Source: Methylocystis iwaonis (GTDB lineage: Bacteria; Pseudomonadota; Alphaproteobacteria; Rhizobiales; Beijerinckiaceae). From it: a stretch of DNA of 64,000 nucleotides. The stretch is from NCBI RefSeq assembly GCF_027925385.1, contig NZ_AP027142.1, positions 1,594,001 through 1,658,000 of the forward strand. The letters are read 5' to 3'. The first letter of the stretch is position 1. Each line of letters opens with the position of its first letter. Below are positions 1-64,000 of this stretch, piece by piece. Under the pieces are notes generated by a model that was not told the DNA's origin, did no database searches, and was given only the letters and a program-made list of their open reading frames with translations. Position numbers and translations under genes: made by a program.

Positions 1-318
1 CTTGGCGATGCGCGGCCAGCCGCCGGACGCCGCGATTGTCGCATAACGCCGCGCGGCGTCGGCGGTGGCGTTGGCGGTTTCGGGACCATAAGCGGGTGAG
101 GCGCGCCGGGGGTGTTCGACCCGTGGCTGCGCCTCTTGGGGCTGTTCGTCTAGAGGCTGCTCGTCTCGGCGCGGCGGCGCGACGGGGGCGTTATCCGGTT
201 GCTCATATCCCGGCCGCGGCGCGTCTGGTTCCTGCTGCGCGCCCGCCGGCGCGAGGGCGAAGAAAATGGCGGCGGACGCCAGCAGCTTGAGGGCGCCGGC
301 GCAAGGCACTTTGAGCAT
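1..318 (-). CDS. L,D-transpeptidase-like protein, N-terminal part (runs off the window)
   Basis: The minus frame is open from an ATG at 318 to the window edge (106 codons), so the gene is cut by the window. The first ~27 residues are a signal peptide (MLKVPCAG, then a hydrophobic stretch ending APAGAQ). A proline/glutamate/glutamine-rich linker follows, then YATIAASGGWPRIAK. That last motif resembles the start of the mature part of YcbB/YkuD-type murein L,D-transpeptidases, which cross-link peptidoglycan in the periplasm. The catalytic Cys/His domain would lie outside the window, so the family call rests on the signal peptide and this short motif only. Confidence 0.55.
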   Translation of the reverse strand, partial: MLKVPCAGALKLLASAAIFFALAPAGAQQEPDAPRPGYEQPDNAPVAPPRRDEQPLDEQPQEAQPRVEHPRRASPAYGPETANATADAARRYATIAASGGWPRIAK

Positions 319-452
319 CGGAATGGCTCGCTGCGCCGGGATAACGGCGCGCCCCTGTAACTAGAGCGCATTTCGCAAAAGTTGATAGACCTTCGCGATA
401 AGAATGCGCTCCAGCTTTTTGAATTAGGCGCGCAGACGGCGGGGATTGGCTG

Positions 453-746
453 CTAACGCAGCGCCGCCGAAATGTCGCGGATCAGCTCATCCACATCCGG
501 GTCGGAGAAGGCGTCGCCCGAAGGCTCCAGCCGCACGACGGGATCGCGCGTGCAGAGCCGCAGGCACTGGCGCGTCGCGATTTTAAGCCGGCCGTCGGCG
601 AGCGCGTCGGGAAAGGCGACGGAAAGCGTCGCCTGAACCTCGGCCAGCAAGGCGCGCCCGCGGCCATGAGCATCGCAGTTCGGGCCGACGCAGACGATGA
701 GGCGGGCGGGCGGTTTGTTTTCTGGGCGCGCCGTTGATTCCGTCAT
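453..746 (-). CDS. (2Fe-2S) ferredoxin domain protein, thioredoxin-like fold
   Basis: A 97-residue protein. CVGPNCDAHGRG near residue 19 and CLRLCTRDP near residue 61 give the Cys-x4-Cys and Cys-x3-Cys pairs of thioredoxin-like [2Fe-2S] ferredoxins (NuoE-type fold). Such small stand-alone proteins are presumed electron carriers; the partner is unknown. It lies downstream of gyrB on the same strand. The ATG lies within the left end of a palindromic repeat (741-823) and no Shine-Dalgarno sequence precedes it, so the repeat may have replaced the native leader. No other start codon lies upstream of the first Cys pair. Confidence 0.8.
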   Translation of the reverse strand: MTESTARPENKPPARLIVCVGPNCDAHGRGRALLAEVQATLSVAFPDALADGRLKIATRQCLRLCTRDPVVRLEPSGDAFSDPDVDELIRDISAALR

Positions 747-823
747 AGCGAGGAGCGCAGCGACGAAGCAATCCAGCGGCCGCTACCGCTGCTCTGGATT
801 GCTTCGCTGCGCTCGCAATGACG
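741..823. repeat. palindromic repeat family A, copy 1
   Basis: Two inverted arms (CGTCATAGCGAGGAGC... and ...GCTCGCAATGACG) flank a short GC-rich loop. Closely similar copies lie at 4112-4370 (split), 6394-6476, 13534-13614, 19852-19934, 47158-47240 and 48963-49044. It fills the gap between gyrB and the ferredoxin-like gene and overlaps the start codon of the latter. The full transcript could fold into a long hairpin. Confidence 0.9.
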
Positions 824-839
824 AAGAAATGGAGGGCGA

Positions 840-3410
<2,571 letters not shown>

Positions 3411-3455
3411 TCACGGCGCCGCCGCCTAGCCGCGCGGGCAGGGGCTTTGGCCCCG

Positions 3456-4061
3456 TCAGCGGTAGCCCTCCTCGGCGAGCACCTGGCGCACGGCGGGCCG
3501 GGTCTTCATGCGGGCGTAATGGGCGGCGCAATTGGCGGGCAGGTCCATGCCGATCTTATCGGCCCAGAACTCGACATAGAACAGCGCCGCGTCGGCGATG
3601 GAGAAGGCCCCCGCCGCGTAATCCCGCCCCGCGATCTCACGGTCGATCGCCTCGAATGCCGAGGCGGCGATGGCGCGCCCCTCGGCGATGGTGGTTTCCC
3701 GGTTCGGGCCGTAGCGCTCGGGCGTGAAGACGCGGCGGAAGCCTTCGCCGTGAATATGGCGCGTGCAGAAATCGAGCATGGCGCGCGCTTCGTCGGCCAG
3801 CGCCGGGTCGTCGGGCAGAAGCCGGCGGCGCGGATATTGTTGCGCCAGCCATGTCGCGATGCTGACGAAATCCGTCAGAGCGGTTCCGTCGTCGCGCAGC
3901 AGCGTCGGGATCGTGCCATTGGGGTTGATCGCCAGATATTCAGGCTTCAAATGATCGCCGCGCGGGAGATTGAGCACATAGGCCTCGAAAACAAGGCCGA
4001 TTTCCTCGAGCAGAATATGGATGCCGGTCGAGCAGGAGCCCGGCGTCATGTAAAATTTCAT
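3456..4061 (-). CDS. Glutathione S-transferase family protein
   Basis: About 201 residues from MKFYMTPGSCSTG. The Cys in PGSCS matches the active-site region of beta-class bacterial GSTs. The N-terminal thioredoxin fold carries the cis-Pro motif NPNGTIPTL, and the helical C-terminal domain follows. The open frame extends 32 codons further upstream, but those codons translate repeat A sequence and lack GST similarity, so I start at 4061, behind a GAAAGG ribosome site. The substrate is unknown; it probably detoxifies electrophiles in the cytoplasm. Confidence 0.85.
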   Translation of the reverse strand: MKFYMTPGSCSTGIHILLEEIGLVFEAYVLNLPRGDHLKPEYLAINPNGTIPTLLRDDGTALTDFVSIATWLAQQYPRRRLLPDDPALADEARAMLDFCTRHIHGEGFRRVFTPERYGPNRETTIAEGRAIAASAFEAIDREIAGRDYAAGAFSIADAALFYVEFWADKIGMDLPANCAAHYARMKTRPAVRQVLAEEGYR

Positions 4062-4111
4062 CTGGGCGCGCCTTTCGGTTGAGGCCGTTGTGCAACCAAG
4101 GCGCCAGCCGC

Positions 4112-4370
4112 CGTCATTGCGAGGAGGCGAAGCCGACGAAGCAACCCAGAGCGCCAAGGTGGCCTGCTGACAAAGTGGCTGACGCCCCTCGCGCTTCGAG
4201 ACGCCTGCTGCGCAGGCTCCTCAGCATGAGGGGATTCTGCAACAATCACTTAGGCCTCATCCTGAGGAGCGAGCGAAGCTCGCGTCTCGAAGGACGAGGC
4301 CCCTTGGAGATTTGTCAACAAACTGAGCCGATGGGCTGCCCTGGATTGCTTCGCTTCGCTCGCAATGACG
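4112..4370. repeat. repeat family A, copy 2, split by a family B element
   Basis: The left arm of family A (CGTCATTGCGAGGAGGCG...) is at 4112-4150 and the right arm (CTGGATTGCTTCGC...CGCAATGACG) at 4341-4370. In other copies the arms are 10-20 bases apart; here about 190 bases of family B separate them. This accounts for almost all of the 317-base gap between recQ and the GST gene. No gene is seen in the gap. Confidence 0.85.
4156..4325. repeat. MITE-like repeat family B, copy 1 (inserted in repeat A)
   Basis: This copy is inverted relative to the copies at 32413-32589 and 33301-33478. It ends with TTTGTCAACAAACTGA and starts with TGCTGACAAAGTGGC, the two imperfect inverted termini of the family. 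Inside are two related hairpin blocks (CCTC...GAGG) as in the other copies. Confidence 0.8.
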
Positions 4371-4378
4371 GGGTGTCT

Positions 4379-6178
4379 CTACCGCAACGCCTGCTCCAGC
4401 GCCTCCAAGAAGGCGTCGCCGTAGCGGGCGACTTTTCTTTCGCCGACGCCATGCACCGTCAGCAGTTCATCGAGCGTCGCAGGCCGCTTTTCGGCCATGT
4501 CGATCAGCGTGCGGTCGGCAAAGATCACATAAGCGGGCACGCCTTCCTCCTGGGCGAGCTCGCGCCGCTTGCGTTTCAGCGCGGAGAGAATGCGGTCCGT
4601 CGCCTCGTCGAGATTGGCCGCCGCTTTCTCGCGCCGCTCGCGGCGCCTCAAGGGGTCGCTGCGCAGCAGGATCGTCTCGCGGCCGAAGAGAATATCCTCG
4701 CCTTTGGGCGTCATTGCGAAGCCGCCATGTTCCGCGCTTGCCGTCCGCAAGGCGCCCGCGGCGAAGAGCTGGCGCAGGATCGAGGCCCATTCGGTTTTCG
4801 AATGTTCCTTGCCGACGCCGAAGGTTTTGATCGCGTCATGACCGTGGCGGCGCACGGTCTCGGTGGCCTCGCCCGTCAGCACGTCGGCGATATGGGTCGC
4901 GCCGAAGCGCTGGCCGGTGCGATAGACGGCCGAAAGCGCCTTTTGCGCGGGGATGACGCCGTCGAAAACGGCGACCTTGCCCTGGCAGACGTCGCAGCTC
5001 CCGCAGGGGCCCGCTTCCTCGGCAAAATAAGCGAGGAGCGTCTGGCGGCGGCAGCGCGGCGTCTCGCAGAGCATGGCGAGCGCCGAGAAGCGGTCGTGCT
5101 CGATGCGGCGGCGCTCCTCGTCGATATCCTTCGCGTCGATCTGCCGACGGCGAAAGGCCATGTCGTCGAGGCCGTAGAGCGTCAAAGTATCGGCGGGCAG
5201 GCCGTCGCGCCCGGCGCGGCCGATCTCCTGATAATAGCTTTCGACCGATGACGGGATGTCGGCATGCGCCACGAAACGCACGTCCGGCTTGTTGACGCCC
5301 ATGCCGAAGGCGATGGTCGCGACGGCGATGACGCCGTCCTCGCGCAGGAAGCGGTCGCCATTGCGATTGCGCGTCTCCTGGGCGAGCCCTGCGTGATAGG
5401 GCAGCGCATCATAGCCCTGCCCGGCGAAATAGGCCGCGAGGTCTTCCGTGCGCTGGCGCGAGGAGCAATAGACGATGCCGCTCTCGCCCTTGTGGCGTTC
5501 GAGAAAACGCGACAATTGCCGGCGCGGCTGATCCTTCAGCGCGAAGTTGAGCGCAATGTTTGGCCGGTCGAAACTATGCAGGAAAAGGCGCGGCGGCGCG
5601 GGGAAGAGGCGGCGCGCAATGTCGTCGCGGGTCGCGGCGTCGGCGGTGGCGGTGAGGCCGACGACCTGGATATTGCCCAGCGCTTCCGCGGCGCGGCCGA
5701 TCTCGCGATATTCGGGGCGAAAGTCGTGCCCCCATTCCGAGACGCAATGGGCTTCGTCTATGGCGAGGCGGCGGGGCTTGGCGCGCTTCAGCTCTGCGAG
5801 GAGGCCATCCATCATCAGCCGCTCGGGCGAGACGAAGAGAAGCCGCAGCCCGCCCTCGCGCATGGCGCGGCGGGCCTCCTCGTTTTCCTCCGGGCCGTTC
5901 ATGGAATTGAGCGTCGCGACCCCCACGCCGAGCGCGCGCATCTGGCGCACCTGGTCGCGCATCAGCGCGATAAGCGGCGAGACGACGACGGTGAGCGCCT
6001 CCTCCATGATCGCCGGCAGCTGATAGCACATGGATTTGCCGCTGCCGGTCGGCATGACCGCAAGCACCGGGGCTCCGTCGAGCACAGCCGCAATGATCTC
6101 CGCCTGACCGGGGCGGAAATCATCATAGCCAAAGACGGATTTGAGCAGCGCGCGGGCTTGCGGGGGGAGGGAAGGCAT
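4379..6178 (-). CDS. recQ: ATP-dependent DNA helicase RecQ
   Basis: 599 residues. Helicase domain 1 has Walker A TGSGKS near residue 46 and the DEAH box [17 protein letters not shown] near 140. Domain 2 carries the SSRQRTED and [10 protein letters not shown] motifs. The zinc-binding RQC cysteines are near 377-395 (GSCDVC), the winged-helix region follows, and one C-terminal HRDC domain ([16 protein letters not shown]) closes the protein. RecQ is a 3'-5' helicase acting in recombination repair. The stop codon is only nine bases from the right arm of a repeat A copy. Confidence 0.96.
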
Positions 6179-6330
6179 GCGGAGGGCATAGCATGGGCGG
6201 GGCGGCCGGGGCCAATGGGGCAGGCTCGACTTGTCGAGCGCGATTTCGAAGCGGGAGGTTTTCGATGACGCAGCGGCGCCGCCGGATGCGATCTCTGGCG
6301 TTTACTCCCGGTCAAGCTATCATACGAGAT

Positions 6331-6589
6331 CCGCTTGATTGGGTCGGCGTCATTCCCGACGCTCGCGCCGTTTGGACACACTGGAAGCACCGCCGTCATT
6401 GCGAGGAGGCGAAGCCGACGAAGCAATCCAGGGCCGCATCGCCGCCCTGGATTGCTTCGCTTCGCTCGCAATGACGGGCGCTGGGTAAAACCAGCGCTTT
6501 TGTGGCTCTGGATTCCCGGTCGGGCTTTCAGCCCGCCGGGAATGACAAGGCCCAACGCGAGCTGTTCAAACCGAAATGCAATCAAACGG
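6331..6589. repeat. composite MITE-like element containing repeat A and repeat C
   Basis: It begins CCGCTTGATTGGG and ends CAATCAAACGG, an imperfect terminal inverted repeat (CCGYTTGATTG). Inside are repeat A (6394-6476) and a second palindrome C (TCCCGGTCGGGC...GCCCGCCGGGA, about 6512-6545). A related element lies in the opposite orientation at 48894-49098, and an A-plus-C part at 47158-47330. The 420-base gap after recQ consists of this element plus 6179-6330, where I see no gene. Confidence 0.75.
6394..6476. repeat. repeat family A, copy 3
   Basis: Arms CGTCATTGCGAGGAGGCG and TCGCTTCGCTCGCAATGACG face each other around a GC-rich loop (GGGCCGCATCGCCGCCC), inside the composite element. Confidence 0.85.
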
Positions 6590-6599
6590 CTGAGCGAAA

Positions 6600-6710
6600 T
6601 CAGCGCATCATGTGCCGTAGCGCTTCATAGAAAGCGACGTCCGCGGCAACCAGCATGAGACCGATCACCGCCGCCTGTGCGATATATTTGAAGTCGCGCC
6701 CGATCCGCAT
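6600..6710 (-). CDS. Small single-pass membrane protein (36 residues), hypothetical
   Basis: The reading frame MRIGRDFKYIAQ...ALRHMMR runs from ATG at 6710 to TGA at 6600-6602. A GGGAG ribosome site lies five bases upstream of the ATG, and the frame is closed by a stop about 30 codons further up. Residues about 10-28 are hydrophobic and could span the membrane, with basic residues at both ends. It sits between a repeat element and the CDGSH gene on the same strand. I do not recognise a family; the ribosome site and membrane segment are the only support. Confidence 0.4.
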   Translation of the reverse strand: MRIGRDFKYIAQAAVIGLMLVAADVAFYEALRHMMR

Positions 6711-6794
6711 ATCGCGCTCCCGCCGGTTGCGGCCGGAGGTAGCGGACGAATGGATGACGGCAAGCCGGTTTGGGCTCGCGTGCGCGATTTATGC

Positions 6795-7034
6795 TTACAA
6801 CTCTTTATGTGTTCCGTCGCGAAGCGGCTCCTTCTTCGTCGCCTTGCAGCCGCAGAAGAAAGCCTTGCCGGTCGCTTCGGCCTTGTAGGCGACGGGCTCG
6901 ATCCCCGTGCCCTGATGGGCGCCGTCGCAGAAAGGCTGCTTGGCGCTTCGCCCGCAGGCGCACCAGTAGTAGGTCTTGCCGGCCTCGACCTCGACCGGCA
7001 TGGCTTTCTTCTGGAAGACGACGCGTTCGGTCAT
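6795..7034 (-). CDS. CDGSH iron-sulfur domain protein (double motif, second degenerate)
   Basis: 79 residues. The first motif, CACGRSAKQPFCDGAH (residues about 25-40), has the full three-Cys-one-His ligand set of a [2Fe-2S] CDGSH cluster. The second, CGCKATKKEPLRDGTH (about 61-76), keeps two Cys and the His but has Arg where the third Cys should be, so it may not hold a normal cluster. MitoNEET-like proteins are thought to handle redox or cluster transfer. It is followed by trxB on the same strand (16-base gap), possibly one transcript. Confidence 0.85.
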   Translation of the reverse strand: MTERVVFQKKAMPVEVEAGKTYYWCACGRSAKQPFCDGAHQGTGIEPVAYKAEATGKAFFCGCKATKKEPLRDGTHKEL

Positions 7035-7050
7035 GTCTCTCTCTTGAGCT

Positions 7051-8016
7051 CTAAACGGCTTCGGTCGTGAGGGCGGGGGCGTCGAGCAGGAATTTCTCCG
7101 TCTCCAGCGCCGCCATGCAGCCGAGCCCCGCGGCGGTCACCGCCTGCCGATAGACTTCATCGGCCACGTCGCCAGCCGCGAAGACCCCCGGGATATTCGT
7201 GCGGGTCGAGCCCGGCTCGACGGCGATATAGCCCGAGGACTTCAATTCGAGCTGACCCTTGAAGAGCTCCGAGGCGGGCGCATGGCCGATGGCGATGAAG
7301 ACGCCGTCGGCGTCGATTAGCTGCGTCTCGCCGGTTTTGGAGTGTTTCACGCGCGCGCCGGTGACGGAAAGCGGGCCTTCCGTGCCGACCACCTCGTCGA
7401 TCACATGATCGAAGAGCACGGTGACATTCGCCTGCCTGTGGAGCCGCTCCTGCAGCACGCGCTCGGAGCGCAGCGTGTCGCGCCGATGCACGAGGGTCAC
7501 ATGCGAGGCGAGGTTGGAGAGGTAAAGCGCCTCTTCGACGGCCGTATTGCCGCCGCCGACGACGATCACCTTCTTGCCGCGGAAGAAAAAGCCATCGCAG
7601 GTCGCGCAGGCCGAGACGCCGAAGCCCTTGAATTTCTCTTCGCTCGGAATGCCGAGCCATTTCGCTTTCGCGCCCGTCGAAATGATCAGCGCGTCGCAAG
7701 TGTAGGTCGCGCCGCTGTCGCCGATGAGCGTGAAGGGCCGTTTGTCGAGGCGGGCTTCGACAATATGGTCGGAGACGAGCTTCGTGCCGACATGCTCGGC
7801 CTGCAGCCGCATCTGCTCCATCAGCCAGGGGCCCTGGATGGGCTCGGCGAAGCCGGGGTAGTTCTCGACCTCCGTCGTGATCATGAGCTGGCCGCCCTGC
7901 TCGAAGCCGGCGATGAGCATGGGCTCCAACATGGCGCGCGCCGTGTAGATCGCCGCCGTATAGCCGGCCGGCCCTGAGCCGATGATGATGACGCGCGCAT
8001 GGTTGGGGGCGGACAT
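7051..8016 (-). CDS. trxB: Thioredoxin-disulfide reductase
   Basis: About 321 residues. It has an N-terminal FAD-binding motif (GSGPAGYTAAIY), the redox disulfide CATC near residue 139 in the NADPH domain, an NADPH site (VVGGGNTAVEEA) and the C-terminal FAD motif (GVFAAGDVAD). It reduces thioredoxin with NADPH in the cytoplasm. I chose the ATG at 8016 (MSAPNHARV), which matches family N-termini; a GTG at 8046 preceded by GGAAAGA is an alternative start adding ten residues. Confidence 0.96.
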   Translation of the reverse strand: MSAPNHARVIIIGSGPAGYTAAIYTARAMLEPMLIAGFEQGGQLMITTEVENYPGFAEPIQGPWLMEQMRLQAEHVGTKLVSDHIVEARLDKRPFTLIGDSGATYTCDALIISTGAKAKWLGIPSEEKFKGFGVSACATCDGFFFRGKKVIVVGGGNTAVEEALYLSNLASHVTLVHRRDTLRSERVLQERLHRQANVTVLFDHVIDEVVGTEGPLSVTGARVKHSKTGETQLIDADGVFIAIGHAPASELFKGQLELKSSGYIAVEPGSTRTNIPGVFAAGDVADEVYRQAVTAAGLGCMAALETEKFLLDAPALTTEAV

Positions 8017-8081
8017 GGGAGACTCTTGGGTTGCGATGCAATTCACTCTTTCCGCCAGCGGAAAGAGGGGAGGGCGGCAAT

Positions 8082-9128
8082 CTAGCGATTATGCGCCGCG
8101 CCGCAACTGCGCTGCTTCGCGAGGAAAGCGACGTAGTCTTTCTCGATCCGCCGCGCGACTATCGGCGTCGAATTGATTGGCTTATATGTCCAGTCCTCGA
8201 AAGGCCCTCGCAAGATACGGATGGCGCCCGCGCCTTCGAGCGCCGCGAGATAGGCCTTGATTTTACGCCGGATCACGAAGGGTTCGAGGACATGAACCGG
8301 AACGCCGGTCGCCGCCGCCTCTCCAACCATATTGACGCTGTCGCCCGTCACGACGATGCGGTCGGCGTTCGCCAGCATGGAAAAATAGGGATTGGCGCCT
8401 TCGCCGTCCCAGAACCAGCCCCCGGGCGCAGAGAGAGCTTGCCGTAGCGCGGCGGCGATTTCCGGCGGCGTGCGCCGGGAGGCGGTCGCCATCACGCCAT
8501 AACCGGCGTCGAGAAGCGTGCTCGCGATGAAATCGAGATCGTAAAGAAGCCCCTCGGCGCTGCCGATGAGCATGGCGACGCGCGGGCGGGGCAAAGCGGC
8601 GAAGCGCGGGTCGGGCGCCGCGCGGGCCGCGGCGAGCCGCTCGGGGGTGATACGGTTCGGCGGCGTGATCGGCGCAATGACATTCGGACCTGTGAGCCTA
8701 TCGTGGCGCGGGGCGACGATGAGGTCCGCGGTCTTCAGGCCTGTGGCCGGGGCGTTGAGATAGACGGTGAAAGTCCGCCCGCCCGAGCAGCGCTTGAGGC
8801 GCCGCAGCGCCGGGATGGTCCGCCGGCCGGCGGCGATGGCGATGTCGGGGTAGGGCGGCGCGTAGGCTTGCGCGTCCAAAGTATCGGGCGGCCCAAAAGG
8901 CGCAACAAGCTCATAGAGCCGGCGGGGCGCGATCCGGCGGATGTCGGGCGTCAGGCCGAGCGCCTCGGCGACGCCGAGCGTCTGCGCTTCATGACCGGCG
9001 CGGCCGTCCGAGAGGATGCGGAGCGTCGGCTGCGCCGGCGCTGCTTCGACTTTTCCGGTTGCGGCGAGAGGGGGTGGGCGAGAGCCGGAGCCGGCCACGA
9101 ATTCTCCTGGTCCCGCCGCATACCCCAA
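8082..9128 (-). CDS. Mitochondrial fission ELM1-family protein
   Basis: 348 residues with the ELM1/DUF1022 signature: LRILSDGRAGHEAQTLGVAEALG near residue 36 and the glycosyltransferase-B-like C-terminal stretch VVTGDSVNMVGEAAATGVPVHV. The plant homologue affects mitochondrial fission; the bacterial role is not established, and the fold suggests a nucleotide-sugar-dependent transferase. The N-terminal 30 residues are low complexity, so the start could lie further downstream. It lies directly downstream of greA (11 bases), so they may be co-transcribed. Confidence 0.85.
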   Translation of the reverse strand: MGYAAGPGEFVAGSGSRPPPLAATGKVEAAPAQPTLRILSDGRAGHEAQTLGVAEALGLTPDIRRIAPRRLYELVAPFGPPDTLDAQAYAPPYPDIAIAAGRRTIPALRRLKRCSGGRTFTVYLNAPATGLKTADLIVAPRHDRLTGPNVIAPITPPNRITPERLAAARAAPDPRFAALPRPRVAMLIGSAEGLLYDLDFIASTLLDAGYGVMATASRRTPPEIAAALRQALSAPGGWFWDGEGANPYFSMLANADRIVVTGDSVNMVGEAAATGVPVHVLEPFVIRRKIKAYLAALEGAGAIRILRGPFEDWTYKPINSTPIVARRIEKDYVAFLAKQRSCGAAHNR

Positions 9129-9139
9129 ACGGACGAAGT

Positions 9140-9619
9140 TTACGAAACGAAGGCGACCTTCAAAATCTCATAGCTCTTGCCGCCGCCGGGGGTCTTCACT
9201 TCCACGGTGTCGCCGACGGTCTTGCCGATCAGCGCGCGGGCAATCGGGCTCGAGATGGAGACGCGGCCGCTCTTCACATCGGCTTCGGTTTCGCCGACGA
9301 TCTGATAGGCTTTCTCCTCTTCAGTGTCCTCGTCGACCACCGTGACGGTCGCGCCGAATTTGATCGTCGTGGAGCCCGTGAGCTTGGAGATGTCGATGAC
9401 CTCGGCGCGGGAAAGCTTGTCTTCGAGCTCTGCGATGCGGCCTTCGTTCAGCGATTGTGACTCTTTGGCCGCATGATATTCCGCGTTCTCCGACAAATCA
9501 CCGTGGGCGCGGGCCTCGGCGATCTGCTGGATGATGCGCGGGCGGTCTTCCTGCTGACGACGGCGCAATTCCTCTCCGAGCGCCGCATAGCCAGCGGCTG
9601 TCATGGGCACCTTCTCCAT
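9140..9619 (-). CDS. greA: Transcription elongation factor GreA
   Basis: 159 residues, typical length. The N-terminal coiled coil enters the RNA polymerase secondary channel, with the acidic tip in [15 protein letters not shown] near residue 39. The C-terminal FKBP-like domain carries the usual [17 protein letters not shown] stretch. GreA restarts backtracked polymerase by stimulating transcript cleavage. It is transcribed in the same direction as carB, 217 bases downstream of it; that gap shows no gene. Confidence 0.96.
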
Positions 9620-9836
9620 TGGTCTCGCTCTTCGCCTTTCCGATCAATTGTCGGGGAATGTCTTCCTCGCCCCCGCGGGCCAAATGCGCCGGCGCGGGAA
9701 ACCCCGAATCATATGTCCGATAGTCTTGCCGCGAAAGCGGCGCAGCGCCATGCCTTCCGAGCGCTTTTGGCGCGATATTCCGCCGCGCCAACGCCCGAAG
9801 GCGGCTTGGGAAGCGCGCCTTCTATCTTCCTTATCT

Positions 9837-12800
9837 TCAACCGGCTGCGGGCCGGAAATAATCCTGCAGCGCCCGCGCCTCTAGATCCCCCGACACATAA
9901 GCCTTCACGCCCTGCGCCGCCGCGATCGCGCCGGCGAGAGTCGTATAATAGGGAACCTTATGCAGAAGCGCCGCGCGGCGCAAGGAACGCGAGTCGGCGA
10001 GCGCCTGCGCGCCTTCCGTCGTGTTGAAGACAAGCTGGATCGCGCCGTTTTTGATGGCGTCGACGATATGCGGCCGGCCTTCCGAGACCTTGTTGATCTT
10101 CTGCGCGGCGATGCCCTGCTCCTGCAGGTAGCGGGCGGTGCCCCCCGTCGCGACCACGCTGAAGCCAATGTCCGTCAGCAGGCGGATCGCCGGCAGGATG
10201 CGCGGCTTGTCGGCGTCGCGCACCGAGACGAACAGCACGCCGCCGCGCGGCGCCTTGGTGCCGCCGCCAAGCTGGCTCTTCACGAAGGCTGCGTCGAAGG
10301 AGACGTCGAGGCCGATGACTTCGCCGGTCGAGCGCATCTCCGGGCCGAGCACAGTGTCGACGCCGGGGAAGCGCGCGAAGGGGAAGACCGCTTCCTTCAC
10401 GCCGATATGGTTCGGCGGGGTGGAGGGCAGGGTGAAGCTTGAGAGCTTCTCGCCCGCCATCACGCGTGCGGCGATCTTGGCGAAAGGCGCGCCGACGACC
10501 TTGGCGACGAAGGGCACGGTGCGCGAGGCGCGCGGGTTCACTTCGAGAACATAGATCTCGCCGTCCTTGAGCGCATATTGCACATTCATCAGCCCCACGA
10601 CGCCGAGCGCCATGGCGAGGCTCTTGGTCTGCTCCTCCAGCGCGGCGATGGTCTCCGGCGTGAGCGAGCGCGGCGGCAGCGAGCAGGCCGAGTCGCCCGA
10701 GTGAATGCCGGCTTCCTCGATATGCTCCATGACGCCCGCGATAGCCGCTTGCGCGCCGTCGGCAATGCAATCCACGTCGACTTCGATCGCGTCGGTCAGA
10801 TAGCGGTCGAAGAGCAGCGGGTTTTTGCCGAGCACCATATTGATCTGCCCGGTCTTGTCATTGGGGTAACGCGTCTTGATCTCGGAGGGCACGAGGCTCG
10901 GCAGAGTCCCGAGCAGATAATCATCCAGCGCGCCGCTGTCGCGGATGATGGCCATGGCGCGGCCGCCGAGCACATAGGAAGGACGCACGACGAGCGGCAG
11001 GCCGAGCTCGCCCGCGACGATGCGCGACTGCTCGACCGAATAGGCGATGCCGTTCTTGGGCTGCTTGAGGCCGAGCTTGTCGAGCAGGCGCTTGAAGCGG
11101 TCGCGGTCCTCGGCGAGATCAATCGAATCGACGGGCGTGCCAAGGATGGGCGCGCCGGTTTTTTCGAGCCCATGCGCGAGCTTCAACGGCGTCTGGCCGC
11201 CATATTGGACGATGATGCCGGTCAGGGTTCCGTTCGACTTCTCGACGTCGAGAATCTCCGACACGTCCTCATTGGTCAGCGGCTCGAAATAGAGGCGGTC
11301 CGAGGTGTCGTAGTCGGTGGAGACCGTCTCGGGATTGCAGTTGATCATGATCGTTTCGAAGCCGGCGTCGGCCAGCGCGAAACAGGCGTGACAGCAGCAA
11401 TAGTCGAATTCGATGCCCTGGCCGATGCGGTTCGGCCCGCCGCCGAGAATGACGATCTTCTTGCGATCGGAGGGATTGGCCTCATTCGCTGGGACGCCGG
11501 CGAAGGGCGTCTCATAGGTCGAATACATATAGGCGGTGGGGGAGGCGAATTCGGCTGCGCAAGTGTCGATGCGCTTATAGACCGGCCGCACGCCGAGCGC
11601 ATGGCGCGCCGCGCGCACGGCTGATTCTTCGAGCCCGGTGAGCGTCGCGAGGCGCGTGTCGGAGAAGCCGGCGAATTTCAGCTTGCGCAGATTCTCCGCG
11701 TCCGTCGGCAGGCCAAATTTCTTCACCTTCTCTTCGAGCGCCACAATCTCTGCAACGCGCGCGATGAACCAGGGATCGATCTTGCTGGCTTCATGCACTT
11801 CGGCCTGCCTCATGCCGAGACGCAGCGCCTGGCCGACGACGAGCAGGCGATCCGGCGTCGGCGTGCCCAGCGCGCCGCGCAGGACGTTCATATCGTCGCC
11901 CTTGCCGAGCCCCTCGACCTCGATCTCGTCGAGACCCGAGAGGCCCGTCTCCAGCGAGCGCAGCGCCTTTTGCAGCGACTCGGCGAAATTGCGGCCGATC
12001 GCCATGGCTTCGCCGACCGACTTCATGGCGGTCGTCAGAACGGGCTCGGAGCCGGGGAATTTCTCGAAGGCGAAACGGGGAATCTTGGTGACAACGTAGT
12101 CGATCGTCGGCTCGAAGGAGGCCGGCGTCGCGCCGCCGGTGATGTCATTGGCGATTTCGTCGAGCGTGTAGCCGACGGCGAGCCGCGCGGCGACCTTGGC
12201 GATGGGAAAGCCCGTCGCCTTCGAGGCCAGCGCCGAGGAGCGCGACACGCGCGGATTCATCTCGATGACGATCATGCGGCCGGTGCGCGGATCGACCGCG
12301 AATTGCACGTTCGAGCCGCCCGTCTCGACGCCGATCTCGCGCAGCACGGCGAGCGAGGCGTCGCGCATGATCTGATATTCTTTGTCGGTGAGCGTCAGCG
12401 CCGGGGCGACGGTGATGGAGTCGCCGGTATGCACGCCCATCGGATCGATGTTCTCGATCGAGCAGACGATGATGCAATTGTCCGCTTTGTCGCGGACGAC
12501 CTCCATCTCATATTCTTTCCAGCCGAGGACGCTTTCCTCGATCAGCACTTCATTGGTGGGCGAGGCGTCGATGCCGCGTTCGACGATCTCGATGAACTCG
12601 GCCTTGTTATAGGCGATCCCGCCGCCGGTGCCGCCGAGCGTGAAGGACGGGCGGATGATGGCGGGCAGGCCGATGTCGTCCAGCGCCTCGAGCGCCGCGG
12701 CGAGCGTCTTGATGTGGTGCGAGCGCGGCGTGTCGAGGCCGATCTTGGTCATGGCCTCGCGGAAGAGCTCGCGGTCCTCGGCCTTGTCGATGGCGTGCGC

Positions 12801-13172
12801 CGTGGCGCCGATCATCTCCACGTCGAATTTTTCGAGCACGCCCATCTTCTCGAGGGAGAGGGCGCAGTTGAGGGCCGTCTGGCCGCCCATTGTGGGGAGC
12901 AGCGCAAAGCCGCCCGGAATGGCGTAGCGCTCCTTCTCGATGATCTTGGCGACAAATTCCGGCGTGATCGGCTCGACATAGGTGCGATCGGCCAGATCCG
13001 GGTCGGTCATGATCGTCGCCGGATTGGAATTGACCAGGACGATCCGATAGCCTTCCGCCTTCAGCGCCTTGCAAGCCTGCGTGCCGGAATAGTCGAATTC
13101 GCAGGCCTGGCCGATAACGATGGGCCCGGCGCCGATGATCAGGATAGTCGATATGTCGGTTCTTTTCGGCAT
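9837..13172 (-). CDS. carB: Carbamoyl-phosphate synthase large subunit
   Basis: 1111 residues from [16 protein letters not shown] at 13172; the frame stays open upstream to 13511, but those codons have no family similarity. It has two ATP-grasp halves ([11 protein letters not shown]... and [14 protein letters not shown]...), the oligomerisation domain between them, and the C-terminal MGS-like regulatory domain (about 945-1111, [14 protein letters not shown]). With CarA it makes carbamoyl phosphate for pyrimidines and arginine. carA is not adjacent in this window. The leader has an unusual terminator-like hairpin (13374-13400). Confidence 0.97.
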
Positions 13173-13373
13173 GTCGCTTCTTTGTTTCGCGCGGATAACG
13201 CGCTCGAGCCCCGCCCTCATCTCCGAGGAGCCTGCGAGGCAGGCGTCTCGAAACATGTGGACGGGGAGGGAATCGTCCTTGCGGCTTCCTCCGCTTCGGG
13301 ACGGCCCCTGAAGGGGCCTCCTTGAGGCTGAGGGAGCCTTCGCCCGTCGGCGCGCCATGAGATGGGCGCGCAT
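13173..13373 (-). other. Structured carB 5' leader
   Basis: In the direction of carB transcription this stretch holds GCGCGCC-N-GGCGCGC (about 13350-13372), then the hairpin GGCCCC-TTCA-GGGGCC (about 13303-13318), then a purine-rich segment and a fragment (about 13216-13254) resembling the core of repeat B (GAGGAGCCTGCGAGGCAGGCGTCTCGAA). I do not recognise a known riboswitch. No gene is seen in the 578 bases between carB and the cytochrome gene. Confidence 0.4.
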
Positions 13374-13400
13374 AAAAAAAGGCCGCGTTCCCGGCCTTTT
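13374..13400 (-). terminator. Rho-independent-type hairpin upstream of carB
   Basis: Read on the minus strand: AAAAGGCC, a short loop, GGCC, then seven T residues. It ends about 200 bases before the carB start, with no minus-strand gene immediately upstream. It is therefore either an attenuator in the carB leader or the end of a short leader or small RNA. Confidence 0.6.
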
Positions 13401-13533
13401 GGACCAGCACGCGTCCCGAATGCCTGTCTTGCAGGCGGCGAGCGGGCGCGCCCGGCTCGAAAGTCGAGGTCTGTCTAGACGAGAATGACGCGAGTGTGAA
13501 GGGGCAGGCAAGACCAGGCGCCGGAAGGTCGGC

Positions 13534-13614
13534 CGTCATTGCGAGCGAAGCGACGCAACCCAGAGCGTCATCTCGGCTCTGGATTGCTTCGTCGCTTCGC
13601 TCCTCGCAATGACG
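13534..13614. repeat. repeat family A, copy 4
   Basis: Both arms are present (CGTCATTGCGAGCGAAGCGACG and CGTCGCTTCGCTCCTCGCAATGACG) around a short loop. It sits between the carB leader and the divergent cytochrome c gene. Confidence 0.9.
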
Positions 13615-13751
13615 GGTCTTTCAGCGCGAAGCCTGTGGAAAACCCCCTGGTCTTCAGGCGCAAGTCCACCAGACGCCGCGACTCTGCCGGTCTTGCGCGG
13701 GCGCGCGCCTCCGGCTCATAAGCGGCGCAGAGCCCTTCGGAGAAAATTTTC

Positions 13752-14054
13752 ATGAGGTCCATCGCCGCCTGCGCCGCGCTTCTCTGTCTTCTCGCCGCTC
13801 CTGCGCGCGCCGAGCCGAAATACGACCTCGCCAAGGTCGTCGCCGAATGCGCCGCCTGCCATGGCCCCGACGGCATCGGCAATGACGTCGAGATCCCCAA
13901 TCTCGCAGGGCAGCACGATCGCTACCTCTACCTGCAGCTTCAGCACTTCAAGTCGGGCCGCCGCCCGCACAAGGAGATGCGCTACGAAAGCCGCCATCTC
14001 TCCGACGAGGAAATGCAGGACCTCGCCCGCTACTATTCCCAGCTTCCGCGCTGA
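13752..14054 (+). CDS. c553-type cytochrome c
   Basis: 100 residues. The signal peptide (about 1-20, ends APARA) is followed by one haem-attachment motif CAACHG near residue 35. The C-terminal segment MRYESRHLSDEEMQDLARYYSQL supplies the likely Met ligand, as in class I c553/c4-like cytochromes. It is a small periplasmic electron carrier; its partner is not shown by context. GGAG lies about eight bases before the ATG. Its stop overlaps the start of the GtrA gene (TGATG), indicating translational coupling. Confidence 0.9.
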   Translation: MRSIAACAALLCLLAAPARAEPKYDLAKVVAECAACHGPDGIGNDVEIPNLAGQHDRYLYLQLQHFKSGRRPHKEMRYESRHLSDEEMQDLARYYSQLPR

Positions 14055-14428
14055 TGCTCCGCCAGCTCGCAACCTATGCGTCGGTCGGCGTCGGCGCGAC
14101 GCTCGTCCATTACGCAATCCTGATCGCGCTGGTGGAGGCGGGCGGCTGGGCGCCGGTGCCGGCGGCGCTGTGCGGCTATGTCGCCGGCGGCGGCGTGGCC
14201 TATGTCCTCAACCGCCGTCACACTTTCGCGAGCGACCGCCCCCATGCCGAGGCCGGCTGGCGCTTTGGGCTGGTCGCCTTTGTCGGCTTTTGCGTGACTT
14301 ACCTGCTCATGAGCCTCTTCGTGGAGCGGCTCGGCGCGCCCTATCTGCCGGCGCAGGCCGTGACGACGGTGCTGGCCATGTTCGTGACCTATGCGCTCAA
14401 CCGGGCGTGGACGTTTCGGGCAGGGTGA
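14054..14428 (+). CDS. GtrA family membrane protein
   Basis: 124 residues with four predicted transmembrane segments and GtrA hallmarks: GVGATLVHYAILIAL near the start, YVLNRRHTF near residue 55 and YALNRAWTF at the C-terminus. GtrA-like proteins are thought to move lipid-linked sugars across the inner membrane for surface glycosylation. It overlaps the stop of the cytochrome c gene by one base. The functional pairing with a cytochrome is unclear; no glycosyltransferase lies nearby. Confidence 0.85.
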   Translation: MLRQLATYASVGVGATLVHYAILIALVEAGGWAPVPAALCGYVAGGGVAYVLNRRHTFASDRPHAEAGWRFGLVAFVGFCVTYLLMSLFVERLGAPYLPAQAVTTVLAMFVTYALNRAWTFRAG

Positions 14429-14442
14429 GGCAGGCGTAACGC

Positions 14443-14551
14443 CGTCATGCCCGGCCTTGTGCCGGGCATCCACGCCGGGCAGCGATGGCAATGTCTGAAG
14501 GAGGCCGGCGCGTTTGCCGCGTGGATGGCCGGGACAAGCCCGGCCATGACG
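14443..14551. repeat. repeat family E, copy 1
   Basis: The inverted arms CGTCATGCCCGGCC...GGGCATCCACGC and GCGTGGATGGCCGGGACAAG...GGCCATGACGG each contain their own small palindrome. A related copy is at 62953-63119. It lies between the convergent gtrA-like and hemF genes. Confidence 0.8.
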
Positions 14552-14569
14552 GGGTGAGGGCTGGGCAGG

Positions 14570-15481
14570 TTAAGGCCACTTCACGCTCGGCGGCATGGAC
14601 GACAGGATCGACTCCACATTGCCCCCCGTCTTCAGCCCGAAAATCGTGCCCCGGTCATAGAGCAGATTGTATTCCACATAGCGGCCGCGCCGGATGAGCT
14701 GCTCTTCGCGCTGCTCGGGCGTCCAGGGCAGGGCGAAGTTGCGCCGCACCAGCTCGGGATAGATCGCCAGGAAACTCTCGCCGACGTCCCGGGTGAAGGC
14801 GAAGTCCTTGTCCCAGCCGCTATTGGCCGGATCGCCCGCGCTATTGAGATAATCGTAGAAAATGCCGCCGATCCCGCGCGGCTCCTTGCGATGGGCGAGA
14901 TAGAAATACTCGTCGCACCATTCCTTGAAGCGCTTGTAGTTGGCGATGGGGTGGCGCTCGCAGGCGCCGCGCATGGCCGCGTGGAAGTCGACCGAATCCG
15001 GGTCCGCCTGCGTGCGGCGGGCGTCGAGGACGGGCGTGAGGTCCGCTCCGCCGCCGAACCAGGCTTTGCTCGTTACGACAAAGCGCGTGTTCATATGCAC
15101 GGCGGGGACGTTCGGGTTCCAGGGATGGGCGATGAGCGAAATGCCGGTCGCATAGAAGCGCGGGTCTTCGGCGGCGCCTGGAATCTGCTTGGCGAATTCG
15201 GGCTGGAAAGTGCCGAAGACCGTCGAGCAATGGACGCCGGCCTTTTCGAACACCCGCCCATGGATCATGCCCATGCGCCCGCCGCCGCCCGGAGCCCCGT
15301 CGTGATTCTGCCGCTCCCAGGGAGTGAGCTGAAAGCGCCCCGGCGCAGTCGTTTCCGCGAAGGGGCCCGTCGCCTCTTCCTCCAGCGCCTCGAAAGCCGC
15401 GCAGATGCGCAATTGCAACGCCTCGAACCACTCGCGCGCGGCGTTTTTGCGGGCTTCGAGCTGGTCTTGAGCGGCGTTCAT
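14570..15481 (-). CDS. hemF: Oxygen-dependent coproporphyrinogen III oxidase
   Basis: 303 residues. Characteristic motifs are [24 protein letters not shown] text near residue 47, HMNTRFV near 126, [10 protein letters not shown] near 140, the metal or substrate His in [12 protein letters not shown] and [16 protein letters not shown], and the C-terminal [12 protein letters not shown]. It oxidatively decarboxylates coproporphyrinogen III to protoporphyrinogen IX in aerobic haem synthesis. It is a single gene here, convergent with the gtrA-like gene. Confidence 0.96.
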
Positions 15482-15540
15482 GAGCGTCTCCTTTTCGAGC
15501 GCTCAGAAACGCCGCGCGCCGCGCCTTGTCAAATCGGCGG

Positions 15541-16233
15541 TCAGTCGGTCGCGATCGTCAAATTCCTGCCTCTGCCGGGAGTTGGCGACGGCGAGGCGGC
15601 GGTCGTCAGCCCGATGGTCAGATATTCGACGATCGCGGTGCGAATGTTCCAGCCGCGGCCGGTCAACGTCGCCCGATAACAGGAGCGCGGCGCGCCGATC
15701 GTCCATTCCTTCTTTTCCGCCTTCGCCGTCGCCATATCGCGCAGGACGGCGGCCTTGTCCTCGGGAGAAGCGGAGAGCGTCACGAAAGCCATGCGCTCCA
15801 ATTGCTTGTCGATGAAACGCGACTCCTGCATCTCGTCGGTCGCGCGCTCGAAATCGCAAAGCTTGGTTTGGGCGCCCACGTTGAGCAGGCGCGGAAACCA
15901 TTCGGGCCGCAACTCGCGCAAATCCAGTTTCAGCGTCGCCGCCTTTTCCCGATCGTCTTTTTCGAGCGTCTTGTAGATCGCTAAAGAGCCCAGCACGTCC
16001 GGCGCGCCGAAGACGACCTTCAGATTGACGAATTCGACGGACTGTACCTGATTGATGCGCCCGAGAAGATCGTTGAAGCTCGACTTCAGCGTCGGGAATT
16101 CGACGATGAGGAACACGACGCCCGCGCCGAAAAGGAGCGTCACGAGGACGCCGTTGAGAAATTTCAGCAGGCGTTCGCAAATATCCAGGGTCGACTGAAC
16201 TTTTGGAGTCTGCTCTTTTCCGGCTTCAATCAC
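15541..16233 (-). CDS. Membrane-anchored protein of unknown function
   Basis: 230 residues, not recognised. One hydrophobic segment lies near the N-terminus (about residues 27-46, GVLVTLLFGAGVVFLIVEF). A region with many acidic and basic residues follows (DRINQVQ, EKDDREKAATLKLDLREL) that may form helices. The C-terminus (from about 175) is a domain containing SCYRATLTGRGWNIRTAIVE and a short Pro/Thr-rich tail. The layout suggests an inner-membrane anchor with a large soluble domain. A purine-rich ribosome site (GGGAGGAAAGAG) precedes the ATG. It lies between trmL and hemF on the same strand. Confidence 0.65.
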   Translation of the reverse strand: MIEAGKEQTPKVQSTLDICERLLKFLNGVLVTLLFGAGVVFLIVEFPTLKSSFNDLLGRINQVQSVEFVNLKVVFGAPDVLGSLAIYKTLEKDDREKAATLKLDLRELRPEWFPRLLNVGAQTKLCDFERATDEMQESRFIDKQLERMAFVTLSASPEDKAAVLRDMATAKAEKKEWTIGAPRSCYRATLTGRGWNIRTAIVEYLTIGLTTAASPSPTPGRGRNLTIATD

Positions 16234-16338
16234 TCTTTCCTCCCTAATCGCTCACGACTTGAAATTGGCGGTCGACGACAATCCAGCACGGCAGGCCCCC
16301 GCCCGATATGCGGCGGCGCGCAGGGAGGTAACGCTTGT

Positions 16339-16824
16339 TCACTCGGTTTGGTTGCCGCCGATCTGCCGCAACGCCTCGCCGACGACCATGGCTGCGGAAA
16401 CCGCCACATTGAGAGAGCGCGCCTGGGGTCTCATGGGGATCGTGACGGCAAGGTCCGCCGCCGCGAAGACGTCGTCTGGCACGCCAGCCGATTCGCGGCC
16501 GACCATGAGAATGTCGCCGGACTCATATTTGCTGGCCGTGTAGGGCGCCTCGGCGCGGGTCGAGAGCAGAATGAGCCGCCGGCGCCGGCCCGCGGCGGTT
16601 TGTGCAGCGCGCCAAGCCTGGAAGGCGTCGAAGGAGGCGTGCCGGAGAAGTGTCACGAGATCGAGATAATCCATGCCGGCCCGCCGGAAGGCGGCGTCGG
16701 TCACGGGAAACCCGGCGGGGCCGATGATCGCGGCCTCGACGCCGAGACAGGCGCACATGCGCAGCATGGTTCCGGCGTTTTGGGGGATATCCGGTTGATA
16801 AAGGGCGAGCGCGAGCGGCGGCAT
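16339..16824 (-). CDS. trmL: tRNA (cytidine/uridine-34-2'-O)-methyltransferase, SPOUT family
   Basis: 161 residues with the SPOUT/TrmH fold of TrmL: LALYQPDIPQNAGTMLRMCACLG at the N-terminus, MVGRESAGVPDDVF near residue 108 and the knotted SAM site IPMRPQARSLNVAVSAAMV near 131. It methylates the wobble ribose of tRNA-Leu isoacceptors using SAM. It is divergent from petA, with a 280-base shared upstream region in which I cannot place a promoter confidently. Confidence 0.94.
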   Translation of the reverse strand: MPPLALALYQPDIPQNAGTMLRMCACLGVEAAIIGPAGFPVTDAAFRRAGMDYLDLVTLLRHASFDAFQAWRAAQTAAGRRRRLILLSTRAEAPYTASKYESGDILMVGRESAGVPDDVFAAADLAVTIPMRPQARSLNVAVSAAMVVGEALRQIGGNQTE

Positions 16825-17104
16825 GAATCTCGATCCTGCGGAAAGTCAAAGCTTTGCGGCAAATCGCCGCGATTGTGCGCTGCGAAGGGAAAGAGCGAAA
16901 AATCCCGGCTTGCGCTTGTGGACATGATGGCGGAATGGCGCCACATAAGCCGCGCGCGGACGGGGTTCAACCGCTGCGCGCCGCATCGGCGCCGCCGCCA
17001 CGGGCTAGCGCAAGTTGCGAAAAAGTGGAACGATTGCTTCGAGTGGAGCTTGCGCTTGTCAGCCGAGCGCTCTTTATTCGCAGCGATTGGGAAGAGGTCA
17101 GGGC

Positions 17105-17638
17105 GTGAGCAGCAAGAACGTCACAGAACATACGCCGGTCGAGCCGAGCCGTCGAGACATTCTCTATATCGCGACGGGCGCGGCCGCGACGGTCGCCGCC
17201 GGCGGCATGGTCTGGCCGCTGATCTCGCAGATGAACCCCGACGCTTCGACCCTGGCGCTGGCCTCCACGGAAGTGGATTTGTCCTCCGTCGCCGTCGGCC
17301 AGATCGTCACCGTCAAATGGCGCGGCAAGCCGGTCTTTGTGCGTCACCGCACCCCGGAGGAGATCAAGACCTCCGAGGACACGCCGCTCGCCGAGCTTCC
17401 CGATCCACAGCCCGATTCCGCGCGCGTCCAGAAGCCCGAATGGCTCGTGGTCATCGGCGTCTGCACCCATCTCGGCTGCATTCCGACCGGCAAGGCCGGC
17501 GAATATGACGGCTGGTTCTGCCCGTGCCACGGCTCGACCTATGACGTCTCCGGCCGTATCCGCAGCGGCCCGGCGCCCTCCAATCTCGAGGTGCCGCCCT
17601 ACGCTTTCGTCAGCGACAAGAAAATCAAGATCGGATAG
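17105..17638 (+). CDS. petA: Ubiquinol-cytochrome c reductase, Rieske iron-sulfur subunit
   Basis: 177 residues from a GTG at 17105. The N-terminus has a Tat-like motif (SRRDIL) followed by a hydrophobic anchor (about 21-40). The Rieske [2Fe-2S] ligands are in CTHLGC near residue 120 and CPCHGS near 139. It transfers electrons from ubiquinol to cytochrome c1 at the periplasmic face. I start at the GTG because the N-terminus then matches the family and AGAGG lies upstream; the frame extends further but without similarity. It is the first gene of petABC. Confidence 0.95.
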   Translation: MSSKNVTEHTPVEPSRRDILYIATGAAATVAAGGMVWPLISQMNPDASTLALASTEVDLSSVAVGQIVTVKWRGKPVFVRHRTPEEIKTSEDTPLAELPDPQPDSARVQKPEWLVVIGVCTHLGCIPTGKAGEYDGWFCPCHGSTYDVSGRIRSGPAPSNLEVPPYAFVSDKKIKIG

Positions 17639-17701
17639 GCCACGCGCCTTTCCGCATTTCTCGCGTCCTTCGTCGCCATCGATCCATTCGAGAAAGTTCC
17701 A

Positions 17702-18940
17702 ATGAGCGGACATTCCCAATACACGCCCAAAAGCGGCTTCGCCCGTTGGCTGGAGCGCCGGCTGCCGATCATCAGCTTCATGTACGACTCCTTCGTCGCC
17801 TATCCGACGCCGAAGAATCTGAACTACATGTGGACCTTTGGCGCCATCCTCTCCTTCATGCTGGTGGCGCAGATCGTCACGGGCGTGGTGCTCGCCATGC
17901 ACTACACCGGCGAGACGACGCTCGCCTTCGACTCCGTCGAAAAGATCATGCGCGACGTGAATTGGGGCTGGGCGCTGCGTTATGCGCACGCCAATGGCGC
18001 CTCCATGTTCTTCCTCGCCGTCTATCTCCACATCTTCCGCGGCATGTATTACGGCTCCTACAAGGAGCCGCGCGAGGTGCTGTGGATCCTCGGCGTCCTC
18101 ATCTTCATGGTGATGATGGCGACGGGCTTTCTCGGCTATGTCCTGCCCTGGGGCCAAATGTCCTTCTGGGCCGCGACGGTCATCACCAACCTCTTCTCGG
18201 CGATCCCGGTGGTCGGAACCTCGATCACCACCTGGCTGCTGGGCGGCTACTCGGTCGATAATCCGACGCTGAACCGCTTCTTCGCCCTGCATTATCTCTT
18301 GCCCTTCATTATCGTCGCGATCGTCGCGCTGCATGTCTGGGCGCTGCATGTGACGGGGCAGAACAATCCGACCGGCGTCGAGGTGAAGGACGTCGAGAAG
18401 GACACCGTGCCCTTCACGCCCTATGCGACGCTGAAGGATGGCTTCGCCATCGGCGCCTTCCTCGTGCTCTATGCCTGGATGATGTTCTTCGTGCCGAATT
18501 ATCTCGGCCATCCGGACAATTACATCGAGGCCAATCCGCTGGTGACGCCGCCGCATATCGTGCCGGAGTGGTATTTCCTGCCCTTCTACGCGATCCTGCG
18601 CGCCATCCCGAACAAGCTGCTCGGCGTCATCGCGCTGTTCCTGTCGATCCTCATCACCATGGCGCTGCCCTGGCTCGACACGTCGAAGGTGAAATCGGGC
18701 AGCTTCCGGCCGCTGTTCCGCAAATTCTACTGGGTCTTCGTCGCGGTGTGCGTCGGGCTCGGCTATCTCGGCGCGCAGCCGGCGGAAGGCGTCTATCTGT
18801 GGCTCGCCCGCATCTTCTCCTTCTACTACTTCCTGCATTTCATCGTGATCCTGCCCTGGCTCGGCAAGGTCGAAAAGACCGAGCCCGTGCCGGAGTCGAT
18901 CGACGCCGCCGTCGCCACGGGGAAGACCGCCCATGCGTGA
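17702..18940 (+). CDS. petB: Cytochrome b of the bc1 complex
   Basis: 412 residues with eight transmembrane helices. The haem-binding His pairs are in [22 protein letters not shown] (about 90-110) and in [20 protein letters not shown] (about 197-220). The quinone-site PEWYFLP motif is near residue 290. It forms the quinol oxidation and reduction sites of complex III in the inner membrane. It lies 63 bases downstream of petA; its stop region runs into the petC leader. Confidence 0.97.
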
Positions 18941-18974
18941 CGCGCGATCCTTCTTTGCCCTCAAGGACTCCTCG

Positions 18975-19826
18975 ATGAAGCGCAGTTTCTTGTCACACCT
19001 TTCGGGCGCGGCCCTGCTCGCCGGCGCGCTGGCGGGTTCGCCGGCCTTGGCCGAGTCCGGGCATCACGAGAAGAAGCCGGAGGTCCATAGCTGGAGCTTC
19101 GCGGGCGCGCTGGGCAGCTACGACAAGGCGCAGCTCCGCCGCGGCTTCAAGGTCTATAAGGAAGTCTGCTCGACCTGCCATTCGATCAAAATGCTGGCCT
19201 TCCGCAATCTGAGCCAGCCGGGCGGGCCGGAGTTTTCCGAGAAGGAAGTCGCCGACCTCGCCGCGACCTACAAGGTCAAGGACGGTCCGAACGATACGGG
19301 CGATTATTTCGATCGCCCCGCGCGGCCGAGCGACCGTTTCCCGCCGCCCTTCGCCAATGAGCAGGCGGCGCGCGCGGCGATGTCGGGCGCCTATCCGCCG
19401 GATATGTCGGTGCTCGCCAAGGCGCGCGGCTATGGGCGCGGCTTCCCGACCTTCCTCTTCGACGCGCTGCCGGGCTTCTCCTATCAGGAGCATGGCGTCG
19501 ACTATATCGCCTCGCTGCTCAAGGGCTATGGCGAGCCGCCGCATGGGATGCAAATTCCCGACGGCCAGTTCTACAACGCCTATATGCCCGGCAATCGCAT
19601 CGGCATGCCGCCGCCTCTGTCGGACGGCGCCGTGACCTATGACGACGGCGCGCCGCAGACCGTCGACCAATACGCCAAGGACGTCACGGCCTTCATGATG
19701 TGGGTCGCCGAGCCGCATCTCGACGCCCGCAAGCGCATAGGACAGGCCGTGCTCGCCTTCCTGTTCGTCTTCGCCGTGCTGCTCTATTTCACCAAGCGCA
19801 AGATCTGGTCGAACGTGGCGCATTGA
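18975..19826 (+). CDS. petC: Cytochrome c1
   Basis: About 283 residues. A signal peptide (MKRSFLSH...ALA) precedes the mature part, with the haem motif CSTCHS near residue 64 and a C-terminal membrane anchor (VLAFLFVFAVLLYF) followed by basic residues. The likely Met ligand lies in the NRIGMPPPLSDG region. The ATG at 18975 has AAGGA eight bases upstream and gives a clean signal peptide; an ATG at 18933 that overlaps petB by eight bases is the alternative. It accepts electrons from the Rieske centre and passes them to soluble cytochrome c. Confidence 0.95.
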   Translation: MKRSFLSHLSGAALLAGALAGSPALAESGHHEKKPEVHSWSFAGALGSYDKAQLRRGFKVYKEVCSTCHSIKMLAFRNLSQPGGPEFSEKEVADLAATYKVKDGPNDTGDYFDRPARPSDRFPPPFANEQAARAAMSGAYPPDMSVLAKARGYGRGFPTFLFDALPGFSYQEHGVDYIASLLKGYGEPPHGMQIPDGQFYNAYMPGNRIGMPPPLSDGAVTYDDGAPQTVDQYAKDVTAFMMWVAEPHLDARKRIGQAVLAFLFVFAVLLYFTKRKIWSNVAH

Positions 19827-19851
19827 GCGCGTAAGGCTTAAGCCCCGCATC

Positions 19852-19934
19852 CGTCATTGCGAGGAGCGAAGCGACGAAGCAAAATCCAGGGCCGGGATGA
19901 CGCTCTGGATTGCTTCGCTTCGCTCGCAATGACG
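19852..19934. repeat. repeat family A, copy 5
   Basis: Both arms are complete (CGTCATTGCGAGGAGCGAAG and CTTCGCTTCGCTCGCAATGACG). It lies between convergent petC and marC, where its hairpin could end transcription from both sides, though no T-run is present. Confidence 0.9.
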
Positions 19935-19945
19935 GCGCGCGCCAG

Positions 19946-20578
19946 TCACGACAACAGGCTTCGCGCGCCGTCGACGACATATTGCACGGCAAGCGACGCG
20001 AGAAGCACGCCGATCAGCTTTTCCATCACGATGCTCACCGAGGCGCCGACCAGGCGCTCCACGCTCGTCGCCAGCCGGCAGACCGCCCAGCAGAGCGCCA
20101 GCACCGTAAAGATCGCGCCGATGAGCGCTGCGAGCGCGAGCGGATCGCCATGCGCTTCGCCGGCGATGAGCAGCGTCGCCGTAATCGCGCCGGGGCCGGC
20201 CATCAGCGGGATGGCGAGCGGGAAAGCGGCGATGTGGCGCGCGCGCTCGTCGATCGCCTGAGCGGCCGTCGCGGCGTCGCGCCCGATCCGGACGCCCAGC
20301 ACCATTTCCGAGGCGATGGAAAAGAGCAGCAAGCCCCCGGCGATGCGGAAGGCAGGCAAAGTGACGCCCAGCGCGCGCAACAGCGCCTCGCCGCCAAAGG
20401 CCGCGCCCGTGAGGATCAGAAAGGCGTAGAGACAGGCCCGCAGAGCGATTTGCGCGCGCGCCGCTTTGGTTTCCCGGGCGGTCGCGGCGAGGAAGATCGG
20501 CGCGAGGCCGGCAGGCTCGACGACGACCGCAAGCGTCACTAAAGCCGCTAGAAAGTTGCTCCAATAGATGGCGGCCAT
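19946..20578 (-). CDS. MarC family integral membrane protein
   Basis: 210 residues with about six transmembrane segments. MarC features include VVEPAGLAPIFLA near residue 19, LLLFSIASEMVLG near 84 and FPLAIPLMAGPGAI near 119. The family's transport substrate is unknown; the old link to multiple antibiotic resistance has been withdrawn. The start is the ATG at 20578, behind GAGGA. It is divergent from hom. Confidence 0.9.
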   Translation of the reverse strand: MAAIYWSNFLAALVTLAVVVEPAGLAPIFLAATARETKAARAQIALRACLYAFLILTGAAFGGEALLRALGVTLPAFRIAGGLLLFSIASEMVLGVRIGRDAATAAQAIDERARHIAAFPLAIPLMAGPGAITATLLIAGEAHGDPLALAALIGAIFTVLALCWAVCRLATSVERLVGASVSIVMEKLIGVLLASLAVQYVVDGARSLLS

Positions 20579-20732
20579 CCATCCTCGTCCCGCTTGCTGG
20601 CTTCTCTTTAAGCTAGGGCGCTCGCGCGCCCTTTTTGCGGCGCTTCCTTGATCGCCTCTTCGGAATCGTGCACAACGCTTGGCTTCTAGCCCGGTCTTTC
20701 CGGGCGGCTCAGCTACTCCCGGAAGGGTCGAA

Positions 20733-22031
20733 ATGTCGGAGATTTTGCGCGTCGGCATCGCGGGGCTCGGAACCGTCGGCGCGGCGGTTGCGCGGCTTCT
20801 CCAGCGGCAGGAGCAGGCGCTGATGGCCCGCACCGGCCGCCGCATCGTTGTCACGGGCGTCTCGGCGCGCGACGCTGGCAAGAAGCGCGACGCCGATTTC
20901 TCCGGGGCGGAATTTTTCCACGATCCCGTCAAGCTCGCAACTTCGGAGACGATCGACCTTTTCGTCGAGCTGATCGGCGGCTCGGAAGGCCCGGCGCGCG
21001 CCAGCGTCGAGAGCGCGCTCGCCCATGGCAAGCCGGTCGTCACCGCCAATAAGGCGCTGCTCGCCGCCCATGGCCTGCATCTGACCCAGCTCGCCGAGGA
21101 GAAACGCGTCGCGCTCTCCTTCGAGGCCTCGGTCGCCGGCGGCATTCCGATCGTCAAGACGCTGCGCGAGGGGCTCGCCGGCAATTCGATCGAGCGCGTC
21201 TATGGCATTCTCAACGGCACCTGCAATTACATATTATCGCGCATGGAGCGCGAGCAGCTTTCCTTCGAGGCGTGCCTGAGCGAGGCGCAAAGGCTTGGCT
21301 ACGCCGAGGCGGACCCGACTTTCGACATCGGCGGCTTTGACACCGCGCATAAGCTCGCGATCCTCACTTCTCTCGCCTTTGGCACGCGCATCTCCGCGCA
21401 GTCGATCGACATCGAGGGTATCGAGCGCGTCACGCTCGCCGACATCGAGGCGGCGGACGAGCTCGGCTTCCGCATCAAGCTTCTCGGCGTCGCCCAGCGC
21501 ACGGCGGAGGGCATCGAGCAGCGCGTCCATCCGACCATGGTGAGCAAGAACAGCGCGATCGCCCAGGTGATGGGCGTGCTCAACGCCGTCACCATCGACG
21601 CCGACGCCGTGCATGAACTCACCCTCGTCGGCCCCGGCGCCGGCGGCGACGCCACGGCCTCCGCGGTGGTGGCCGATATCGCCGATATCGCCAAGGGCGT
21701 CCGCTCGGCCCCCTTCGGCCTGCCGTCGAGCCAGCTCGCCGAGTTCAAGCGCACGCCGATGCGCCGGCACGAGGGCGGCTATTACATCCGCATGTCGGTG
21801 AAGGACGTCGCCGGCGCCTTCGCCAAGATCGCGACGCGCATGGCCGAGCGGCAGATTTCGCTCGACAGCATCATGCAGCGCGGCAGCCGCGGCGCGCCGG
21901 GCGCCTGCGTCGATGTTATCCTCATCACCCATGCGACGAGCGAGCATCTGGTGCGCGAGGCGCTGGACCTGATCTTCCAGGACGGGACCATCGTGTCGCG
22001 CGCTCAAGTCATCCGCATCGAGCGGGAATAG
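20733..22031 (+). CDS. hom: Homoserine dehydrogenase
   Basis: 432 residues. It has an N-terminal NAD(P) motif (VGIAGLGTVGAAVARLL), the catalytic domain with NGTCNYILSRM near 180 and EAQRLGYAEADPTFDIGG near 200, and a C-terminal ACT domain (YYIRMSVKDVAGAFAKIA, about 350-432) for threonine feedback. It reduces aspartate semialdehyde to homoserine for threonine, methionine and isoleucine synthesis. The start at 20733 follows GGAAGG at good spacing; the frame extends 18 codons further up without similarity. glpX follows 20 bases downstream. Confidence 0.96.
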   Translation: MSEILRVGIAGLGTVGAAVARLLQRQEQALMARTGRRIVVTGVSARDAGKKRDADFSGAEFFHDPVKLATSETIDLFVELIGGSEGPARASVESALAHGKPVVTANKALLAAHGLHLTQLAEEKRVALSFEASVAGGIPIVKTLREGLAGNSIERVYGILNGTCNYILSRMEREQLSFEACLSEAQRLGYAEADPTFDIGGFDTAHKLAILTSLAFGTRISAQSIDIEGIERVTLADIEAADELGFRIKLLGVAQRTAEGIEQRVHPTMVSKNSAIAQVMGVLNAVTIDADAVHELTLVGPGAGGDATASAVVADIADIAKGVRSAPFGLPSSQLAEFKRTPMRRHEGGYYIRMSVKDVAGAFAKIATRMAERQISLDSIMQRGSRGAPGACVDVILITHATSEHLVREALDLIFQDGTIVSRAQVIRIERE

Positions 22032-22051
22032 CTAAGGCGCGGAGAGCGCAA

Positions 22052-23044
22052 ATGTCGCAATCCTCCAGATTGGACCCCGCGTCGGTGGAGCGTCTGCTGA
22101 CCATCGAGCTGGCGCGCGCCACCGAACGCGCCGCCGTCGCTGCCGCGCGCTGGCGCGGCCGTGGCGATGAAATGGCCGCCGACCGCGCCGCCGCCGCGGC
22201 GATGCGCGAGGAGCTGGCCCGCCTGCCGGTGCGGGGCCGCATCGTCATCGGCGAGGAGGAAAGCGGCGATTCCGCCGGGCTTCCTGTCGGTCTGGAGATC
22301 GGCGCCGCCGCGGGCATGCGCGTGGAGCTGGCCGTGGCGCCGCTCGAGGGGGCGACGCTCTGCGCCAAGGACCAGGCGGGAGCGATTTCGATCGCCGCCG
22401 CTGCGTCGTCGGGGGCCCTGCTGCAGGCGCCCGACTGTTACATGGACAAGATCGCTATCGGCCCCGGCTATGCGGAAGGCGTCGTCGATCTCGACCGCGA
22501 CCCTGCGGAGAATGTCCGCGCCTTGGCCGAGGCGAAGGGCGTGTCGACGGGGGAGATCACGGTCTGCGTGCTCGACCGTCCGCGCCATGCCCAGATCGTC
22601 TCCAAATGCCGCAAGGCCGGCGCCTGCGTGCGGCTGATCACCGACGGCGACGTGGCGGGGGTCATTTTCGTCACCAACCCGGAAGAGACGGGCGTCGATA
22701 TGTATCTCGGCTCCGGCGGCGCCCCGCAGGGCGTGCTGGCGGCGGCGGCGCTGCGTTGCGCCGGCGGCCAGATGCAGGGGCGTCTGGTGCTGGAGACGGC
22801 CGAGCAACGCGCTTGTGCGCTGCGCCACGGGCTGGCGGATCTTCGCAAGAAATATGGCGTGGCTGATATGGTGACCGGCGACGTTGTGGTCTGCGTCACC
22901 GGCGTCACGGACGGCCGGCTGGTGGGCGGCGTCGTTTTGGACAAAAGCGGGATCGAGACCGAGACGCTGGTGTACCGCTCGGCGACTGGCACCGTCCGGC
23001 GGATCGGGGCCCGGCGGCGGCCGGGCGCCCTTTTGAACCTTTAA
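22052..23044 (+). CDS. glpX: GlpX-family fructose-bisphosphatase, divergent active site
   Basis: 330 residues and clearly GlpX (class II FBPase) by overall sequence: GRGDEMAADRAAA near 37, PDCYMDKIAIGPGYAEGVVDLD near 128, ITDGDVAGV near 205, NPEETGVDMYLGSGGAPQG near 218. Two segments that carry the metal and phosphate ligands depart from the family: the usual GEGERDE reads GEEESGD (about 67-73), and the usual DPLEGTT reads APLEGAT (about 94-100), replacing an otherwise invariant Asp. It may have low or altered activity. The hom-glpX pairing is common in this order, where recJ often follows; recJ is absent here. Confidence 0.88.
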   Translation: MSQSSRLDPASVERLLTIELARATERAAVAAARWRGRGDEMAADRAAAAAMREELARLPVRGRIVIGEEESGDSAGLPVGLEIGAAAGMRVELAVAPLEGATLCAKDQAGAISIAAAASSGALLQAPDCYMDKIAIGPGYAEGVVDLDRDPAENVRALAEAKGVSTGEITVCVLDRPRHAQIVSKCRKAGACVRLITDGDVAGVIFVTNPEETGVDMYLGSGGAPQGVLAAAALRCAGGQMQGRLVLETAEQRACALRHGLADLRKKYGVADMVTGDVVVCVTGVTDGRLVGGVVLDKSGIETETLVYRSATGTVRRIGARRRPGALLNL

Positions 23045-23202
23045 TAGGTCCGGCCTGTTTCGAGCTGCGTCTTGGCGTCGAGCTTGCGCTTGGGCGGCGG
23101 CGGAATATCCGGCGGCGGGGGCGGCTGCGTGGCGCAGGCCGCGAGCGACAAAGCAAGAAGCGAAGCCAGAAGCGGCAAGGCGCGGTTCATTTGCGATTTC
23201 AT
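23041..23202 (-). CDS. Small proline-rich lipoprotein
   Basis: About 53 residues. A lipoprotein signal (MKSQMNRALPLLASLLALS) ends in the lipobox LAAC near residue 26, followed by a proline-rich stretch (PPPPPDIPPPP) and a short basic tail. It would be lipidated and anchored in the periplasm. ATG at 23202 or 23190 are both possible; neither has a clear ribosome site. Its last bases overlap the end of convergent glpX by four bases. No family is recognised. Confidence 0.6.
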   Translation of the reverse strand: MKSQMNRALPLLASLLALSLAACATQPPPPPDIPPPPKRKLDAKTQLETGRTY

Positions 23203-23396
23203 GATTGCAAACCCGATGGCAGGCGCATGTTGCGCCGCAGCGAAGTCAACTTGGCCATAACGTCCGAATTGTGACGCTCGCGTCTTGCCGCATTGCAATC
23301 GGCCGTCGCGCATGGGAGGACGGGCGCCCATGGCGGGCAAGCCCTATCTCGAAAGCGCCGCCATTTTCTTCATCCCCGGGAAGCCGAACCTCCGCC

Positions 23397-24701
23397 ATGA
23401 CCCCAGCCGCCCATGTTTCCGCCGCGATCGAGATTCTCGATGATCTCGCGCAGCGCCGCCGCCCCGCCGCCGAGGCGTTGAAGGATTGGGGCGCGTCGCA
23501 CCGCTTCGCCGGCTCGAAGGATCGCGCGGCGATCGCGAGCCTCGTCTTCGACGCGCTCCGCAAGGCCGCCTCGGCCGCCTGGATCATGGGCGCCGACACG
23601 CCCCGCGCGCGCATGCTCGGCGCGCTGCGTGAGGCGCGCGGCATGGACGCCGCGGCGATCGCCGCCCTCTGCACCGGCGAACGCCATGCGCCGCCCCCGC
23701 TTACCGACGATGAGCGCGTGCGGCTCGAAACGGCGACGCTGGACGGCGCGCCCGACCATGTGCGGGGGGATTACCCCGAATGGCTCGCCGAGCGCTTTGC
23801 CGCCGCCTTCGGCGACCGCGCGGCTGAAGAAGGCGCGGCGCTCGCCGCCCGAGCGCCGGTCGACCTGCGCGTCAATATTCTCAAAGGCTCGCGCGAGCAG
23901 GCGCTGGCGAAGCTCTCCCATTTGAACCCGCAGTCCACGCCGCTATCGCCCATCGGCCTGCGCATCGACGCGGGGCAGGGCAGGGGACCGGCGCTTTCCG
24001 CCGAGACCGCTTACGTAAAGGGTTTCGTCGAGCCGCAGGACGAAGCCTCGCAGCTCGCCTCGCTCCTCTGCGCGGCGGCGCCGGGCGAGCAGGTTCTCGA
24101 CCTTTGCGCCGGCGGCGGCGGCAAGGCGCTGGCGCTCGCCGGGCAGATGCACAACAAGGGGCAGCTCTACGCCTATGACGCGGACGGCCGCCGGCTCATG
24201 CCGATTCACGAGCGGCTGGAGCGGGCGGGGGCGCGCAATATCCAGGTGCGCCAGCCGAAAGGGCAGGCCGATGTGCTCGCGGATATCGAGGGGCGCTGCG
24301 ACCTAGTTCTGATCGACGCCCCCTGCACGGGCACGGGCACCTGGCGGCGCCACCCCGACGCCAAATGGCGCCTCGCCCCCGGCGCGCTGGAGCTGCGGCT
24401 GAAGGAGCAGGCGGCGTTGCTGGAGCAGGCTGTGCGCTTCGTGAAGATCGGGGGGCGGCTCGCTTATGTGACATGCTCGCTGTTGCGAGACGAGAATGAG
24501 GAGCAGGTAGCGGCGTTTTTGGCGGGGCATTCCGAGTTTGCGGCGATGTCGGGGGACGAGGCGGCCGTGAAGGCAGGGCTGCCGGAGCTTGCCCGCTTTG
24601 CGTCGCCTCACGGGGCGGGGTTGCGCTTCTCGCCGGCGACGAGCGGGACCGATGGGTTTTATGTTTGCGTGATGCGGCGCGGGTGTCGCGGCTGGGTATG
24701 A
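23397..24701 (+). CDS. RsmB/NOP-family rRNA (cytosine-5) methyltransferase
   Basis: 434 residues. It has an N-terminal NusB-like RNA-binding part (about 1-130) and a Rossmann methyltransferase domain with QDEASQLASLL near 218, the SAM site LDLCAGGGGKALA near 234, the Cys-containing motif IV DAPCTGTGTWRRHP near 305 and the catalytic-Cys motif VTCSLLRDENEEQV near 360. It probably methylates 16S rRNA in the manner of RsmB. I start at 23397 because the 64 codons upstream lack similarity. An IS remnant begins just after the stop. Confidence 0.92.
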   Translation: MTPAAHVSAAIEILDDLAQRRRPAAEALKDWGASHRFAGSKDRAAIASLVFDALRKAASAAWIMGADTPRARMLGALREARGMDAAAIAALCTGERHAPPPLTDDERVRLETATLDGAPDHVRGDYPEWLAERFAAAFGDRAAEEGAALAARAPVDLRVNILKGSREQALAKLSHLNPQSTPLSPIGLRIDAGQGRGPALSAETAYVKGFVEPQDEASQLASLLCAAAPGEQVLDLCAGGGGKALALAGQMHNKGQLYAYDADGRRLMPIHERLERAGARNIQVRQPKGQADVLADIEGRCDLVLIDAPCTGTGTWRRHPDAKWRLAPGALELRLKEQAALLEQAVRFVKIGGRLAYVTCSLLRDENEEQVAAFLAGHSEFAAMSGDEAAVKAGLPELARFASPHGAGLRFSPATSGTDGFYVCVMRRGCRGWV

Positions 24702-24707
24702 ACCGGC

Positions 24708-25786
24708 GAGATAGCTGACAGATTGGACCGGGAGCATTCCTGACAGTCAAGTTCGTGTCTTCGAGAGGAGATGCGGGCGATGCCTATCAGGGAGCGCGCG
24801 GCGGTGGAAGAGCGGATCGCTTTGTTTCGGGATTTCGACACGGGGGTCTTCACCGTGTCGGAGTTGTGCCGGCTTTACGGCGTGAGCCGCGAGACATTCT
24901 ACGTTTGGAAACGCCGGCGCGAGAGCGGCGAGGCGCGCTGGTTCGAGGAGCGGAGCCGGGCGCCGTTGCGTGCGCCGCAGGCGGCGACGGCCGAGACAAT
25001 CGCCAGGATCCTGGATCTGCGCCGCCGCTTTCCGCACTTTGGGCCAAAGAAGATCAGGGCGCGCCTCTTGCTCGGCGCCCCCGAAACAGCGTGGCCCGCG
25101 GCGTCGACCATCGGCGATATCTTGAAGCGTGAGGGCCTGATCGCAGCAAAGCCGCGGTGTCGCCGCCCGGTCGGCCGAGGCGAGATCATCGCCGGCTCGG
25201 ATGCGCCCAACGGCGAATGGGCGATGGACTTCAAGGGCTGGTTTCGCACGCGCGATGGCCGACGCATCGATCCGCTGACGGTTTCCGACACGGCGAGCCG
25301 CTACCTCGTCGACGTTCGGATCACGCCGCCGACGCATGATGGGGTCAAGGGCGCGCTATTGCGCATTTTCAGCGACATCGGCCTGCCGGCCGCTCCGACA
25401 ATGGCGCGCCCTTCGGCGCGACGGGCGCCGGTGGACTTTCGCGGCTTTCGGTCTGGCTTTTGAAGCTCGGCGTGGAGCCGCGTTTCATCCCGCCGGCCGC
25501 GCCGCAGCACAACGGCCGGCACGAACGCATGCATCGCACCTTGAAGGATGAAACGGCGAAGTCCCCAGCGAGCGACAGGATGGAGCAGCAGGCGCGTTTC
25601 GATGCGTTCCGGCGCAGCTACAACGAGGAGCGTCCGCATGAGGCGCTCGAACAGACGACGCCGGCAAGTCATTGGTCGCGGCCGGGACGGCTCCTGCCGG
25701 AAAGGATCGACGAGCCCTGGTACGACGCGGACCATGAGGTCCGCCGGGTCCGCTCCGAGGGATCGATCAAATGGCGCGGCGATCTC
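24708..25786 (+). mobile_element. IS481-family insertion sequence remnant
   Basis: The left part begins shortly after the methyltransferase stop (CTGACAG occurs twice at about 24716-24745). It is truncated on the right, where its transposase stops matching at about 25786 and minus-strand IS4-like sequence begins. No matching right terminal repeat remains. Confidence 0.75.
24780..25786 (+). pseudogene. IS481-family DDE transposase, frameshifted and 3'-truncated
   Basis: The N-terminal helix-turn-helix (TVSELCRLYGVSRETFYVWKRR) and first DDE region (NGEWAMDFKGWF) read in one frame to about 25390. The second catalytic segment (SDNGAPFGATGAGGLSRLSV) and the C-terminal PQHNGRHERMHRTLK, RPHEALEQ and EVRRVRSEGSIKWRG read in another frame. 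The switch fits loss of about four bases just before the SDNG codons (25394). The last ~50 family residues are missing at the junction with the next element. It cannot encode active transposase. ATG at 24780 has GAGGAG nine bases upstream. Confidence 0.85.
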
Positions 25787-26377
25787 GGTCCACCAGCGAT
25801 AGTCGCAATAGCCTTTGTCGAAGACATAAGCGGCGCCCGGCTCGATATCGGTTTTCTTGCCGATCTCTATGTCGTTCACATTGGCGGGCGTGACTTCCGC
25901 GCGAAGGGGCCGATTGGCGCGCGGGTCATGGACCACGTGCATTTTGAGGCCGTGAGCGCGGCCGTTGGAGCGGGCGTAATCGAGGAATTTGCTCAAAGGG
26001 ATGGGCGTCGAATCGATGAGGCGGATCATGTCCGCGCCCTCCCGGCGCGTATGACGGTCGAGCGCGCCGGAGAGCATGGCGAAGAGATCGGCGAAGACGG
26101 CGACGGGCCGGCGGGCGTTGGCGTCGGAAAGGGTCGTGCGCGCGAGCCGCCGCGTCCCGAGGTGATAATGCGCGCGCGCGTCGGCGTTGAAGGCGGGAAC
26201 GAGGGCGCGCAGGCTGGAGACCCCGGCAAGCTGGGCGTAGATGAGCGCGACGAGGTGATCCCAGCTCTTGAAGGATTTGTCGTAGGCGTCGCCGCCATGC
26301 CGCTCGACGATCTGCTTGAAGGCGCGCCGATCGACCGGCTTGAGCAGTTGGGCGAATACAGTAGAGTGCACGGGCAT
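25787..26377 (-). pseudogene. IS4-family transposase, C-terminally truncated
   Basis: It starts at MPVHSTVFAQLLKPVDRR with AAGGA seven bases upstream. Family motifs follow: HLVALIYAQLAGVSSLRAL, YHLGTRRLARTTLSDANARRPV, LIDSTPIPLSKF with the first catalytic Asp, HVVHDPRANRP, NVNDIEIG and YVFDKGYCDYRWW with the second catalytic Asp. Matching stops right after WWTEI, and the frame then reads antisense to the IS481 remnant. About half of the protein, including the catalytic Glu, is gone. Confidence 0.85.
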
Positions 26378-26440
26378 GTCCGGTCCTTTTTTCCAGTCTC
26401 GACAACCGGAAAATACCCGACAACCGTCGGGAAAACCGGG
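25787..26440 (-). mobile_element. IS4-family insertion sequence remnant
   Basis: The 5' part of an IS4-like element on the minus strand: the transposase start plus about 60 bases of upstream end sequence (CCCGACAACCGTCGGG palindrome at about 26415-26431). The 3' part is lost at the junction with the IS481 remnant. Confidence 0.7.
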
Positions 26441-26592
26441 CATGCGCCCGCGACCTTTCGACTCATTCCCCGGACAGCCCTGCGCGAAGCGGGGGAGGGA
26501 CAGGGAGGGGGCCTTTTTAGTGATTAACTCTTTTGCAAGCAGGCGCGCGCGACCGTTTCTATTGTGAAGGCGAAGCGGGGAAGGGAAGACAT

Positions 26593-27060
26593 ATGGCCAG
26601 CGATCGCGCTCCGGAATCCAGCGAAGCGATGCGGCGCATGCGCGGCTTCGCGCATCCCCTCGGGCATTTTCTCTCGGAGAGCTTTCACTTCCTGGGGCTT
26701 TTCGCCATCGGCGGCGCGACCGTCTGGGCGGCGGCCAAAGCCTTTATCGAAATGACCGGGAAGGGCCACGCCTCGATCGAAGATCTCCTACTGCTCTTTA
26801 TCTACCTAGAGATCGGCTCGATGGTGGGGATTTACTTCAAGACAAATCACATGCCGGTGCGTTTTCTGCTTTACGTCGGCATCACCGCGCTCACCCGCCA
26901 CATGATCGGCTATGTTCAGAAGGACGCGCCGCCGGACTTCGGGATTCTGATCCTCGCCGGCGGCACACTGATCCTGGCGCTTGCGGTCTTCATCATCCGC
27001 TATGCGTCGTTCCACTATCCCTCGTCCGAGGCGAGCGACCCGGGACGCGAGACGACGTAG
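26593..27060 (+). CDS. PsiE-family membrane protein
   Basis: 155 residues with four hydrophobic segments (from about 35 to 140). Text such as IEDLLLLFIYLEIGSMVGIYFKTNHMPVRFLLYVGITALTRHMI in the middle is typical of phosphate-starvation-inducible PsiE proteins, whose function is unknown. The ATG at 26593 is preceded by GGGGAAGGGAAG. No Pho box was recognised upstream. It is convergent with aspS. Confidence 0.85.
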   Translation: MASDRAPESSEAMRRMRGFAHPLGHFLSESFHFLGLFAIGGATVWAAAKAFIEMTGKGHASIEDLLLLFIYLEIGSMVGIYFKTNHMPVRFLLYVGITALTRHMIGYVQKDAPPDFGILILAGGTLILALAVFIIRYASFHYPSSEASDPGRETT

Positions 27061-27069
27061 ACGGGGGCC

Positions 27070-28854
27070 TTACGCCCCCTTCTCCGCCGGCAGATTCAGC
27101 CTGATGTGCAGCTCGCGGAGCTGCTTCATCGTCGCTTCGCCCGGCGCGCCCATCAGCAAATCCTCGGCGCGCTGGTTCAACGGGAAGAGCGTCACCTCGC
27201 GCAGATTCTCTTCCTCGGCGAGCAGCATCACAATGCGGTCGACGCCCGGCGCAATGCCCCCGTGGGGCGGGGCGCCATATTGGAAGGCGCGATACATGCC
27301 GCCGAATTTCTCGATCAGCACATCCTCGCCATAGCCGGCGATCTCGAAGGCCTTCTTCATGATCTCGGGGCGATGGTTACGGATGGCGCCCGAGGAGAGC
27401 TCCACGCCGTTGCAGACGATGTCATATTGATAGGCGAGGATGTCGAGCGGGTCCTTCGTCTCCAGCGCCTCCATGCCGCCCTGCGGCATGGAGAAGGGAT
27501 TGTGCGAGAAGTCGATCTTCTTGTCCTCGTCGTTCCACTCGTACATCGGGAAATCGACGATCCAGCAGAATTCGAAGACGTCGGCCTTCGACAGGCCCAA
27601 CTCATTGCCGATGCGCAGACGCGCCGCGCCGGCGAGCTTCGCCGCCGGGGTCTCTTCACCGGCCGAGAAGAAGACGGCGTCGCCCGCCTTCACGCCGGCC
27701 TTGGCGGCGATAACCGCCTGCACGTCGGCGGGGATGAACTTCGCGATCGGCCCCTTGCCGGTGAGCGCGCCGTTTTCTTCTTCAAAGATGATGTAGCCCA
27801 GGCCCGGCGCGCCTTCGCCGCGGGCCCAGTCGTTGAGCTTGTCGAAGAAGCTGCGCGGCTGCGACGCTGCGCCCGGCGCCGGAATGGCGCGCACGGTCTT
27901 GCCGCGGAACGCCTTGAAGCTGACGCTCTCGCCCTCGAATTCGGCCGAGAGATCGACGATGACGAGCGGGTTGCGCAGGTCCGGCTTGTCCGAGCCATAT
28001 TTGAGCATGGCCTCGCGGAAGGGGATGCGCGGGAATTTCTGCGTGACCGGCTTGCCCTTCGAGAATTCCTCGAAGACGCCGCGCAGCACCGGCTCCATCG
28101 CCTCGAATACGTCTTCCTGCGTGACGAAGCTCATCTCGACGTCGAGCTGGTAGAACTCGCCGGGCGAGCGGTCGGCGCGGGCGTCCTCGTCGCGGAAGCA
28201 GGGCGCGATCTGGAAATAGCGGTCGAAGCCCGCGACCATGAGGAGCTGCTTGAACTGCTGCGGCGCCTGCGGCAGCGCGTAGAACTTGCCGGGATGCAGG
28301 CGCGAGGGCACCAGAAAGTCGCGCGCGCCCTCGGGCGAGGAGGCGGTCAGGATCGGCGTCTGGAACTCGAAGAAATTGCCGGCCTTCATGCGCGAGCGGA
28401 TCGAGTCGATGATGCGGCCGCGCAGCATGATGTTGGCGTGCAGCTTCTCGCGGCGCAGGTCGAGGAAGCGATATTTGAGGCGGATGTCTTCCGGGTAATT
28501 CTGGTCGCCGAAGACCGGGAGCGGCAGCTCGCCCGCGGGGCCCAGCACCTCGATCTCGTTCACATAGATTTCGACGTGGCCCGTCGGCATGTCGGGGTTC
28601 TCGGTGCCGGCCGGGCGCTTGCGCACCTCGCCGTCGAGCCGCACGACCCACTCCGAGCGCAGCTTCTCGGCCTGCGCGAAGGCGGGCGAATCGGGGTCGA
28701 CCACGCATTGGGTGAGGCCGTAATGGTCGCGCAGGTCGATGAACAGCACGCCGCCATGGTCGCGGATGCGGTGGCACCAGCCGGAGAGGCGGATTTTCTG
28801 ACCCGCGAGCGCTTCGGTGGGCTCTCCGCAGGTATGCGAACGGTAGCGATGCAT
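27070..28854 (-). CDS. aspS: Aspartate--tRNA ligase
   Basis: 594 residues from [11 protein letters not shown] at 28854. It has the anticodon-binding OB fold (about 15-110, [24 protein letters not shown]), class II motif 2 ([19 protein letters not shown] near 225), the bacterial GAD insertion (about 310-420) and motif 3 ([13 protein letters not shown] near 550). It charges tRNA-Asp; in alphaproteobacteria lacking asparaginyl-tRNA synthetase such enzymes are often non-discriminating, which cannot be decided here. The frame extends upstream to 29040 through repeat-like sequence without similarity. Confidence 0.97.
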
Positions 28855-29038
28855 GGGCCGCTTTCGGTTGGAAATGTAAAGGATGCCGGAAAGGCCCGGC
28901 GATTGCGCGCCAAGAAGCGCAATGGGATTGTCCCTGTCAAGCCGGGGAGGGAGGGGTTCTGGCTCGGATGTCGGGCGCCGAACTGCCCCTCCCCAACCCT
29001 CCCCGGTTTTGCGTCGCAAAGCGGGAGAAGGAGGAACC

Positions 29039-29992
29039 ATGATGCCCAGCCGCTACACCGAAGACGAACTCATCGCCCGCGTCTTCGCCCCCATCGCCGG
29101 GCCGGCGGCCTTGGGGTTGAAGGACGACGCCGCGCTCATTGAGCCTTCGCCCGAGGCCACCGTCGCCACCGTCGATATGCTCGTCGCGGGGGTGCATTTC
29201 TTTGCCGACGATCCGCCGGGCGCCATCGCCCGCAAGGCGCTGCGGGTCAATCTTTCAGATCTGGCCGCCAAGGGCGCCGCCCCGATCGGTTTTCTTCTCT
29301 CTCTTGCGCTGCCGGCCGATTGGACGAACGACTGGCTCAAGGCCTTCGCGGCGGGCCTTGCGGAAGACGCCGCAACCTTTGCCGCGCCGCTCATCGGCGG
29401 CGACACGACGGCGACCCCGGGTCCGTTGACGATTTCGATCACCGCGCTCGGCCGCACGTCGCGTTTCGCGCCGCGCACCGGGGCCAGGGCCGGCGACGCC
29501 ATCTATGTGTCCGGGACGATCGGCGACGCCGCGCTCGCACTTGCGCTGCGCCGCGATGCAAAACTGGCGGCGCGGCTTTCGCCTCTCGCCCGCGCGCATC
29601 TCCTCGACCGCTATCTGCTTCCGCGTCCGCGTCTCGATCTCGTTTCGCTCCTGCGCCACCACGCCAGCGCTGCAATGGACGTCTCGGATGGGCTCGCCGG
29701 CGATCTCGCCAAGCTTTGCGCGGCCTCGGGCGTGGGCGCGGTGGTAGAGGCGCCGACGGTCCCGCTGTCGGACGCCGCGCGCGAGGCGATTGCGCTTGCG
29801 CCAAGCCTTTTCGAGACCGCGCTGACGGGGGGCGACGACTATGAGATTCTCTTCACGGCCGGCCCCGGTTTCGCTCCGCCAGACGCGGTGACGCGAATTG
29901 GAGAAATCCTCGCCGGCCCGGCCGCGCCACAGTTCCGCAGCGCAGCAAAAAAGCCGCTGATTTTCAAGAAATTATCCTTCAGCCACTTTTGA
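29039..29992 (+). CDS. thiL: Thiamine-phosphate kinase
   Basis: 317 residues. It has the PurM-like fold of ThiL with [11 protein letters not shown] near 25, [12 protein letters not shown] near 45, [19 protein letters not shown] near 70, GGDTTATPG near 119 and the C-terminal [11 protein letters not shown] near 265. It phosphorylates thiamine monophosphate to the active diphosphate cofactor. AAGGAGG precedes the ATG at 29039; a second ATG follows directly. It is divergent from aspS and upstream of hppA. Confidence 0.95.
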
Positions 29993-30172
29993 AGGCGCCC
30001 GGTGGCGCCATTGCCGGGAGCCCCGGAGTCTGGCACAAATCGCCCCCGGAAAACTTTCGCGCGCCCGGACGATTCCAGCGGCCGGGACGCGTTTCCTTTT
30101 TCCATTTGCGCGACAGCCCTTTGTGGCGCGAACCGCTCGACCGCTGGTCGAAGAAAGAAAAGGCGAACCCAA

Positions 30173-32365
30173 ATGGTCCTTTTTCTCACCATCGTCTTCG
30201 GACTTATGTCCATCGCATATGGCGTAAAAACTTCCCAAGAGTTGATCGCGGCCGATCCCGGCTCGCAGCGCATGCAGGAAATTTCCGGCGCCGTGGCGGA
30301 GGGCGCGCAGGCCTATCTCAATCGCCAATATAAGACCATCGGTTATGTCGGCGCGGCGATCTTCGTTCTGCTGGTCATTCTTCTGGGCTGGTCCGTGGGC
30401 TTTGGTTTCGCCATTGGCGCGGCCTTGTCGGGCGCAGCCGGCTATATCGGCATGAATGTCTCGGTGCGCGCCAATGTCCGCACCGCGCAGGCGGCGACGC
30501 AGTCGCTCGCGGGCGGCCTCGACATCGCCTTCAAGGCGGGCGCCGTCACCGGCCTGCTGGTTGCGGGCCTCGCGCTGCTCGGCGTCGCGATCTATTTCGC
30601 CATCCTCACCTGGTTCGTCGGCTATTCGGTTTCCGACCGCGCGGTTGTCGACGCGCTTGTCGCGCTGGGCTTTGGCGCCTCGCTCATCTCGATCTTCGCG
30701 CGCCTTGGCGGCGGCATCTTCACCAAGGGCGCCGATGTGGGCGCCGATCTCGTCGGCAAGGTCGAGGCGGGCATTCCGGAGGATGACCCACGCAACCCGG
30801 CCACCATCGCCGACAATGTCGGCGACAATGTCGGCGACTGCGCCGGCATGGCGGCCGATCTCTTCGAGACCTATGCCGTCACCGTCGTCGCGACCATGGT
30901 TCTGGCCTCGATCTTCTTCGCGGGTCAGGAAGGCCTGTATGGCGCGGTGATCTATCCGCTCGCCATCGGCGGCCTCTCCATCCTCACCTCCATCGCCGGC
31001 ACTTATTTCGTGAAACTCGGCCAGGACGACACGGAATGGGGCAAATTCGCCGCCCCTTACTTCGCGAAGATCGGCCTCAAAGACGACTCGATCATGGACG
31101 CCCTCTACAAGGGCCTCATCGCGACGGGCGTTCTTTCCATCGTGGGCCTGTTCATCGCGACGCTCTTCACCGTGGGCCTCGGCGAGGTCGGCAAGGTCAA
31201 CGGCCAGTCGGTCTATGGCGTGGGCCTGTTCTTCTGCGGCATTGTCGGCCTGATCGTGACGGGCGCGATCGTCTATATCACCGAATATTACACCGGCACG
31301 GGCAAGCGCCCCGTCGTGTCGATCGCGCAAGCGTCGGTGACGGGCCATGGCACGAACGTCATCCAGGGTCTCGCCGTGTCGCTCGAGGCGACCGCCGGGC
31401 CGGCGCTGGTGATCGTGCTCGGCATCATCCTCACCTATAATTTCGGCGGCCTCTATGGCACGGCGATCGCGGTGACCACCATGCTCGGCCTCGCCGGCAT
31501 GATCGTCGCGCTCGACGCCTTCGGTCCCGTGACCGACAACGCTGGCGGCATCGCCGAAATGTCGGGCCTGCCGAAGGAAGTGCGCCAGTCGACCGACGCG
31601 CTCGACGCCGTTGGCAACACCACCAAGGCCGTGACCAAGGGCTACGCCATCGGCTCCGCGGGCCTCGGCGCGCTGGTGCTGTTCGCCGCCTATACGAATG
31701 ACATCAAGCATTTCGCGGCGACGGGCGTGTCCTTCTTCAAGGGGATGGAGAATATCGATTTCAGCCTCTCGAACCCCTTCGTGGTCGCGGGCCTGATCTT
31801 CGGCGGCCTGATCCCCTACCTCTTCGGCGGCATCGCCATGACGGCCGTGGGCCGCGCGGCGGGCTCGGTGGTCGAGGAAGTGCGCCGTCAGTTCAAGGAG
31901 AAGCCCGGCATCATGGACGGCTCGGCGCGCCCGGATTACGGCCGTGCGGTCGATATGCTGACCCAGGCGGCGATCCAGGAGATGATCGTGCCTTCGCTCC
32001 TGCCGGTTGCGGCGCCGGTGGTGATGTTCATCCTCGTGCTGATCCTCGGCGGCGGCAAGGCCAATGCGCTCGCGGCGGTCGGCGCGCTGCTTCTCGGCGT
32101 GATCGTCAATGGCGTCTTCGTCGCCATTTCGATGACCTCGGGCGGCGGCGCCTGGGACAACGCCAAGAAGTCTTTCGAGGACGGCTTCATCGACAAGGAC
32201 GGCGTGAAGCACCTCAAGGGCTCCGAGGCGCATAAGGCCTCGGTCACGGGCGACACCGTCGGCGACCCCTATAAGGACACCGCCGGCCCCGCCGTGAACC
32301 CGGCGATCAAGATCACCAATATCGTCGCGCTGCTGCTGCTCGCCATATTGGCGCACTGGGGCTGA
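30173..32365 (+). CDS. hppA: K+-independent membrane-bound proton-translocating pyrophosphatase
   Basis: 730 residues with about 16 transmembrane segments. The substrate-binding acidic loop ([24 protein letters not shown]) is near residue 197 and the second acidic region [16 protein letters not shown] near 445. [15 protein letters not shown] carries Lys where K+-dependent enzymes have Ala, marking the K+-independent, H+-pumping type. It couples pyrophosphate hydrolysis to proton export. The start at 30173 ([10 protein letters not shown]) fits the family; upstream codons do not. Confidence 0.96.
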
Positions 32366-32392
32366 GCGGTCGCGATTCAGATGTGATAGGAA

Positions 32393-32412
32393 GGGCGGGG
32401 GAGACCTCGCCC
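32393..32412 (+). repeat. left copy of a 20-bp direct duplication flanking a MITE
   Basis: GGGCGGGGGAGACCTCGCCC occurs here directly before the family B element and again, identical, at 32590-32609 directly after it. This copy lies just after the hppA stop. Confidence 0.9.
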
Positions 32413-32589
32413 TCAGTTTGTTGGCAAACCTCGGAGGCGGCCTCGTCCTTCGAGACGCGAGCGTGGCTCGCTCCTCAGGATGAGGCCTAAGTGTTTGACG
32501 AAGTTGCAGAAGCTCCTCATGCTGAGGAGCCTGCGCAGCAGGCGTCTCGAAGCACGAGGGGCGTCAACGTCACTTTGTCAGCAATCTGA
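32413..32589. repeat. MITE-like repeat family B, copy 2, with target duplication
   Basis: 177 bp. The left terminus TCAGTTTGTTGGCAAA and the right terminus (read inverted) TCAGATTGCTGACAAA form a 16-bp imperfect terminal inverted repeat. Two internal hairpin blocks (CCTCGTCCT...AGGATGAGG and CTCATGCTGAGG...CACGAGG) match the other copies. A perfect 20-bp direct repeat flanks it, as expected for insertion with target duplication. No coding capacity is seen. Confidence 0.85.
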
Positions 32590-32620
32590 GGGCGGGGGAG
32601 ACCTCGCCCTTTTTCTTTTT
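32590..32620 (+). terminator. hppA terminator, re-created by the duplication
   Basis: GGGCG...CGCCC forms a stem followed by TTTTTCTTTTT. The stem is the second copy of the 20-bp duplication; the first copy, nearer hppA, lacks the T-run. The original terminator was probably intact before the MITE entered. Confidence 0.6.
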
Positions 32621-32641
32621 GAGACTATGAAGGATCTATCC

Positions 32642-33286
32642 GTGCTGACGCTCGTCATCGGCAATAAGCGCTATTCGACCTGGTCGCTGCGGCCGTGGAT
32701 TTTGCTCAAGGAATTCGGCGTCCCCTTCGAGGAGATTGTCATCCCGCTTTATCGGGAGGACTCCAAAAGCGCTCTGCTGACGCATTCTCCCGCCGGCAAG
32801 GTTCCGATCCTTCACGACGGCGAGGCAAGCGTTTGGGATTCGCTGGCGATCATCGAATATGTCGCCGACCTCTACCCCGATCTTGTGATCTGGCCGCGCA
32901 AACGGGAAACGCGCGCTCATGCGCGGGCGCTCGCCTGCGAAATGCACTCCGGTTTCGCCGCATTGCGCAGCGAATGCAGCATGAATTTCGGCCGCGCGCC
33001 GCGCCCGATATCGCTGACGGAGACGGCCCGCGCCGACGCCGCCCGTATCGATGCGGCGTGGCGCGACGCATTGGCGCGATATGGCGGGCCGTTTCTGTCC
33101 GGACAATTCAGCGCCGCCGACGCCATGTTCGCGCCGGTCGTCCAGCGGTTCGACGCCTATATGATCCCCGTGTCGGAGGAATCGCAGCGTTATATGGATG
33201 CGATCAAATCCCTGGCGTCCTGGAAGGAGTGGAGCCTGTCGGCGAAGAGCGAGAAATGGCGGCTGCCTCAATATGAGCGCGACTGA
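32642..33286 (+). CDS. Glutathione S-transferase family protein
   Basis: 214 residues from a GTG at 32642 with AAGGA six to seven bases upstream; an ATG at 32627 lies further up but has no ribosome site. The N-terminal thioredoxin-like domain reads LVIGNKRYSTWSLRPWILLKE with the Ser/Tyr-type active region, and the cis-Pro and glutathione contacts are in SPAGKVPIL and DSLAIIEYVAD. The C-terminal helical domain follows. It is cytoplasmic, substrate unknown. It is flanked on both sides by family B repeats. Confidence 0.88.
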   Translation: MLTLVIGNKRYSTWSLRPWILLKEFGVPFEEIVIPLYREDSKSALLTHSPAGKVPILHDGEASVWDSLAIIEYVADLYPDLVIWPRKRETRAHARALACEMHSGFAALRSECSMNFGRAPRPISLTETARADAARIDAAWRDALARYGGPFLSGQFSAADAMFAPVVQRFDAYMIPVSEESQRYMDAIKSLASWKEWSLSAKSEKWRLPQYERD

Positions 33287-33300
33287 CGGCCTCGCCGCCG

Positions 33301-33478
33301 CCAGTTTGTTGACAGATCTTCGAGGCGGCCTCGTCCTTCGAGACGCGAGCTTCGCTCGCTCCTCAGGATGAGGCCTAAGTGTTTGACGAAGTTGCAGAAG
33401 CTCCTCACGCTGAGGAGCCTGCCTAGCAGGCGTCTCGAAGCGCGAGGGGCGTTATCGGCCACTTTGTCAGCAGTCTGA
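33301..33478. repeat. MITE-like repeat family B, copy 3
   Basis: 178 bp, in the same orientation as copy 2 and about 85% alike by eye, with termini CCAGTTTGTTGACAGA and (inverted) TCAGACTGCTGACAAA. Flanks CGGCCTCGCCGCCG and CGGCCACGCGGCTG are similar but not identical and could be a decayed target duplication. It occupies most of the 258-base gap before the lipoprotein gene. Confidence 0.85.
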
Positions 33479-33544
33479 CGGCCACGCGGCTGCCTTGCTT
33501 TCAGGGCTCTGACCCACTCCAAAAAGGATAGGTTTCCAGTTCCA

Positions 33545-33946
33545 GTGCACGAGGAGATTTCACATCAGGTGGCGTTGAAGCGGCAAAGGAGCCTGCGCGC
33601 GGTCCTCTCCGGCGCGCTCCTTGCCGCCGCCGTTGCGCTCTCCGCCTGCCTCCCGACCAATATTTCCGCCCTGGGGCCGAATATGGTCCGGCTCGATTTC
33701 CAGGGCGCCGATACGCTCTCGGATGAGACGGCCCTCAAGGAAGCATTGGCGCTCGCGGCCAAGGAGACGCTCGCGCGCGGCTACACGCTGTTCCGCTTCA
33801 CGGAGTGGGCGGCCGGACCGCCGCAGATCATCACGCCGGGCCAGCCCGCCACGGCTAATTTTGCGGTGACGGTTGTCATGTTCCGCGATGGCGAGCAGGG
33901 CGGGAACCCGTTTTTCGACGCGCGCCAGATCGTGAAGGTTCAGTAG
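33545..33946 (+). CDS. Lipoprotein, resembling the CC0125/CC1285 family
   Basis: 133 residues from a GTG at 33545; a second GTG at 33569 behind GAGGAG is an alternative. A basic n-region and hydrophobic core lead to the lipobox LSAC near residue 35. The mature part ([43 protein letters not shown] in pieces) resembles small alphaproteobacterial lipoproteins of the CC0125/CC1285 type, whose role is unknown. It is probably exposed in the periplasm. Nothing nearby suggests a job. Confidence 0.7.
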
Positions 33947-34032
33947 CGTTAGCGGGGACTGCCAATCCACGCGGCTTTGAGGCATTATCCCGCCGTCTCT
34001 CCACTGCGCTTCGGTCGCTGACGCGGGCTGAT

Positions 34033-36066
34033 ATGACCCATCCTTTCTTCTCGTTGCATACGCATGGCTTCATCCGCGCCGCCGTCGCCTGTCCGTCCGT
34101 TCGCGTCGCCGATCCCGTCTTCAATGTGGCCCGCACGATCGAAATGGCGCGCGACGCCCATGAACGCGGGGCTTCGCTCGTGCTTTTTCCCGAGCTTGGG
34201 CTCTCCGCCTATGCGATCGACGATCTTTTGCAGCAGGAGGCGCTGCTCGCCGCCGTCGAGACTGCGCTTGGCGTGCTGATAGACGCCTCGCGCGCGCTGC
34301 AGCCCATCATCGTCGTCGGCGCGCCGCTGCGCTATCGTGGCCGCCTCTATAATTGCGCGGTGGCGATCTTGCGCGGGCGCGTGCTGGCCGTGACGCCCAA
34401 GATCTATCTGCCGAACTACCGCGAGTTTTACGAGAAGCGTCACTTCGCCTCGGGCGCCTTCGTCGCCGGCGAGGAGATAACGCTTGCCGGGCAGGTCGCG
34501 CCTTTTGGCTCCGACGTGCTGCTCGAAGCCTCCGATGTCGACGGCCTCGTGATCCATCTGGAAGTCTGCGAAGATGTCTGGGTTCCAATCCCGCCGTCGT
34601 CGCGCGCGGCGCTTGCAGGGGCGACGGTGCTGCTCAATCTCTCCGCCTCCAACGCCATAGTCGGCAAGTCGGACTACCGGCAGACGCTCTGCGCCGCGCA
34701 TTCGGCGCGCTGCCTTGCCGCCTATCTTTATTCCGCGGCGGGGCAGGGGGAGTCGACGACCGATCTCGCCTGGGACGGCGAGGCGTTGATCTACGAGAAG
34801 GGCGATCTCCTCGCCAAGGCGCCGCGCTTTTCCGACGAACAGCAAATGGTCCTCGCCGACATCGATCTCGGACGGCTCCTCGCTGAGCGCGCGCGGCAGG
34901 GAACCTTCGGCGATTGCGCCGATGTGGAGGCGGGCGCGACGCAATACCGCCACGTCGAATTCGAGCTGGCGGCGCCGCGCGACGTGAACCTTGGCCTCCT
35001 ACGCGACGTTCCACGTTTCCCCTTCGTACCGAACGACGAGGCGAGGCTGGCCGAGCTTTGCTTCGAGGCCTTCAACATTCAATCGCACGGGCTCGAGCAG
35101 CGCCTGCGCGCCGCGCGTATCGAGAAGGTCGTCATCGGCGTCTCGGGCGGTCTCGACTCGACGCAGGCGCTGCTCGTGGCGGTGACGGCGATCGAGCGTC
35201 TCGGACTGCCACGCGCCAATATCCTCGCCTATACGCTGCCCGCTTTCGCGACGACGGATCGCACCAGGAACAACGCCTGGCGTCTGATGCGCGCCTTGGG
35301 AGTCACGGCCCAGGAAATCGACGTCTCAGCGGCCTGCAAGCAGATGCTGGAAGACATCGGCCATCCGGCGGCGCGCGGCGCGCCCGTTTACGACGCGACC
35401 TATGAGAATGTGCAAGCGGGGGCGCGAACGTCGCTCCTCTTCCGGCTCGCCAATCTCCACGACGCCATTGTTATCGGCACGGGCGATCTGTCCGAGCTGG
35501 CGCTCGGCTGGTGCACCTATGGCGTGGGCGATCAGATGTCGCATTACAATGTCAACGCCTCGGTTCCCAAGACGCTGATCCAGCATCTCATCCGCTGGTG
35601 CGCGCGCGACGCGCGTTTCGGGATGGAGACGGTGTCGGTGCTGACCGACATTCTCGCAACCGAGATTTCACCGGAGCTGATTCCGGGCGCGGAGGCGCAG
35701 CGCACCGAGGCGTTTGTCGGGCCCTATGCGCTGCAGGATTTCAACCTCTATCACACGACGCGCTATGGCTTCGATCCGGCGAAGACGGCCTTTCTCTCCT
35801 GGCACGCATGGCGCGACGCGCGCGCCGGCCAATGGCCGTCAGTGATCGCGGATAAAGACCGCGTCGCCTACGACTTGGCCGAGATCAAGCACTGGCTCGC
35901 GGTCTTTTTGCGCCGCTTCTTCGCGACGAGCCAGTTCAAGCGCACGGCCGTGCCTAATGGGCCAAAGGTCAGCTCCGGCGGATCGCTCTCGCCGCGCGGC
36001 GACTGGCGGGCGCCGAGCGATTCCTCGCCCGACGCCTGGCTCGCCGCGCTTTCGTCGATTCCTTAA
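34033..36066 (+). CDS. nadE: Glutamine-dependent NAD+ synthetase
   Basis: 677 residues, the long two-domain form. The N-terminal nitrilase-type glutaminase has Glu in [10 protein letters not shown] near 57, Lys in the [14 protein letters not shown] region near 125 and the nucleophile Cys in VCEDVW near 179. The C-terminal synthetase has the ATP pyrophosphatase P-loop [10 protein letters not shown] near 369 and [16 protein letters not shown] near 480. It amidates nicotinate adenine dinucleotide to NAD+ using ammonia from glutamine. It is convergent with the UPF0391 gene. Confidence 0.96.
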
Positions 36067-36092
36067 AAAAGGGCCGGCTAACGCCGGTCCAG
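36065..36092 (-). terminator. Rho-independent terminator of the UPF0391 gene
   Basis: On the minus strand GGACCGGC-GTTA-GCCGGCCC (one mismatch) is followed by TTTTTTAA. It lies 30 bases past the stop of the small membrane protein gene and reaches the nadE stop. Confidence 0.75.
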
Positions 36093-36122
36093 TTGGGAGC
36101 ACCGAAGAGAATAACGGGCGCG

Positions 36123-36296
36123 TCAGGCTCGTCGGACGAAGCTGATGACGGCGGAGATGACGAAGAGAACCAGCGCCACCCAGAACAGAATCCTTGCGCC
36201 TTCCATCGCCGTGCCCGCGACGCCGCCAAAACCGAAGAAGGCGGCGATGATGGCGACGACGAGAAACAAGATCGCATAGTGCAGCAGGCTGCCCAT
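36123..36296 (-). CDS. UPF0391 (DUF1328) small membrane protein
   Basis: 57 residues with two hydrophobic helices: [25 protein letters not shown] and [17 protein letters not shown] in pieces. This is the YtjA/UPF0391 family of stress-linked inner-membrane proteins of unknown mechanism. GGAGG lies just before the ATG at 36296. A near-perfect EcfG promoter (GGAAC-16-CGTT) lies about 35 bases upstream of the start codon and a terminator follows, so it is a self-contained transcription unit, probably under general stress control. Confidence 0.88.
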
Positions 36297-36330
36297 GTTG
36301 GCCTCCGTAGGAAATTTCACTCGGAGGCAG

Positions 36331-36355
36331 AACGCACGCTTGCGAGCGCTGTTCC
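36331..36355 (-). promoter_or_regulatory. EcfG (general stress sigma factor) promoter
   Basis: On the minus strand GGAAC (36351-36355) and CGTT (36331-36334) are separated by exactly 16 bases, matching the alphaproteobacterial sigma-EcfG consensus. It drives the UPF0391 gene. Confidence 0.75.
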
Positions 36356-36459
36356 AGCGCAAGCGCGGCAGGAGGCGTTTGGAGAGCGTCGTACAGGCGT
36401 AAAATTTATGAAGTGAGCTTGGGCGGTGAGGCGCTAGGACATTGGGTAACGCGCGGCGT

Positions 36460-36606
36460 GATCCCATCCCTCCCCTTTACGGGGAGGGTGGCCCCGCGCA
36501 AGCGGGGTCGGGTGGGGTAAAGCCCCACCACAATCGTTGCGGCGTGAACCCCACCCGGCGGCCTTCGGCCGCCGACCTCCCCGTAAAGGGGAGGTATGGG
36601 GGATCA
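36460..36606. repeat. repeat family D, copy 1
   Basis: Long inverted arms (ATCCCTCCCCTTTACGGGGA and TCCCCGTAAAGGGGAGGTAT) flank GTCGGGTGGGG/CCCCACCCGGC inner arms. It fills the space between the EcfG-controlled gene and the GCS2-like gene. A partial relative is at 47099-47149. With the promoter this explains the 413-base gap; no gene is seen. Confidence 0.85.
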
Positions 36607-36709
36607 TCACGCCGAGTCGCTATACAACTATTGCCCGTCGCCCCGCGCCCCATCGTCGCTTTTCCCATCGCCGCGTCTACGTAATAGAGGGAGTGACGGA
36701 GGCGGCGTC

Positions 36710-38113
36710 GTGGGTCAGGAAATCAAGGCGGCAGGCTTTACGCGGGCGGACAAGGCGCGTTTCGCCGCCCGGGTCGCGCAAGAGACTGCGATCGCCCGCG
36801 CGCTTTATGACTCGGGGCGTTTTTCGATGGCCGGCCATATGCTCGGATTCGAGATCGAGATTTGGATACTCGATCACAATTACTTCCCTGCCTCGATCAA
36901 TCAGCAGCTCCTCGAAGCGCTCGACAATCCGCTCGTCGTGCCGGAGCTGTCGCGCTTCAATCTCGAACTCAACTGCGATCCGCTTTCCCTCGAAGGCGAC
37001 GCGCTGAGGCGCGCCTTTGATGCGCTGACCAGCGTCTGGGCGCAGTGCAACAGTGTGGCCCATCGGCTCGACGCCAATCTCGTCACGATTGGCACGCTTC
37101 CGACGATCCGCGACGAGGATTTGACGCTCGCCAATATGTCGCCGCTCAACCGCTTTTACGCCCTGAACAGCGAAGTGCTGCGATCACGCGGCGGCCGGCC
37201 CTTACGCGTCGATATATTGGGCCGCGAGCATCTCGTGTCGGAGCACAGCGACGTGATGCTGGAGGCGGCGACAACCTCTTTCCAGGTGCATCTCAAGGCG
37301 CCGGCCGATCTCGCGCATCTCTATTACAACGCCTCCATCGCCGCTTCGGGGCCGATCCTCGCCGCCTGCGGCAATGCGCCTTTCCTCTTCGGCAAGACGC
37401 TCTGGGAGGAGACGCGCATTCCGCTCTTCGAGCAGTCGGTGGTTGCGCCGGGCCCGGCGCGCGTCTGCATGGGATCGGGCTTCGCCGCGCGCTCGCTGAT
37501 GGAGATTTTCGAAGAGAATGCGCGTGATTATGACTCGCTGCTCCCCGTCGCCTTCGAGGAAGCCCCGGAGGCGCTGCGTCACCTTCGCCTGCATAATGGC
37601 GTGATCTGGCGCTGGAACCGGCCGCTCATCGGCTTCGACGAAGACGGCGCGCCGCATTTGCGCGTCGAGAACCGCATTCTGCCGGCGGGACCGAGCTTCG
37701 TCGACATGATGGCGAACGCCGCGCTCTATCTCGGCCTTGCGCGCGCGCTTGCGCTCGCCGGCGAGACCGGAACAGGCGGGCTGTCCTTCGAGGAAGCGAA
37801 GCAGAATTTTTACACCGCCGCGCGTCTGGGGCTCGACGCCGTGCTTTACTGGCCGGGGCAGGGGGAGATCGGCGCGGACAGGCTGCTGCTCGAACGGCTT
37901 CTTCCTGCGGCGCGCGCGGGTCTTGCCGATCTCGGCGTCGATGATCCGCGCGGCTTCCTCGATGTGATAGAAGCCCGTGTGCGCTCACGCCAAACCGGCG
38001 CGGCGTGGCAGCGTCAGGCGCTCGAGGCCCGCGGCGGCGATCTCTTTGCGCTCATGGCCGCCTATTGCGAAGGGCAGCGTAGCGGCGCGCCCGTACATGA
38101 ATGGGACTTGTGA
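36710..38113 (+). CDS. GCS2-family carboxylate-amine ligase (glutamate-cysteine ligase-like)
   Basis: 467 residues from a GTG at 36710 with GGAGG seven bases upstream; the frame is open further up only through repeat D. The GCS2 core reads HMLGFEIEIWILD near 44 (metal-binding Glu), FNLELNCDPLSLEG near 82, SFQVHLKAP near 188 and PLFEQSVV with HLRLHNGVIWRWNRP near 300. These enzymes join a carboxylate to an amine using ATP; EgtA, YbdK and plant-type GshA are relatives. The substrate is unknown. It is followed two bases later by an aspartoacylase-like gene. Confidence 0.85.
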   Translation: MGQEIKAAGFTRADKARFAARVAQETAIARALYDSGRFSMAGHMLGFEIEIWILDHNYFPASINQQLLEALDNPLVVPELSRFNLELNCDPLSLEGDALRRAFDALTSVWAQCNSVAHRLDANLVTIGTLPTIRDEDLTLANMSPLNRFYALNSEVLRSRGGRPLRVDILGREHLVSEHSDVMLEAATTSFQVHLKAPADLAHLYYNASIAASGPILAACGNAPFLFGKTLWEETRIPLFEQSVVAPGPARVCMGSGFAARSLMEIFEENARDYDSLLPVAFEEAPEALRHLRLHNGVIWRWNRPLIGFDEDGAPHLRVENRILPAGPSFVDMMANAALYLGLARALALAGETGTGGLSFEEAKQNFYTAARLGLDAVLYWPGQGEIGADRLLLERLLPAARAGLADLGVDDPRGFLDVIEARVRSRQTGAAWQRQALEARGGDLFALMAAYCEGQRSGAPVHEWDL

Positions 38114-38115
38114 GA

Positions 38116-39150
38116 ATGGATGCAATCGACGCGCCCTGCGCCGTGATGGACAGACTGCCGGCGGGATTTCTCGACTGCCCGCCGGAAAAGCTCATCGACA
38201 TATTGCCCGGGCCGACGCTCTTCGACTTCCCGGGCCACGACCCGCGTCCCTTGTTCGTCTCGACGCTGCTGCATGGCAATGAATATAGCGGCCTTGCCGC
38301 CATGCAGTGCGTGCTGCGCCGGCACATTGAACGGGGCCTGCCGCGTTCGCTTTTGTTTTTCGTCGGCAATATTCGCGCCGCTGCGGCCGATTTGCGGACG
38401 CTTCCCGACCAGCTCGACTTTAACCGCGTCTGGCCCGGCACGCTTTATCCGGACGATCCGCAGGCGCTTCAGGCGCGCTGGATTTACGACTATGCGGCGC
38501 GGCGCGGCATTTTCGCCAGCATAGACATTCACAACAACACGGGCTTCAATCCGCACTACGCCTGCATCAAAAAGCTCGATCCGCGATTCATCGCATTGGC
38601 GCGTCTTTTCTCGCGCATCGTCGTGCACTCGCAGCGACCGGTGGGGACGCATGCGGCGGCCTTCGCGGATCTCTGTCCGGCGATGACGGTCGAATGCGGT
38701 AAGGCTGGCGCGGGCTCGGCCACGCAACATGCGATCGAGCTTGTCGAGGCGGCGCTTTCCATATCGCATCTGCCAGACCACCCGCCCACGCCGCACGACG
38801 TCGATCTGCTGCGCACCTATGCGATCGTGAAGCCGCCGAAGGGAACGAGCTTCTCCTTCGACGGGACGCCGGCGGACTTCATGTTCCGCGCGGACATCGA
38901 CCACTTAAATTTCAGCGAGCTGGCGCCCGGCGTTTCTTTCGGCAAGGCGCGCGCGGGGGTGAAGCTGGACATATTGCCGGGCGAAGGCGAGGAGACGGCG
39001 CCGGGTGAATATTTCGATTATGCGGATGGCGAGATCAGGCTGTCGCGTCCGGCGATCCCGGCGATGCTGACGGTCGATCCGCGCGCGGTGGAGTTGGATT
39101 GTCTGTGTTATTTGATGCATCGGATCGGGTTGGATGGGGAGCGGGCGTGA
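38116..39150 (+). CDS. Succinylglutamate desuccinylase/aspartoacylase-family zinc hydrolase
   Basis: About 344 residues. The M14-like zinc site is visible: HGNE near residues 53-56, a third ligand in DIHNNTG near 139, and the catalytic-type Glu in VECGK near 195. A C-terminal beta domain follows. Family members remove acyl groups from amino acids or cleave amide bonds. The start is ATG at 38116 (MDAIDAP), two bases after the ligase stop; an ATG at 38101 overlapping it is an alternative. The tight coupling suggests both act on the same metabolite. Confidence 0.83.
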   Translation: MDAIDAPCAVMDRLPAGFLDCPPEKLIDILPGPTLFDFPGHDPRPLFVSTLLHGNEYSGLAAMQCVLRRHIERGLPRSLLFFVGNIRAAAADLRTLPDQLDFNRVWPGTLYPDDPQALQARWIYDYAARRGIFASIDIHNNTGFNPHYACIKKLDPRFIALARLFSRIVVHSQRPVGTHAAAFADLCPAMTVECGKAGAGSATQHAIELVEAALSISHLPDHPPTPHDVDLLRTYAIVKPPKGTSFSFDGTPADFMFRADIDHLNFSELAPGVSFGKARAGVKLDILPGEGEETAPGEYFDYADGEIRLSRPAIPAMLTVDPRAVELDCLCYLMHRIGLDGERA

Positions 39151-39153
39151 GCG

Positions 39154-39311
39154 CGCCCTCATCCGACCCCTGCTGACGCAGGGGCCACCTTCTCCCGCAG
39201 GCGGGAGAAGGGAGAGCCGTCCCGGTTTTGGATCACAAATTTTTCAGCGCGATTCCTTCTCCCGTTTACGGGAGAAGGTGGCCCTCGCGTCAGCGAGGGT
39301 CGGATGAGGGC
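39154..39311. repeat. repeat family D-like, copy 2
   Basis: GCCCTCATCCGACCC...GGCCACCTTCTCCCG is mirrored by CGGGAGAAGGTGGCCCTCGC...GTCGGATGAGGGC around an AT-richer centre. This type of intergenic palindrome is common in Hyphomicrobiales. It lies between two convergent genes and could act as a bidirectional terminator. Confidence 0.85.
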
Positions 39312-40265
39312 CTACCCAACCGCAAACGCCGCAACAATCGGCGCATGCAACGATCCTAGGACCGGCTCCGGCGCAAACACCTCGTCCTGCAGCCCCTCAT
39401 TGAGAATGCGCGTCTCCCGCCACGCAGCAGCTAGCGTCGGCGACGCAAGAATATGGTCGATCAGCTTCGGCCTTCCCGCGTGTAACACCGTAAAACGCCG
39501 AGCAGCCTCGACACGCTCCTCCAACGGCGCAAGCGCGCGCGCGCCTTGCTGCAGCTCATTGTCGCCGCCGCGCAATAACCGGGTCGGCGCGTCATATTCG
39601 TCGGCGTTGACATCGCCACAAATGGCGATGCGGGCCTCGGGCTCGGCGTCGAAGAGCGTCTCGACGAAGAGCCGCGCCTCCAGCGCCTGGCCCTCGCGCT
39701 TCTGCGCCGCAATAAATTGCCCTTCGATTTGCGATTTGCTCGAACCTTCGCCGCGCGCGGTCGCGACCGGCGCGGGCCGCGGCGCGCGCAAATGCAAATC
39801 GATCACATGCAGAACGGCGCCGGTCGGCAAATCGATCGCGGCGTAAAGCAGCGGCCGGTCCCATTCGATGACGATCGGCGCCGGCTCGACGTCGCCCTCG
39901 CGCGGCGGCGGCCATGACCAGCGCGCGACGATGTTGTGGTGAATCTGGCGCGTCGCCCGGATGGGCCAGCGGCTGAGAATCGCCAGATTATGCACATCCG
40001 CCGGCGCGCTTGTTCCCGGCCGCACGCTCGTCGCGCGGAAATAGTCCCGGTAAGGCGTGTCCGCCAGCAGCCGGTCCAGCGCAAGATATTCGCGAACGCT
40101 ATGCTTATGCGGCTTTTGCGCGCCGACTTCCTGTAGGCAAAGAACATCGGCGTCGAGCGCCGCCAACGCGGGCAGCAGCGCCGCGCGGCGCCGCGCGAAA
40201 GCGGCCTCGTGGGCCGCCGACCACTCGAGATTCTCCAGATTGAAGGTCGCGAGCCGCAAATCCAT
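39312..40265 (-). CDS. Endonuclease/exonuclease/phosphatase-fold protein
   Basis: 317 residues with the DNase I-like fold: LATFNLENLEW at the start (metal-site Asn), LDADVLCLQEVG near 40 (catalytic Glu), LSRWPIRA near 97, HVIDLHLRAPR near 150, AICGDVNADEYD near 215 (Asp and Asn) and LIDHILAS near 278 (Asp-His). It has no signal peptide. The substrate could be DNA, a phosphoinositide-like lipid or another phosphodiester. It is divergent from the Crp/Fnr gene. Confidence 0.85.
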   Translation of the reverse strand: MDLRLATFNLENLEWSAAHEAAFARRRAALLPALAALDADVLCLQEVGAQKPHKHSVREYLALDRLLADTPYRDYFRATSVRPGTSAPADVHNLAILSRWPIRATRQIHHNIVARWSWPPPREGDVEPAPIVIEWDRPLLYAAIDLPTGAVLHVIDLHLRAPRPAPVATARGEGSSKSQIEGQFIAAQKREGQALEARLFVETLFDAEPEARIAICGDVNADEYDAPTRLLRGGDNELQQGARALAPLEERVEAARRFTVLHAGRPKLIDHILASPTLAAAWRETRILNEGLQDEVFAPEPVLGSLHAPIVAAFAVG

Positions 40266-40434
40266 TATCGAATTCTCGCTTGTCTCGCCGTTTCATGCCC
40301 GCCCGGTTCGGCCAAGTTGACGCTCGCCCGAATTCTCTCCAGCGCAAGCCAAGATAGCGCGCGTTGCCCCTCGACGGCGGGCTATTTCGGCGTCTACTAT
40401 TCAAACATTCCTTGTCACAACGGAGCTTAAATCC

Positions 40435-41124
40435 TTGTCGGTTTTTGATGGAATCCCTTTTTTCGCCGGTCTCGATCCCTCACGCGGCGAGACCTTCGGG
40501 CGGCAATGCATACGTAAGCGCTTTTCCGAGGGTGAGCTGGTTCTCGACTTCGACGACCCCTCGACGGACGTCTACTTCATCGTGAGCGGCGACGTGCGCG
40601 TCCTCATCCGCACGGCCGCGGGCAAGGAGATGATCCTCGGTGACTTCGGCCCCGGCAACTTCTTCGGGGAGATGGCGGCCATCGACGGCGCCAAGCGCTC
40701 CGCCAATGTCACCGCGCTGACCAACGCCGAGCTTTTGCTCGTGCCGCCGACGGCCTTTCGCGAGATCGTCCTGCATTCGCCCGAGATTGCGGAGCGGCTT
40801 ATGCGGCTTCTCACCTCGCGCGTGCGCGAGCTCAATGTGCGCCTCTTCGAGCGCTCGGTGCTCGATCTGCGCCATCGCCTCTATGCGGAGCTGCTGCGCA
40901 TGGCGTCGCCACGCAAGGGGCACGACGGCCAATCCATCGTCTCGCCGCCGCCCTTCCAGCACGATCTCGCCGCCCGCATCGGCTGCCGCCGCGAGCAGGT
41001 CAGCCGCGAGCTCGGCGCCATGACGGAGGAGGGGCTCGCCGAGAAAGTCCGCGGCGGCCTCGTCCTGCTGCGTCCGAACGTGCTCGAAAAGCGCGTGCGC
41101 GACGCAATGAACGCCGCCGAATGA
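40435..41124 (+). CDS. Crp/Fnr-family transcriptional regulator
   Basis: 229 residues from a TTG at 40435 with GGAG about ten bases upstream; an in-frame stop lies just above, and no ATG occurs early. The N-terminal cyclic-nucleotide-binding jelly roll (about 5-125) includes DFGPGNFFGEMAAIDGAKRSANVTAL, near the FGE-(R)-S phosphate-binding cassette of cAMP-binding members. The C-terminal winged helix (about 150-225) has QHDLAARIGCRREQVSRELGAM. No Cys cluster for Fe-S is evident, so nucleotide sensing is more likely than oxygen sensing. An adenylate cyclase lies 3 kb downstream. Confidence 0.9.
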   Translation: MSVFDGIPFFAGLDPSRGETFGRQCIRKRFSEGELVLDFDDPSTDVYFIVSGDVRVLIRTAAGKEMILGDFGPGNFFGEMAAIDGAKRSANVTALTNAELLLVPPTAFREIVLHSPEIAERLMRLLTSRVRELNVRLFERSVLDLRHRLYAELLRMASPRKGHDGQSIVSPPPFQHDLAARIGCRREQVSRELGAMTEEGLAEKVRGGLVLLRPNVLEKRVRDAMNAAE

Positions 41125-41203
41125 GCCATGTGCGGCGGCGCACAGCGTTAAATCCGGGTCTCTCTCACATTCGGGGAGCGGTAGAGAGGACGAGGAAACG
41201 CCG

Positions 41204-41668
41204 ATGACTCCCCGGTTGACGCCGATCGAACGCTGCGTGGACGTCGCGGGCCTGGCGCCGCATGAGATTGTGCTCGGCGTCAGCCCCAGCAAAAAGCATG
41301 AGCAGATGCTCGCGCATTATCGCCGCTCCAGGCGTTCGAGCGCCGTCGCGCGGGTGAAGATCGTCGCCGACCTGCGCGCCGCGGTCAGCCGGGGCGCGGC
41401 GGCGGATGCAGCGGATTTGTTGCTCGTGCTGCGACGGCTCCTCGCCGTGAAACCCGTGCGCCGGGCCGTTCGGCGCCCGGCGCCGGCCACGCGCCGGCGA
41501 GGCAATCCGCCCAGGAATCGAGCGAGCTGGGCCGCGCCGAGCGCGTGTATGGCAGGCGGCGCGTCCGAGATGGCTGCGCTACCCGCTGTGCTTCATCTGC
41601 AACACTGCCAGACAGTTTCTCTTCTCTTTTCGGAGAAAACGCGGGGCGAAACGAGCCGAACGAGCTGA
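41204..41668 (+). CDS. Conserved hypothetical protein with doubtful C-terminus
   Basis: The first ~90 residues (TPIERCVDVAGLAPHEIVLGVSPSKKHEQML, then RVKIVADLRAAVSRGAAADAADLLLVLRRLL in pieces) resemble a short helical protein common in Hyphomicrobiales with no known function. After about residue 95 the sequence becomes arginine- and alanine-rich and no longer looks like the family. That suggests a frameshift or a non-conserved tail; the open frame ends at 41668. GAGGACGAGG precedes the ATG. Confidence 0.6.
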   Translation: MTPRLTPIERCVDVAGLAPHEIVLGVSPSKKHEQMLAHYRRSRRSSAVARVKIVADLRAAVSRGAAADAADLLLVLRRLLAVKPVRRAVRRPAPATRRRGNPPRNRASWAAPSACMAGGASEMAALPAVLHLQHCQTVSLLFSEKTRGETSRTS

Positions 41669-41679
41669 AAATAACCTTT

Positions 41680-41692
41680 TAACAAAATGTTA
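41680..41692. promoter_or_regulatory. Palindromic AT-rich site upstream of the barrel-FecR-cyclase operon
   Basis: TAACA-AAA-TGTTA is a perfect inverted repeat in an unusually AT-rich patch (41666-41692), with GGATAATCT 20 bases further on as a possible -10-like element. It may be an operator or promoter for the following operon. It does not match the E. coli CRP consensus. Confidence 0.3.
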
Positions 41693-41748
41693 CTTCGAGT
41701 CGGGGCGGATAATCTCAATGTTTTCGGGCGCTTGCCGCAAGGCGGCGT

Positions 41749-43155
41749 TTGAGTCAGCTTCGACGCCGCTGGAAAAGGCTCGTCCATCCGGGGGGTAGGC
41801 GTTTGTTTTTTAAAAGTAGATACGTATCCGAGAAGCTTTTGGGCGGCCTTTGCGCCCTCGTTGCGCTTTGCGCATCCGCTTCGGCTCAGGAGGTTCGAGC
41901 CGAGCGCGACCGTCTCGCAAGCCACATCCAGGCGCGTCCCGAGGATTACGAAGCGACCTATCGCTTCGTGATTTTGGCGACGGAGCTGCGCGATTACGAG
42001 GCCGCCATCGGCGCGCTCGAGCGGGTTCTCATGTTCAATCCGAACCTGACGCGCGCCCGCAAGGAGCTGGGTTTCCTCTACGCGCGCCTCGGCGCGTGGG
42101 AGGTGGCGGCCGGGCATTTGCGCGCCGCCAAGGCCGCCGGGGACCTCGATGCGGTTCAGAGCGCGCAGATCGACGCGCAGCTTCCCGACATCGAGAAGCA
42201 TATGCAGTCGAGCCGCCTGTCGGTGCGCATCCATACGGGTTTGCGCGCCCAGTCGAACGCCAATTATTTCCCGGCGGGCAATCTCTTCCAGATCGGCGGA
42301 ATCGGGCTCGCGTCGGCGGGGCCGCGCAAGGGCGACATGAACGCCTTCCAGCTCGTGCTCGCCGCGCATGACTGGGAATTTGGCGGCCAGCGCGGCGACC
42401 AGCTCGAGACGCGCGTCACGGCCTATGCGACCGAGCAGTTCAGCCTGCCGCAATATAGCGTGGCGCTTTTCGCCGCCACGATCGGGCCGCGCTTCTTCGT
42501 GCCGCAGACCCTGGTCAGCAATTTGTCGGTGCGGCCCTATTTGACCGGCGCCGTCTCCATGCTCGGCTCCAACAATTACCTCAACGCCGGCGGGGCGGGC
42601 GCGAGCGTCCGGGCGGACCTCGGCCCGGATTTTTGGTTGGAGCCCGGCGCCGAATGGCGCGGCCTATGGGTCGATCCCGTCCGAGGCGTCTTCGGGCCGT
42701 CGCCCTATCGGACGCTGTCGACGCTGGCCACGGGCGACGTCGTTACCGGTTATCTGAGCGGCTCCTATCGCCTGCTCGATACCGTGCGGCTCGACGGCCG
42801 CGTCGCTTATTCGCGCGCCACGGCGGGCTATGCCGCGCAAAGCTCGGATCAGGTTGACGTGCAAGCGATGTTGCGGCTCGAAGTGGAGCCGCCCCATCCG
42901 ATGATCGCGCGCCGCTGGACGATCGCCCCCTATGCGCGCTTCACCAATCTGGCGTTCGACACAGCGAATCTTCTCGTGAACCCTTTCGTCGCCCGCCACG
43001 ACTCCGCCTGGAACTATGGGCTGATGCTGGACGCGCCGATCACCGAGACCTTCGGTTTTGCCGGCAATCTCGAATTCATGCGCAATGATTCCAATTTGCC
43101 GAATTTCAAGACGCAGAATGTCTCCGTCTCCTTCGGTCCGACGGCGAAATTCTAA
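41749..43155 (+). CDS. TPR-containing outer-membrane beta-barrel protein
   Basis: 468 residues from a TTG at 41749; a second TTG at 41803 gives a tidier signal peptide (cleaved after ASASAQ). TPR-like helices span about 45-150 (DYEATYRFVILATELRDYEAAIGALERVL in pieces, then NLTRARKELGFLYARLGAWEVAAGHL). From about 160 the sequence alternates in beta-barrel style and ends ...VSVSFGPTAKF, with the terminal Phe typical of BAM substrates. The layout recalls Slam/DUF560 proteins (TPR plus barrel), which export surface lipoproteins, but I cannot confirm that family. It heads an operon with FecR and cyclase genes. Confidence 0.75.
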   Translation: MSQLRRRWKRLVHPGGRRLFFKSRYVSEKLLGGLCALVALCASASAQEVRAERDRLASHIQARPEDYEATYRFVILATELRDYEAAIGALERVLMFNPNLTRARKELGFLYARLGAWEVAAGHLRAAKAAGDLDAVQSAQIDAQLPDIEKHMQSSRLSVRIHTGLRAQSNANYFPAGNLFQIGGIGLASAGPRKGDMNAFQLVLAAHDWEFGGQRGDQLETRVTAYATEQFSLPQYSVALFAATIGPRFFVPQTLVSNLSVRPYLTGAVSMLGSNNYLNAGGAGASVRADLGPDFWLEPGAEWRGLWVDPVRGVFGPSPYRTLSTLATGDVVTGYLSGSYRLLDTVRLDGRVAYSRATAGYAAQSSDQVDVQAMLRLEVEPPHPMIARRWTIAPYARFTNLAFDTANLLVNPFVARHDSAWNYGLMLDAPITETFGFAGNLEFMRNDSNLPNFKTQNVSVSFGPTAKF

Positions 43156-43167
43156 GGGAGCCGCGCT

Positions 43168-44016
43168 ATGAGGAATGTTTCTGTTCTTGCGCTTGCGACC
43201 ATCGGCCTCTTCGCCTGCTTCCCCGCCAACGCGGAAAAAGTGGGCAATATCGGCGCTGTCAATGTCGCCGCGCATGGCACGCCGCCCGGCGCGGCGAAAC
43301 ATCCGCTCTCCGTCGGCCTCGGCGTCGAGAAGCGCGAGCGGATAGAGACTGCCAGCGAGGGCAGCGCGCAGATCGTTTTCAACGACACCTCGACGATGAC
43401 GGTCGGCCGCAGCAGCTCGGTCGTCATCGATGATTTCGTTTACAACGGCGCGAGTGGCAGCCAGGGCGTCAGTCTCGCCAAGGGCGTGATGCGTTTTGTG
43501 GGCGGAGGCGTCAGTCATGAATCCGGCGCCACATTCAAAACGCCGACAGCGTCGATCGGCCTTCGCGGCGGGTCGATCATGGTGCGCCTCGGCGGCGAAT
43601 GCGAGGCGCTCGTCTATCACCAGAATGGCGTGACCGAGGTTGTGGGGGCTCAGGGGAGTTCTCAAATACTGAACCGGCCGGGCTTCGGCGTATGCGCCCG
43701 CAGCAGCGGCGTCTCGGAGCCTTTCCGCGTGCCGCCGGAAATCATCGCCGCCATGAACGCGCAGCTCGCGAGCCTGAAGGGCCAGTCCGGCGGCGCCAGG
43801 AAGAAGCCGCGCGAGGAGGAGGCCGAGCTTCTGCTCGGGCACGATCGCGCGCCTTCCGTCGAACCGCCGCCCGGCCTCGATGCATTGGGGCCTGTTTGGG
43901 CCGGAAACGCCCTGGTTCAGAGCAGCGCCAACGTCGAAAACCAGCCGTTCCCGCCGCCGGCCCCGCCGCCGCCTGAGCACTGCCGAGGCGAGCTCTGCGG
44001 CCGTCCGCGCCTTTGA
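43168..44016 (+). CDS. Secreted FecR-domain protein
   Basis: 282 residues. A signal peptide (about 1-22, ends FPANA) and a FecR domain (about 45-150) with RIETASEGSAQIVFNDTSTMTVG and the repeated turns of SSSVVIDDFVY and GVMRFVGGGVSHESG are visible. SFKTPTASIGLRGGS-like text (actual TFKTPTASIGLRGG) is the family hallmark. A Cys pair (GGECEA, FGVCARS) may form a disulfide. The C-terminus is charged, then proline-rich (PPPAPPPP) and ends CRGELCGRP. Unlike classical FecR it has no cytoplasmic anti-sigma segment and should be periplasmic. It lies 12 bases after the barrel gene and 54 before the cyclase. Confidence 0.85.
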   Translation: MRNVSVLALATIGLFACFPANAEKVGNIGAVNVAAHGTPPGAAKHPLSVGLGVEKRERIETASEGSAQIVFNDTSTMTVGRSSSVVIDDFVYNGASGSQGVSLAKGVMRFVGGGVSHESGATFKTPTASIGLRGGSIMVRLGGECEALVYHQNGVTEVVGAQGSSQILNRPGFGVCARSSGVSEPFRVPPEIIAAMNAQLASLKGQSGGARKKPREEEAELLLGHDRAPSVEPPPGLDALGPVWAGNALVQSSANVENQPFPPPAPPPPEHCRGELCGRPRL

Positions 44017-44070
44017 TGGTTGTGACGGCTGGGCCAGGCGTCGATCGATCTGGCCCGGCCGTTTAAAGAG

Positions 44071-46287
44071 ATGCTCACACGCAAGCAGGCATTTCTCGTC
44101 GCATCGTTCGTCGCCGCCGCGCTTTTCCTGCCATGGGGCGCGCTGCAGCCGCGGGCGCTCGACGACATGCGTAATGTCGTCTTCGACAATTTTCAGCGCG
44201 CCGCGCCGCGCGTCTATGATCCCGAGACTCCCGTGCGGGTGGTCGGCGTCGACGAGGAGAGCCTGAAAGCTTACGGCCAGTGGCCCTGGCCGCGAACGCG
44301 GCTCGCCGAATTGGTCGAGCGACTGCGCGCGCTGGGGGCCGGCGCCATCGCCTTCGACTTCATCTTTTCCGAGCCCGACCGCGCCAGCCCGCATATGCTC
44401 GTCGATGCGCTCGAGGACGCCAGGCTGCGCGCGGACGTCTCGAAGCTCCTCGCCAAGGCGCCCGACGGCGACATCGCCTTCGCAAATGCGCTGAAGGGCG
44501 CGCCAGTCGTGCTTGGCGCGACGCTCGCACCGACGGGAGCGAACGATTTTTCCGCCAAAGCCGGTTTCGTGACGGCGGGCGACGATCCGGCGCCTTTCCT
44601 TTACGCCTTCCCGGCGATCGTTGCGCCGCTGCCGGGCCTCGCCGCCAATGCGCAGGGTCTCGGCGCAACGAACTGGCTGCCGGACCGCGATCTGGTCGTG
44701 CGCCGGGTGCCCTTGCTGTCTCGCCTCGGCGCGGCGCTCGCGCCGTCTCTCGCGCTCGAAGCCTTGCGCGTTGCGCAGGGCGAGCCGAGCATCGTCATCC
44801 GATCCTCCAACGCCAGCGGCCAGACGGCTTTTGGCGCGCAGACGGGCGTCAATGCGGTGAAGGTCGGCGCCTTTCAGATTGCGACCGGCCCCAACGCCGA
44901 GGTGCGTCCGCGTTACAGCCACAGAGCGCGGGCCCGCGACATCTCGGCCAAGGCGGTGCTGCAATATCAGGTTGCGCGCAGCGAGATCGAGGGGCGCATC
45001 ATTTTCGTCGGAGCCCTCGCCGTGGGGCTCGGCGACGTGCGGGCGACGCCGCTGGACCCTGTGACGCCCGGCGTCGACGTGCATGCGCAGATCGTCGAGT
45101 CGCTCGCGAACGGCGCGCTTCTGTCGCGACCCGACTGGGCGCCGGGGCTGGAGTATGTCGTCGCCATCGTCGCCTTTGCGCTGACCATGCCGCTGCTCTT
45201 CGCCGCGCCGCAGCTTTTGTCGGCGGCTTTCGCTTTTGCTGCGATCGGCGCGTTCTTCGGCGGCTCTTTCTATCTTTTCGAAAAGCAGGGCCTTCTGCTC
45301 GATCCAGCCTATCCGAGCCTCGTTGTCGTCGGCGCTTATGTCGTCGGCGCGCTGACGCTGTGGCGCACGGAAATTCTCGCGCGGCGTCAGGTGCGGCGCG
45401 CCTTCGGCAAATTCGTCGCGCCCGCAGTCGTCGACCGCATCGCCGAACATCCGGAGCGTCTCGTTCTCGGCGGCGAGACGCGTGAATTGACCGTGCTTTT
45501 CTCGGACCTGCGCGACTTTTCCGGAATTTCGGAAGGCATGAGCGCGCGCGAGCTCACGCAATTCATGAACGACTATCTGACGCCCATGACCGACGCCATT
45601 CTCGAATGCGAAGGCACGGTCGATAAATATATGGGCGACGCCATCCTCGCCTTCTGGAATGCGCCGCTCGACGTCACGGATCATCCGCGCAAAGCCGTCG
45701 AGGCGGCGCTGCGCATGCGGGCCGAAATGGCGCGGTTCAACGCGCAACGGGCGCAAGCGGCGCAGGCGGCCGGGCGTTTGCATGTCGAGGCGGCGATGGG
45801 CCTGGGGCTCAACATCGGCCCTTGCAGCGTCGGGAATATGGGCTCGATACGGCGCTTCGATTATTCGATCCTGGGCGACAATGTGAATCTAGCTTCGCGG
45901 TTAGAGGGCGCGAGCAAGGCTTTCTCGACCGACATCATCGCCTCTGGCGCCGTCCGGGAGGCGGTTCCCGATATGGCCTGGCTCGATCTCGGGCGCATCG
46001 TCGTCGCCGGGCGGAGCGAGCCGACGCAGGTCTTCGCGCTGGCGGGGGACGCTGATGTCGCGAAAACGGATGCGTATGTGCGCTGGCGCACAACGCATGA
46101 CGCCATGCGCGCCCATTATGAAGCGGGCCGATTCGACGCCGCCGCCGAGTGCGCGGCCGAGCTGGCCCTGAAGGCTCCCGGCGCCTGGCCTGCGCTCTAT
46201 CTGGCGATGGGAAAACGATATTCAGCGCTCGCTCAGCAGGGCTTGCATGAAGGTTGGTCTTCGGTATGGAATCTCCTGAGCAAGTGA
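44071..46287 (+). CDS. CHASE2-domain adenylate cyclase (class III)
   Basis: 738 residues. An N-terminal membrane helix (about 7-25) precedes a periplasmic CHASE2 sensor (about 35-345, VVGVDEESLKAYGQWPWPR, GAGAIAFDFIFSEPD). Three transmembrane helices follow (about 352-440), then the cyclase domain (about 468-665): FSDLRDFS with both metal Asp, DKYMGDAILAFWN with the adenine-selecting Lys, and YSILGDNVNLASRLEG with Ser at the second selectivity position and the Asn and Arg of catalysis, as in class IIIb. A TPR-like tail (about 670-738) closes it. It makes cAMP in response to a periplasmic cue, probably passed by the FecR and barrel proteins. Confidence 0.9.
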   Translation: MLTRKQAFLVASFVAAALFLPWGALQPRALDDMRNVVFDNFQRAAPRVYDPETPVRVVGVDEESLKAYGQWPWPRTRLAELVERLRALGAGAIAFDFIFSEPDRASPHMLVDALEDARLRADVSKLLAKAPDGDIAFANALKGAPVVLGATLAPTGANDFSAKAGFVTAGDDPAPFLYAFPAIVAPLPGLAANAQGLGATNWLPDRDLVVRRVPLLSRLGAALAPSLALEALRVAQGEPSIVIRSSNASGQTAFGAQTGVNAVKVGAFQIATGPNAEVRPRYSHRARARDISAKAVLQYQVARSEIEGRIIFVGALAVGLGDVRATPLDPVTPGVDVHAQIVESLANGALLSRPDWAPGLEYVVAIVAFALTMPLLFAAPQLLSAAFAFAAIGAFFGGSFYLFEKQGLLLDPAYPSLVVVGAYVVGALTLWRTEILARRQVRRAFGKFVAPAVVDRIAEHPERLVLGGETRELTVLFSDLRDFSGISEGMSARELTQFMNDYLTPMTDAILECEGTVDKYMGDAILAFWNAPLDVTDHPRKAVEAALRMRAEMARFNAQRAQAAQAAGRLHVEAAMGLGLNIGPCSVGNMGSIRRFDYSILGDNVNLASRLEGASKAFSTDIIASGAVREAVPDMAWLDLGRIVVAGRSEPTQVFALAGDADVAKTDAYVRWRTTHDAMRAHYEAGRFDAAAECAAELALKAPGAWPALYLAMGKRYSALAQQGLHEGWSSVWNLLSK

Positions 46288-46349
46288 TCGCCGCCTCTCC
46301 TGCGCCACGCGCATCTCAACCCTCCGCACCGAAAGATCGCCGCCAGCGC

Positions 46350-47033
46350 ATGACAGAAACAATCGTCGAAAAATACTGGTCGCTTATCGCGGCGCGGCAT
46401 GATGCGCAGGCTTTCTCGACGATCGACCTCGCCTATAACGAGCCGCAGCGCGCCTATCACGCATGGGGACATATCGTCGATCTGCTCACCAAGCTCGATG
46501 CGCTGGCGCATCTGGCGACGCGCGTCGACCTCGTGGCGGCGGCGATCTTCTGGCACGATTCCGTCTATCTCACGCGCGACGGCGATGGACGCCCGCGCAC
46601 CGACCCGGAGAATGTGCGCGCGAGCGCGGTGCTGTTCGAATTTCATTCTCGCTTCGACGAGGTCGAAGGGCAGGCGATCCACGACCTCATCATGGCGACG
46701 GCGCAGCATATGAAGGCAAAGGCGGCGACCGAGCATTACCCGGGATTTTCGCGCGACCTCGATTTTTTCCTCGATCTCGACCTCTCGTCGCTCGCCGCGC
46801 CCTGGCCGTTGTTCGAGAGCAATCTCGACGATATTCACTTCGAATATGGCTGGGTGCCCGAACGCGCCTTTTATCTCGGCCGCATGCAGATGCTCGAAAG
46901 CTTTCTTGCTTCTGGCGAGGGGCTGTACCGCCTGCCGGAGACGCGCGCTTTGTGGCTCGCGCAGGCGCGCGCAAATCTGCTGCGCGCGGAAGTGGCGCTA
47001 CGAGACAGGCTGGCGGGGCCCGCCTCTGCGTGA
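46350..47033 (+). CDS. HD-superfamily metal-dependent phosphohydrolase (COG4339-like)
   Basis: 227 residues from ATG at 46350 (MTETIVEKYW). The HD signature is visible: YHAWGHIVDLL near 33 (His), AAIFWHDSVY near 65 (His-Asp) and IHDLIMATAQHMK near 108 (His). Starts at 46254 (TTG) or 46266 (ATG, GAAGG upstream) would add low-complexity residues and overlap the cyclase gene, coupling their translation. The natural substrate of this family is unknown. Its place right after an adenylate cyclase makes a nucleotide substrate plausible, but that is inference. Confidence 0.8.
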   Translation: MTETIVEKYWSLIAARHDAQAFSTIDLAYNEPQRAYHAWGHIVDLLTKLDALAHLATRVDLVAAAIFWHDSVYLTRDGDGRPRTDPENVRASAVLFEFHSRFDEVEGQAIHDLIMATAQHMKAKAATEHYPGFSRDLDFFLDLDLSSLAAPWPLFESNLDDIHFEYGWVPERAFYLGRMQMLESFLASGEGLYRLPETRALWLAQARANLLRAEVALRDRLAGPASA

Positions 47034-47098
47034 GGGGCTGGGACGAGGGGTATTAGTCCCTTTCGAGGCTGTAACGATCTGACGTTGTGAGCCCTGAT

Positions 47099-47149
47099 GC
47101 CTCCCCTTTACGGCTAGGTCGGCGGCCAAAGGCCATCGGGTGGGGCTCA
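47099..47149. repeat. repeat family D, partial copy 3
   Basis: TGCCTCCCCTTTACGGCTAGGTCGGCGGCC...GGGTGGGGCTCAC matches one half of the copy at 36460-36606. With repeats A and C it accounts for the 310-base gap 47034-47343, in which no gene is seen. Confidence 0.7.
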
Positions 47150-47157
47150 CGCAGCGC

Positions 47158-47330
47158 CGTCATTGCGAGGAGGCGGAGCCGACGAAGCAATCCAGGGCCG
47201 CATCGCTGCCCTGGATTGCTTCGCTTCGCTCGCAATGACGGTCTGAGTAAAACCAGCGCTTTTGTGGCTCTGGATTGCCGGTCGGGCTTGCAGCCCGCCG
47301 GGAATGACAAGCCCCCATGCGAGCGGTTCA
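47158..47330. repeat. repeat A copy 6 followed by repeat C
   Basis: Family A arms at 47158-47240 are followed by AAAACCAGCGCTTTTGTGGC and the palindrome GCCGGTCGGGCTTGCAGCCCGCCGG (about 47278-47304), then GCGAGCGGTTCAAACGG. The order and spacing match the composite element at 6331-6589, but the left end is missing. Confidence 0.85.
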
Positions 47331-47343
47331 AACGGCAATAATA

Positions 47344-48846
47344 TTACTTGATGATCAGTCGCCCATCCACTACAGGCGCAATCGTCCCCGCCTTCTCGAT
47401 CGCCTCCATCACCACCGTCGACAGCAGCGGCGCCTCGTCTTCGGTGACGAGCGGCTTGCCGCGCGTAAAGGCCTCATAGCCGTCCTTGCCGGCGGCGAGA
47501 TAGTCGTTGGTCGCGACCTTATAGAGGCGCGCGTCGTCGAGCGGCGCGCCGCCGATGTCGATCGTGGCAATGCGCGATCCGGGGACAGCGTCGCGCCGCG
47601 CGACGATGCGGGCGCCCGACAGTTGCGGGAAGCGGCCCGCGTCCTTGCCGAGCTTCCAGAGGCCGCTTTCGAGGGCCGCGCGCAGATCGGCGCCGCGCAG
47701 TTCCAGCGTGATGAGCTTATTGTTGAAGGGAAGCGCCGCCACGACCATTTTGCGCGCGAGCTTCGTTCCGGGCGAAAGGACCGTATCGCTGCGAATGCCG
47801 CCGCCATTGATCAGTGCGACGTCCGCGCCGGTCCTGGCGCGCATGGCGTCGGCGATGAAATCGCCGATCGCCGTCTCCTGGCTGCGCACGGACGATTTGC
47901 GCGCATCGAGCTCGGTCTGCGTGGCGCCGATGATCTGATCGAGATCTTTGTCCATGCTCGCGCGATATTCCGCGACGCGGGCTGCGACAGCGGAGTCAGG
48001 CGTGGCGTCGGCGGTGTCGATGATGCGGAACTTCGGCGTCCAGCGCACCTTGCGAGCGCCGGCGTCGGACGCCGAGATTGTCAGATCGACCGCGACGATT
48101 TGCGCGCCGTCGGCCTGCGTTTCGGCAATCGCCGCGCGGCCGTCATAAGCGACGAACAGATTATGGTCGTGGCCGGAGAGCACAATGTCGATCGCGCCCG
48201 TCTTGGCGAGGCGCAAATCGTCCCGCCACTCCGAATGAGTCACGACAACGATAAGATCGGCGCCGTCGTCACGCAGCCGCTGCGCCTGCTGCTGCGCGGC
48301 GTCTATGGCCGGCGAGATTTGCAGCGACCCGGTGTTGGAGCGCTTGGCGGATTCATCCTCCGTGAGGCCGAAGACGCCGATTTTCACGCCATCGACGTCG
48401 AAAATCTTGCTATCCGAAAAGCCGGGCAGGGGCTTGCCGGCGCCGTCGCGCAGATTGGCGGCGAGGCGTAAAGCCTGCAACTCCGACATGCGCTTGCGAA
48501 ACACGTCCTCGCCGAAATCGAATTCGTGATTGCCCGGGGTGAAGACGTCGATCTTTGTGCGATTGATGAGATCGATGATATGCGCGCCCTTGTCGAGGCT
48601 GGACATGAGCGAGGGCGAGATGGTGTCGCCCGCAAGCGCGACGAGGACATTCTTGGTCTTCGCACGCTCGGCGCTAAGGACGCCGGCGACGCGCGCAAAG
48701 CCGCCGCGCCCGTTCGTCTCCGCCATTTCGTAAATGTCGCTGAAAACGAGGAGCGTGGCGTCGACCGTGCGTTCGGCGGCTTGCGCGGGCAAGGCGGCGA
48801 GGAAAAGGGCAAAGGGGAGAGCGTGACGAATCTTCATGCCCCGCAT
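47344..48846 (-). CDS. Bifunctional metallophosphatase/5'-nucleotidase, periplasmic
   Basis: 500 residues from ATG at 48846 (MRGMKIRHALPF; ATG at 48837 is an alternative). A signal peptide ends ALPAQA. The N-terminal metallophosphatase domain has FSDIYEMAETNGRGGFARVAG, ALAGDTISPS, PGNHEFDFG, VTHSEWRDD and SGHDHNLF; Tyr replaces the His of the usual DxH in the first motif. The C-terminal nucleotidase domain has GDFIADAMRARTGADVALINGGGIRSD, the ribose/base site TNDYLAAGKDGY, and EGLPF-like LPFNNKLITLEL. It should hydrolyse nucleotides outside the inner membrane. It is convergent with the HD gene. Confidence 0.9.
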   Translation of the reverse strand: MRGMKIRHALPFALFLAALPAQAAERTVDATLLVFSDIYEMAETNGRGGFARVAGVLSAERAKTKNVLVALAGDTISPSLMSSLDKGAHIIDLINRTKIDVFTPGNHEFDFGEDVFRKRMSELQALRLAANLRDGAGKPLPGFSDSKIFDVDGVKIGVFGLTEDESAKRSNTGSLQISPAIDAAQQQAQRLRDDGADLIVVVTHSEWRDDLRLAKTGAIDIVLSGHDHNLFVAYDGRAAIAETQADGAQIVAVDLTISASDAGARKVRWTPKFRIIDTADATPDSAVAARVAEYRASMDKDLDQIIGATQTELDARKSSVRSQETAIGDFIADAMRARTGADVALINGGGIRSDTVLSPGTKLARKMVVAALPFNNKLITLELRGADLRAALESGLWKLGKDAGRFPQLSGARIVARRDAVPGSRIATIDIGGAPLDDARLYKVATNDYLAAGKDGYEAFTRGKPLVTEDEAPLLSTVVMEAIEKAGTIAPVVDGRLIIK

Positions 48847-48893
48847 GTTTGCGCGCTTCAAATGACACGGGCAATACGCGCCTGATACCATTT

Positions 48894-49098
48894 CCGTTTG
48901 ATAGCTCCCGAAAGGCTCGATCGGGAATCCAGAGCCGCAAGAGCGCTGGTTTCGCTCAGGGCCGTCATTGCGAGCGAAGCGAAGCAATCCAGGGCGGCGA
49001 TGCGACGCTGGATTGCTTCGTCGGCTCCACCTCCTCGCAATGACGGCGTTAAATCCGATCGCACGATCGTCAGGATCAACACCGAACCAATCAAGCGG
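48894..49098. repeat. composite MITE-like element, inverted copy
   Basis: It runs from CCGTTTGATAGC to CCAATCAAGCGG, the same imperfect terminal inverted repeat as 6331-6589, in the opposite orientation. It contains repeat C (TCGATCGGGAATCCAGAGCC side) and repeat A (48963-49044). It lies between the amt terminator and the metallophosphatase start, in a 330-base gap with no gene. Confidence 0.7.
48963..49044. repeat. repeat family A, copy 7
   Basis: Arms CGTCATTGCGAGCGAAGCGAAG and CTTCGTCGGCTCCACCTCCTCGCAATGACG face each other. It lies inside the composite element. Confidence 0.85.
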
Positions 49099-49116
49099 AA
49101 CCCGTGTGAGAACGAT

Positions 49117-49143
49117 AAAAAGAAACGGCGCCCGTGGGCGCCG
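49117..49143 (-). terminator. Rho-independent terminator of glnK-amt
   Basis: On the minus strand the perfect stem CGGCGCC-CACG-GGCGCCG is followed by TTTCTTTTT, 35 bases past the amt stop. Confidence 0.85.
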
Positions 49144-49177
49144 CTCCAACTTTTGCTTGGGGACAGATCAGCAATCG

Positions 49178-50650
49178 TCAGTAATTGTAAGCGCGTTCGC
49201 CGTGATCCGTGATGTCCAGGCCCTCGCGCTCCTGATCGGGCGCCGGACGCAGGCCGACCACGAGGTCGACGACCTTGTAGAGGATCGCAGAGCCAATGCC
49301 CGAGAAGAGCAGCGTCGCGACGACCGCCGTGCCCTGCGCCTTCATCTGGGCCACCATATCATACGTGCCGGCGTAGCTCTCGAGATTGGTGTAGTCGGTG
49401 ATGCCGACGCCGCCGAAGTCGGGGTTGACCAGCAGGCCGGTCGCCAGAGCGCCGGTGATGCCGCCGATGCAGTGGACGCCGAAGACGTCGAGCGCGTCGT
49501 CATAGCCGACCTTCTTCTTGATCACATCGACGAAGAAGAGGCAGATCGGGGAGACGGCGAGGCCGAGGACGATCGAGCCCATCGGGCCAGCGAAGCCGGA
49601 GGCCGGCGTCACCGCGACGAGGCCGGCGACCGCGCCGGTGATGAGGCCGAGCAGCGAGGGCTTGCCCTTGATCAGCCACTCCACGATCATCCACGACAGC
49701 GCCGCGGCGGCGGTCGCAACCATGGTGTTGACGAAAGCGAGCGCCGTCGTGCCATTGGCTTCGAGGTTGGAGCCGGCGTTGAAGCCGAACCAGCCGACCC
49801 ACAGCAGCGAGGCGCCGACCATCGAGAGCGTCAGCGAATGCGGCGCGAGCGCTTCCTTGCCATAGCCGATGCGCTTGCCCACGATGATGGCGCCGACGAG
49901 GCCCGCGATGCCCGCGTTGATATGGACGACCGTGCCGCCCGCGAAGTCCAGCGCGCCCTTGCCGGCGAGCCAGCCGACATTGCCGGCGATCTCGTCGATC
50001 TTCGCCTGAGCGGCCGCCTTGGCGGCTTCGTCGGGCGCGGCGGCGAGCTGCGTCGCGGCGTCGACCAGCGCGTTCGGATCGGCGACGCCCCACACCCAAT
50101 GCGCGACCGGGAAGTAGATGAAGGTGACCCACAGCGCCGTGAAGAGCAGCACCGCCGAGAACTTCATGCGCTCGGCGAAGGCGCCGATGATGAGGGCCGG
50201 GGTGATCATGGCGAAGGTCATCTGGAAGACGAAGAAGGCGAATTCCGGAATGACATGGCCGGGGGTGAAGGTCGGCGCGTTGGCGGCGCCGGTCACGCCC
50301 TTCAGGAAGAGCTTGTTGAAGCCGCCGACATAATGGTTGAGCGAGCCGCCGTCGCCGAAGGCGAAGGAATAGCCATAGACTGCCCAGATCACGCCGACGA
50401 GCGACACGATCGCGAAGGTCTGCGAGAGCACGGCCGCCATGTTCTTCGTGCGCACGAGGCCGCCGTAGAACAAAGCGAGGCCCGGGATCGACATCATCAG
50501 CACGAGCAGCGAGGAGGTCAGCATCCAGGCGGTGTCGCCGGGGTTGGGCGTGGGATCATTGCCAGCGAAGGCCGATCCCGCCGTCGCAACGAGCGCCGCT
50601 CCCGCGAGGGTCGAAGCCGCGAACGCGCTCCGAGACGAAGGAAGTTTCAT
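49178..50650 (-). CDS. amt: Ammonium transporter
   Basis: 490 residues. A cleavable signal (about 1-29, ends GSAFA) precedes 11 transmembrane segments. Amt hallmarks include MLTSSLLVLMMSIPGLALFYGGLVR near 43, HWVWGVAD near 185, the signature FAGGTVVHINAGIAGLVGA near 244 with the twin-His pore, and DDALDVFGVHCIGGITGALATG near 380. It imports ammonium. AGGAGC precedes the ATG at 50650. glnK lies 34 bases upstream, the standard glnK-amt pairing in which GlnK blocks the channel when nitrogen is ample. Confidence 0.97.
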   Translation of the reverse strand: MKLPSSRSAFAASTLAGAALVATAGSAFAGNDPTPNPGDTAWMLTSSLLVLMMSIPGLALFYGGLVRTKNMAAVLSQTFAIVSLVGVIWAVYGYSFAFGDGGSLNHYVGGFNKLFLKGVTGAANAPTFTPGHVIPEFAFFVFQMTFAMITPALIIGAFAERMKFSAVLLFTALWVTFIYFPVAHWVWGVADPNALVDAATQLAAAPDEAAKAAAQAKIDEIAGNVGWLAGKGALDFAGGTVVHINAGIAGLVGAIIVGKRIGYGKEALAPHSLTLSMVGASLLWVGWFGFNAGSNLEANGTTALAFVNTMVATAAAALSWMIVEWLIKGKPSLLGLITGAVAGLVAVTPASGFAGPMGSIVLGLAVSPICLFFVDVIKKKVGYDDALDVFGVHCIGGITGALATGLLVNPDFGGVGITDYTNLESYAGTYDMVAQMKAQGTAVVATLLFSGIGSAILYKVVDLVVGLRPAPDQEREGLDITDHGERAYNY

Positions 50651-50684
50651 GTAGAAAAGCTCCTGGTTTTCGGGAGGATGGCGA

Positions 50685-51065
<381 letters not shown>

Positions 51066-51135
51066 TCACTCTAAGCGGAACGCCGCAGCGGCGCGGTCGT
51101 TTGGAGAGAGCGCTGGCGCGCCCGCCGCCATTGCT

Positions 51136-51151
51136 ATCAAAAGCCGTGCCA
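51136..51151 (-). promoter_or_regulatory. Sigma-54-type promoter candidate for glnK-amt
   Basis: On the minus strand TGGCACG-GCTT-TTGAT matches the -24/-12 consensus TGGCACG-N4-TTGCW except for one base in the -12 element. It lies about 115 bases before the glnK start, in the 306-base gap 51024-51329 that holds no gene. I could not pick out NtrC sites upstream. Confidence 0.6.
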
Positions 51152-51329
51152 GCGAGCGCCATCCTTGAAATCACGGGGTTTTGTATGAAATAGGCGCGAC
51201 TCTCGCCTGGGCCGCGACGTCGGCCTCGATCGCTTGCGCCAACGGAAAAGCTTGGAGTTTGCGGGAACTGCGGGCGAAGAGCCGGATAGAAGGGCAAATG
51301 CGACAGGCGCCCGAGAAATAAGCAGGCGC

Positions 51330-52193
51330 CTAAATATTGGTGCGCAGGCGGATGAGGCCTTCCTGTGCCGCGGATGCGAGCAGCCGGCCGTCGCGCGCAT
51401 AAATGCGGCCGAAGGTCAGGCCGCGCGCATGCGAGGCCGCAGGGCTCTCCTGGACATAGAGCAGCCAGTCGTCGACGCGCGGCGGCTCGTGAAACCACAG
51501 CGCATGATCGAGGCTCGCGACCTGGATCTTCGGATCGAAAATATTGCGGCCGTGCACGACGAGCGCCGTATTGAGCAGCGTCATATCGGAGAGATAGGCG
51601 AGGACCGCCGTGTGGATCGCCTCGTCGTCGGGAAGCGGGCTTTGCACCCGGAACCAGATCTTTTGGCCGGCGGCGTTGGGCGCGACGAGCGTTTCCGGGG
51701 CGACGATGCGCATGTCGAGCGCACAGGCGCGCGCCATCCAATTCGCGGCCGGTTGCGGCAGAAAGGCGCGGAATCGGTCGACGAGATCGTGAATGGGCTC
51801 CAGGCACTCGGGGGCCGGCGTCTGCGGCATGGCGAGCGCGTGCGAAAACCCTTCCTCGCGGCGCTGATAGGAGGCGGCGAGCGAAAAAATCGGCCGCCCG
51901 CGCTGCGTCGCGACGCAGCGGCGCGTGGCGAAGCTCTTGCCGTCGCGGATGCGCTCCACGAAAAAGTCGATGGGAATTTGCGGGTCGCCCGCCAGGATGA
52001 AATAGGCGTGCAGCGAATGCACCGGGCGGTCGGGCTCGACGGTTCGCGTCGCGGCGACGAGCGATTGCGCCACGACCTGTCCGCCATAGAGGTGTCTGCC
52101 CGCGGAGGCCGGACTATGCCCCCGAAAGCGGTCTTCTCCCAGCGTCTCCAGATCGAGGAGCGTGACGATTTCGCGGGCGGGCGCGTCATCCAT
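51330..52193 (-). CDS. tesB: Acyl-CoA thioesterase II
   Basis: 287 residues with a double hot-dog fold. The first half has FRGHSPASAGRHLYGGQVVAQSL (about 23-45) and HSLHAYFILAGDP near 64, the second MTLLNTALVVHG near 204 and SLDHALWFHEPPRVDDWLLY near 228, where Asp in the LDHA motif is catalytic in TesB. It hydrolyses acyl-CoA to free fatty acid and CoA. It lies downstream of the Trm112 gene (15 bases), probably co-transcribed with it and the LON and cnoX genes. Confidence 0.94.
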   Translation of the reverse strand: MDDAPAREIVTLLDLETLGEDRFRGHSPASAGRHLYGGQVVAQSLVAATRTVEPDRPVHSLHAYFILAGDPQIPIDFFVERIRDGKSFATRRCVATQRGRPIFSLAASYQRREEGFSHALAMPQTPAPECLEPIHDLVDRFRAFLPQPAANWMARACALDMRIVAPETLVAPNAAGQKIWFRVQSPLPDDEAIHTAVLAYLSDMTLLNTALVVHGRNIFDPKIQVASLDHALWFHEPPRVDDWLLYVQESPAASHARGLTFGRIYARDGRLLASAAQEGLIRLRTNI

Positions 52194-52208
52194 TGCGGAT
52201 GCGCCGCC

Positions 52209-52436
52209 TCAGTCGATTGGCCGCGCCTCCTCGGGCAGCATGATCGGTATGCCGTCGCGGATCGGATAGGCGAGTCGCGCCGAGCGGGAAATCAGCTCCT
52301 GGCGAGTGCGGTCATATTCGAGCGTCGTCTTCGTCAGCGGGCAGACGAGAATCTCCAAAAGGCGCGGATCGACTTTCGTCGCCTCGGGCGCGCTGGTTTC
52401 CTGGCTCTCGGCGCCGGCCTCGATGTTCTCGCTCAT
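52209..52436 (-). CDS. Trm112-family zinc-ribbon-like protein
   Basis: 75 residues from ATG at 52436. After an acidic N-terminal stretch comes the Trm112 core: [20 protein letters not shown], then [25 protein letters not shown]. Only one Cys of the zinc ribbon remains, as in most bacterial YcaR-like members. In yeast Trm112 activates methyltransferases; the bacterial partner is uncertain. The frame extends upstream antiparallel to the LON gene end without similarity. Confidence 0.9.
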
Positions 52437-52467
52437 CTCGCGTTTTCCCGTGTTCGAGCGACTGCGC

Positions 52468-53136
52468 TCAGTGCCATTGTTGTCCTTCGCCGTCGCCAAG
52501 CGCCATGTCGAGCTTCGCGAGGGTGACGAGCGTTTCCGCCCGGGTCTTGAGGTCGATGGCCTCGATGAGCGCCTGTTTCTCATTGGCGCCGAACGGGGAC
52601 ATCATCGCCAGCGCGTTGACCAGCGTTTCGGTGGGCGCGGCGTCTATGCTCGCCCAGTCGATCTCGAGTTTCGAATAATCGGCGAAATTACGCAACATCC
52701 CCACCATGGCCTCGCGATCCACGGCGCTTTCGCCGGCCCCGGGCAGAAGATCGGCCTCGAAGCCGTCATAGCTCACGTGGAATTGGCGGTAGGGGGTCGT
52801 GGACGGCAGCTCGTCGCCGAGACGAAAGCGCGAGATGCCGGAGAGGGTGACGAGATAGCGCCCATCCCCCGTCTCGGAGAAACGGGTCAGACGTCCGGCG
52901 CAGCCGACCTGGAAAAGGCGCGGCGTCACGGTGGCGCCGTCGCCTCCCGGGAGAGGCTGGATCATGCCGATTAGACGATTGCTCGCGATCGCCGCGTCCA
53001 CCATGGCCACATAACGCGGCTCGAAAATATTGAGCGGCAGCTCTCCACGCGGCAGCAACACAGCGCCCGTCAACGGAAAAACAGGAAGGCTTCCCGGTAG
53101 TTGGGCGATGTCCGAATAGGGGCTGTTGATGCTCAT
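52468..53136 (-). CDS. LON N-terminal (substrate-binding) domain protein
   Basis: 222 residues. [29 protein letters not shown] near 16-45 is the LON substrate-binding domain signature, followed by [16 protein letters not shown] and [17 protein letters not shown] in the usual order. There is no AAA+ or protease domain, so it is a stand-alone LON-domain protein, perhaps a substrate adaptor. It is located between cnoX and Trm112, an arrangement common in Hyphomicrobiales. Confidence 0.94.
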
Positions 53137-53175
53137 GGCGGATGCGCGGCGGATTTGGGTTACCGCCTCTCCTAT

Positions 53176-54069
53176 TTAAGAATAAAGCAGGGTCGAGAGT
53201 CGGCGGCGCGCGGCGACGGCCGCTTTGTCCATCGGTCCCCAGGCTTCGAAGAACTGGACGAGCTGCTTCCTGGCCCCATCGTCGTTCCAACTACGGTCGC
53301 GCCGGATGATTTCAAGAAGCGCGTTGGCCGCTTCTTCACGCCGGTCTTTGGCGTTGAGCGCAAGAGCGAGATCGAAATAGGCCTGAAGGTCGTTCGGGTC
53401 GAAGTTGATGCGGTTCTTGAGATCTTCGGTTTCGCCCAGATCCTGCGCGGCGACCGCGTTTTCGATCGCGGCGGCGGCGGCGGCGACGTCCGAATCCTTA
53501 CGGGCGGATTCTGGCAAACGGTCCAGCACCGCGCGCGCCTCGTCTAACTGCCCGGCCGCAACGTAAAGCCGCGACAGCAAAGCGAAGGCCTTCGGATTGA
53601 CAGGCTCCTGGCTGGTGAGCTCGGAGAGCAGCGCGTGGGCCGAGGCGACGTCGCCCGCCTCGATCAGCTCCTGAACGGCTTCCATCGCGTCCGCCGCGTC
53701 CTCGATCGGCCCCACCAGCCGCTCGAGGAAACCTTTGATCTGGCTTTCAGGCAGGGCGCCGGCGAAGCCGTCCACCGGGCGGCCGCGCTGGAAGGCGACG
53801 ACGGCGGGGATCGACTTGATGCCGAGCTGATCGGCGATTTCGGGTTCGGCGTCGATGTTCATTTTGACGAGCTGGACCTTGCCGCCCGTCGCGGCGACGA
53901 GCCGCTCGAGGACGGGCGCGAGCTGCTTGCAAGGGCCGCACCAGGGCGCCCAAAAGTCCACGAGAACGACCTTGCGCAAGGAAGCTTCGAGGACGTCCAT
54001 GCGAAAACGCGCCACCGTCGTCTCGATCGGCCCCGTCGCTTCCGCCGCCTTGTTTGCGAACTCCACCAT
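53176..54069 (-). CDS. cnoX: Thioredoxin-TPR co-chaperone (CnoX/YbbN family)
   Basis: 297 residues. The N-terminal thioredoxin domain (about 20-125) has the active site WAPWCGPCKQ near 42 and the cis-Pro in KSIPAVVAF. The C-terminal region (about 130-297) consists of TPR helices (AHALLSELTSQEPVNPKAFALLSRLYVAAGQLDEARAVL in pieces). CnoX binds chlorinated or oxidised proteins and hands them to GroEL. Here both Cys of CxxC are kept, unlike E. coli CnoX, so it may also reduce disulfides. It is first of the cnoX-LON-Trm112-tesB run. Confidence 0.9.
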   Translation of the reverse strand: MVEFANKAAEATGPIETTVARFRMDVLEASLRKVVLVDFWAPWCGPCKQLAPVLERLVAATGGKVQLVKMNIDAEPEIADQLGIKSIPAVVAFQRGRPVDGFAGALPESQIKGFLERLVGPIEDAADAMEAVQELIEAGDVASAHALLSELTSQEPVNPKAFALLSRLYVAAGQLDEARAVLDRLPESARKDSDVAAAAAAIENAVAAQDLGETEDLKNRINFDPNDLQAYFDLALALNAKDRREEAANALLEIIRRDRSWNDDGARKQLVQFFEAWGPMDKAAVAARRRLSTLLYS

Positions 54070-54092
54070 GCGCCGCTCCCCTCTCGCTCTTC

Positions 54093-54767
54093 TTATTCCG
54101 CCTGTCTGACGAAGGTCAGATAGACCGGACGGCGTCCCGCCGCCATCGCTTTCGCCTCATATTTGGTTTGCGTCCAGCCCTCCCAAGGCGCCCGCCAATC
54201 CTGCGCCGTTTCCGCCTGCCAGCGGAAAGCGTCGCAGACGCGCAGACGCGCCAGCGTCCAGGCCGCGTAATCGTCGATGTCGGTCGCAAAGCGCAGCTCG
54301 GCCCCCGGTTGCATGACGCGGGCCAGCCGGGCGAGATTCTCGGGCGAGACGAAGCGGCGCTTGCGATGGCGGCGCTTCGGCCAGGGGTCGGGGTAGAAGA
54401 GATAGACGCGGGAAAGGCTCGCGTCGGGCAGCCGGTCCAGCACCTCGGCGGCGTCGCCGCGATAGAGGCGGACATTGGTCAAGCCGCGCGCCTCGATGCC
54501 GGCAAGCAGCTTCGCCATGCCGTTGATGAAGGGCTCGCAGCCGAAGAAATCCACGTCGGGCTCGCGCGCGGCGGCCTCGATGAGATGCTCGCCGCCGCCG
54601 AAGCCGATCTCGAGCCGGGTGCCACGGCCGGGCCGCAGGGGCAGGGGGGCGGAAAGATCGAGCGCGAGCTTTGGCAGGAGATCGGCGATGAGCTCCGATT
54701 GATGCTGGCGCAGGGCCTTGCCTTTGGAGCGGCCGTAGAGGCGACGGTGTGGCGGGTTCTCGGTCAT
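54093..54767 (-). CDS. trmB: tRNA (guanine-46-N7)-methyltransferase
   Basis: 224 residues. The SAM site LEIGFGGGEHLIEAA near 53, GCEPFINGMAKLL near 76, the catalytic YLFYPDPWPKRRHRKRRFV near 122 and the C-terminal TKYEAKAMAAGRRPVYLTFV match TrmB. It makes m7G46 in the tRNA variable loop. It lies downstream of metK, with a small coiled-coil gene in between. Confidence 0.95.
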   Translation of the reverse strand: MTENPPHRRLYGRSKGKALRQHQSELIADLLPKLALDLSAPLPLRPGRGTRLEIGFGGGEHLIEAAAREPDVDFFGCEPFINGMAKLLAGIEARGLTNVRLYRGDAAEVLDRLPDASLSRVYLFYPDPWPKRRHRKRRFVSPENLARLARVMQPGAELRFATDIDDYAAWTLARLRVCDAFRWQAETAQDWRAPWEGWTQTKYEAKAMAAGRRPVYLTFVRQAE

Positions 54768-54869
54768 TGCGCCGAGATAGCCGTGGCGGGCGTGGAATGG
54801 AAGAGCCCGGAAGAAGGCGCGAGAGCTGGGGCCGCTAGGATCTATCGAAAAAGAGTGGCGGAGCCGCGT

Positions 54870-55112
54870 CTATTTTGCGAACTTCATCGCGGCGAAAAGG
54901 AACCCTGCGAGCGCGATCTGCGTTACGATGAGCCATCTGACGATGTCGACCTTGAGATCGGCGATCGCTTCTTTGAGATCGCTTTTTGTCACGAGCTGAG
55001 AAGCGTCTATCTCGCGTAACGCTTCAACCACGCCTGTGGCTTGCTCCTCGGTGAAGCCGCGTTTTCGCAAAAGCTGCGCGACAGCCAGAGTGTCGATCGT
55101 GAAGGCGCTCAT
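54870..55112 (-). CDS. Small coiled-coil protein with C-terminal membrane anchor
   Basis: 80 residues from ATG at 55112; a TTG at 55118 is also possible. FTIDTLAVAQLLRKRGFTEEQATGVVEALREID in pieces at the N-terminus, then a helix (DLKEAIADLKVDIVRW) and a hydrophobic end (LIVTQIALAGFLFAAMKF). This resembles DUF1640/CCDC90-type proteins, whose eukaryotic relatives regulate the mitochondrial calcium uniporter. The role in bacteria is unknown. It lies between metK and trmB. Confidence 0.75.
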   Translation of the reverse strand: MSAFTIDTLAVAQLLRKRGFTEEQATGVVEALREIDASQLVTKSDLKEAIADLKVDIVRWLIVTQIALAGFLFAAMKFAK

Positions 55113-55160
55113 AGACAAAGAATAGGTCCAAGGTTCAAAGCAAGCAATTCTTCTCCCATG

Positions 55161-55192
55161 GAGAAAGGGCCTCTCGCCAATGCGAAAGGCCC
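55161..55192 (-). terminator. metK terminator
   Basis: On the minus strand GGGCCTTTCGC-ATTG-GCGAGAGGCCC gives an 11-bp stem with one wobble, followed by a short TTTCTCC. It lies ten bases after the metK stop. Confidence 0.65.
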
Positions 55193-55202
55193 TCGTTTCC
55201 GG

Positions 55203-56393
55203 TCAGGCGAAATGCGACTTCAGCGCATCCACGAGGTCCGTCTTCTCCCAGGAGAAGCCGCCGTCGGTCTCCGGCGCGCGGCCGAAATGGCCGTAGGAGG
55301 AGGTGCGGGCGTAGATCGGACGGTTGAGCTGGAGATGCTCGCGAATGCCGCGCGGCGTCAGGCGCATGATCTGCGGCAGAACCGCCTCCAGCTTGTCCTC
55401 CGCGACATTGCCCGTGCCATGCAGGTCGACATAGATCGACAGCGGCTCGGCGACGCCGATGGCGTAGGCGAGCTGCAGCGTGCAGCGGTCGGCAAGGCCG
55501 GCTGCGACGATGTTCTTGGCGAGATAGCGCGCGGCGTAAGCGGCCGAACGGTCGACCTTGGTCGGATCCTTGCCCGAGAAAGCGCCGCCGCCATGCGGGG
55601 CCGCGCCGCCGTAAGTGTCCACGATGATCTTGCGGCCGGTGAGGCCGGCGTCGCCATCCGGGCCGCCGATGAAGAACTTGCCGGTCGGATTGACGTGCCA
55701 GACGGTGTTGTCGGTGATCCAGCCCTGAGGCAGCGCCTCGCGGATATAGGGCTCGGCCAAAGCGCGAACGTCGGCGGGCGAGAGGCTCTCGTCGACATGC
55801 TGATGCGAGAGCACGATCTGCGTCGCCTCGACCGGCTTGCCGTCGACATAGCGCACGGTCACCTGGCTCTTGGCGTCGGGGCCGAGGCCCTTCTCCTTGC
55901 CGCTGTGACGCGCATGCGCCAGCTTCTCGAGGATCTTGTGCGAATAATAGAGCGGCGCCGGCATCAGATCGGGCGTCTCGCGCACGGCGTAGCCGAACAT
56001 GATGCCCTGGTCGCCCGCGCCTTCGTCCTTATTGCCGCTGGCGTCGACGCCCTGGGCGATGTCGACGGATTGCTCGTGCAGCAGGACTTCGACCTTCGCG
56101 GTGTTCCAATGAAAACCGTGCTGTTCGTAGCCGATCGTGCGGATGGCGTTGCGGGCGATTTCGATGATCCGATCGAAGGGAATATGCGGGCCGCGCACTT
56201 CGCCGGCAATCACGACGCGGTTCGTGGTGGCGAGCGTCTCGGCGGCGACGCGAATGGCGTAAGGGTCGATGCCCGCCTTGGGGCCTTCCCGAAAAAATTC
56301 ATCGACGATTTCGTCGGAGATGCGGTCGCACACTTTGTCCGGGTGGCCTTCGGAAACGGACTCGCTGGTGAAAAGATAATTCTTCCGGGTCAC
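55203..56393 (-). CDS. metK: S-adenosylmethionine synthase
   Basis: 396 residues from a GTG at 56393 with GGAGA seven bases upstream; a TTG at 56408 is the next possibility. [24 protein letters not shown] at the start (in pieces), EDKGAGDQG-like [11 protein letters not shown] near 115 and [22 protein letters not shown] near 262 are the MAT signatures. It makes SAM from methionine and ATP. It lies downstream of the XRE regulator. I saw no SAM riboswitch in the 140-base gap. Confidence 0.97.
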
Positions 56394-56534
56394 TTCAGAA
56401 TCTCCCAATGGCCGCCAGCGCCCGATCCCTCGACGCGAAATGATCCGACGGTCTGGCCTTGGTCTGCCAGTCCGCGTTCGTTAGGTCAAGCCAAGTAAGC
56501 GGAAATCGTTCGATATAGAGAACTCGCCGGGCGC

Positions 56535-56951
56535 TCAGCCTTCGTCCGCGCTATTGCTATCGGCGAGCGTCGCCACAAGATCGAGCACCCGCTTGCGGAT
56601 TTTGGGATCCTTGATTCGGGCGAAAGCCCGATTGAGGTGCAGCCCCTCGGCGGTGGACAGGAAGTCGACGACATATTGGGAGGAGGATTCGGCGAAACCG
56701 CCATTCCCCTCGGCTGCCCCGAGTGTGGGCGCGCCTTCGAAAAAAAACGACGGGGGAACATTGAGGGTTTTGGAAATTTGTTGTAACCGGCTTGCGCCGA
56801 TGCGATTTAATCCCTTCTCGTATTTTTGGACCTGCTGAAAGGTTAGGCCCAAGGCTTCGCCCAGCTTTTCCTGACTCATCTTCATCAGGATCCGTTGCAT
56901 GCGCACCCGGCTGCCGACGTGACGGTCGATGGGATCTGGCGTCTTCTTCAC
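56535..56951 (-). CDS. XRE-family helix-turn-helix regulator
   Basis: 138 residues from a GTG at 56951 with AGGAGG eight to nine bases upstream. The Cro/C1 HTH covers about 14-70 (VGSRVRMQRILMKMSQEKLG, LGLTFQQVQKYEKGLNRIGASRLQQI in pieces). The C-terminus (about 75-138) has KIRKRVLDLVATLADS. This regulator type, with its position before metK and after lnt, is conserved in Hyphomicrobiales. Its targets are not shown by the sequence. Confidence 0.92.
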   Translation of the reverse strand: MKKTPDPIDRHVGSRVRMQRILMKMSQEKLGEALGLTFQQVQKYEKGLNRIGASRLQQISKTLNVPPSFFFEGAPTLGAAEGNGGFAESSSQYVVDFLSTAEGLHLNRAFARIKDPKIRKRVLDLVATLADSNSADEG

Positions 56952-57151
56952 TTCAACGACCTCCTGCCGCGTTTTAGCCGAACGGCGATCAATTGCAAAC
57001 AGGCGATCGATTGGGTGCCGAATCCGAACAAATAATTCATTTTCTGACGCGTTTTCGTCAGTCCTTCCCGCGCGCCAAGTGCAACATCCGGGCGGACGAA
57101 TATTTGTAAGCAAACTATTCTAAATGACAACAGGGGAGCAAAAACGCCTTT

Positions 57152-58786
57152 TTAACGCCGCCAGCGTCCGGTCATAGCGGCGGCCAGCACGAGCGCCCAT
57201 AGTAACGGGAAGACGATCGTCCCATGCCGCGCAAACAACGGCTCGGCTATCGCCTTCGGCAGACCTCCGTCAATCAGCCCTTCTTCGCCCAGCGGGAGCG
57301 AATCGACTGTCCGGCCGTATGGGTCGACGATCGCCGAAATGCCGGTGTTGGCGACGCGAACCAGAGGAAGCCCTTCCTCTATGGCGCGCAGGCGGGCTTG
57401 GGCGAAATGTTGATAAGGCCCGGGCGTCTTGCCGAACCAGCCGTCATTGGTGACGTTGAGAAGCAATTGCGGGCGTTTGCCCTCCTTGTCTCTGGCCGTC
57501 GCCTCGCCGGGGAAGACCGCCTCGTAGCAGACAAGCGGCGCCATCGTCGGCAGGCCAGGCGCCGCGAGCGTGCGTGGGCCCTGTCCCTGGTCCCATGTGC
57601 CGGGAACCAGATGCGAGACGCCGAGCGGCCGCAGCAATGCTTCGAGCGGCAAATATTCGCCAAAGGGGACGAGATGCATCTTGTCGTAGAAAGCGAGTAT
57701 CCGGCCGCCCTGCAAGACTTCAATGGAATTGAAAATCTTCCCGCGTTTGCCGCCGCCGTCGCTCTCGATGCGCGCCGCGCCCGTGATCAGCACCTTGCCC
57801 TGCAGGGCGTGGGCGATGGCCGAGAGCGCCTGCGGCTCGCGCGACAGAATGTAGGGGAAGGCCGACTCCGGCCAGATGAGATGGGTGACGTCGGAGACGC
57901 CCGTGCGCTCGGGGCCGGTCGCGCGGTCGGAAAGCGCGAGATAATGTCTCAGGATGTCCTGTCCGTTCTCGGGGCGGAATTTGGCGTCCTGCGGCAGATT
58001 GGGCTGCATGAGCCGCAGCTTGACGCCCTCGACATATTCCGTCTCGCCCCTTGCTAGTCTGAGGGCTCCATAGGCCGAGAGCGCGAACAGCAGGAGAGCG
58101 GCCGACCAGGCGGCGGCGTTGGAGAGAAAGCGTTCGCCGGGACGCCGGTCGACGATGGTGGCCGGCGCCGCGAAGATCACAATCGCGAAGAGGTCGAGGC
58201 CGTTGAGCCCGACGAGCGCGGCCGCCTGTCCGATCGGTCCGGCCTGCGCGAGCGCCATGCCGACGTCGTTCCAGGGAAAGCCCGTCAAAATATGCCCGCG
58301 CAGCCACTCGGATGCGCCCAGCCCTGCGGCGAGCGCGAAAATCCTCAGGCTTCCCGACGACCATAAGAGACGCGACAGCGCGAAGCCGAAAGCCGGGAAG
58401 AAGGCGAGCGCCGCCGGCAAGCCGATGACGGCAAGCGGGATCGCCCAGGCGAATTGGTCGGCCTCGACCAGCATGGCCGCGCCGAGCCACCAAAGGCTCG
58501 CGAGGAAATAGCCGAAGCCGAGCCACCATCCCGCCGCCGCGGCGGTCCGGATCGGCGCGAAGCCGAAGCGCCCGCCTTGCGCGGCGGCGCCGTCGATCAG
58601 CCACACCGCGGTCGTCAGCGGAATCGCCATGGCGGGCGCGAAATCGAAGGGCGGCAGAGCCAGCGCGCCGGCGGCGCCCGCGGCAAAGGCGATCGCCCGT
58701 CGGGTCCAGCCGTCGGCGAGAATGATCCGCTGCGGGAGAGACGACAACCCAGCCCGAGCGCTCGTTAAATCAGCAATTTGCGCCAT
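57152..58786 (-). CDS. lnt: Apolipoprotein N-acyltransferase
   Basis: 544 residues from ATG at 58786. An N-terminal block of about six membrane helices (ALALPPFDFAPAMAIPL near 35) is followed by a periplasmic nitrilase domain with the catalytic triad: Glu in IWPESAFP near 283, Lys in FYDKMHLVPFGEY near 348 and Cys in VCYEAVFPG near 400. A C-terminal helix closes it. It N-acylates outer-membrane lipoproteins. It lies downstream of the CBS-domain gene. Confidence 0.95.
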   Translation of the reverse strand: MAQIADLTSARAGLSSLPQRIILADGWTRRAIAFAAGAAGALALPPFDFAPAMAIPLTTAVWLIDGAAAQGGRFGFAPIRTAAAAGWWLGFGYFLASLWWLGAAMLVEADQFAWAIPLAVIGLPAALAFFPAFGFALSRLLWSSGSLRIFALAAGLGASEWLRGHILTGFPWNDVGMALAQAGPIGQAAALVGLNGLDLFAIVIFAAPATIVDRRPGERFLSNAAAWSAALLLFALSAYGALRLARGETEYVEGVKLRLMQPNLPQDAKFRPENGQDILRHYLALSDRATGPERTGVSDVTHLIWPESAFPYILSREPQALSAIAHALQGKVLITGAARIESDGGGKRGKIFNSIEVLQGGRILAFYDKMHLVPFGEYLPLEALLRPLGVSHLVPGTWDQGQGPRTLAAPGLPTMAPLVCYEAVFPGEATARDKEGKRPQLLLNVTNDGWFGKTPGPYQHFAQARLRAIEEGLPLVRVANTGISAIVDPYGRTVDSLPLGEEGLIDGGLPKAIAEPLFARHGTIVFPLLWALVLAAAMTGRWRR

Positions 58787-58889
58787 CGGTTTGGAGTCTC
58801 CCGCGAATCGGCGGTTCGACTCTAGCGGCTTTCGAGGCAAGGCAAAGGCCGAGACGTCGGGCGACTGTTTTATTGGCTGTCGACAGATG

Positions 58890-58946
58890 CGGACCGCGAG
58901 CCTTCAGGCTCGCTCCGATGCTGCGCGCCTGAAGGCACGCGGTCCC
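58890..58946. repeat. Imperfect palindrome between lnt and the CBS gene
   Basis: GGACCGCGAGCCTTCAGGC...GCCTGAAGGCACGCGGTCC is a near-perfect inverted repeat of about 57 bases. I saw no second copy in the window. Confidence 0.7.
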
Positions 58947-58953
58947 TCGGCTT

Positions 58954-59886
58954 TCACGGATGCTTGCGCGCGCGCACCCGGAGCTTTCCGACTCTGCGCG
59001 GGTAAGCCTCCACAATCTCGAATTCGTGAGTCTCGACCGGGGTCGCGATGACCTCGCCGCGCATGGGCACGCGCCCCGCGAGCCAGGCGACAAGTCCGCC
59101 GATGGTCGTCACTTCCGCAGGCGTATCCTCCAGGCGGAAATCGACTCCGAGGCGATCGGTGACCTCGTCGAGATCGGCGCGGGCGTCGACGAGGAAATCG
59201 CCATTGTCGAGCTCCTCGATCTCCGGCGGCTCGGCGACGTCGTGCTCGTCCTCGATGTCGCCGACGATCATTTCCATAATGTCTTCGATGGTGACGAGAC
59301 CGTCGGTTCCGCCATATTCGTCGATAACCAAAGCGAGATGGGTGTGCGAGGCCTGCATGCGAACGAGCAGATCGAGCGCCGGCATGGAGCGGGGCACGAA
59401 CAGCACGGGCTTGAGCAGATTGGCCTGAGACAGCGGCGTGTCGAAGTCGACCTTGGGCGTCGCCGCGCTATCGGTGCTTGCGTGTTTCTCGGCGCAAATC
59501 GCAAAGTAATTCACGAAATCGCGGATGTGGATCATGCCGCGCGGATCGTCGAGCGTCTCGATATAAACCGGCAGGCGCGAATGGCCCGCGTCGCGGAAAA
59601 TATGCAGCGCCTCGCGCAGCGTCGAATCCTGCGAGATGGCGACAATATCGGCGCGCGGGATCATGGCGTCCTCGACGCGCAGATCATGCAGGCCCAGCAC
59701 ATTTTTCAGCAGCGCGCGCTCGTGCGGCGTGACGTCGCCGGCGGTTTCCTCCAGCGCGTCCTCGATGTCCTCGCGCACGGAGGCGGGCGCGAGGCCCAGC
59801 AATCCGCGCAGGCGGTCCAGGAGCGTGAAGCGCGGCTCGTGCCGGCGACTTAAAGGCTCCTCGCCATTTTCAGATCGTGTCGACAT
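58954..59886 (-). CDS. CBS-pair protein of the CorC/TlyC (HlyC) type
   Basis: 310 residues. Two CBS domains (about 68-200; RVEDAMIPRADIVAI, then LVIDEYGGTDGLVTIEDIMEMIVGDIEDE in pieces) are followed by the CorC_HlyC transporter-associated domain (about 215-305). No membrane DUF21 domain is present, so this is the soluble CorC-like form. CorC is linked to magnesium/cobalt efflux. The stop of ybeY overlaps its start (59870-59886), showing coupling within the ybeY operon. Confidence 0.92.
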   Translation of the reverse strand: MSTRSENGEEPLSRRHEPRFTLLDRLRGLLGLAPASVREDIEDALEETAGDVTPHERALLKNVLGLHDLRVEDAMIPRADIVAISQDSTLREALHIFRDAGHSRLPVYIETLDDPRGMIHIRDFVNYFAICAEKHASTDSAATPKVDFDTPLSQANLLKPVLFVPRSMPALDLLVRMQASHTHLALVIDEYGGTDGLVTIEDIMEMIVGDIEDEHDVAEPPEIEELDNGDFLVDARADLDEVTDRLGVDFRLEDTPAEVTTIGGLVAWLAGRVPMRGEVIATPVETHEFEIVEAYPRRVGKLRVRARKHP

Positions 59887-60397
59887 GACCTTCGTTCAGT
59901 TCGCCCGCTTCATCCTCTTCGCCGGCCGCCTCGCCGGCGTAGGGGTCGCGCAAGCCCAACCGCGACGCGATCCGTCTTTCGAGGCTCTCCATTTCGTCGG
60001 CCTCGGCGGCAGTCTCGTGATCATAACCGATCAGATGCAGAAATCCATGGATGACCATATGGGCCGTATGTTCACGCAATGTTTTTTCCTGCTCCTCGGC
60101 CTCCCGCGCCACGGTTTCGAAGGCGATCACAATGTCGCCGAGGAGCGGACGTGCGGAGAGGGGCCCCGGCGTCGGGAAGGAGAGCACGTTGGTCGGCTTG
60201 TCCTTGCCGCGCCACTCGGCGTTGAGCTCATGGATCTCAGCATCGTCGCAAAATGTGACGCTGATTTCACAGCCCTCGACCAGCCGCGCGCCGCTTTCGG
60301 CGAGGCTCGCCTCGACGCAGTCGCGGGTGAGCGTCTCGATACCGTCGAAGCCCTCCCATGCGTCGGCGGAGACGTTGACGTCGATCTCTATATTCAT
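59870..60397 (-). CDS. ybeY: Endoribonuclease YbeY, rRNA maturation
   Basis: 175 residues. The zinc-binding signature HGFLHLIGYDH is near residue 116, preceded by NAEWRGKDKPTNVLSFP near 60 and GDIVIAFETV near 87. An acidic tail (GEAAGEEDEAGELNEGH) extends past the usual end. YbeY processes the 3' end of 16S rRNA and takes part in ribosome quality control. It overlaps phoH upstream by four bases and the CBS gene downstream. Confidence 0.95.
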   Translation of the reverse strand: MNIEIDVNVSADAWEGFDGIETLTRDCVEASLAESGARLVEGCEISVTFCDDAEIHELNAEWRGKDKPTNVLSFPTPGPLSARPLLGDIVIAFETVAREAEEQEKTLREHTAHMVIHGFLHLIGYDHETAAEADEMESLERRIASRLGLRDPYAGEAAGEEDEAGELNEGHVDTI

Positions 60398-61428
60398 AGG
60401 TCTCGCGGCTTGTTTTTGGCGCGGGCGGCGCGGTCATAGGCGCCCACGATCTGGCGCACGAGGTCGTGACGCACCACGTCGCCTTCGGAAAAGCGCACGC
60501 GGCCGACGCTGTCGATATCGGATAGCAGAGAAATCGCCTCCGACAATCCGGAGACCTGGCCGGGCGGCAGGTCGGTCTGCGACGGATCGCCCGTGACGAT
60601 CATGCGCGAGCCCTCGCCGAGGCGGGTGAGGAACATTTTCATCTGCATGGAGGTCGCGTTCTGCGCCTCGTCGAGGAGGATGCAGGCGCGCGCCAGCGTG
60701 CGGCCGCGCATGAAGGCGAGCGGCGCCACCTCGATGATGCCGGTCTGCATGCCGCGCTCGACCATGCGCGAATCCATGAAGTCGTGCAGCGCGTCGTAGA
60801 TCGGGCGCAGATAAGGATCGACCTTCTCGCGCATGTCGCCGGGGAGGAACCCCAGTCGCTCGCCGGCTTCGACCGCCGGCCGCGAGAGGATGAGCCGCTC
60901 GACCGCGCCTTGCTCCATGAGCTGCACGGCGTGGCCGACCGCGAGCCAGGTTTTGCCGGTGCCCGCCGGGCCTTCGCCGAAGACCAGCTCGTAGCGCTTC
61001 ATGGCGCGCAAATATTGGTCCTGCGCCGCGTTGCGGGCGCGCACCAGACCGCGTTTGCGGGTTATGAGCTGCTCGAAAGCGCCGCGCGCCGGCTCCGCGT
61101 CAGGGAAGAGGTTGCGCTGGCGCGCCGTTTCTTCGATCGCGCCGTCGACGTCGCCGAGCGCAATGGTCTGTCCCTTGGCGATGCGCTCGTAGAGCGCCTC
61201 GAGGACGCGTCGCGCATGTTCGCAGGCTTCCGCCTTGCCCTTGAGCGTGACGTGATTGCCGTTGGCGAAGGAGGCGATTTTCAGCCGGCGCTCGATCTTG
61301 GCGAGATTCTGGTCGTAATGGCCGAAGACGAGAGAAGCATATTTATTGTTTTCGAAGGCCAGCGTGATTTCCGCATCGGGCTCGGCCGGTTCGTCCCGGC
61401 GAAGCCGCACATCGCCAATCGTTGTCAA
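60394..61428 (-). CDS. PhoH-family ATPase (YbeZ)
   Basis: 344 residues. A KH-like N-terminal part precedes the PhoH ATPase domain: Walker [13 protein letters not shown] near 153, [19 protein letters not shown] near 180, Walker [12 protein letters not shown] near 248 and [13 protein letters not shown] near 275. The partner YbeY is encoded directly downstream with a four-base overlap. The family is thought to be an RNA helicase-like ATPase aiding YbeY. It overlaps miaB's end by four bases as well. Confidence 0.94.
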
Positions 61429-62852
61429 GCCTTCGCCTCCTCGCCCGCGCTCACAAGTCTGCCCGCCAGCGAATTGGAGCCCGCCGCGACGATTGCGACT
61501 CGGCCCACTTCACCGATCATGTCAGCGGGGCCGCTGACATGCACAGCTTGCATATAGGGACTTTTGCCACCGATTTGACCCTCGTGGCGGCCAGGTTTTT
61601 CGAACAAGACGTCGATCGTTTTGCCGACCATCGCAGCGTTGAAAGCCTGACGCTGTTCTTCGAGCAGCGTCTGAAGCGCAGCGAGACGCGCGCGTTTGAC
61701 CTCTTCATCGATTTGGTCCGCGCGCTCCGCGCCGGGCGTGCCAGGGCGGGGGGAGTATTTGAACGAGAAACTTGATGCGAAGCCGGCTTCGCGCACGAGC
61801 GCCATGGTGGCCTCGAAATCTTCGTCGGTCTCGCCCGGGAAGCCGACGATGAAATCGGACGACATTGCCACATCCGGCCGCGCCCTGCGCAGACGGGCGA
61901 TGATGTCGAGATAGTCGGCAACCGTATGCTTGCGGTTCATGGCTTTGAGCACGCGGTCCGAGCCCGACTGCACGGGCAGATGGACAAAGGGCATGAGCTT
62001 TGGAATCGCCTCATGCGCGTCAATCAAATCCTGCGCCATGTCGACAGGATGACTGGTGGTGTAGCGCAGGCGCTTTATCCCCTGCATTTCTGCAAGGCGC
62101 CCCAGCAGGCTGGCGAGGCTCCACTCCGCGCCCTTTTCATCCACGCCGCAATAGGCGTTGACGTTCTGCCCGATGAGCGTGATCTCGCGCACCCCGGCGT
62201 CGACGAGGCGTCTGGTCTCGGCGACGATGTCCGTCACCGGCCGGGAGACTTCCGCGCCGCGCGTGTAGGGAACCACGCAGAAGGAACAGAATTTGTCGCA
62301 ACCCTCTTGCACCGTGACGAAGGCGGAGACGCCGCGGGCGCGGATTTGCGCGCGGCTCGGTTGGGGCAGGGCGTCGAACTTGTCTTCGACCGCGAATTCG
62401 GTGTCGGTGAGGCGTTGGCCGCCCTTTGCCTGTTTCAACAGATCGGGCAGGCGGTGGTAGCTCTGCGGGCCGACGACAAGATCAACCGCGCGCTGGCGCC
62501 TCAAGACCTCTTCGCCTTCGGCCTGCGCCACGCAGCCAGCGACGACGATCTTCATCTCGCGTCCGGAGGCCTCGCGTTCGCGCTTTTCGAGGGCGAGCTT
62601 GCCGAGCTCGGAGTAGATTTTCTCGGCCGCTTTCTCGCGGATATGGCAGGTATTGAGGATGACGAGATCGGCTTCGGCTTCGTCCGCGGTCTCGGCATAG
62701 CCCTCGCGGCCGAGCAAATCCGCCATGCGCGTCGCGTCATAGACGTTCATCTGGCAGCCGTAGGACTTGACCAGAACCTTGCCGCCCTCCGAAGGCGCCG
62801 ACTCGGGCGCGGGCGACGGCAGCTCGGACGCGTTCTGAACCCGGGTGGAAAT
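61425..62852 (-). CDS. miaB: tRNA-2-methylthio-N6-dimethylallyladenosine synthase, ATT start
   Basis: 475 residues if begun at ATT 62852. The first cluster Cys lie in SYGCQMN near 33, [10 protein letters not shown] near 67 and AGCVAQ near 103; the radical-SAM cluster is [15 protein letters not shown] near 180, and a TRAM domain ends the protein. It methylthiolates i6A37 in tRNA. The first in-frame ATG (62750) would remove the essential SYGC Cys. Above it there is no ATG, GTG or TTG before the stop at about 62905, while AAAGGAG lies eight bases before the ATT. A sequencing error is the alternative. Confidence 0.9.
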
Positions 62853-62952
62853 CTTGTCTGCTCCTTTGAGAGAGATCGTGCGACTCTTCGTTTGGCCGCA
62901 TTATAGGCGCTTTTCCAAAGCGCGCCGATTCGAATTATCACCGCTTGCCCGT

Positions 62953-63119
62953 CGTCATGGCCGGGCTTGTCCCGGCCATCCACGCCGAGGTCATCGGAAC
63001 GTCTGAGTCTGCAAGAGGGGTGGGGCTTCGGAGCCTCTAAAGCCTCGCAAGAGCTTATATTGCGTCTTGCCGGGCTGTGCACCAGGGCGTGGGTGGCCGG
63101 GACAAGCCCGGCCATGACG
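62953..63119. repeat. repeat family E, copy 2
   Basis: CGTCATGGCCGGGCTTGTCCCGGCCATCCACGC and, 100 bases on, its inverse form arms like those at 14443-14551, with about 90 bases between. It fills the 330-base gap between miaB and rimI, where no gene is seen. Confidence 0.8.
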
Positions 63120-63182
63120 GCCCCGAGATGTGTGGCTCCCTTAGCCGTAAAGGGGAGGGATAAGCTCACCCCCGGCGCCCTC

Positions 63183-63671
63183 TTACATCTCCAGTCTTAA
63201 ATTCACCGCCGCGAGTTTCGTCCCGTCGGCGCGCTGGTAATAGTTCTGCCGCCGGCCGATCTCCTTGAAGCCAAAGCGATAATAGAGCTTCAATGCCGCC
63301 TCGTTGTCGTCGGCGACCTCGAGAAACACCAGCCGGGCCCCGCCGCGCTCCAGATTTTCGAGATGCCGATCGAGAATCATGCGGCCCAGCCCGACGCTGC
63401 GCCGCGCCGGGTCGACGGCGAAGGTCAGCACTTCGGCGTCCGGCGGCAGCAGGCGCGACAGGATGAAGCCGCCGAGCCTGCTTCTGAGGCCCTCGGTCAC
63501 GGCGCCGTCGGCGATAATATTGGGGTCGGTGAGATAGCTCTCGAAGTCGATCTTGGACCAGCCGAAGGCGAAGGAGGCGCCATGGAGGGCCTCGCATTCT
63601 TCCGCGCGTTCGGCGCCGATGGGCCGAACGACAAAGGTCGGCTTGGCAAAAAAAGAAGCGATCAGGCTCAT
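63183..63671 (-). CDS. rimI: Ribosomal-protein-alanine N-acetyltransferase-like GNAT protein
   Basis: 162 residues with the GNAT fold: VLTFAVDPARRSVGLGRMILDRHL near 80 (acetyl-CoA loop RRSVGLG) and VFLEVADDNEAALKLYYRFGFKEIGRRQNYY near 115-145 in pieces. RimI acetylates the N-terminus of ribosomal protein S18; position beside tsaB is typical. Its start is nine bases after the tsaB stop, so they are co-transcribed. Confidence 0.92.
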   Translation of the reverse strand: MSLIASFFAKPTFVVRPIGAERAEECEALHGASFAFGWSKIDFESYLTDPNIIADGAVTEGLRSRLGGFILSRLLPPDAEVLTFAVDPARRSVGLGRMILDRHLENLERGGARLVFLEVADDNEAALKLYYRFGFKEIGRRQNYYQRADGTKLAAVNLRLEM

Positions 63672-63680
63672 GGGTGGATT

Positions 63681-64000
63681 CTAGGCCTGCGCGGGCGCGG
63701 AGGCGAGCTTTTCGGAGGGAGTGATTGTTTGTGCGCTGCTTTCGGGCGCGGTCTCGGAGAGGGCGGTGGGCGGCGCGGCCTCGGCCGGCGCGGCGGGAGC
63801 CTCGGGCGCCGGCGCGGCCTCCGGCGGCTTGCCGGCGATCGTGACGTCCGGCTCCTTGAGGTAGAGCGGCTTGGCGGGCGCCGTCTCCGGCTTGGCGGCG
63901 AGGCCCAGCCGAGCGACGAATTCGATGTCGGGCGCCGCCTGTTCGCTCACGATCTTCACCGCCATGCCGCAGGAGCGGGCTTCCTTGGCGAGAAGCTCCG
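63681..64000 (-). CDS. tsaB: TsaB, C-terminal part (cut by the window edge)
   Basis: The frame is open to 64000 and reads ELLAKEARSCGMAVKIVSE, then PDIEFVARLGL and PLYLKEPDVTI, the C-terminal end of TsaB, a partner of TsaD in making t6A on tRNA. An unusual tail of about 55 residues rich in Pro, Ala and Glu (PEAAPAPEAPAAPAEAAPP) follows the normal end. The first part of the gene lies outside the window. rimI follows nine bases later. Confidence 0.85.
   Translation of the reverse strand, partial: ELLAKEARSCGMAVKIVSEQAAPDIEFVARLGLAAKPETAPAKPLYLKEPDVTIAGKPPEAAPAPEAPAAPAEAAPPTALSETAPESSAQTITPSEKLASAPAQA

Follow-up and report, generated by a model that had tools for sequence, protein, structure and literature searches.

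FecIRA cell-surface signalling has an outer-membrane barrel on one side of the FecR domain and an inner output on the other. In Burkholderia, an operon encodes a FecR-LysM protein together with a CHASE2 histidine kinase, and in 2016 what CHASE2 recognises was called unknown in the report on it (PMC5192318). The pathway of Sinorhizobium meliloti leads from NsrA through CyaK, CyaD1 and CyaD2 to Clr (PMC7529298, PMC13001267). NsrA is needed for CyaK-dependent signalling and its barrel portion is assigned to residues 600-1200 in a figure legend; the outside signal in this work is uL2, and what contacts CHASE2 is not given in the portion of the article available (PMC7529298). On pSymB, a 1219-residue ORF directly upstream of a CHASE2-cyclase gene was found here to comprise a FecR domain, TPRs, and a long C-terminal region; by position and length this ORF would be NsrA and the adjoining cyclase would be CyaK. 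In Campylobacterota, a cluster of a CHASE2-cyclase, a FecR-domain outer-membrane protein, a TPR protein, and a phosphodiesterase has been inferred to act as one pathway (PMC9239204).

Organisation of the locus

The window is the whole 64,000-nucleotide stretch of Methylocystis iwaonis DNA analysed here, positions 1594001-1658000 of contig G000:C1. The host genome has a size of 4.48 Mb and contains three matches to AMO (pmoA/amoA-type), in keeping with a bacterium that is most likely a methanotroph. The original prediction described four same-strand genes with short gaps as a candidate operon; all four were found in place on the + strand, and they are listed below with the features upstream of them.

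40435..41124, + strand: CRP/FNR-family regulator with a cNMP-binding domain and an HTH, likely a cAMP receptor (Pfam)
41587..41604, no strand: TGT-N12-ACA, an imperfect palindrome preceding the barrel gene, candidate operator (by eye)
41749..43155, + strand: TPR and outer-membrane beta-barrel protein, probably a divergent relative within the Slam/DUF560 superfamily (Pfam TPR_9, hhalign)
43168..44016, + strand: Sec-exported FecR-domain protein with a Pro-rich tail and without an anti-sigma or TM segment (PF04773)
44071..46287, + strand: CHASE2 sensor with a class III adenylate cyclase (Pfam, active-site residues)
46350..47033, + strand: HD-like hydrolase gene, a genus-specific neighbour outside the conserved core (conservation counts)

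The barrel gene (468 residues) has a TTG start, the exact position of which is uncertain. It is followed after 12 nt by the FecR gene (282 residues) and, after a further 54 nt, by the cyclase gene (738 residues). The HD-like gene begins with an ATG at 46350, 62 nt after the cyclase gene, and has an upstream TTG alternative at 46254. The CRP gene, 0.6 kb upstream of the four-gene set, was absent from the original description. Sigma-70 promoters (2 vs 1.0) and terminators (7 vs 6.7) both occur at chance level.

The original description of the four genes holds. In the TPR/barrel protein, the TPR_9 match exceeds the Pfam cut-off and that to OMP_b-brl (E 0.014) stays under it. The FecR protein has PF04773 (E 1.9e-10) as its sole Pfam match at E<=1, as expected of a FecR without an anti-sigma segment, and a cargo-like TbpB-type domain is likewise absent from its Pfam matches. 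The fusion of CHASE2 (E 8e-53) to a cyclase (Guanylate_cyc, E 2.5e-14) is evident from Pfam. For the fourth, the HD hydrolase, the gene is present and the family rests on motifs seen by eye: the product is without a Pfam or PDB match at E<=1 and is weakly matched by a single NCBIfam model (E 0.022), and we take it to be COG4339-like. Among eight scanned proteins (those of the five described genes and three neighbours) a sigma factor is absent.

The cyclase and the CRP-family regulator

Residues D479, K519, D523, S599, N606, and R610 are invariant in 13 aligned cyclases, those of the window and 12 relatives. Such residues have metal, purine, and transition-state roles in these enzymes, and the Ser at the specificity position presumably indicates class IIIb. 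Solved class III cyclases match the window cyclase over residues ~398-660. Judged by its sequence, the window cyclase has the residues by which class III adenylate cyclases are recognised. A second CHASE2-cyclase is present in the same genome (G000:C2, L033), adjoining a FecR protein of 1227 residues that resembles NsrA in length and position.

The product of the CRP gene matches Pfam cNMP_binding (E 9.2e-22) and HTH_Crp_2, and it matches the NCBIfam CRP equivalog model with E 1.5e-22 at 80.1 bits, under the 266-bit cut-off. Its solved relatives are Crp/Fnr proteins, including 7pza, which we take to be Clr. When aligned with the solved Crp/Fnr protein 3h3u, FGEM...KRSA falls on the pocket stretch, in which GE ... 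R-S are residues of the cNMP pocket. It appears, from this alignment, that the window protein may bind cAMP. An orthologue is present in 18 of 19 genus loci, and L052 has other CRP-like matches only.

Among the aligned upstream regions listed, nine of 12 show the palindrome TGT-N12-ACA when inspected by eye. Its spacing is unlike that of the published Clr core, GT-N10-AC, in Sinorhizobium. A Clr-type operator was considered separately; its core GTNNCNNNNGNNAC occurs 10 times in the window, where 9.3 matches would be expected, which gives no evidence for it.

Conservation of the gene set

Within the genus, a cyclase match at E<=1e-30 was found in 32 of 39 genomes, 30 of them at a score of at least 700 bits. 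All 19 wide regions analysed around these cyclases (L034-L052) contain a CRP-like gene; 18 contain a FecR gene, 18 the HD gene, and 17 the barrel. When the barrel and the strong cyclase are compared across the 39 genomes, 28 have both, eight have neither, one (G033) has the barrel only, and two have the cyclase only, namely G016, in which it lies on a 3.2-kb contig, and G022. Several of the eight genomes with neither gene are incomplete. G022, rated 100% complete, has a cyclase 88% identical to that of the window; its locus contains no barrel or FecR remnant (tblastn, E<=0.01), and no barrel match was obtained elsewhere in this genome at E<=1e-25. Since the gene set is kept across the genus, it is more than a chance arrangement.

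Across the class, a cyclase match at E<=1e-60 was found in 110 of 289 genomes, with 140 listed places. Regions around 79 of these places were analysed, extending up to ~9-10 kb on each side, some being ended by the contig. Of these regions, 33 have FecR, 24 have the barrel, and 21 have both genes; 43 have neither, and the HD gene is absent from all. In 20 of the 24 barrel-containing loci the barrel gene adjoins the FecR gene on the same strand, and the order and strand of the genes differ between loci: barrel-FecR-cyclase, cyclase-barrel-FecR, FecR-barrel-cyclase, and divergent forms occur. In 20 control regions of 20 kb, at positions picked by hand, FecR was found once and the barrel not at all (one-sided Fisher 0.001 for FecR and 0.002 for the barrel). 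The sole control FecR (L208) adjoins another CHASE2/cyclase-like gene. In a second set of 80 loci from genome contigs, FecR is present in 34, the barrel in 19, and both in 17; barrel-FecR-cyclase loci of this set occur in Thalassospira profundimaris (L263) and Rhodopseudomonas palustris (L252). The set overlaps the class set by at least three contigs and the genus set by L227, and is therefore not independent.

From the class-locus counts and the adjacency it follows that the conserved core consists of the TPR-barrel, FecR, and CHASE2-cyclase genes and that the HD gene is a local, genus-specific neighbour outside it. The original prediction would have been refuted if its genes did not occur together elsewhere; barrel, FecR, and cyclase do so. 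The HD gene was rejected as a member of the module, being present in 18 of 19 genus loci and 0 of 79 class loci; the single occurrence in the 80 loci of the second set, L227, is genus member G027. A SpdA/CpdA-like phosphodiesterase was also considered as a partner and rejected, with occurrences in one of 79 class loci, two of 80 second-set loci, and L204, and in none of the 20 control or 20 own-genome and genus regions.

It could be argued that these genes are ordinary neighbours that lie side by side without a functional link, as the 43 of 79 class loci with neither partner in the region might suggest. The rarity of FecR and the absence of the barrel in the control regions, the joint presence and absence of the genes within the genus, and their co-occurrence in genomes all speak against this explanation, which is very improbable. 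The cyclase is present in 51 of the 52 genomes with a barrel of at least 190 bits, as compared with 59 of 237 others (Fisher 1.5e-24, uncorrected for kinship). These counts draw on the best five barrel candidates or three cyclase candidates per genome, and the 52 genomes, which fall in 33 families, include that of the window. The 190-bit line, between the strong barrels and the SlipAM range, was set after the scores had been seen; without it, the cyclase is present in 53 of 61 barrel-positive genomes.

Relationship of the barrel to the Slam superfamily

The window barrel alone has no match to SlipAM (PF04575) in Pfam at E<=1. In the wider barrel family, SlipAM is matched by eight of 29 members at E<=0.1 (best 4e-7) and TPR_Slam by ten of 29 at the same threshold. 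Profile comparison with hhalign gave 98.2% over 368 columns for the window and 14 genus barrels against six SlipAM proteins, and 99.9% for each of two class barrel subfamilies. When the barrel part alone was compared, the value was 41.9% for the window and genus sequences and 99.7% over 284 columns for the 29-sequence family. Barrel-only controls reached 0.2-0.3% (NsrA type) and 0.4-0.7% (BcsC). Full-length controls were higher, at up to 18.8% for BcsC, 4.7-25.6% for the NsrA type, and 32.5%, the highest, for BcsC against the SlipAM set itself, in alignments made wholly or mainly of TPR columns. The NsrA-type barrel was ruled out as a homologue of the window barrel by its value of 0.3%, and a BcsC-type protein was ruled out as its family by the 0.4-0.7% obtained with one BcsC sequence.

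By profiles, therefore, the window barrel is collinear with SlipAM proteins over both the TPR and the barrel, and it looks by homology like a member of the superfamily of Slam proteins (DUF560, type XI secretion). A UniRef entry from a freshwater sediment metagenome, a barrel homologue of 67% identity, is named DUF560 protein. A SlipAM search of 115 class genomes returned 11 places at E<=1e-4, all over the cut-off; a CHASE2-cyclase gene is found no more than 3 kb from three of these, and one further place adjoins a FecR gene. Since the single-sequence SlipAM test failed and transport is a candidate role only, the window barrel is not classed as a type XI system.

The FecR protein and its C-terminal variants

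PF04773 is matched by all 34 aligned FecR proteins, and their C-termini vary. Those of the genus start, as judged by eye, with a Sec-type signal peptide in which no lipobox Cys is conserved, and they have low-complexity tails, mostly rich in Pro or Gly. In some relatives, the FecR protein encoded beside the same barrel family has a common C-terminal domain of ~190 residues. Ten FecR ends, cut out from their proteins, were searched at E<=1: TbpB_B_D was matched by eight (best 3.5e-5) and FHBP_C by six, and among the same ten chosen pieces L096 has no match and L168 matches RTX. With whole FecR proteins, TbpB_B_D was found in only four of 34 at E<=0.1. A profile of 17 FecR ends leads to GNA2132 (presumably NHBA), fHbp, and TbpB among solved structures, with a best E of 5.7e-9, and a profile of nine ends also matches proteins adjoining SlipAM genes (L149/L179 and L155). 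By these matches, FecR proteins of some relatives appear to carry a C-terminal TbpB/fHbp-type domain, which is typical of type XI cargo. Both this link and that between the barrel and Slam look new; neither is found among the openly licensed literature matches listed, in which surface lipoprotein assembly is mentioned along with adenylate cyclase in PMC12721544 and with FecR in PMC11233812.

The fusion of FecR to a cargo-like domain occurs in seven of the 79 class loci and in five of the 80 loci of the second set, where L292 is on the same contig as L119. All five TbpB_B_D places beside a cyclase are under the Pfam cut-off, and for four FecR-cargo proteins the surrounding 19-kb region is free of any cyclase. 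Five long FecR proteins encoded near a cyclase were scanned; their domains are of the RTX, cadherin, Calx-beta, or Ig-like kinds, in different combinations. Because relatives fuse FecR to a cargo-like barrel, to adhesins, or to an NsrA-type barrel, FecR may be regarded as the part that stays the same and the surface element as the one that varies, being a type XI cargo-like barrel, an RTX or cadherin adhesin, or a receptor barrel as in NsrA.

Proposed mechanism and its alternatives

Built on the observed homologies, gene linkage, and co-occurrence in genomes, the scheme preferred here describes the locus as a trans-envelope cAMP module, in which a Slam-superfamily barrel and a surface element act through FecR, CHASE2, and the cyclase on cAMP and CRP. 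The TPR-barrel would be an outer-membrane component whose TPRs extend into the periplasm, and it may handle or hold the surface element. The FecR domain would be the periplasmic messenger, reporting the state of this element by contact with CHASE2; CHASE2 would set the activity of the cyclase; and cAMP would act by binding to the upstream CRP-family regulator. This scheme is considered somewhat likelier to be right than wrong. It is opposed by the class cyclase loci with neither partner, by G022, which keeps the cyclase without barrel and FecR at the locus, and by the lack of a cargo-like domain in the window FecR together with the four FecR-cargo proteins whose 19-kb regions lack a cyclase.

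The barrel could also be the receptor of an outside ligand and never a transporter, with FecR as a separate periplasmic relay and the Slam ancestry as a matter of history. The comparable NsrA system is described as a receptor (PMC7529298), and neither the cargo-like domain in the window FecR nor a SlipAM match of the window barrel alone is found, as this explanation would have it. In relatives, however, the same barrel family adjoins FecR with a type XI cargo-like barrel, and the NsrA-type barrel has no detectable homology to that of the window. A receptor barrel is a real possibility that falls short of an even chance; the relay is common to it and to the scheme above, the two differ on the barrel, and the probabilities assigned to them therefore overlap.

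The direction of the signal could in turn be reversed, such that the cyclase and CRP control the making of a FecR surface protein and its channel, and the gene linkage reflects the organisation of a regulon. FecR could be an output since the FecR gene SMc02177 of Sinorhizobium is treated as a Clr target, one of three that are discussed; its expression in mature nodules is largely clr-independent (PMC5498481). The large, adhesin-like or cargo-like FecR proteins of some relatives, and the loci in which the cyclase is divergent from barrel-FecR, would also suit this direction. NsrA, taken as a FecR-TPR-barrel protein, is however needed for signal perception with CyaK (PMC7529298), and FecR genes also adjoin CHASE2 histidine kinases (PMC5192318). 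A reversed direction is thus regarded as unlikely, and the inward relay from barrel and FecR to cAMP is preferred.

If this inward relay is combined with the homology of the barrel, a Slam-like export channel and its FecR passenger would be wired to a cyclase, and the cell could read the export or occupancy of a surface protein as cAMP. FecR would then be a general plug-in by which channel cargo, RTX or cadherin adhesins, and receptor barrels are coupled to CHASE2. This extension is put forward tentatively and may well prove wrong. The retention of FecR beside CHASE2 while the surface element changes leads to a testable claim, that CHASE2 reads the FecR domain. Should the Slam link be true, the fields of type XI secretion and cAMP signalling would be joined, and this could explain why a gene for a FecR-bearing protein stands near the cyclase in 33 of 79 alphaproteobacterial loci.

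Comparison with known systems

As in type XI secretion, the outer-membrane protein of the window combines TPRs with a barrel (PMC12282271, PMC8406197), and in its relatives a neighbour protein has a C-terminal TbpB/fHbp-type domain. Unlike type XI systems, the window barrel is coupled to FecR and a cyclase, is without a Pfam SlipAM match, and stands beside a FecR without a cargo-like domain. Neither PMC12282271 nor PMC8406197 uses the words FecR, CHASE2, adenylate, or cyclase in its main text.

In contrast to FecIRA, the window FecR has a signal peptide (by eye) and no anti-sigma segment, and a sigma factor is lacking among the eight scanned proteins. The Burkholderia operon resembles the window in that a FecR protein adjoins a CHASE2 sensor; its output, however, is a histidine kinase, and a barrel is absent among the operon genes named in the portion of the report available (PMC5192318).

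The original prediction held that the coupling of FecR to cyclic nucleotide would be a different output. The combination of FecR, TPR, and outer-membrane components with a CHASE2-cyclase is already published (PMC9239204). The Campylobacterota cluster is like the window in its set of CHASE2-cyclase, FecR, and TPR genes, and differs in that its phosphodiesterase can hydrolyse cAMP, whereas the window has an HD-like gene; a Slam relation of the cluster is not stated in the part of the article available (PMC9239204).

The window is like NsrA-CyaK-Clr in having an outer-membrane barrel, TPRs, and FecR beside a CHASE2-cyclase, together with a CRP-type receptor. The 1219-residue protein taken as NsrA unites FecR and TPR with a C-terminal barrel region of greater length, whereas in the window they are divided between two genes with a Slam-like barrel, so that a fused protein with a homologous barrel is not found there (hhalign 0.3%). 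The order from outer membrane to cytoplasm and the cAMP output, as originally predicted, are supported by the conservation and by the published NsrA-CyaK genetics. The idea of a relay is plausible, and with the NsrA and Campylobacterota precedents it is, in outline, not new.

Flanks of the operon

The interval between the CRP and barrel genes holds an open frame, which may be a real small gene, and, ahead of the barrel gene, an imperfect palindrome that could be made out by eye in nine of the 12 genus sequences aligned. Beyond the HD-like gene, a 5'-nucleotidase/metallophosphatase gene converges on the operon, and its homologue is present in six of the 19 genus regions (L035, L038-L042).

41204-41668: open frame, 154 aa
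41587-41604: imperfect palindrome TGT-N12-ACA, found by eye
47344-49149, minus strand: 5'-nucleotidase/metallophosphatase gene
~47160-47310 and 48900-49010: a palindromic stretch surrounding CATTGCGAG...GCAATCCAG, found by eye

By eye, the last of these looks like a dispersed repeat element. The barrel gene itself appears split into three pieces in differing frames in one relative (G020:C19:20231-21535), which is either a genuine loss or an assembly error.

FecR genes in other neighbourhoods

Three further loci, the third in the window genome, hold FecR genes.

L204 10610-11371, minus strand: SpdA/CpdA-like cyclic-nucleotide phosphodiesterase gene, under NCBIfam cut-offs
L208 9568-12220, minus strand: FecR gene and CHASE2/cyclase-like gene
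L033 (G000:C2:60000-78000) 7432-12986, minus strand: second FecR and CHASE2-cyclase set

The phosphodiesterase-like gene adjoins a barrel and FecR-cargo pair that lacks a cyclase nearby, and in L208, one of the 20 control regions, the FecR gene immediately adjoins another CHASE2/cyclase-like gene. On Shinella and Ensifer plasmids (L056, L057), NHLP-type bacteriocin export genes adjoin the FecR/cyclase set.

In Bradyrhizobium (L280, L289, L298), FecR proteins of 1382-1517 aa with cadherin/Ig-like domains are encoded immediately upstream of the CHASE2-cyclase, and that of L298 additionally carries RTX repeats. The genes flanking the L033 set appear, by eye, PKS/NRPS-like. At L033, the CHASE2-cyclase is adjoined by a 1227-aa FecR protein that resembles NsrA, taken to be a FecR-TPR-barrel protein of Sinorhizobium.
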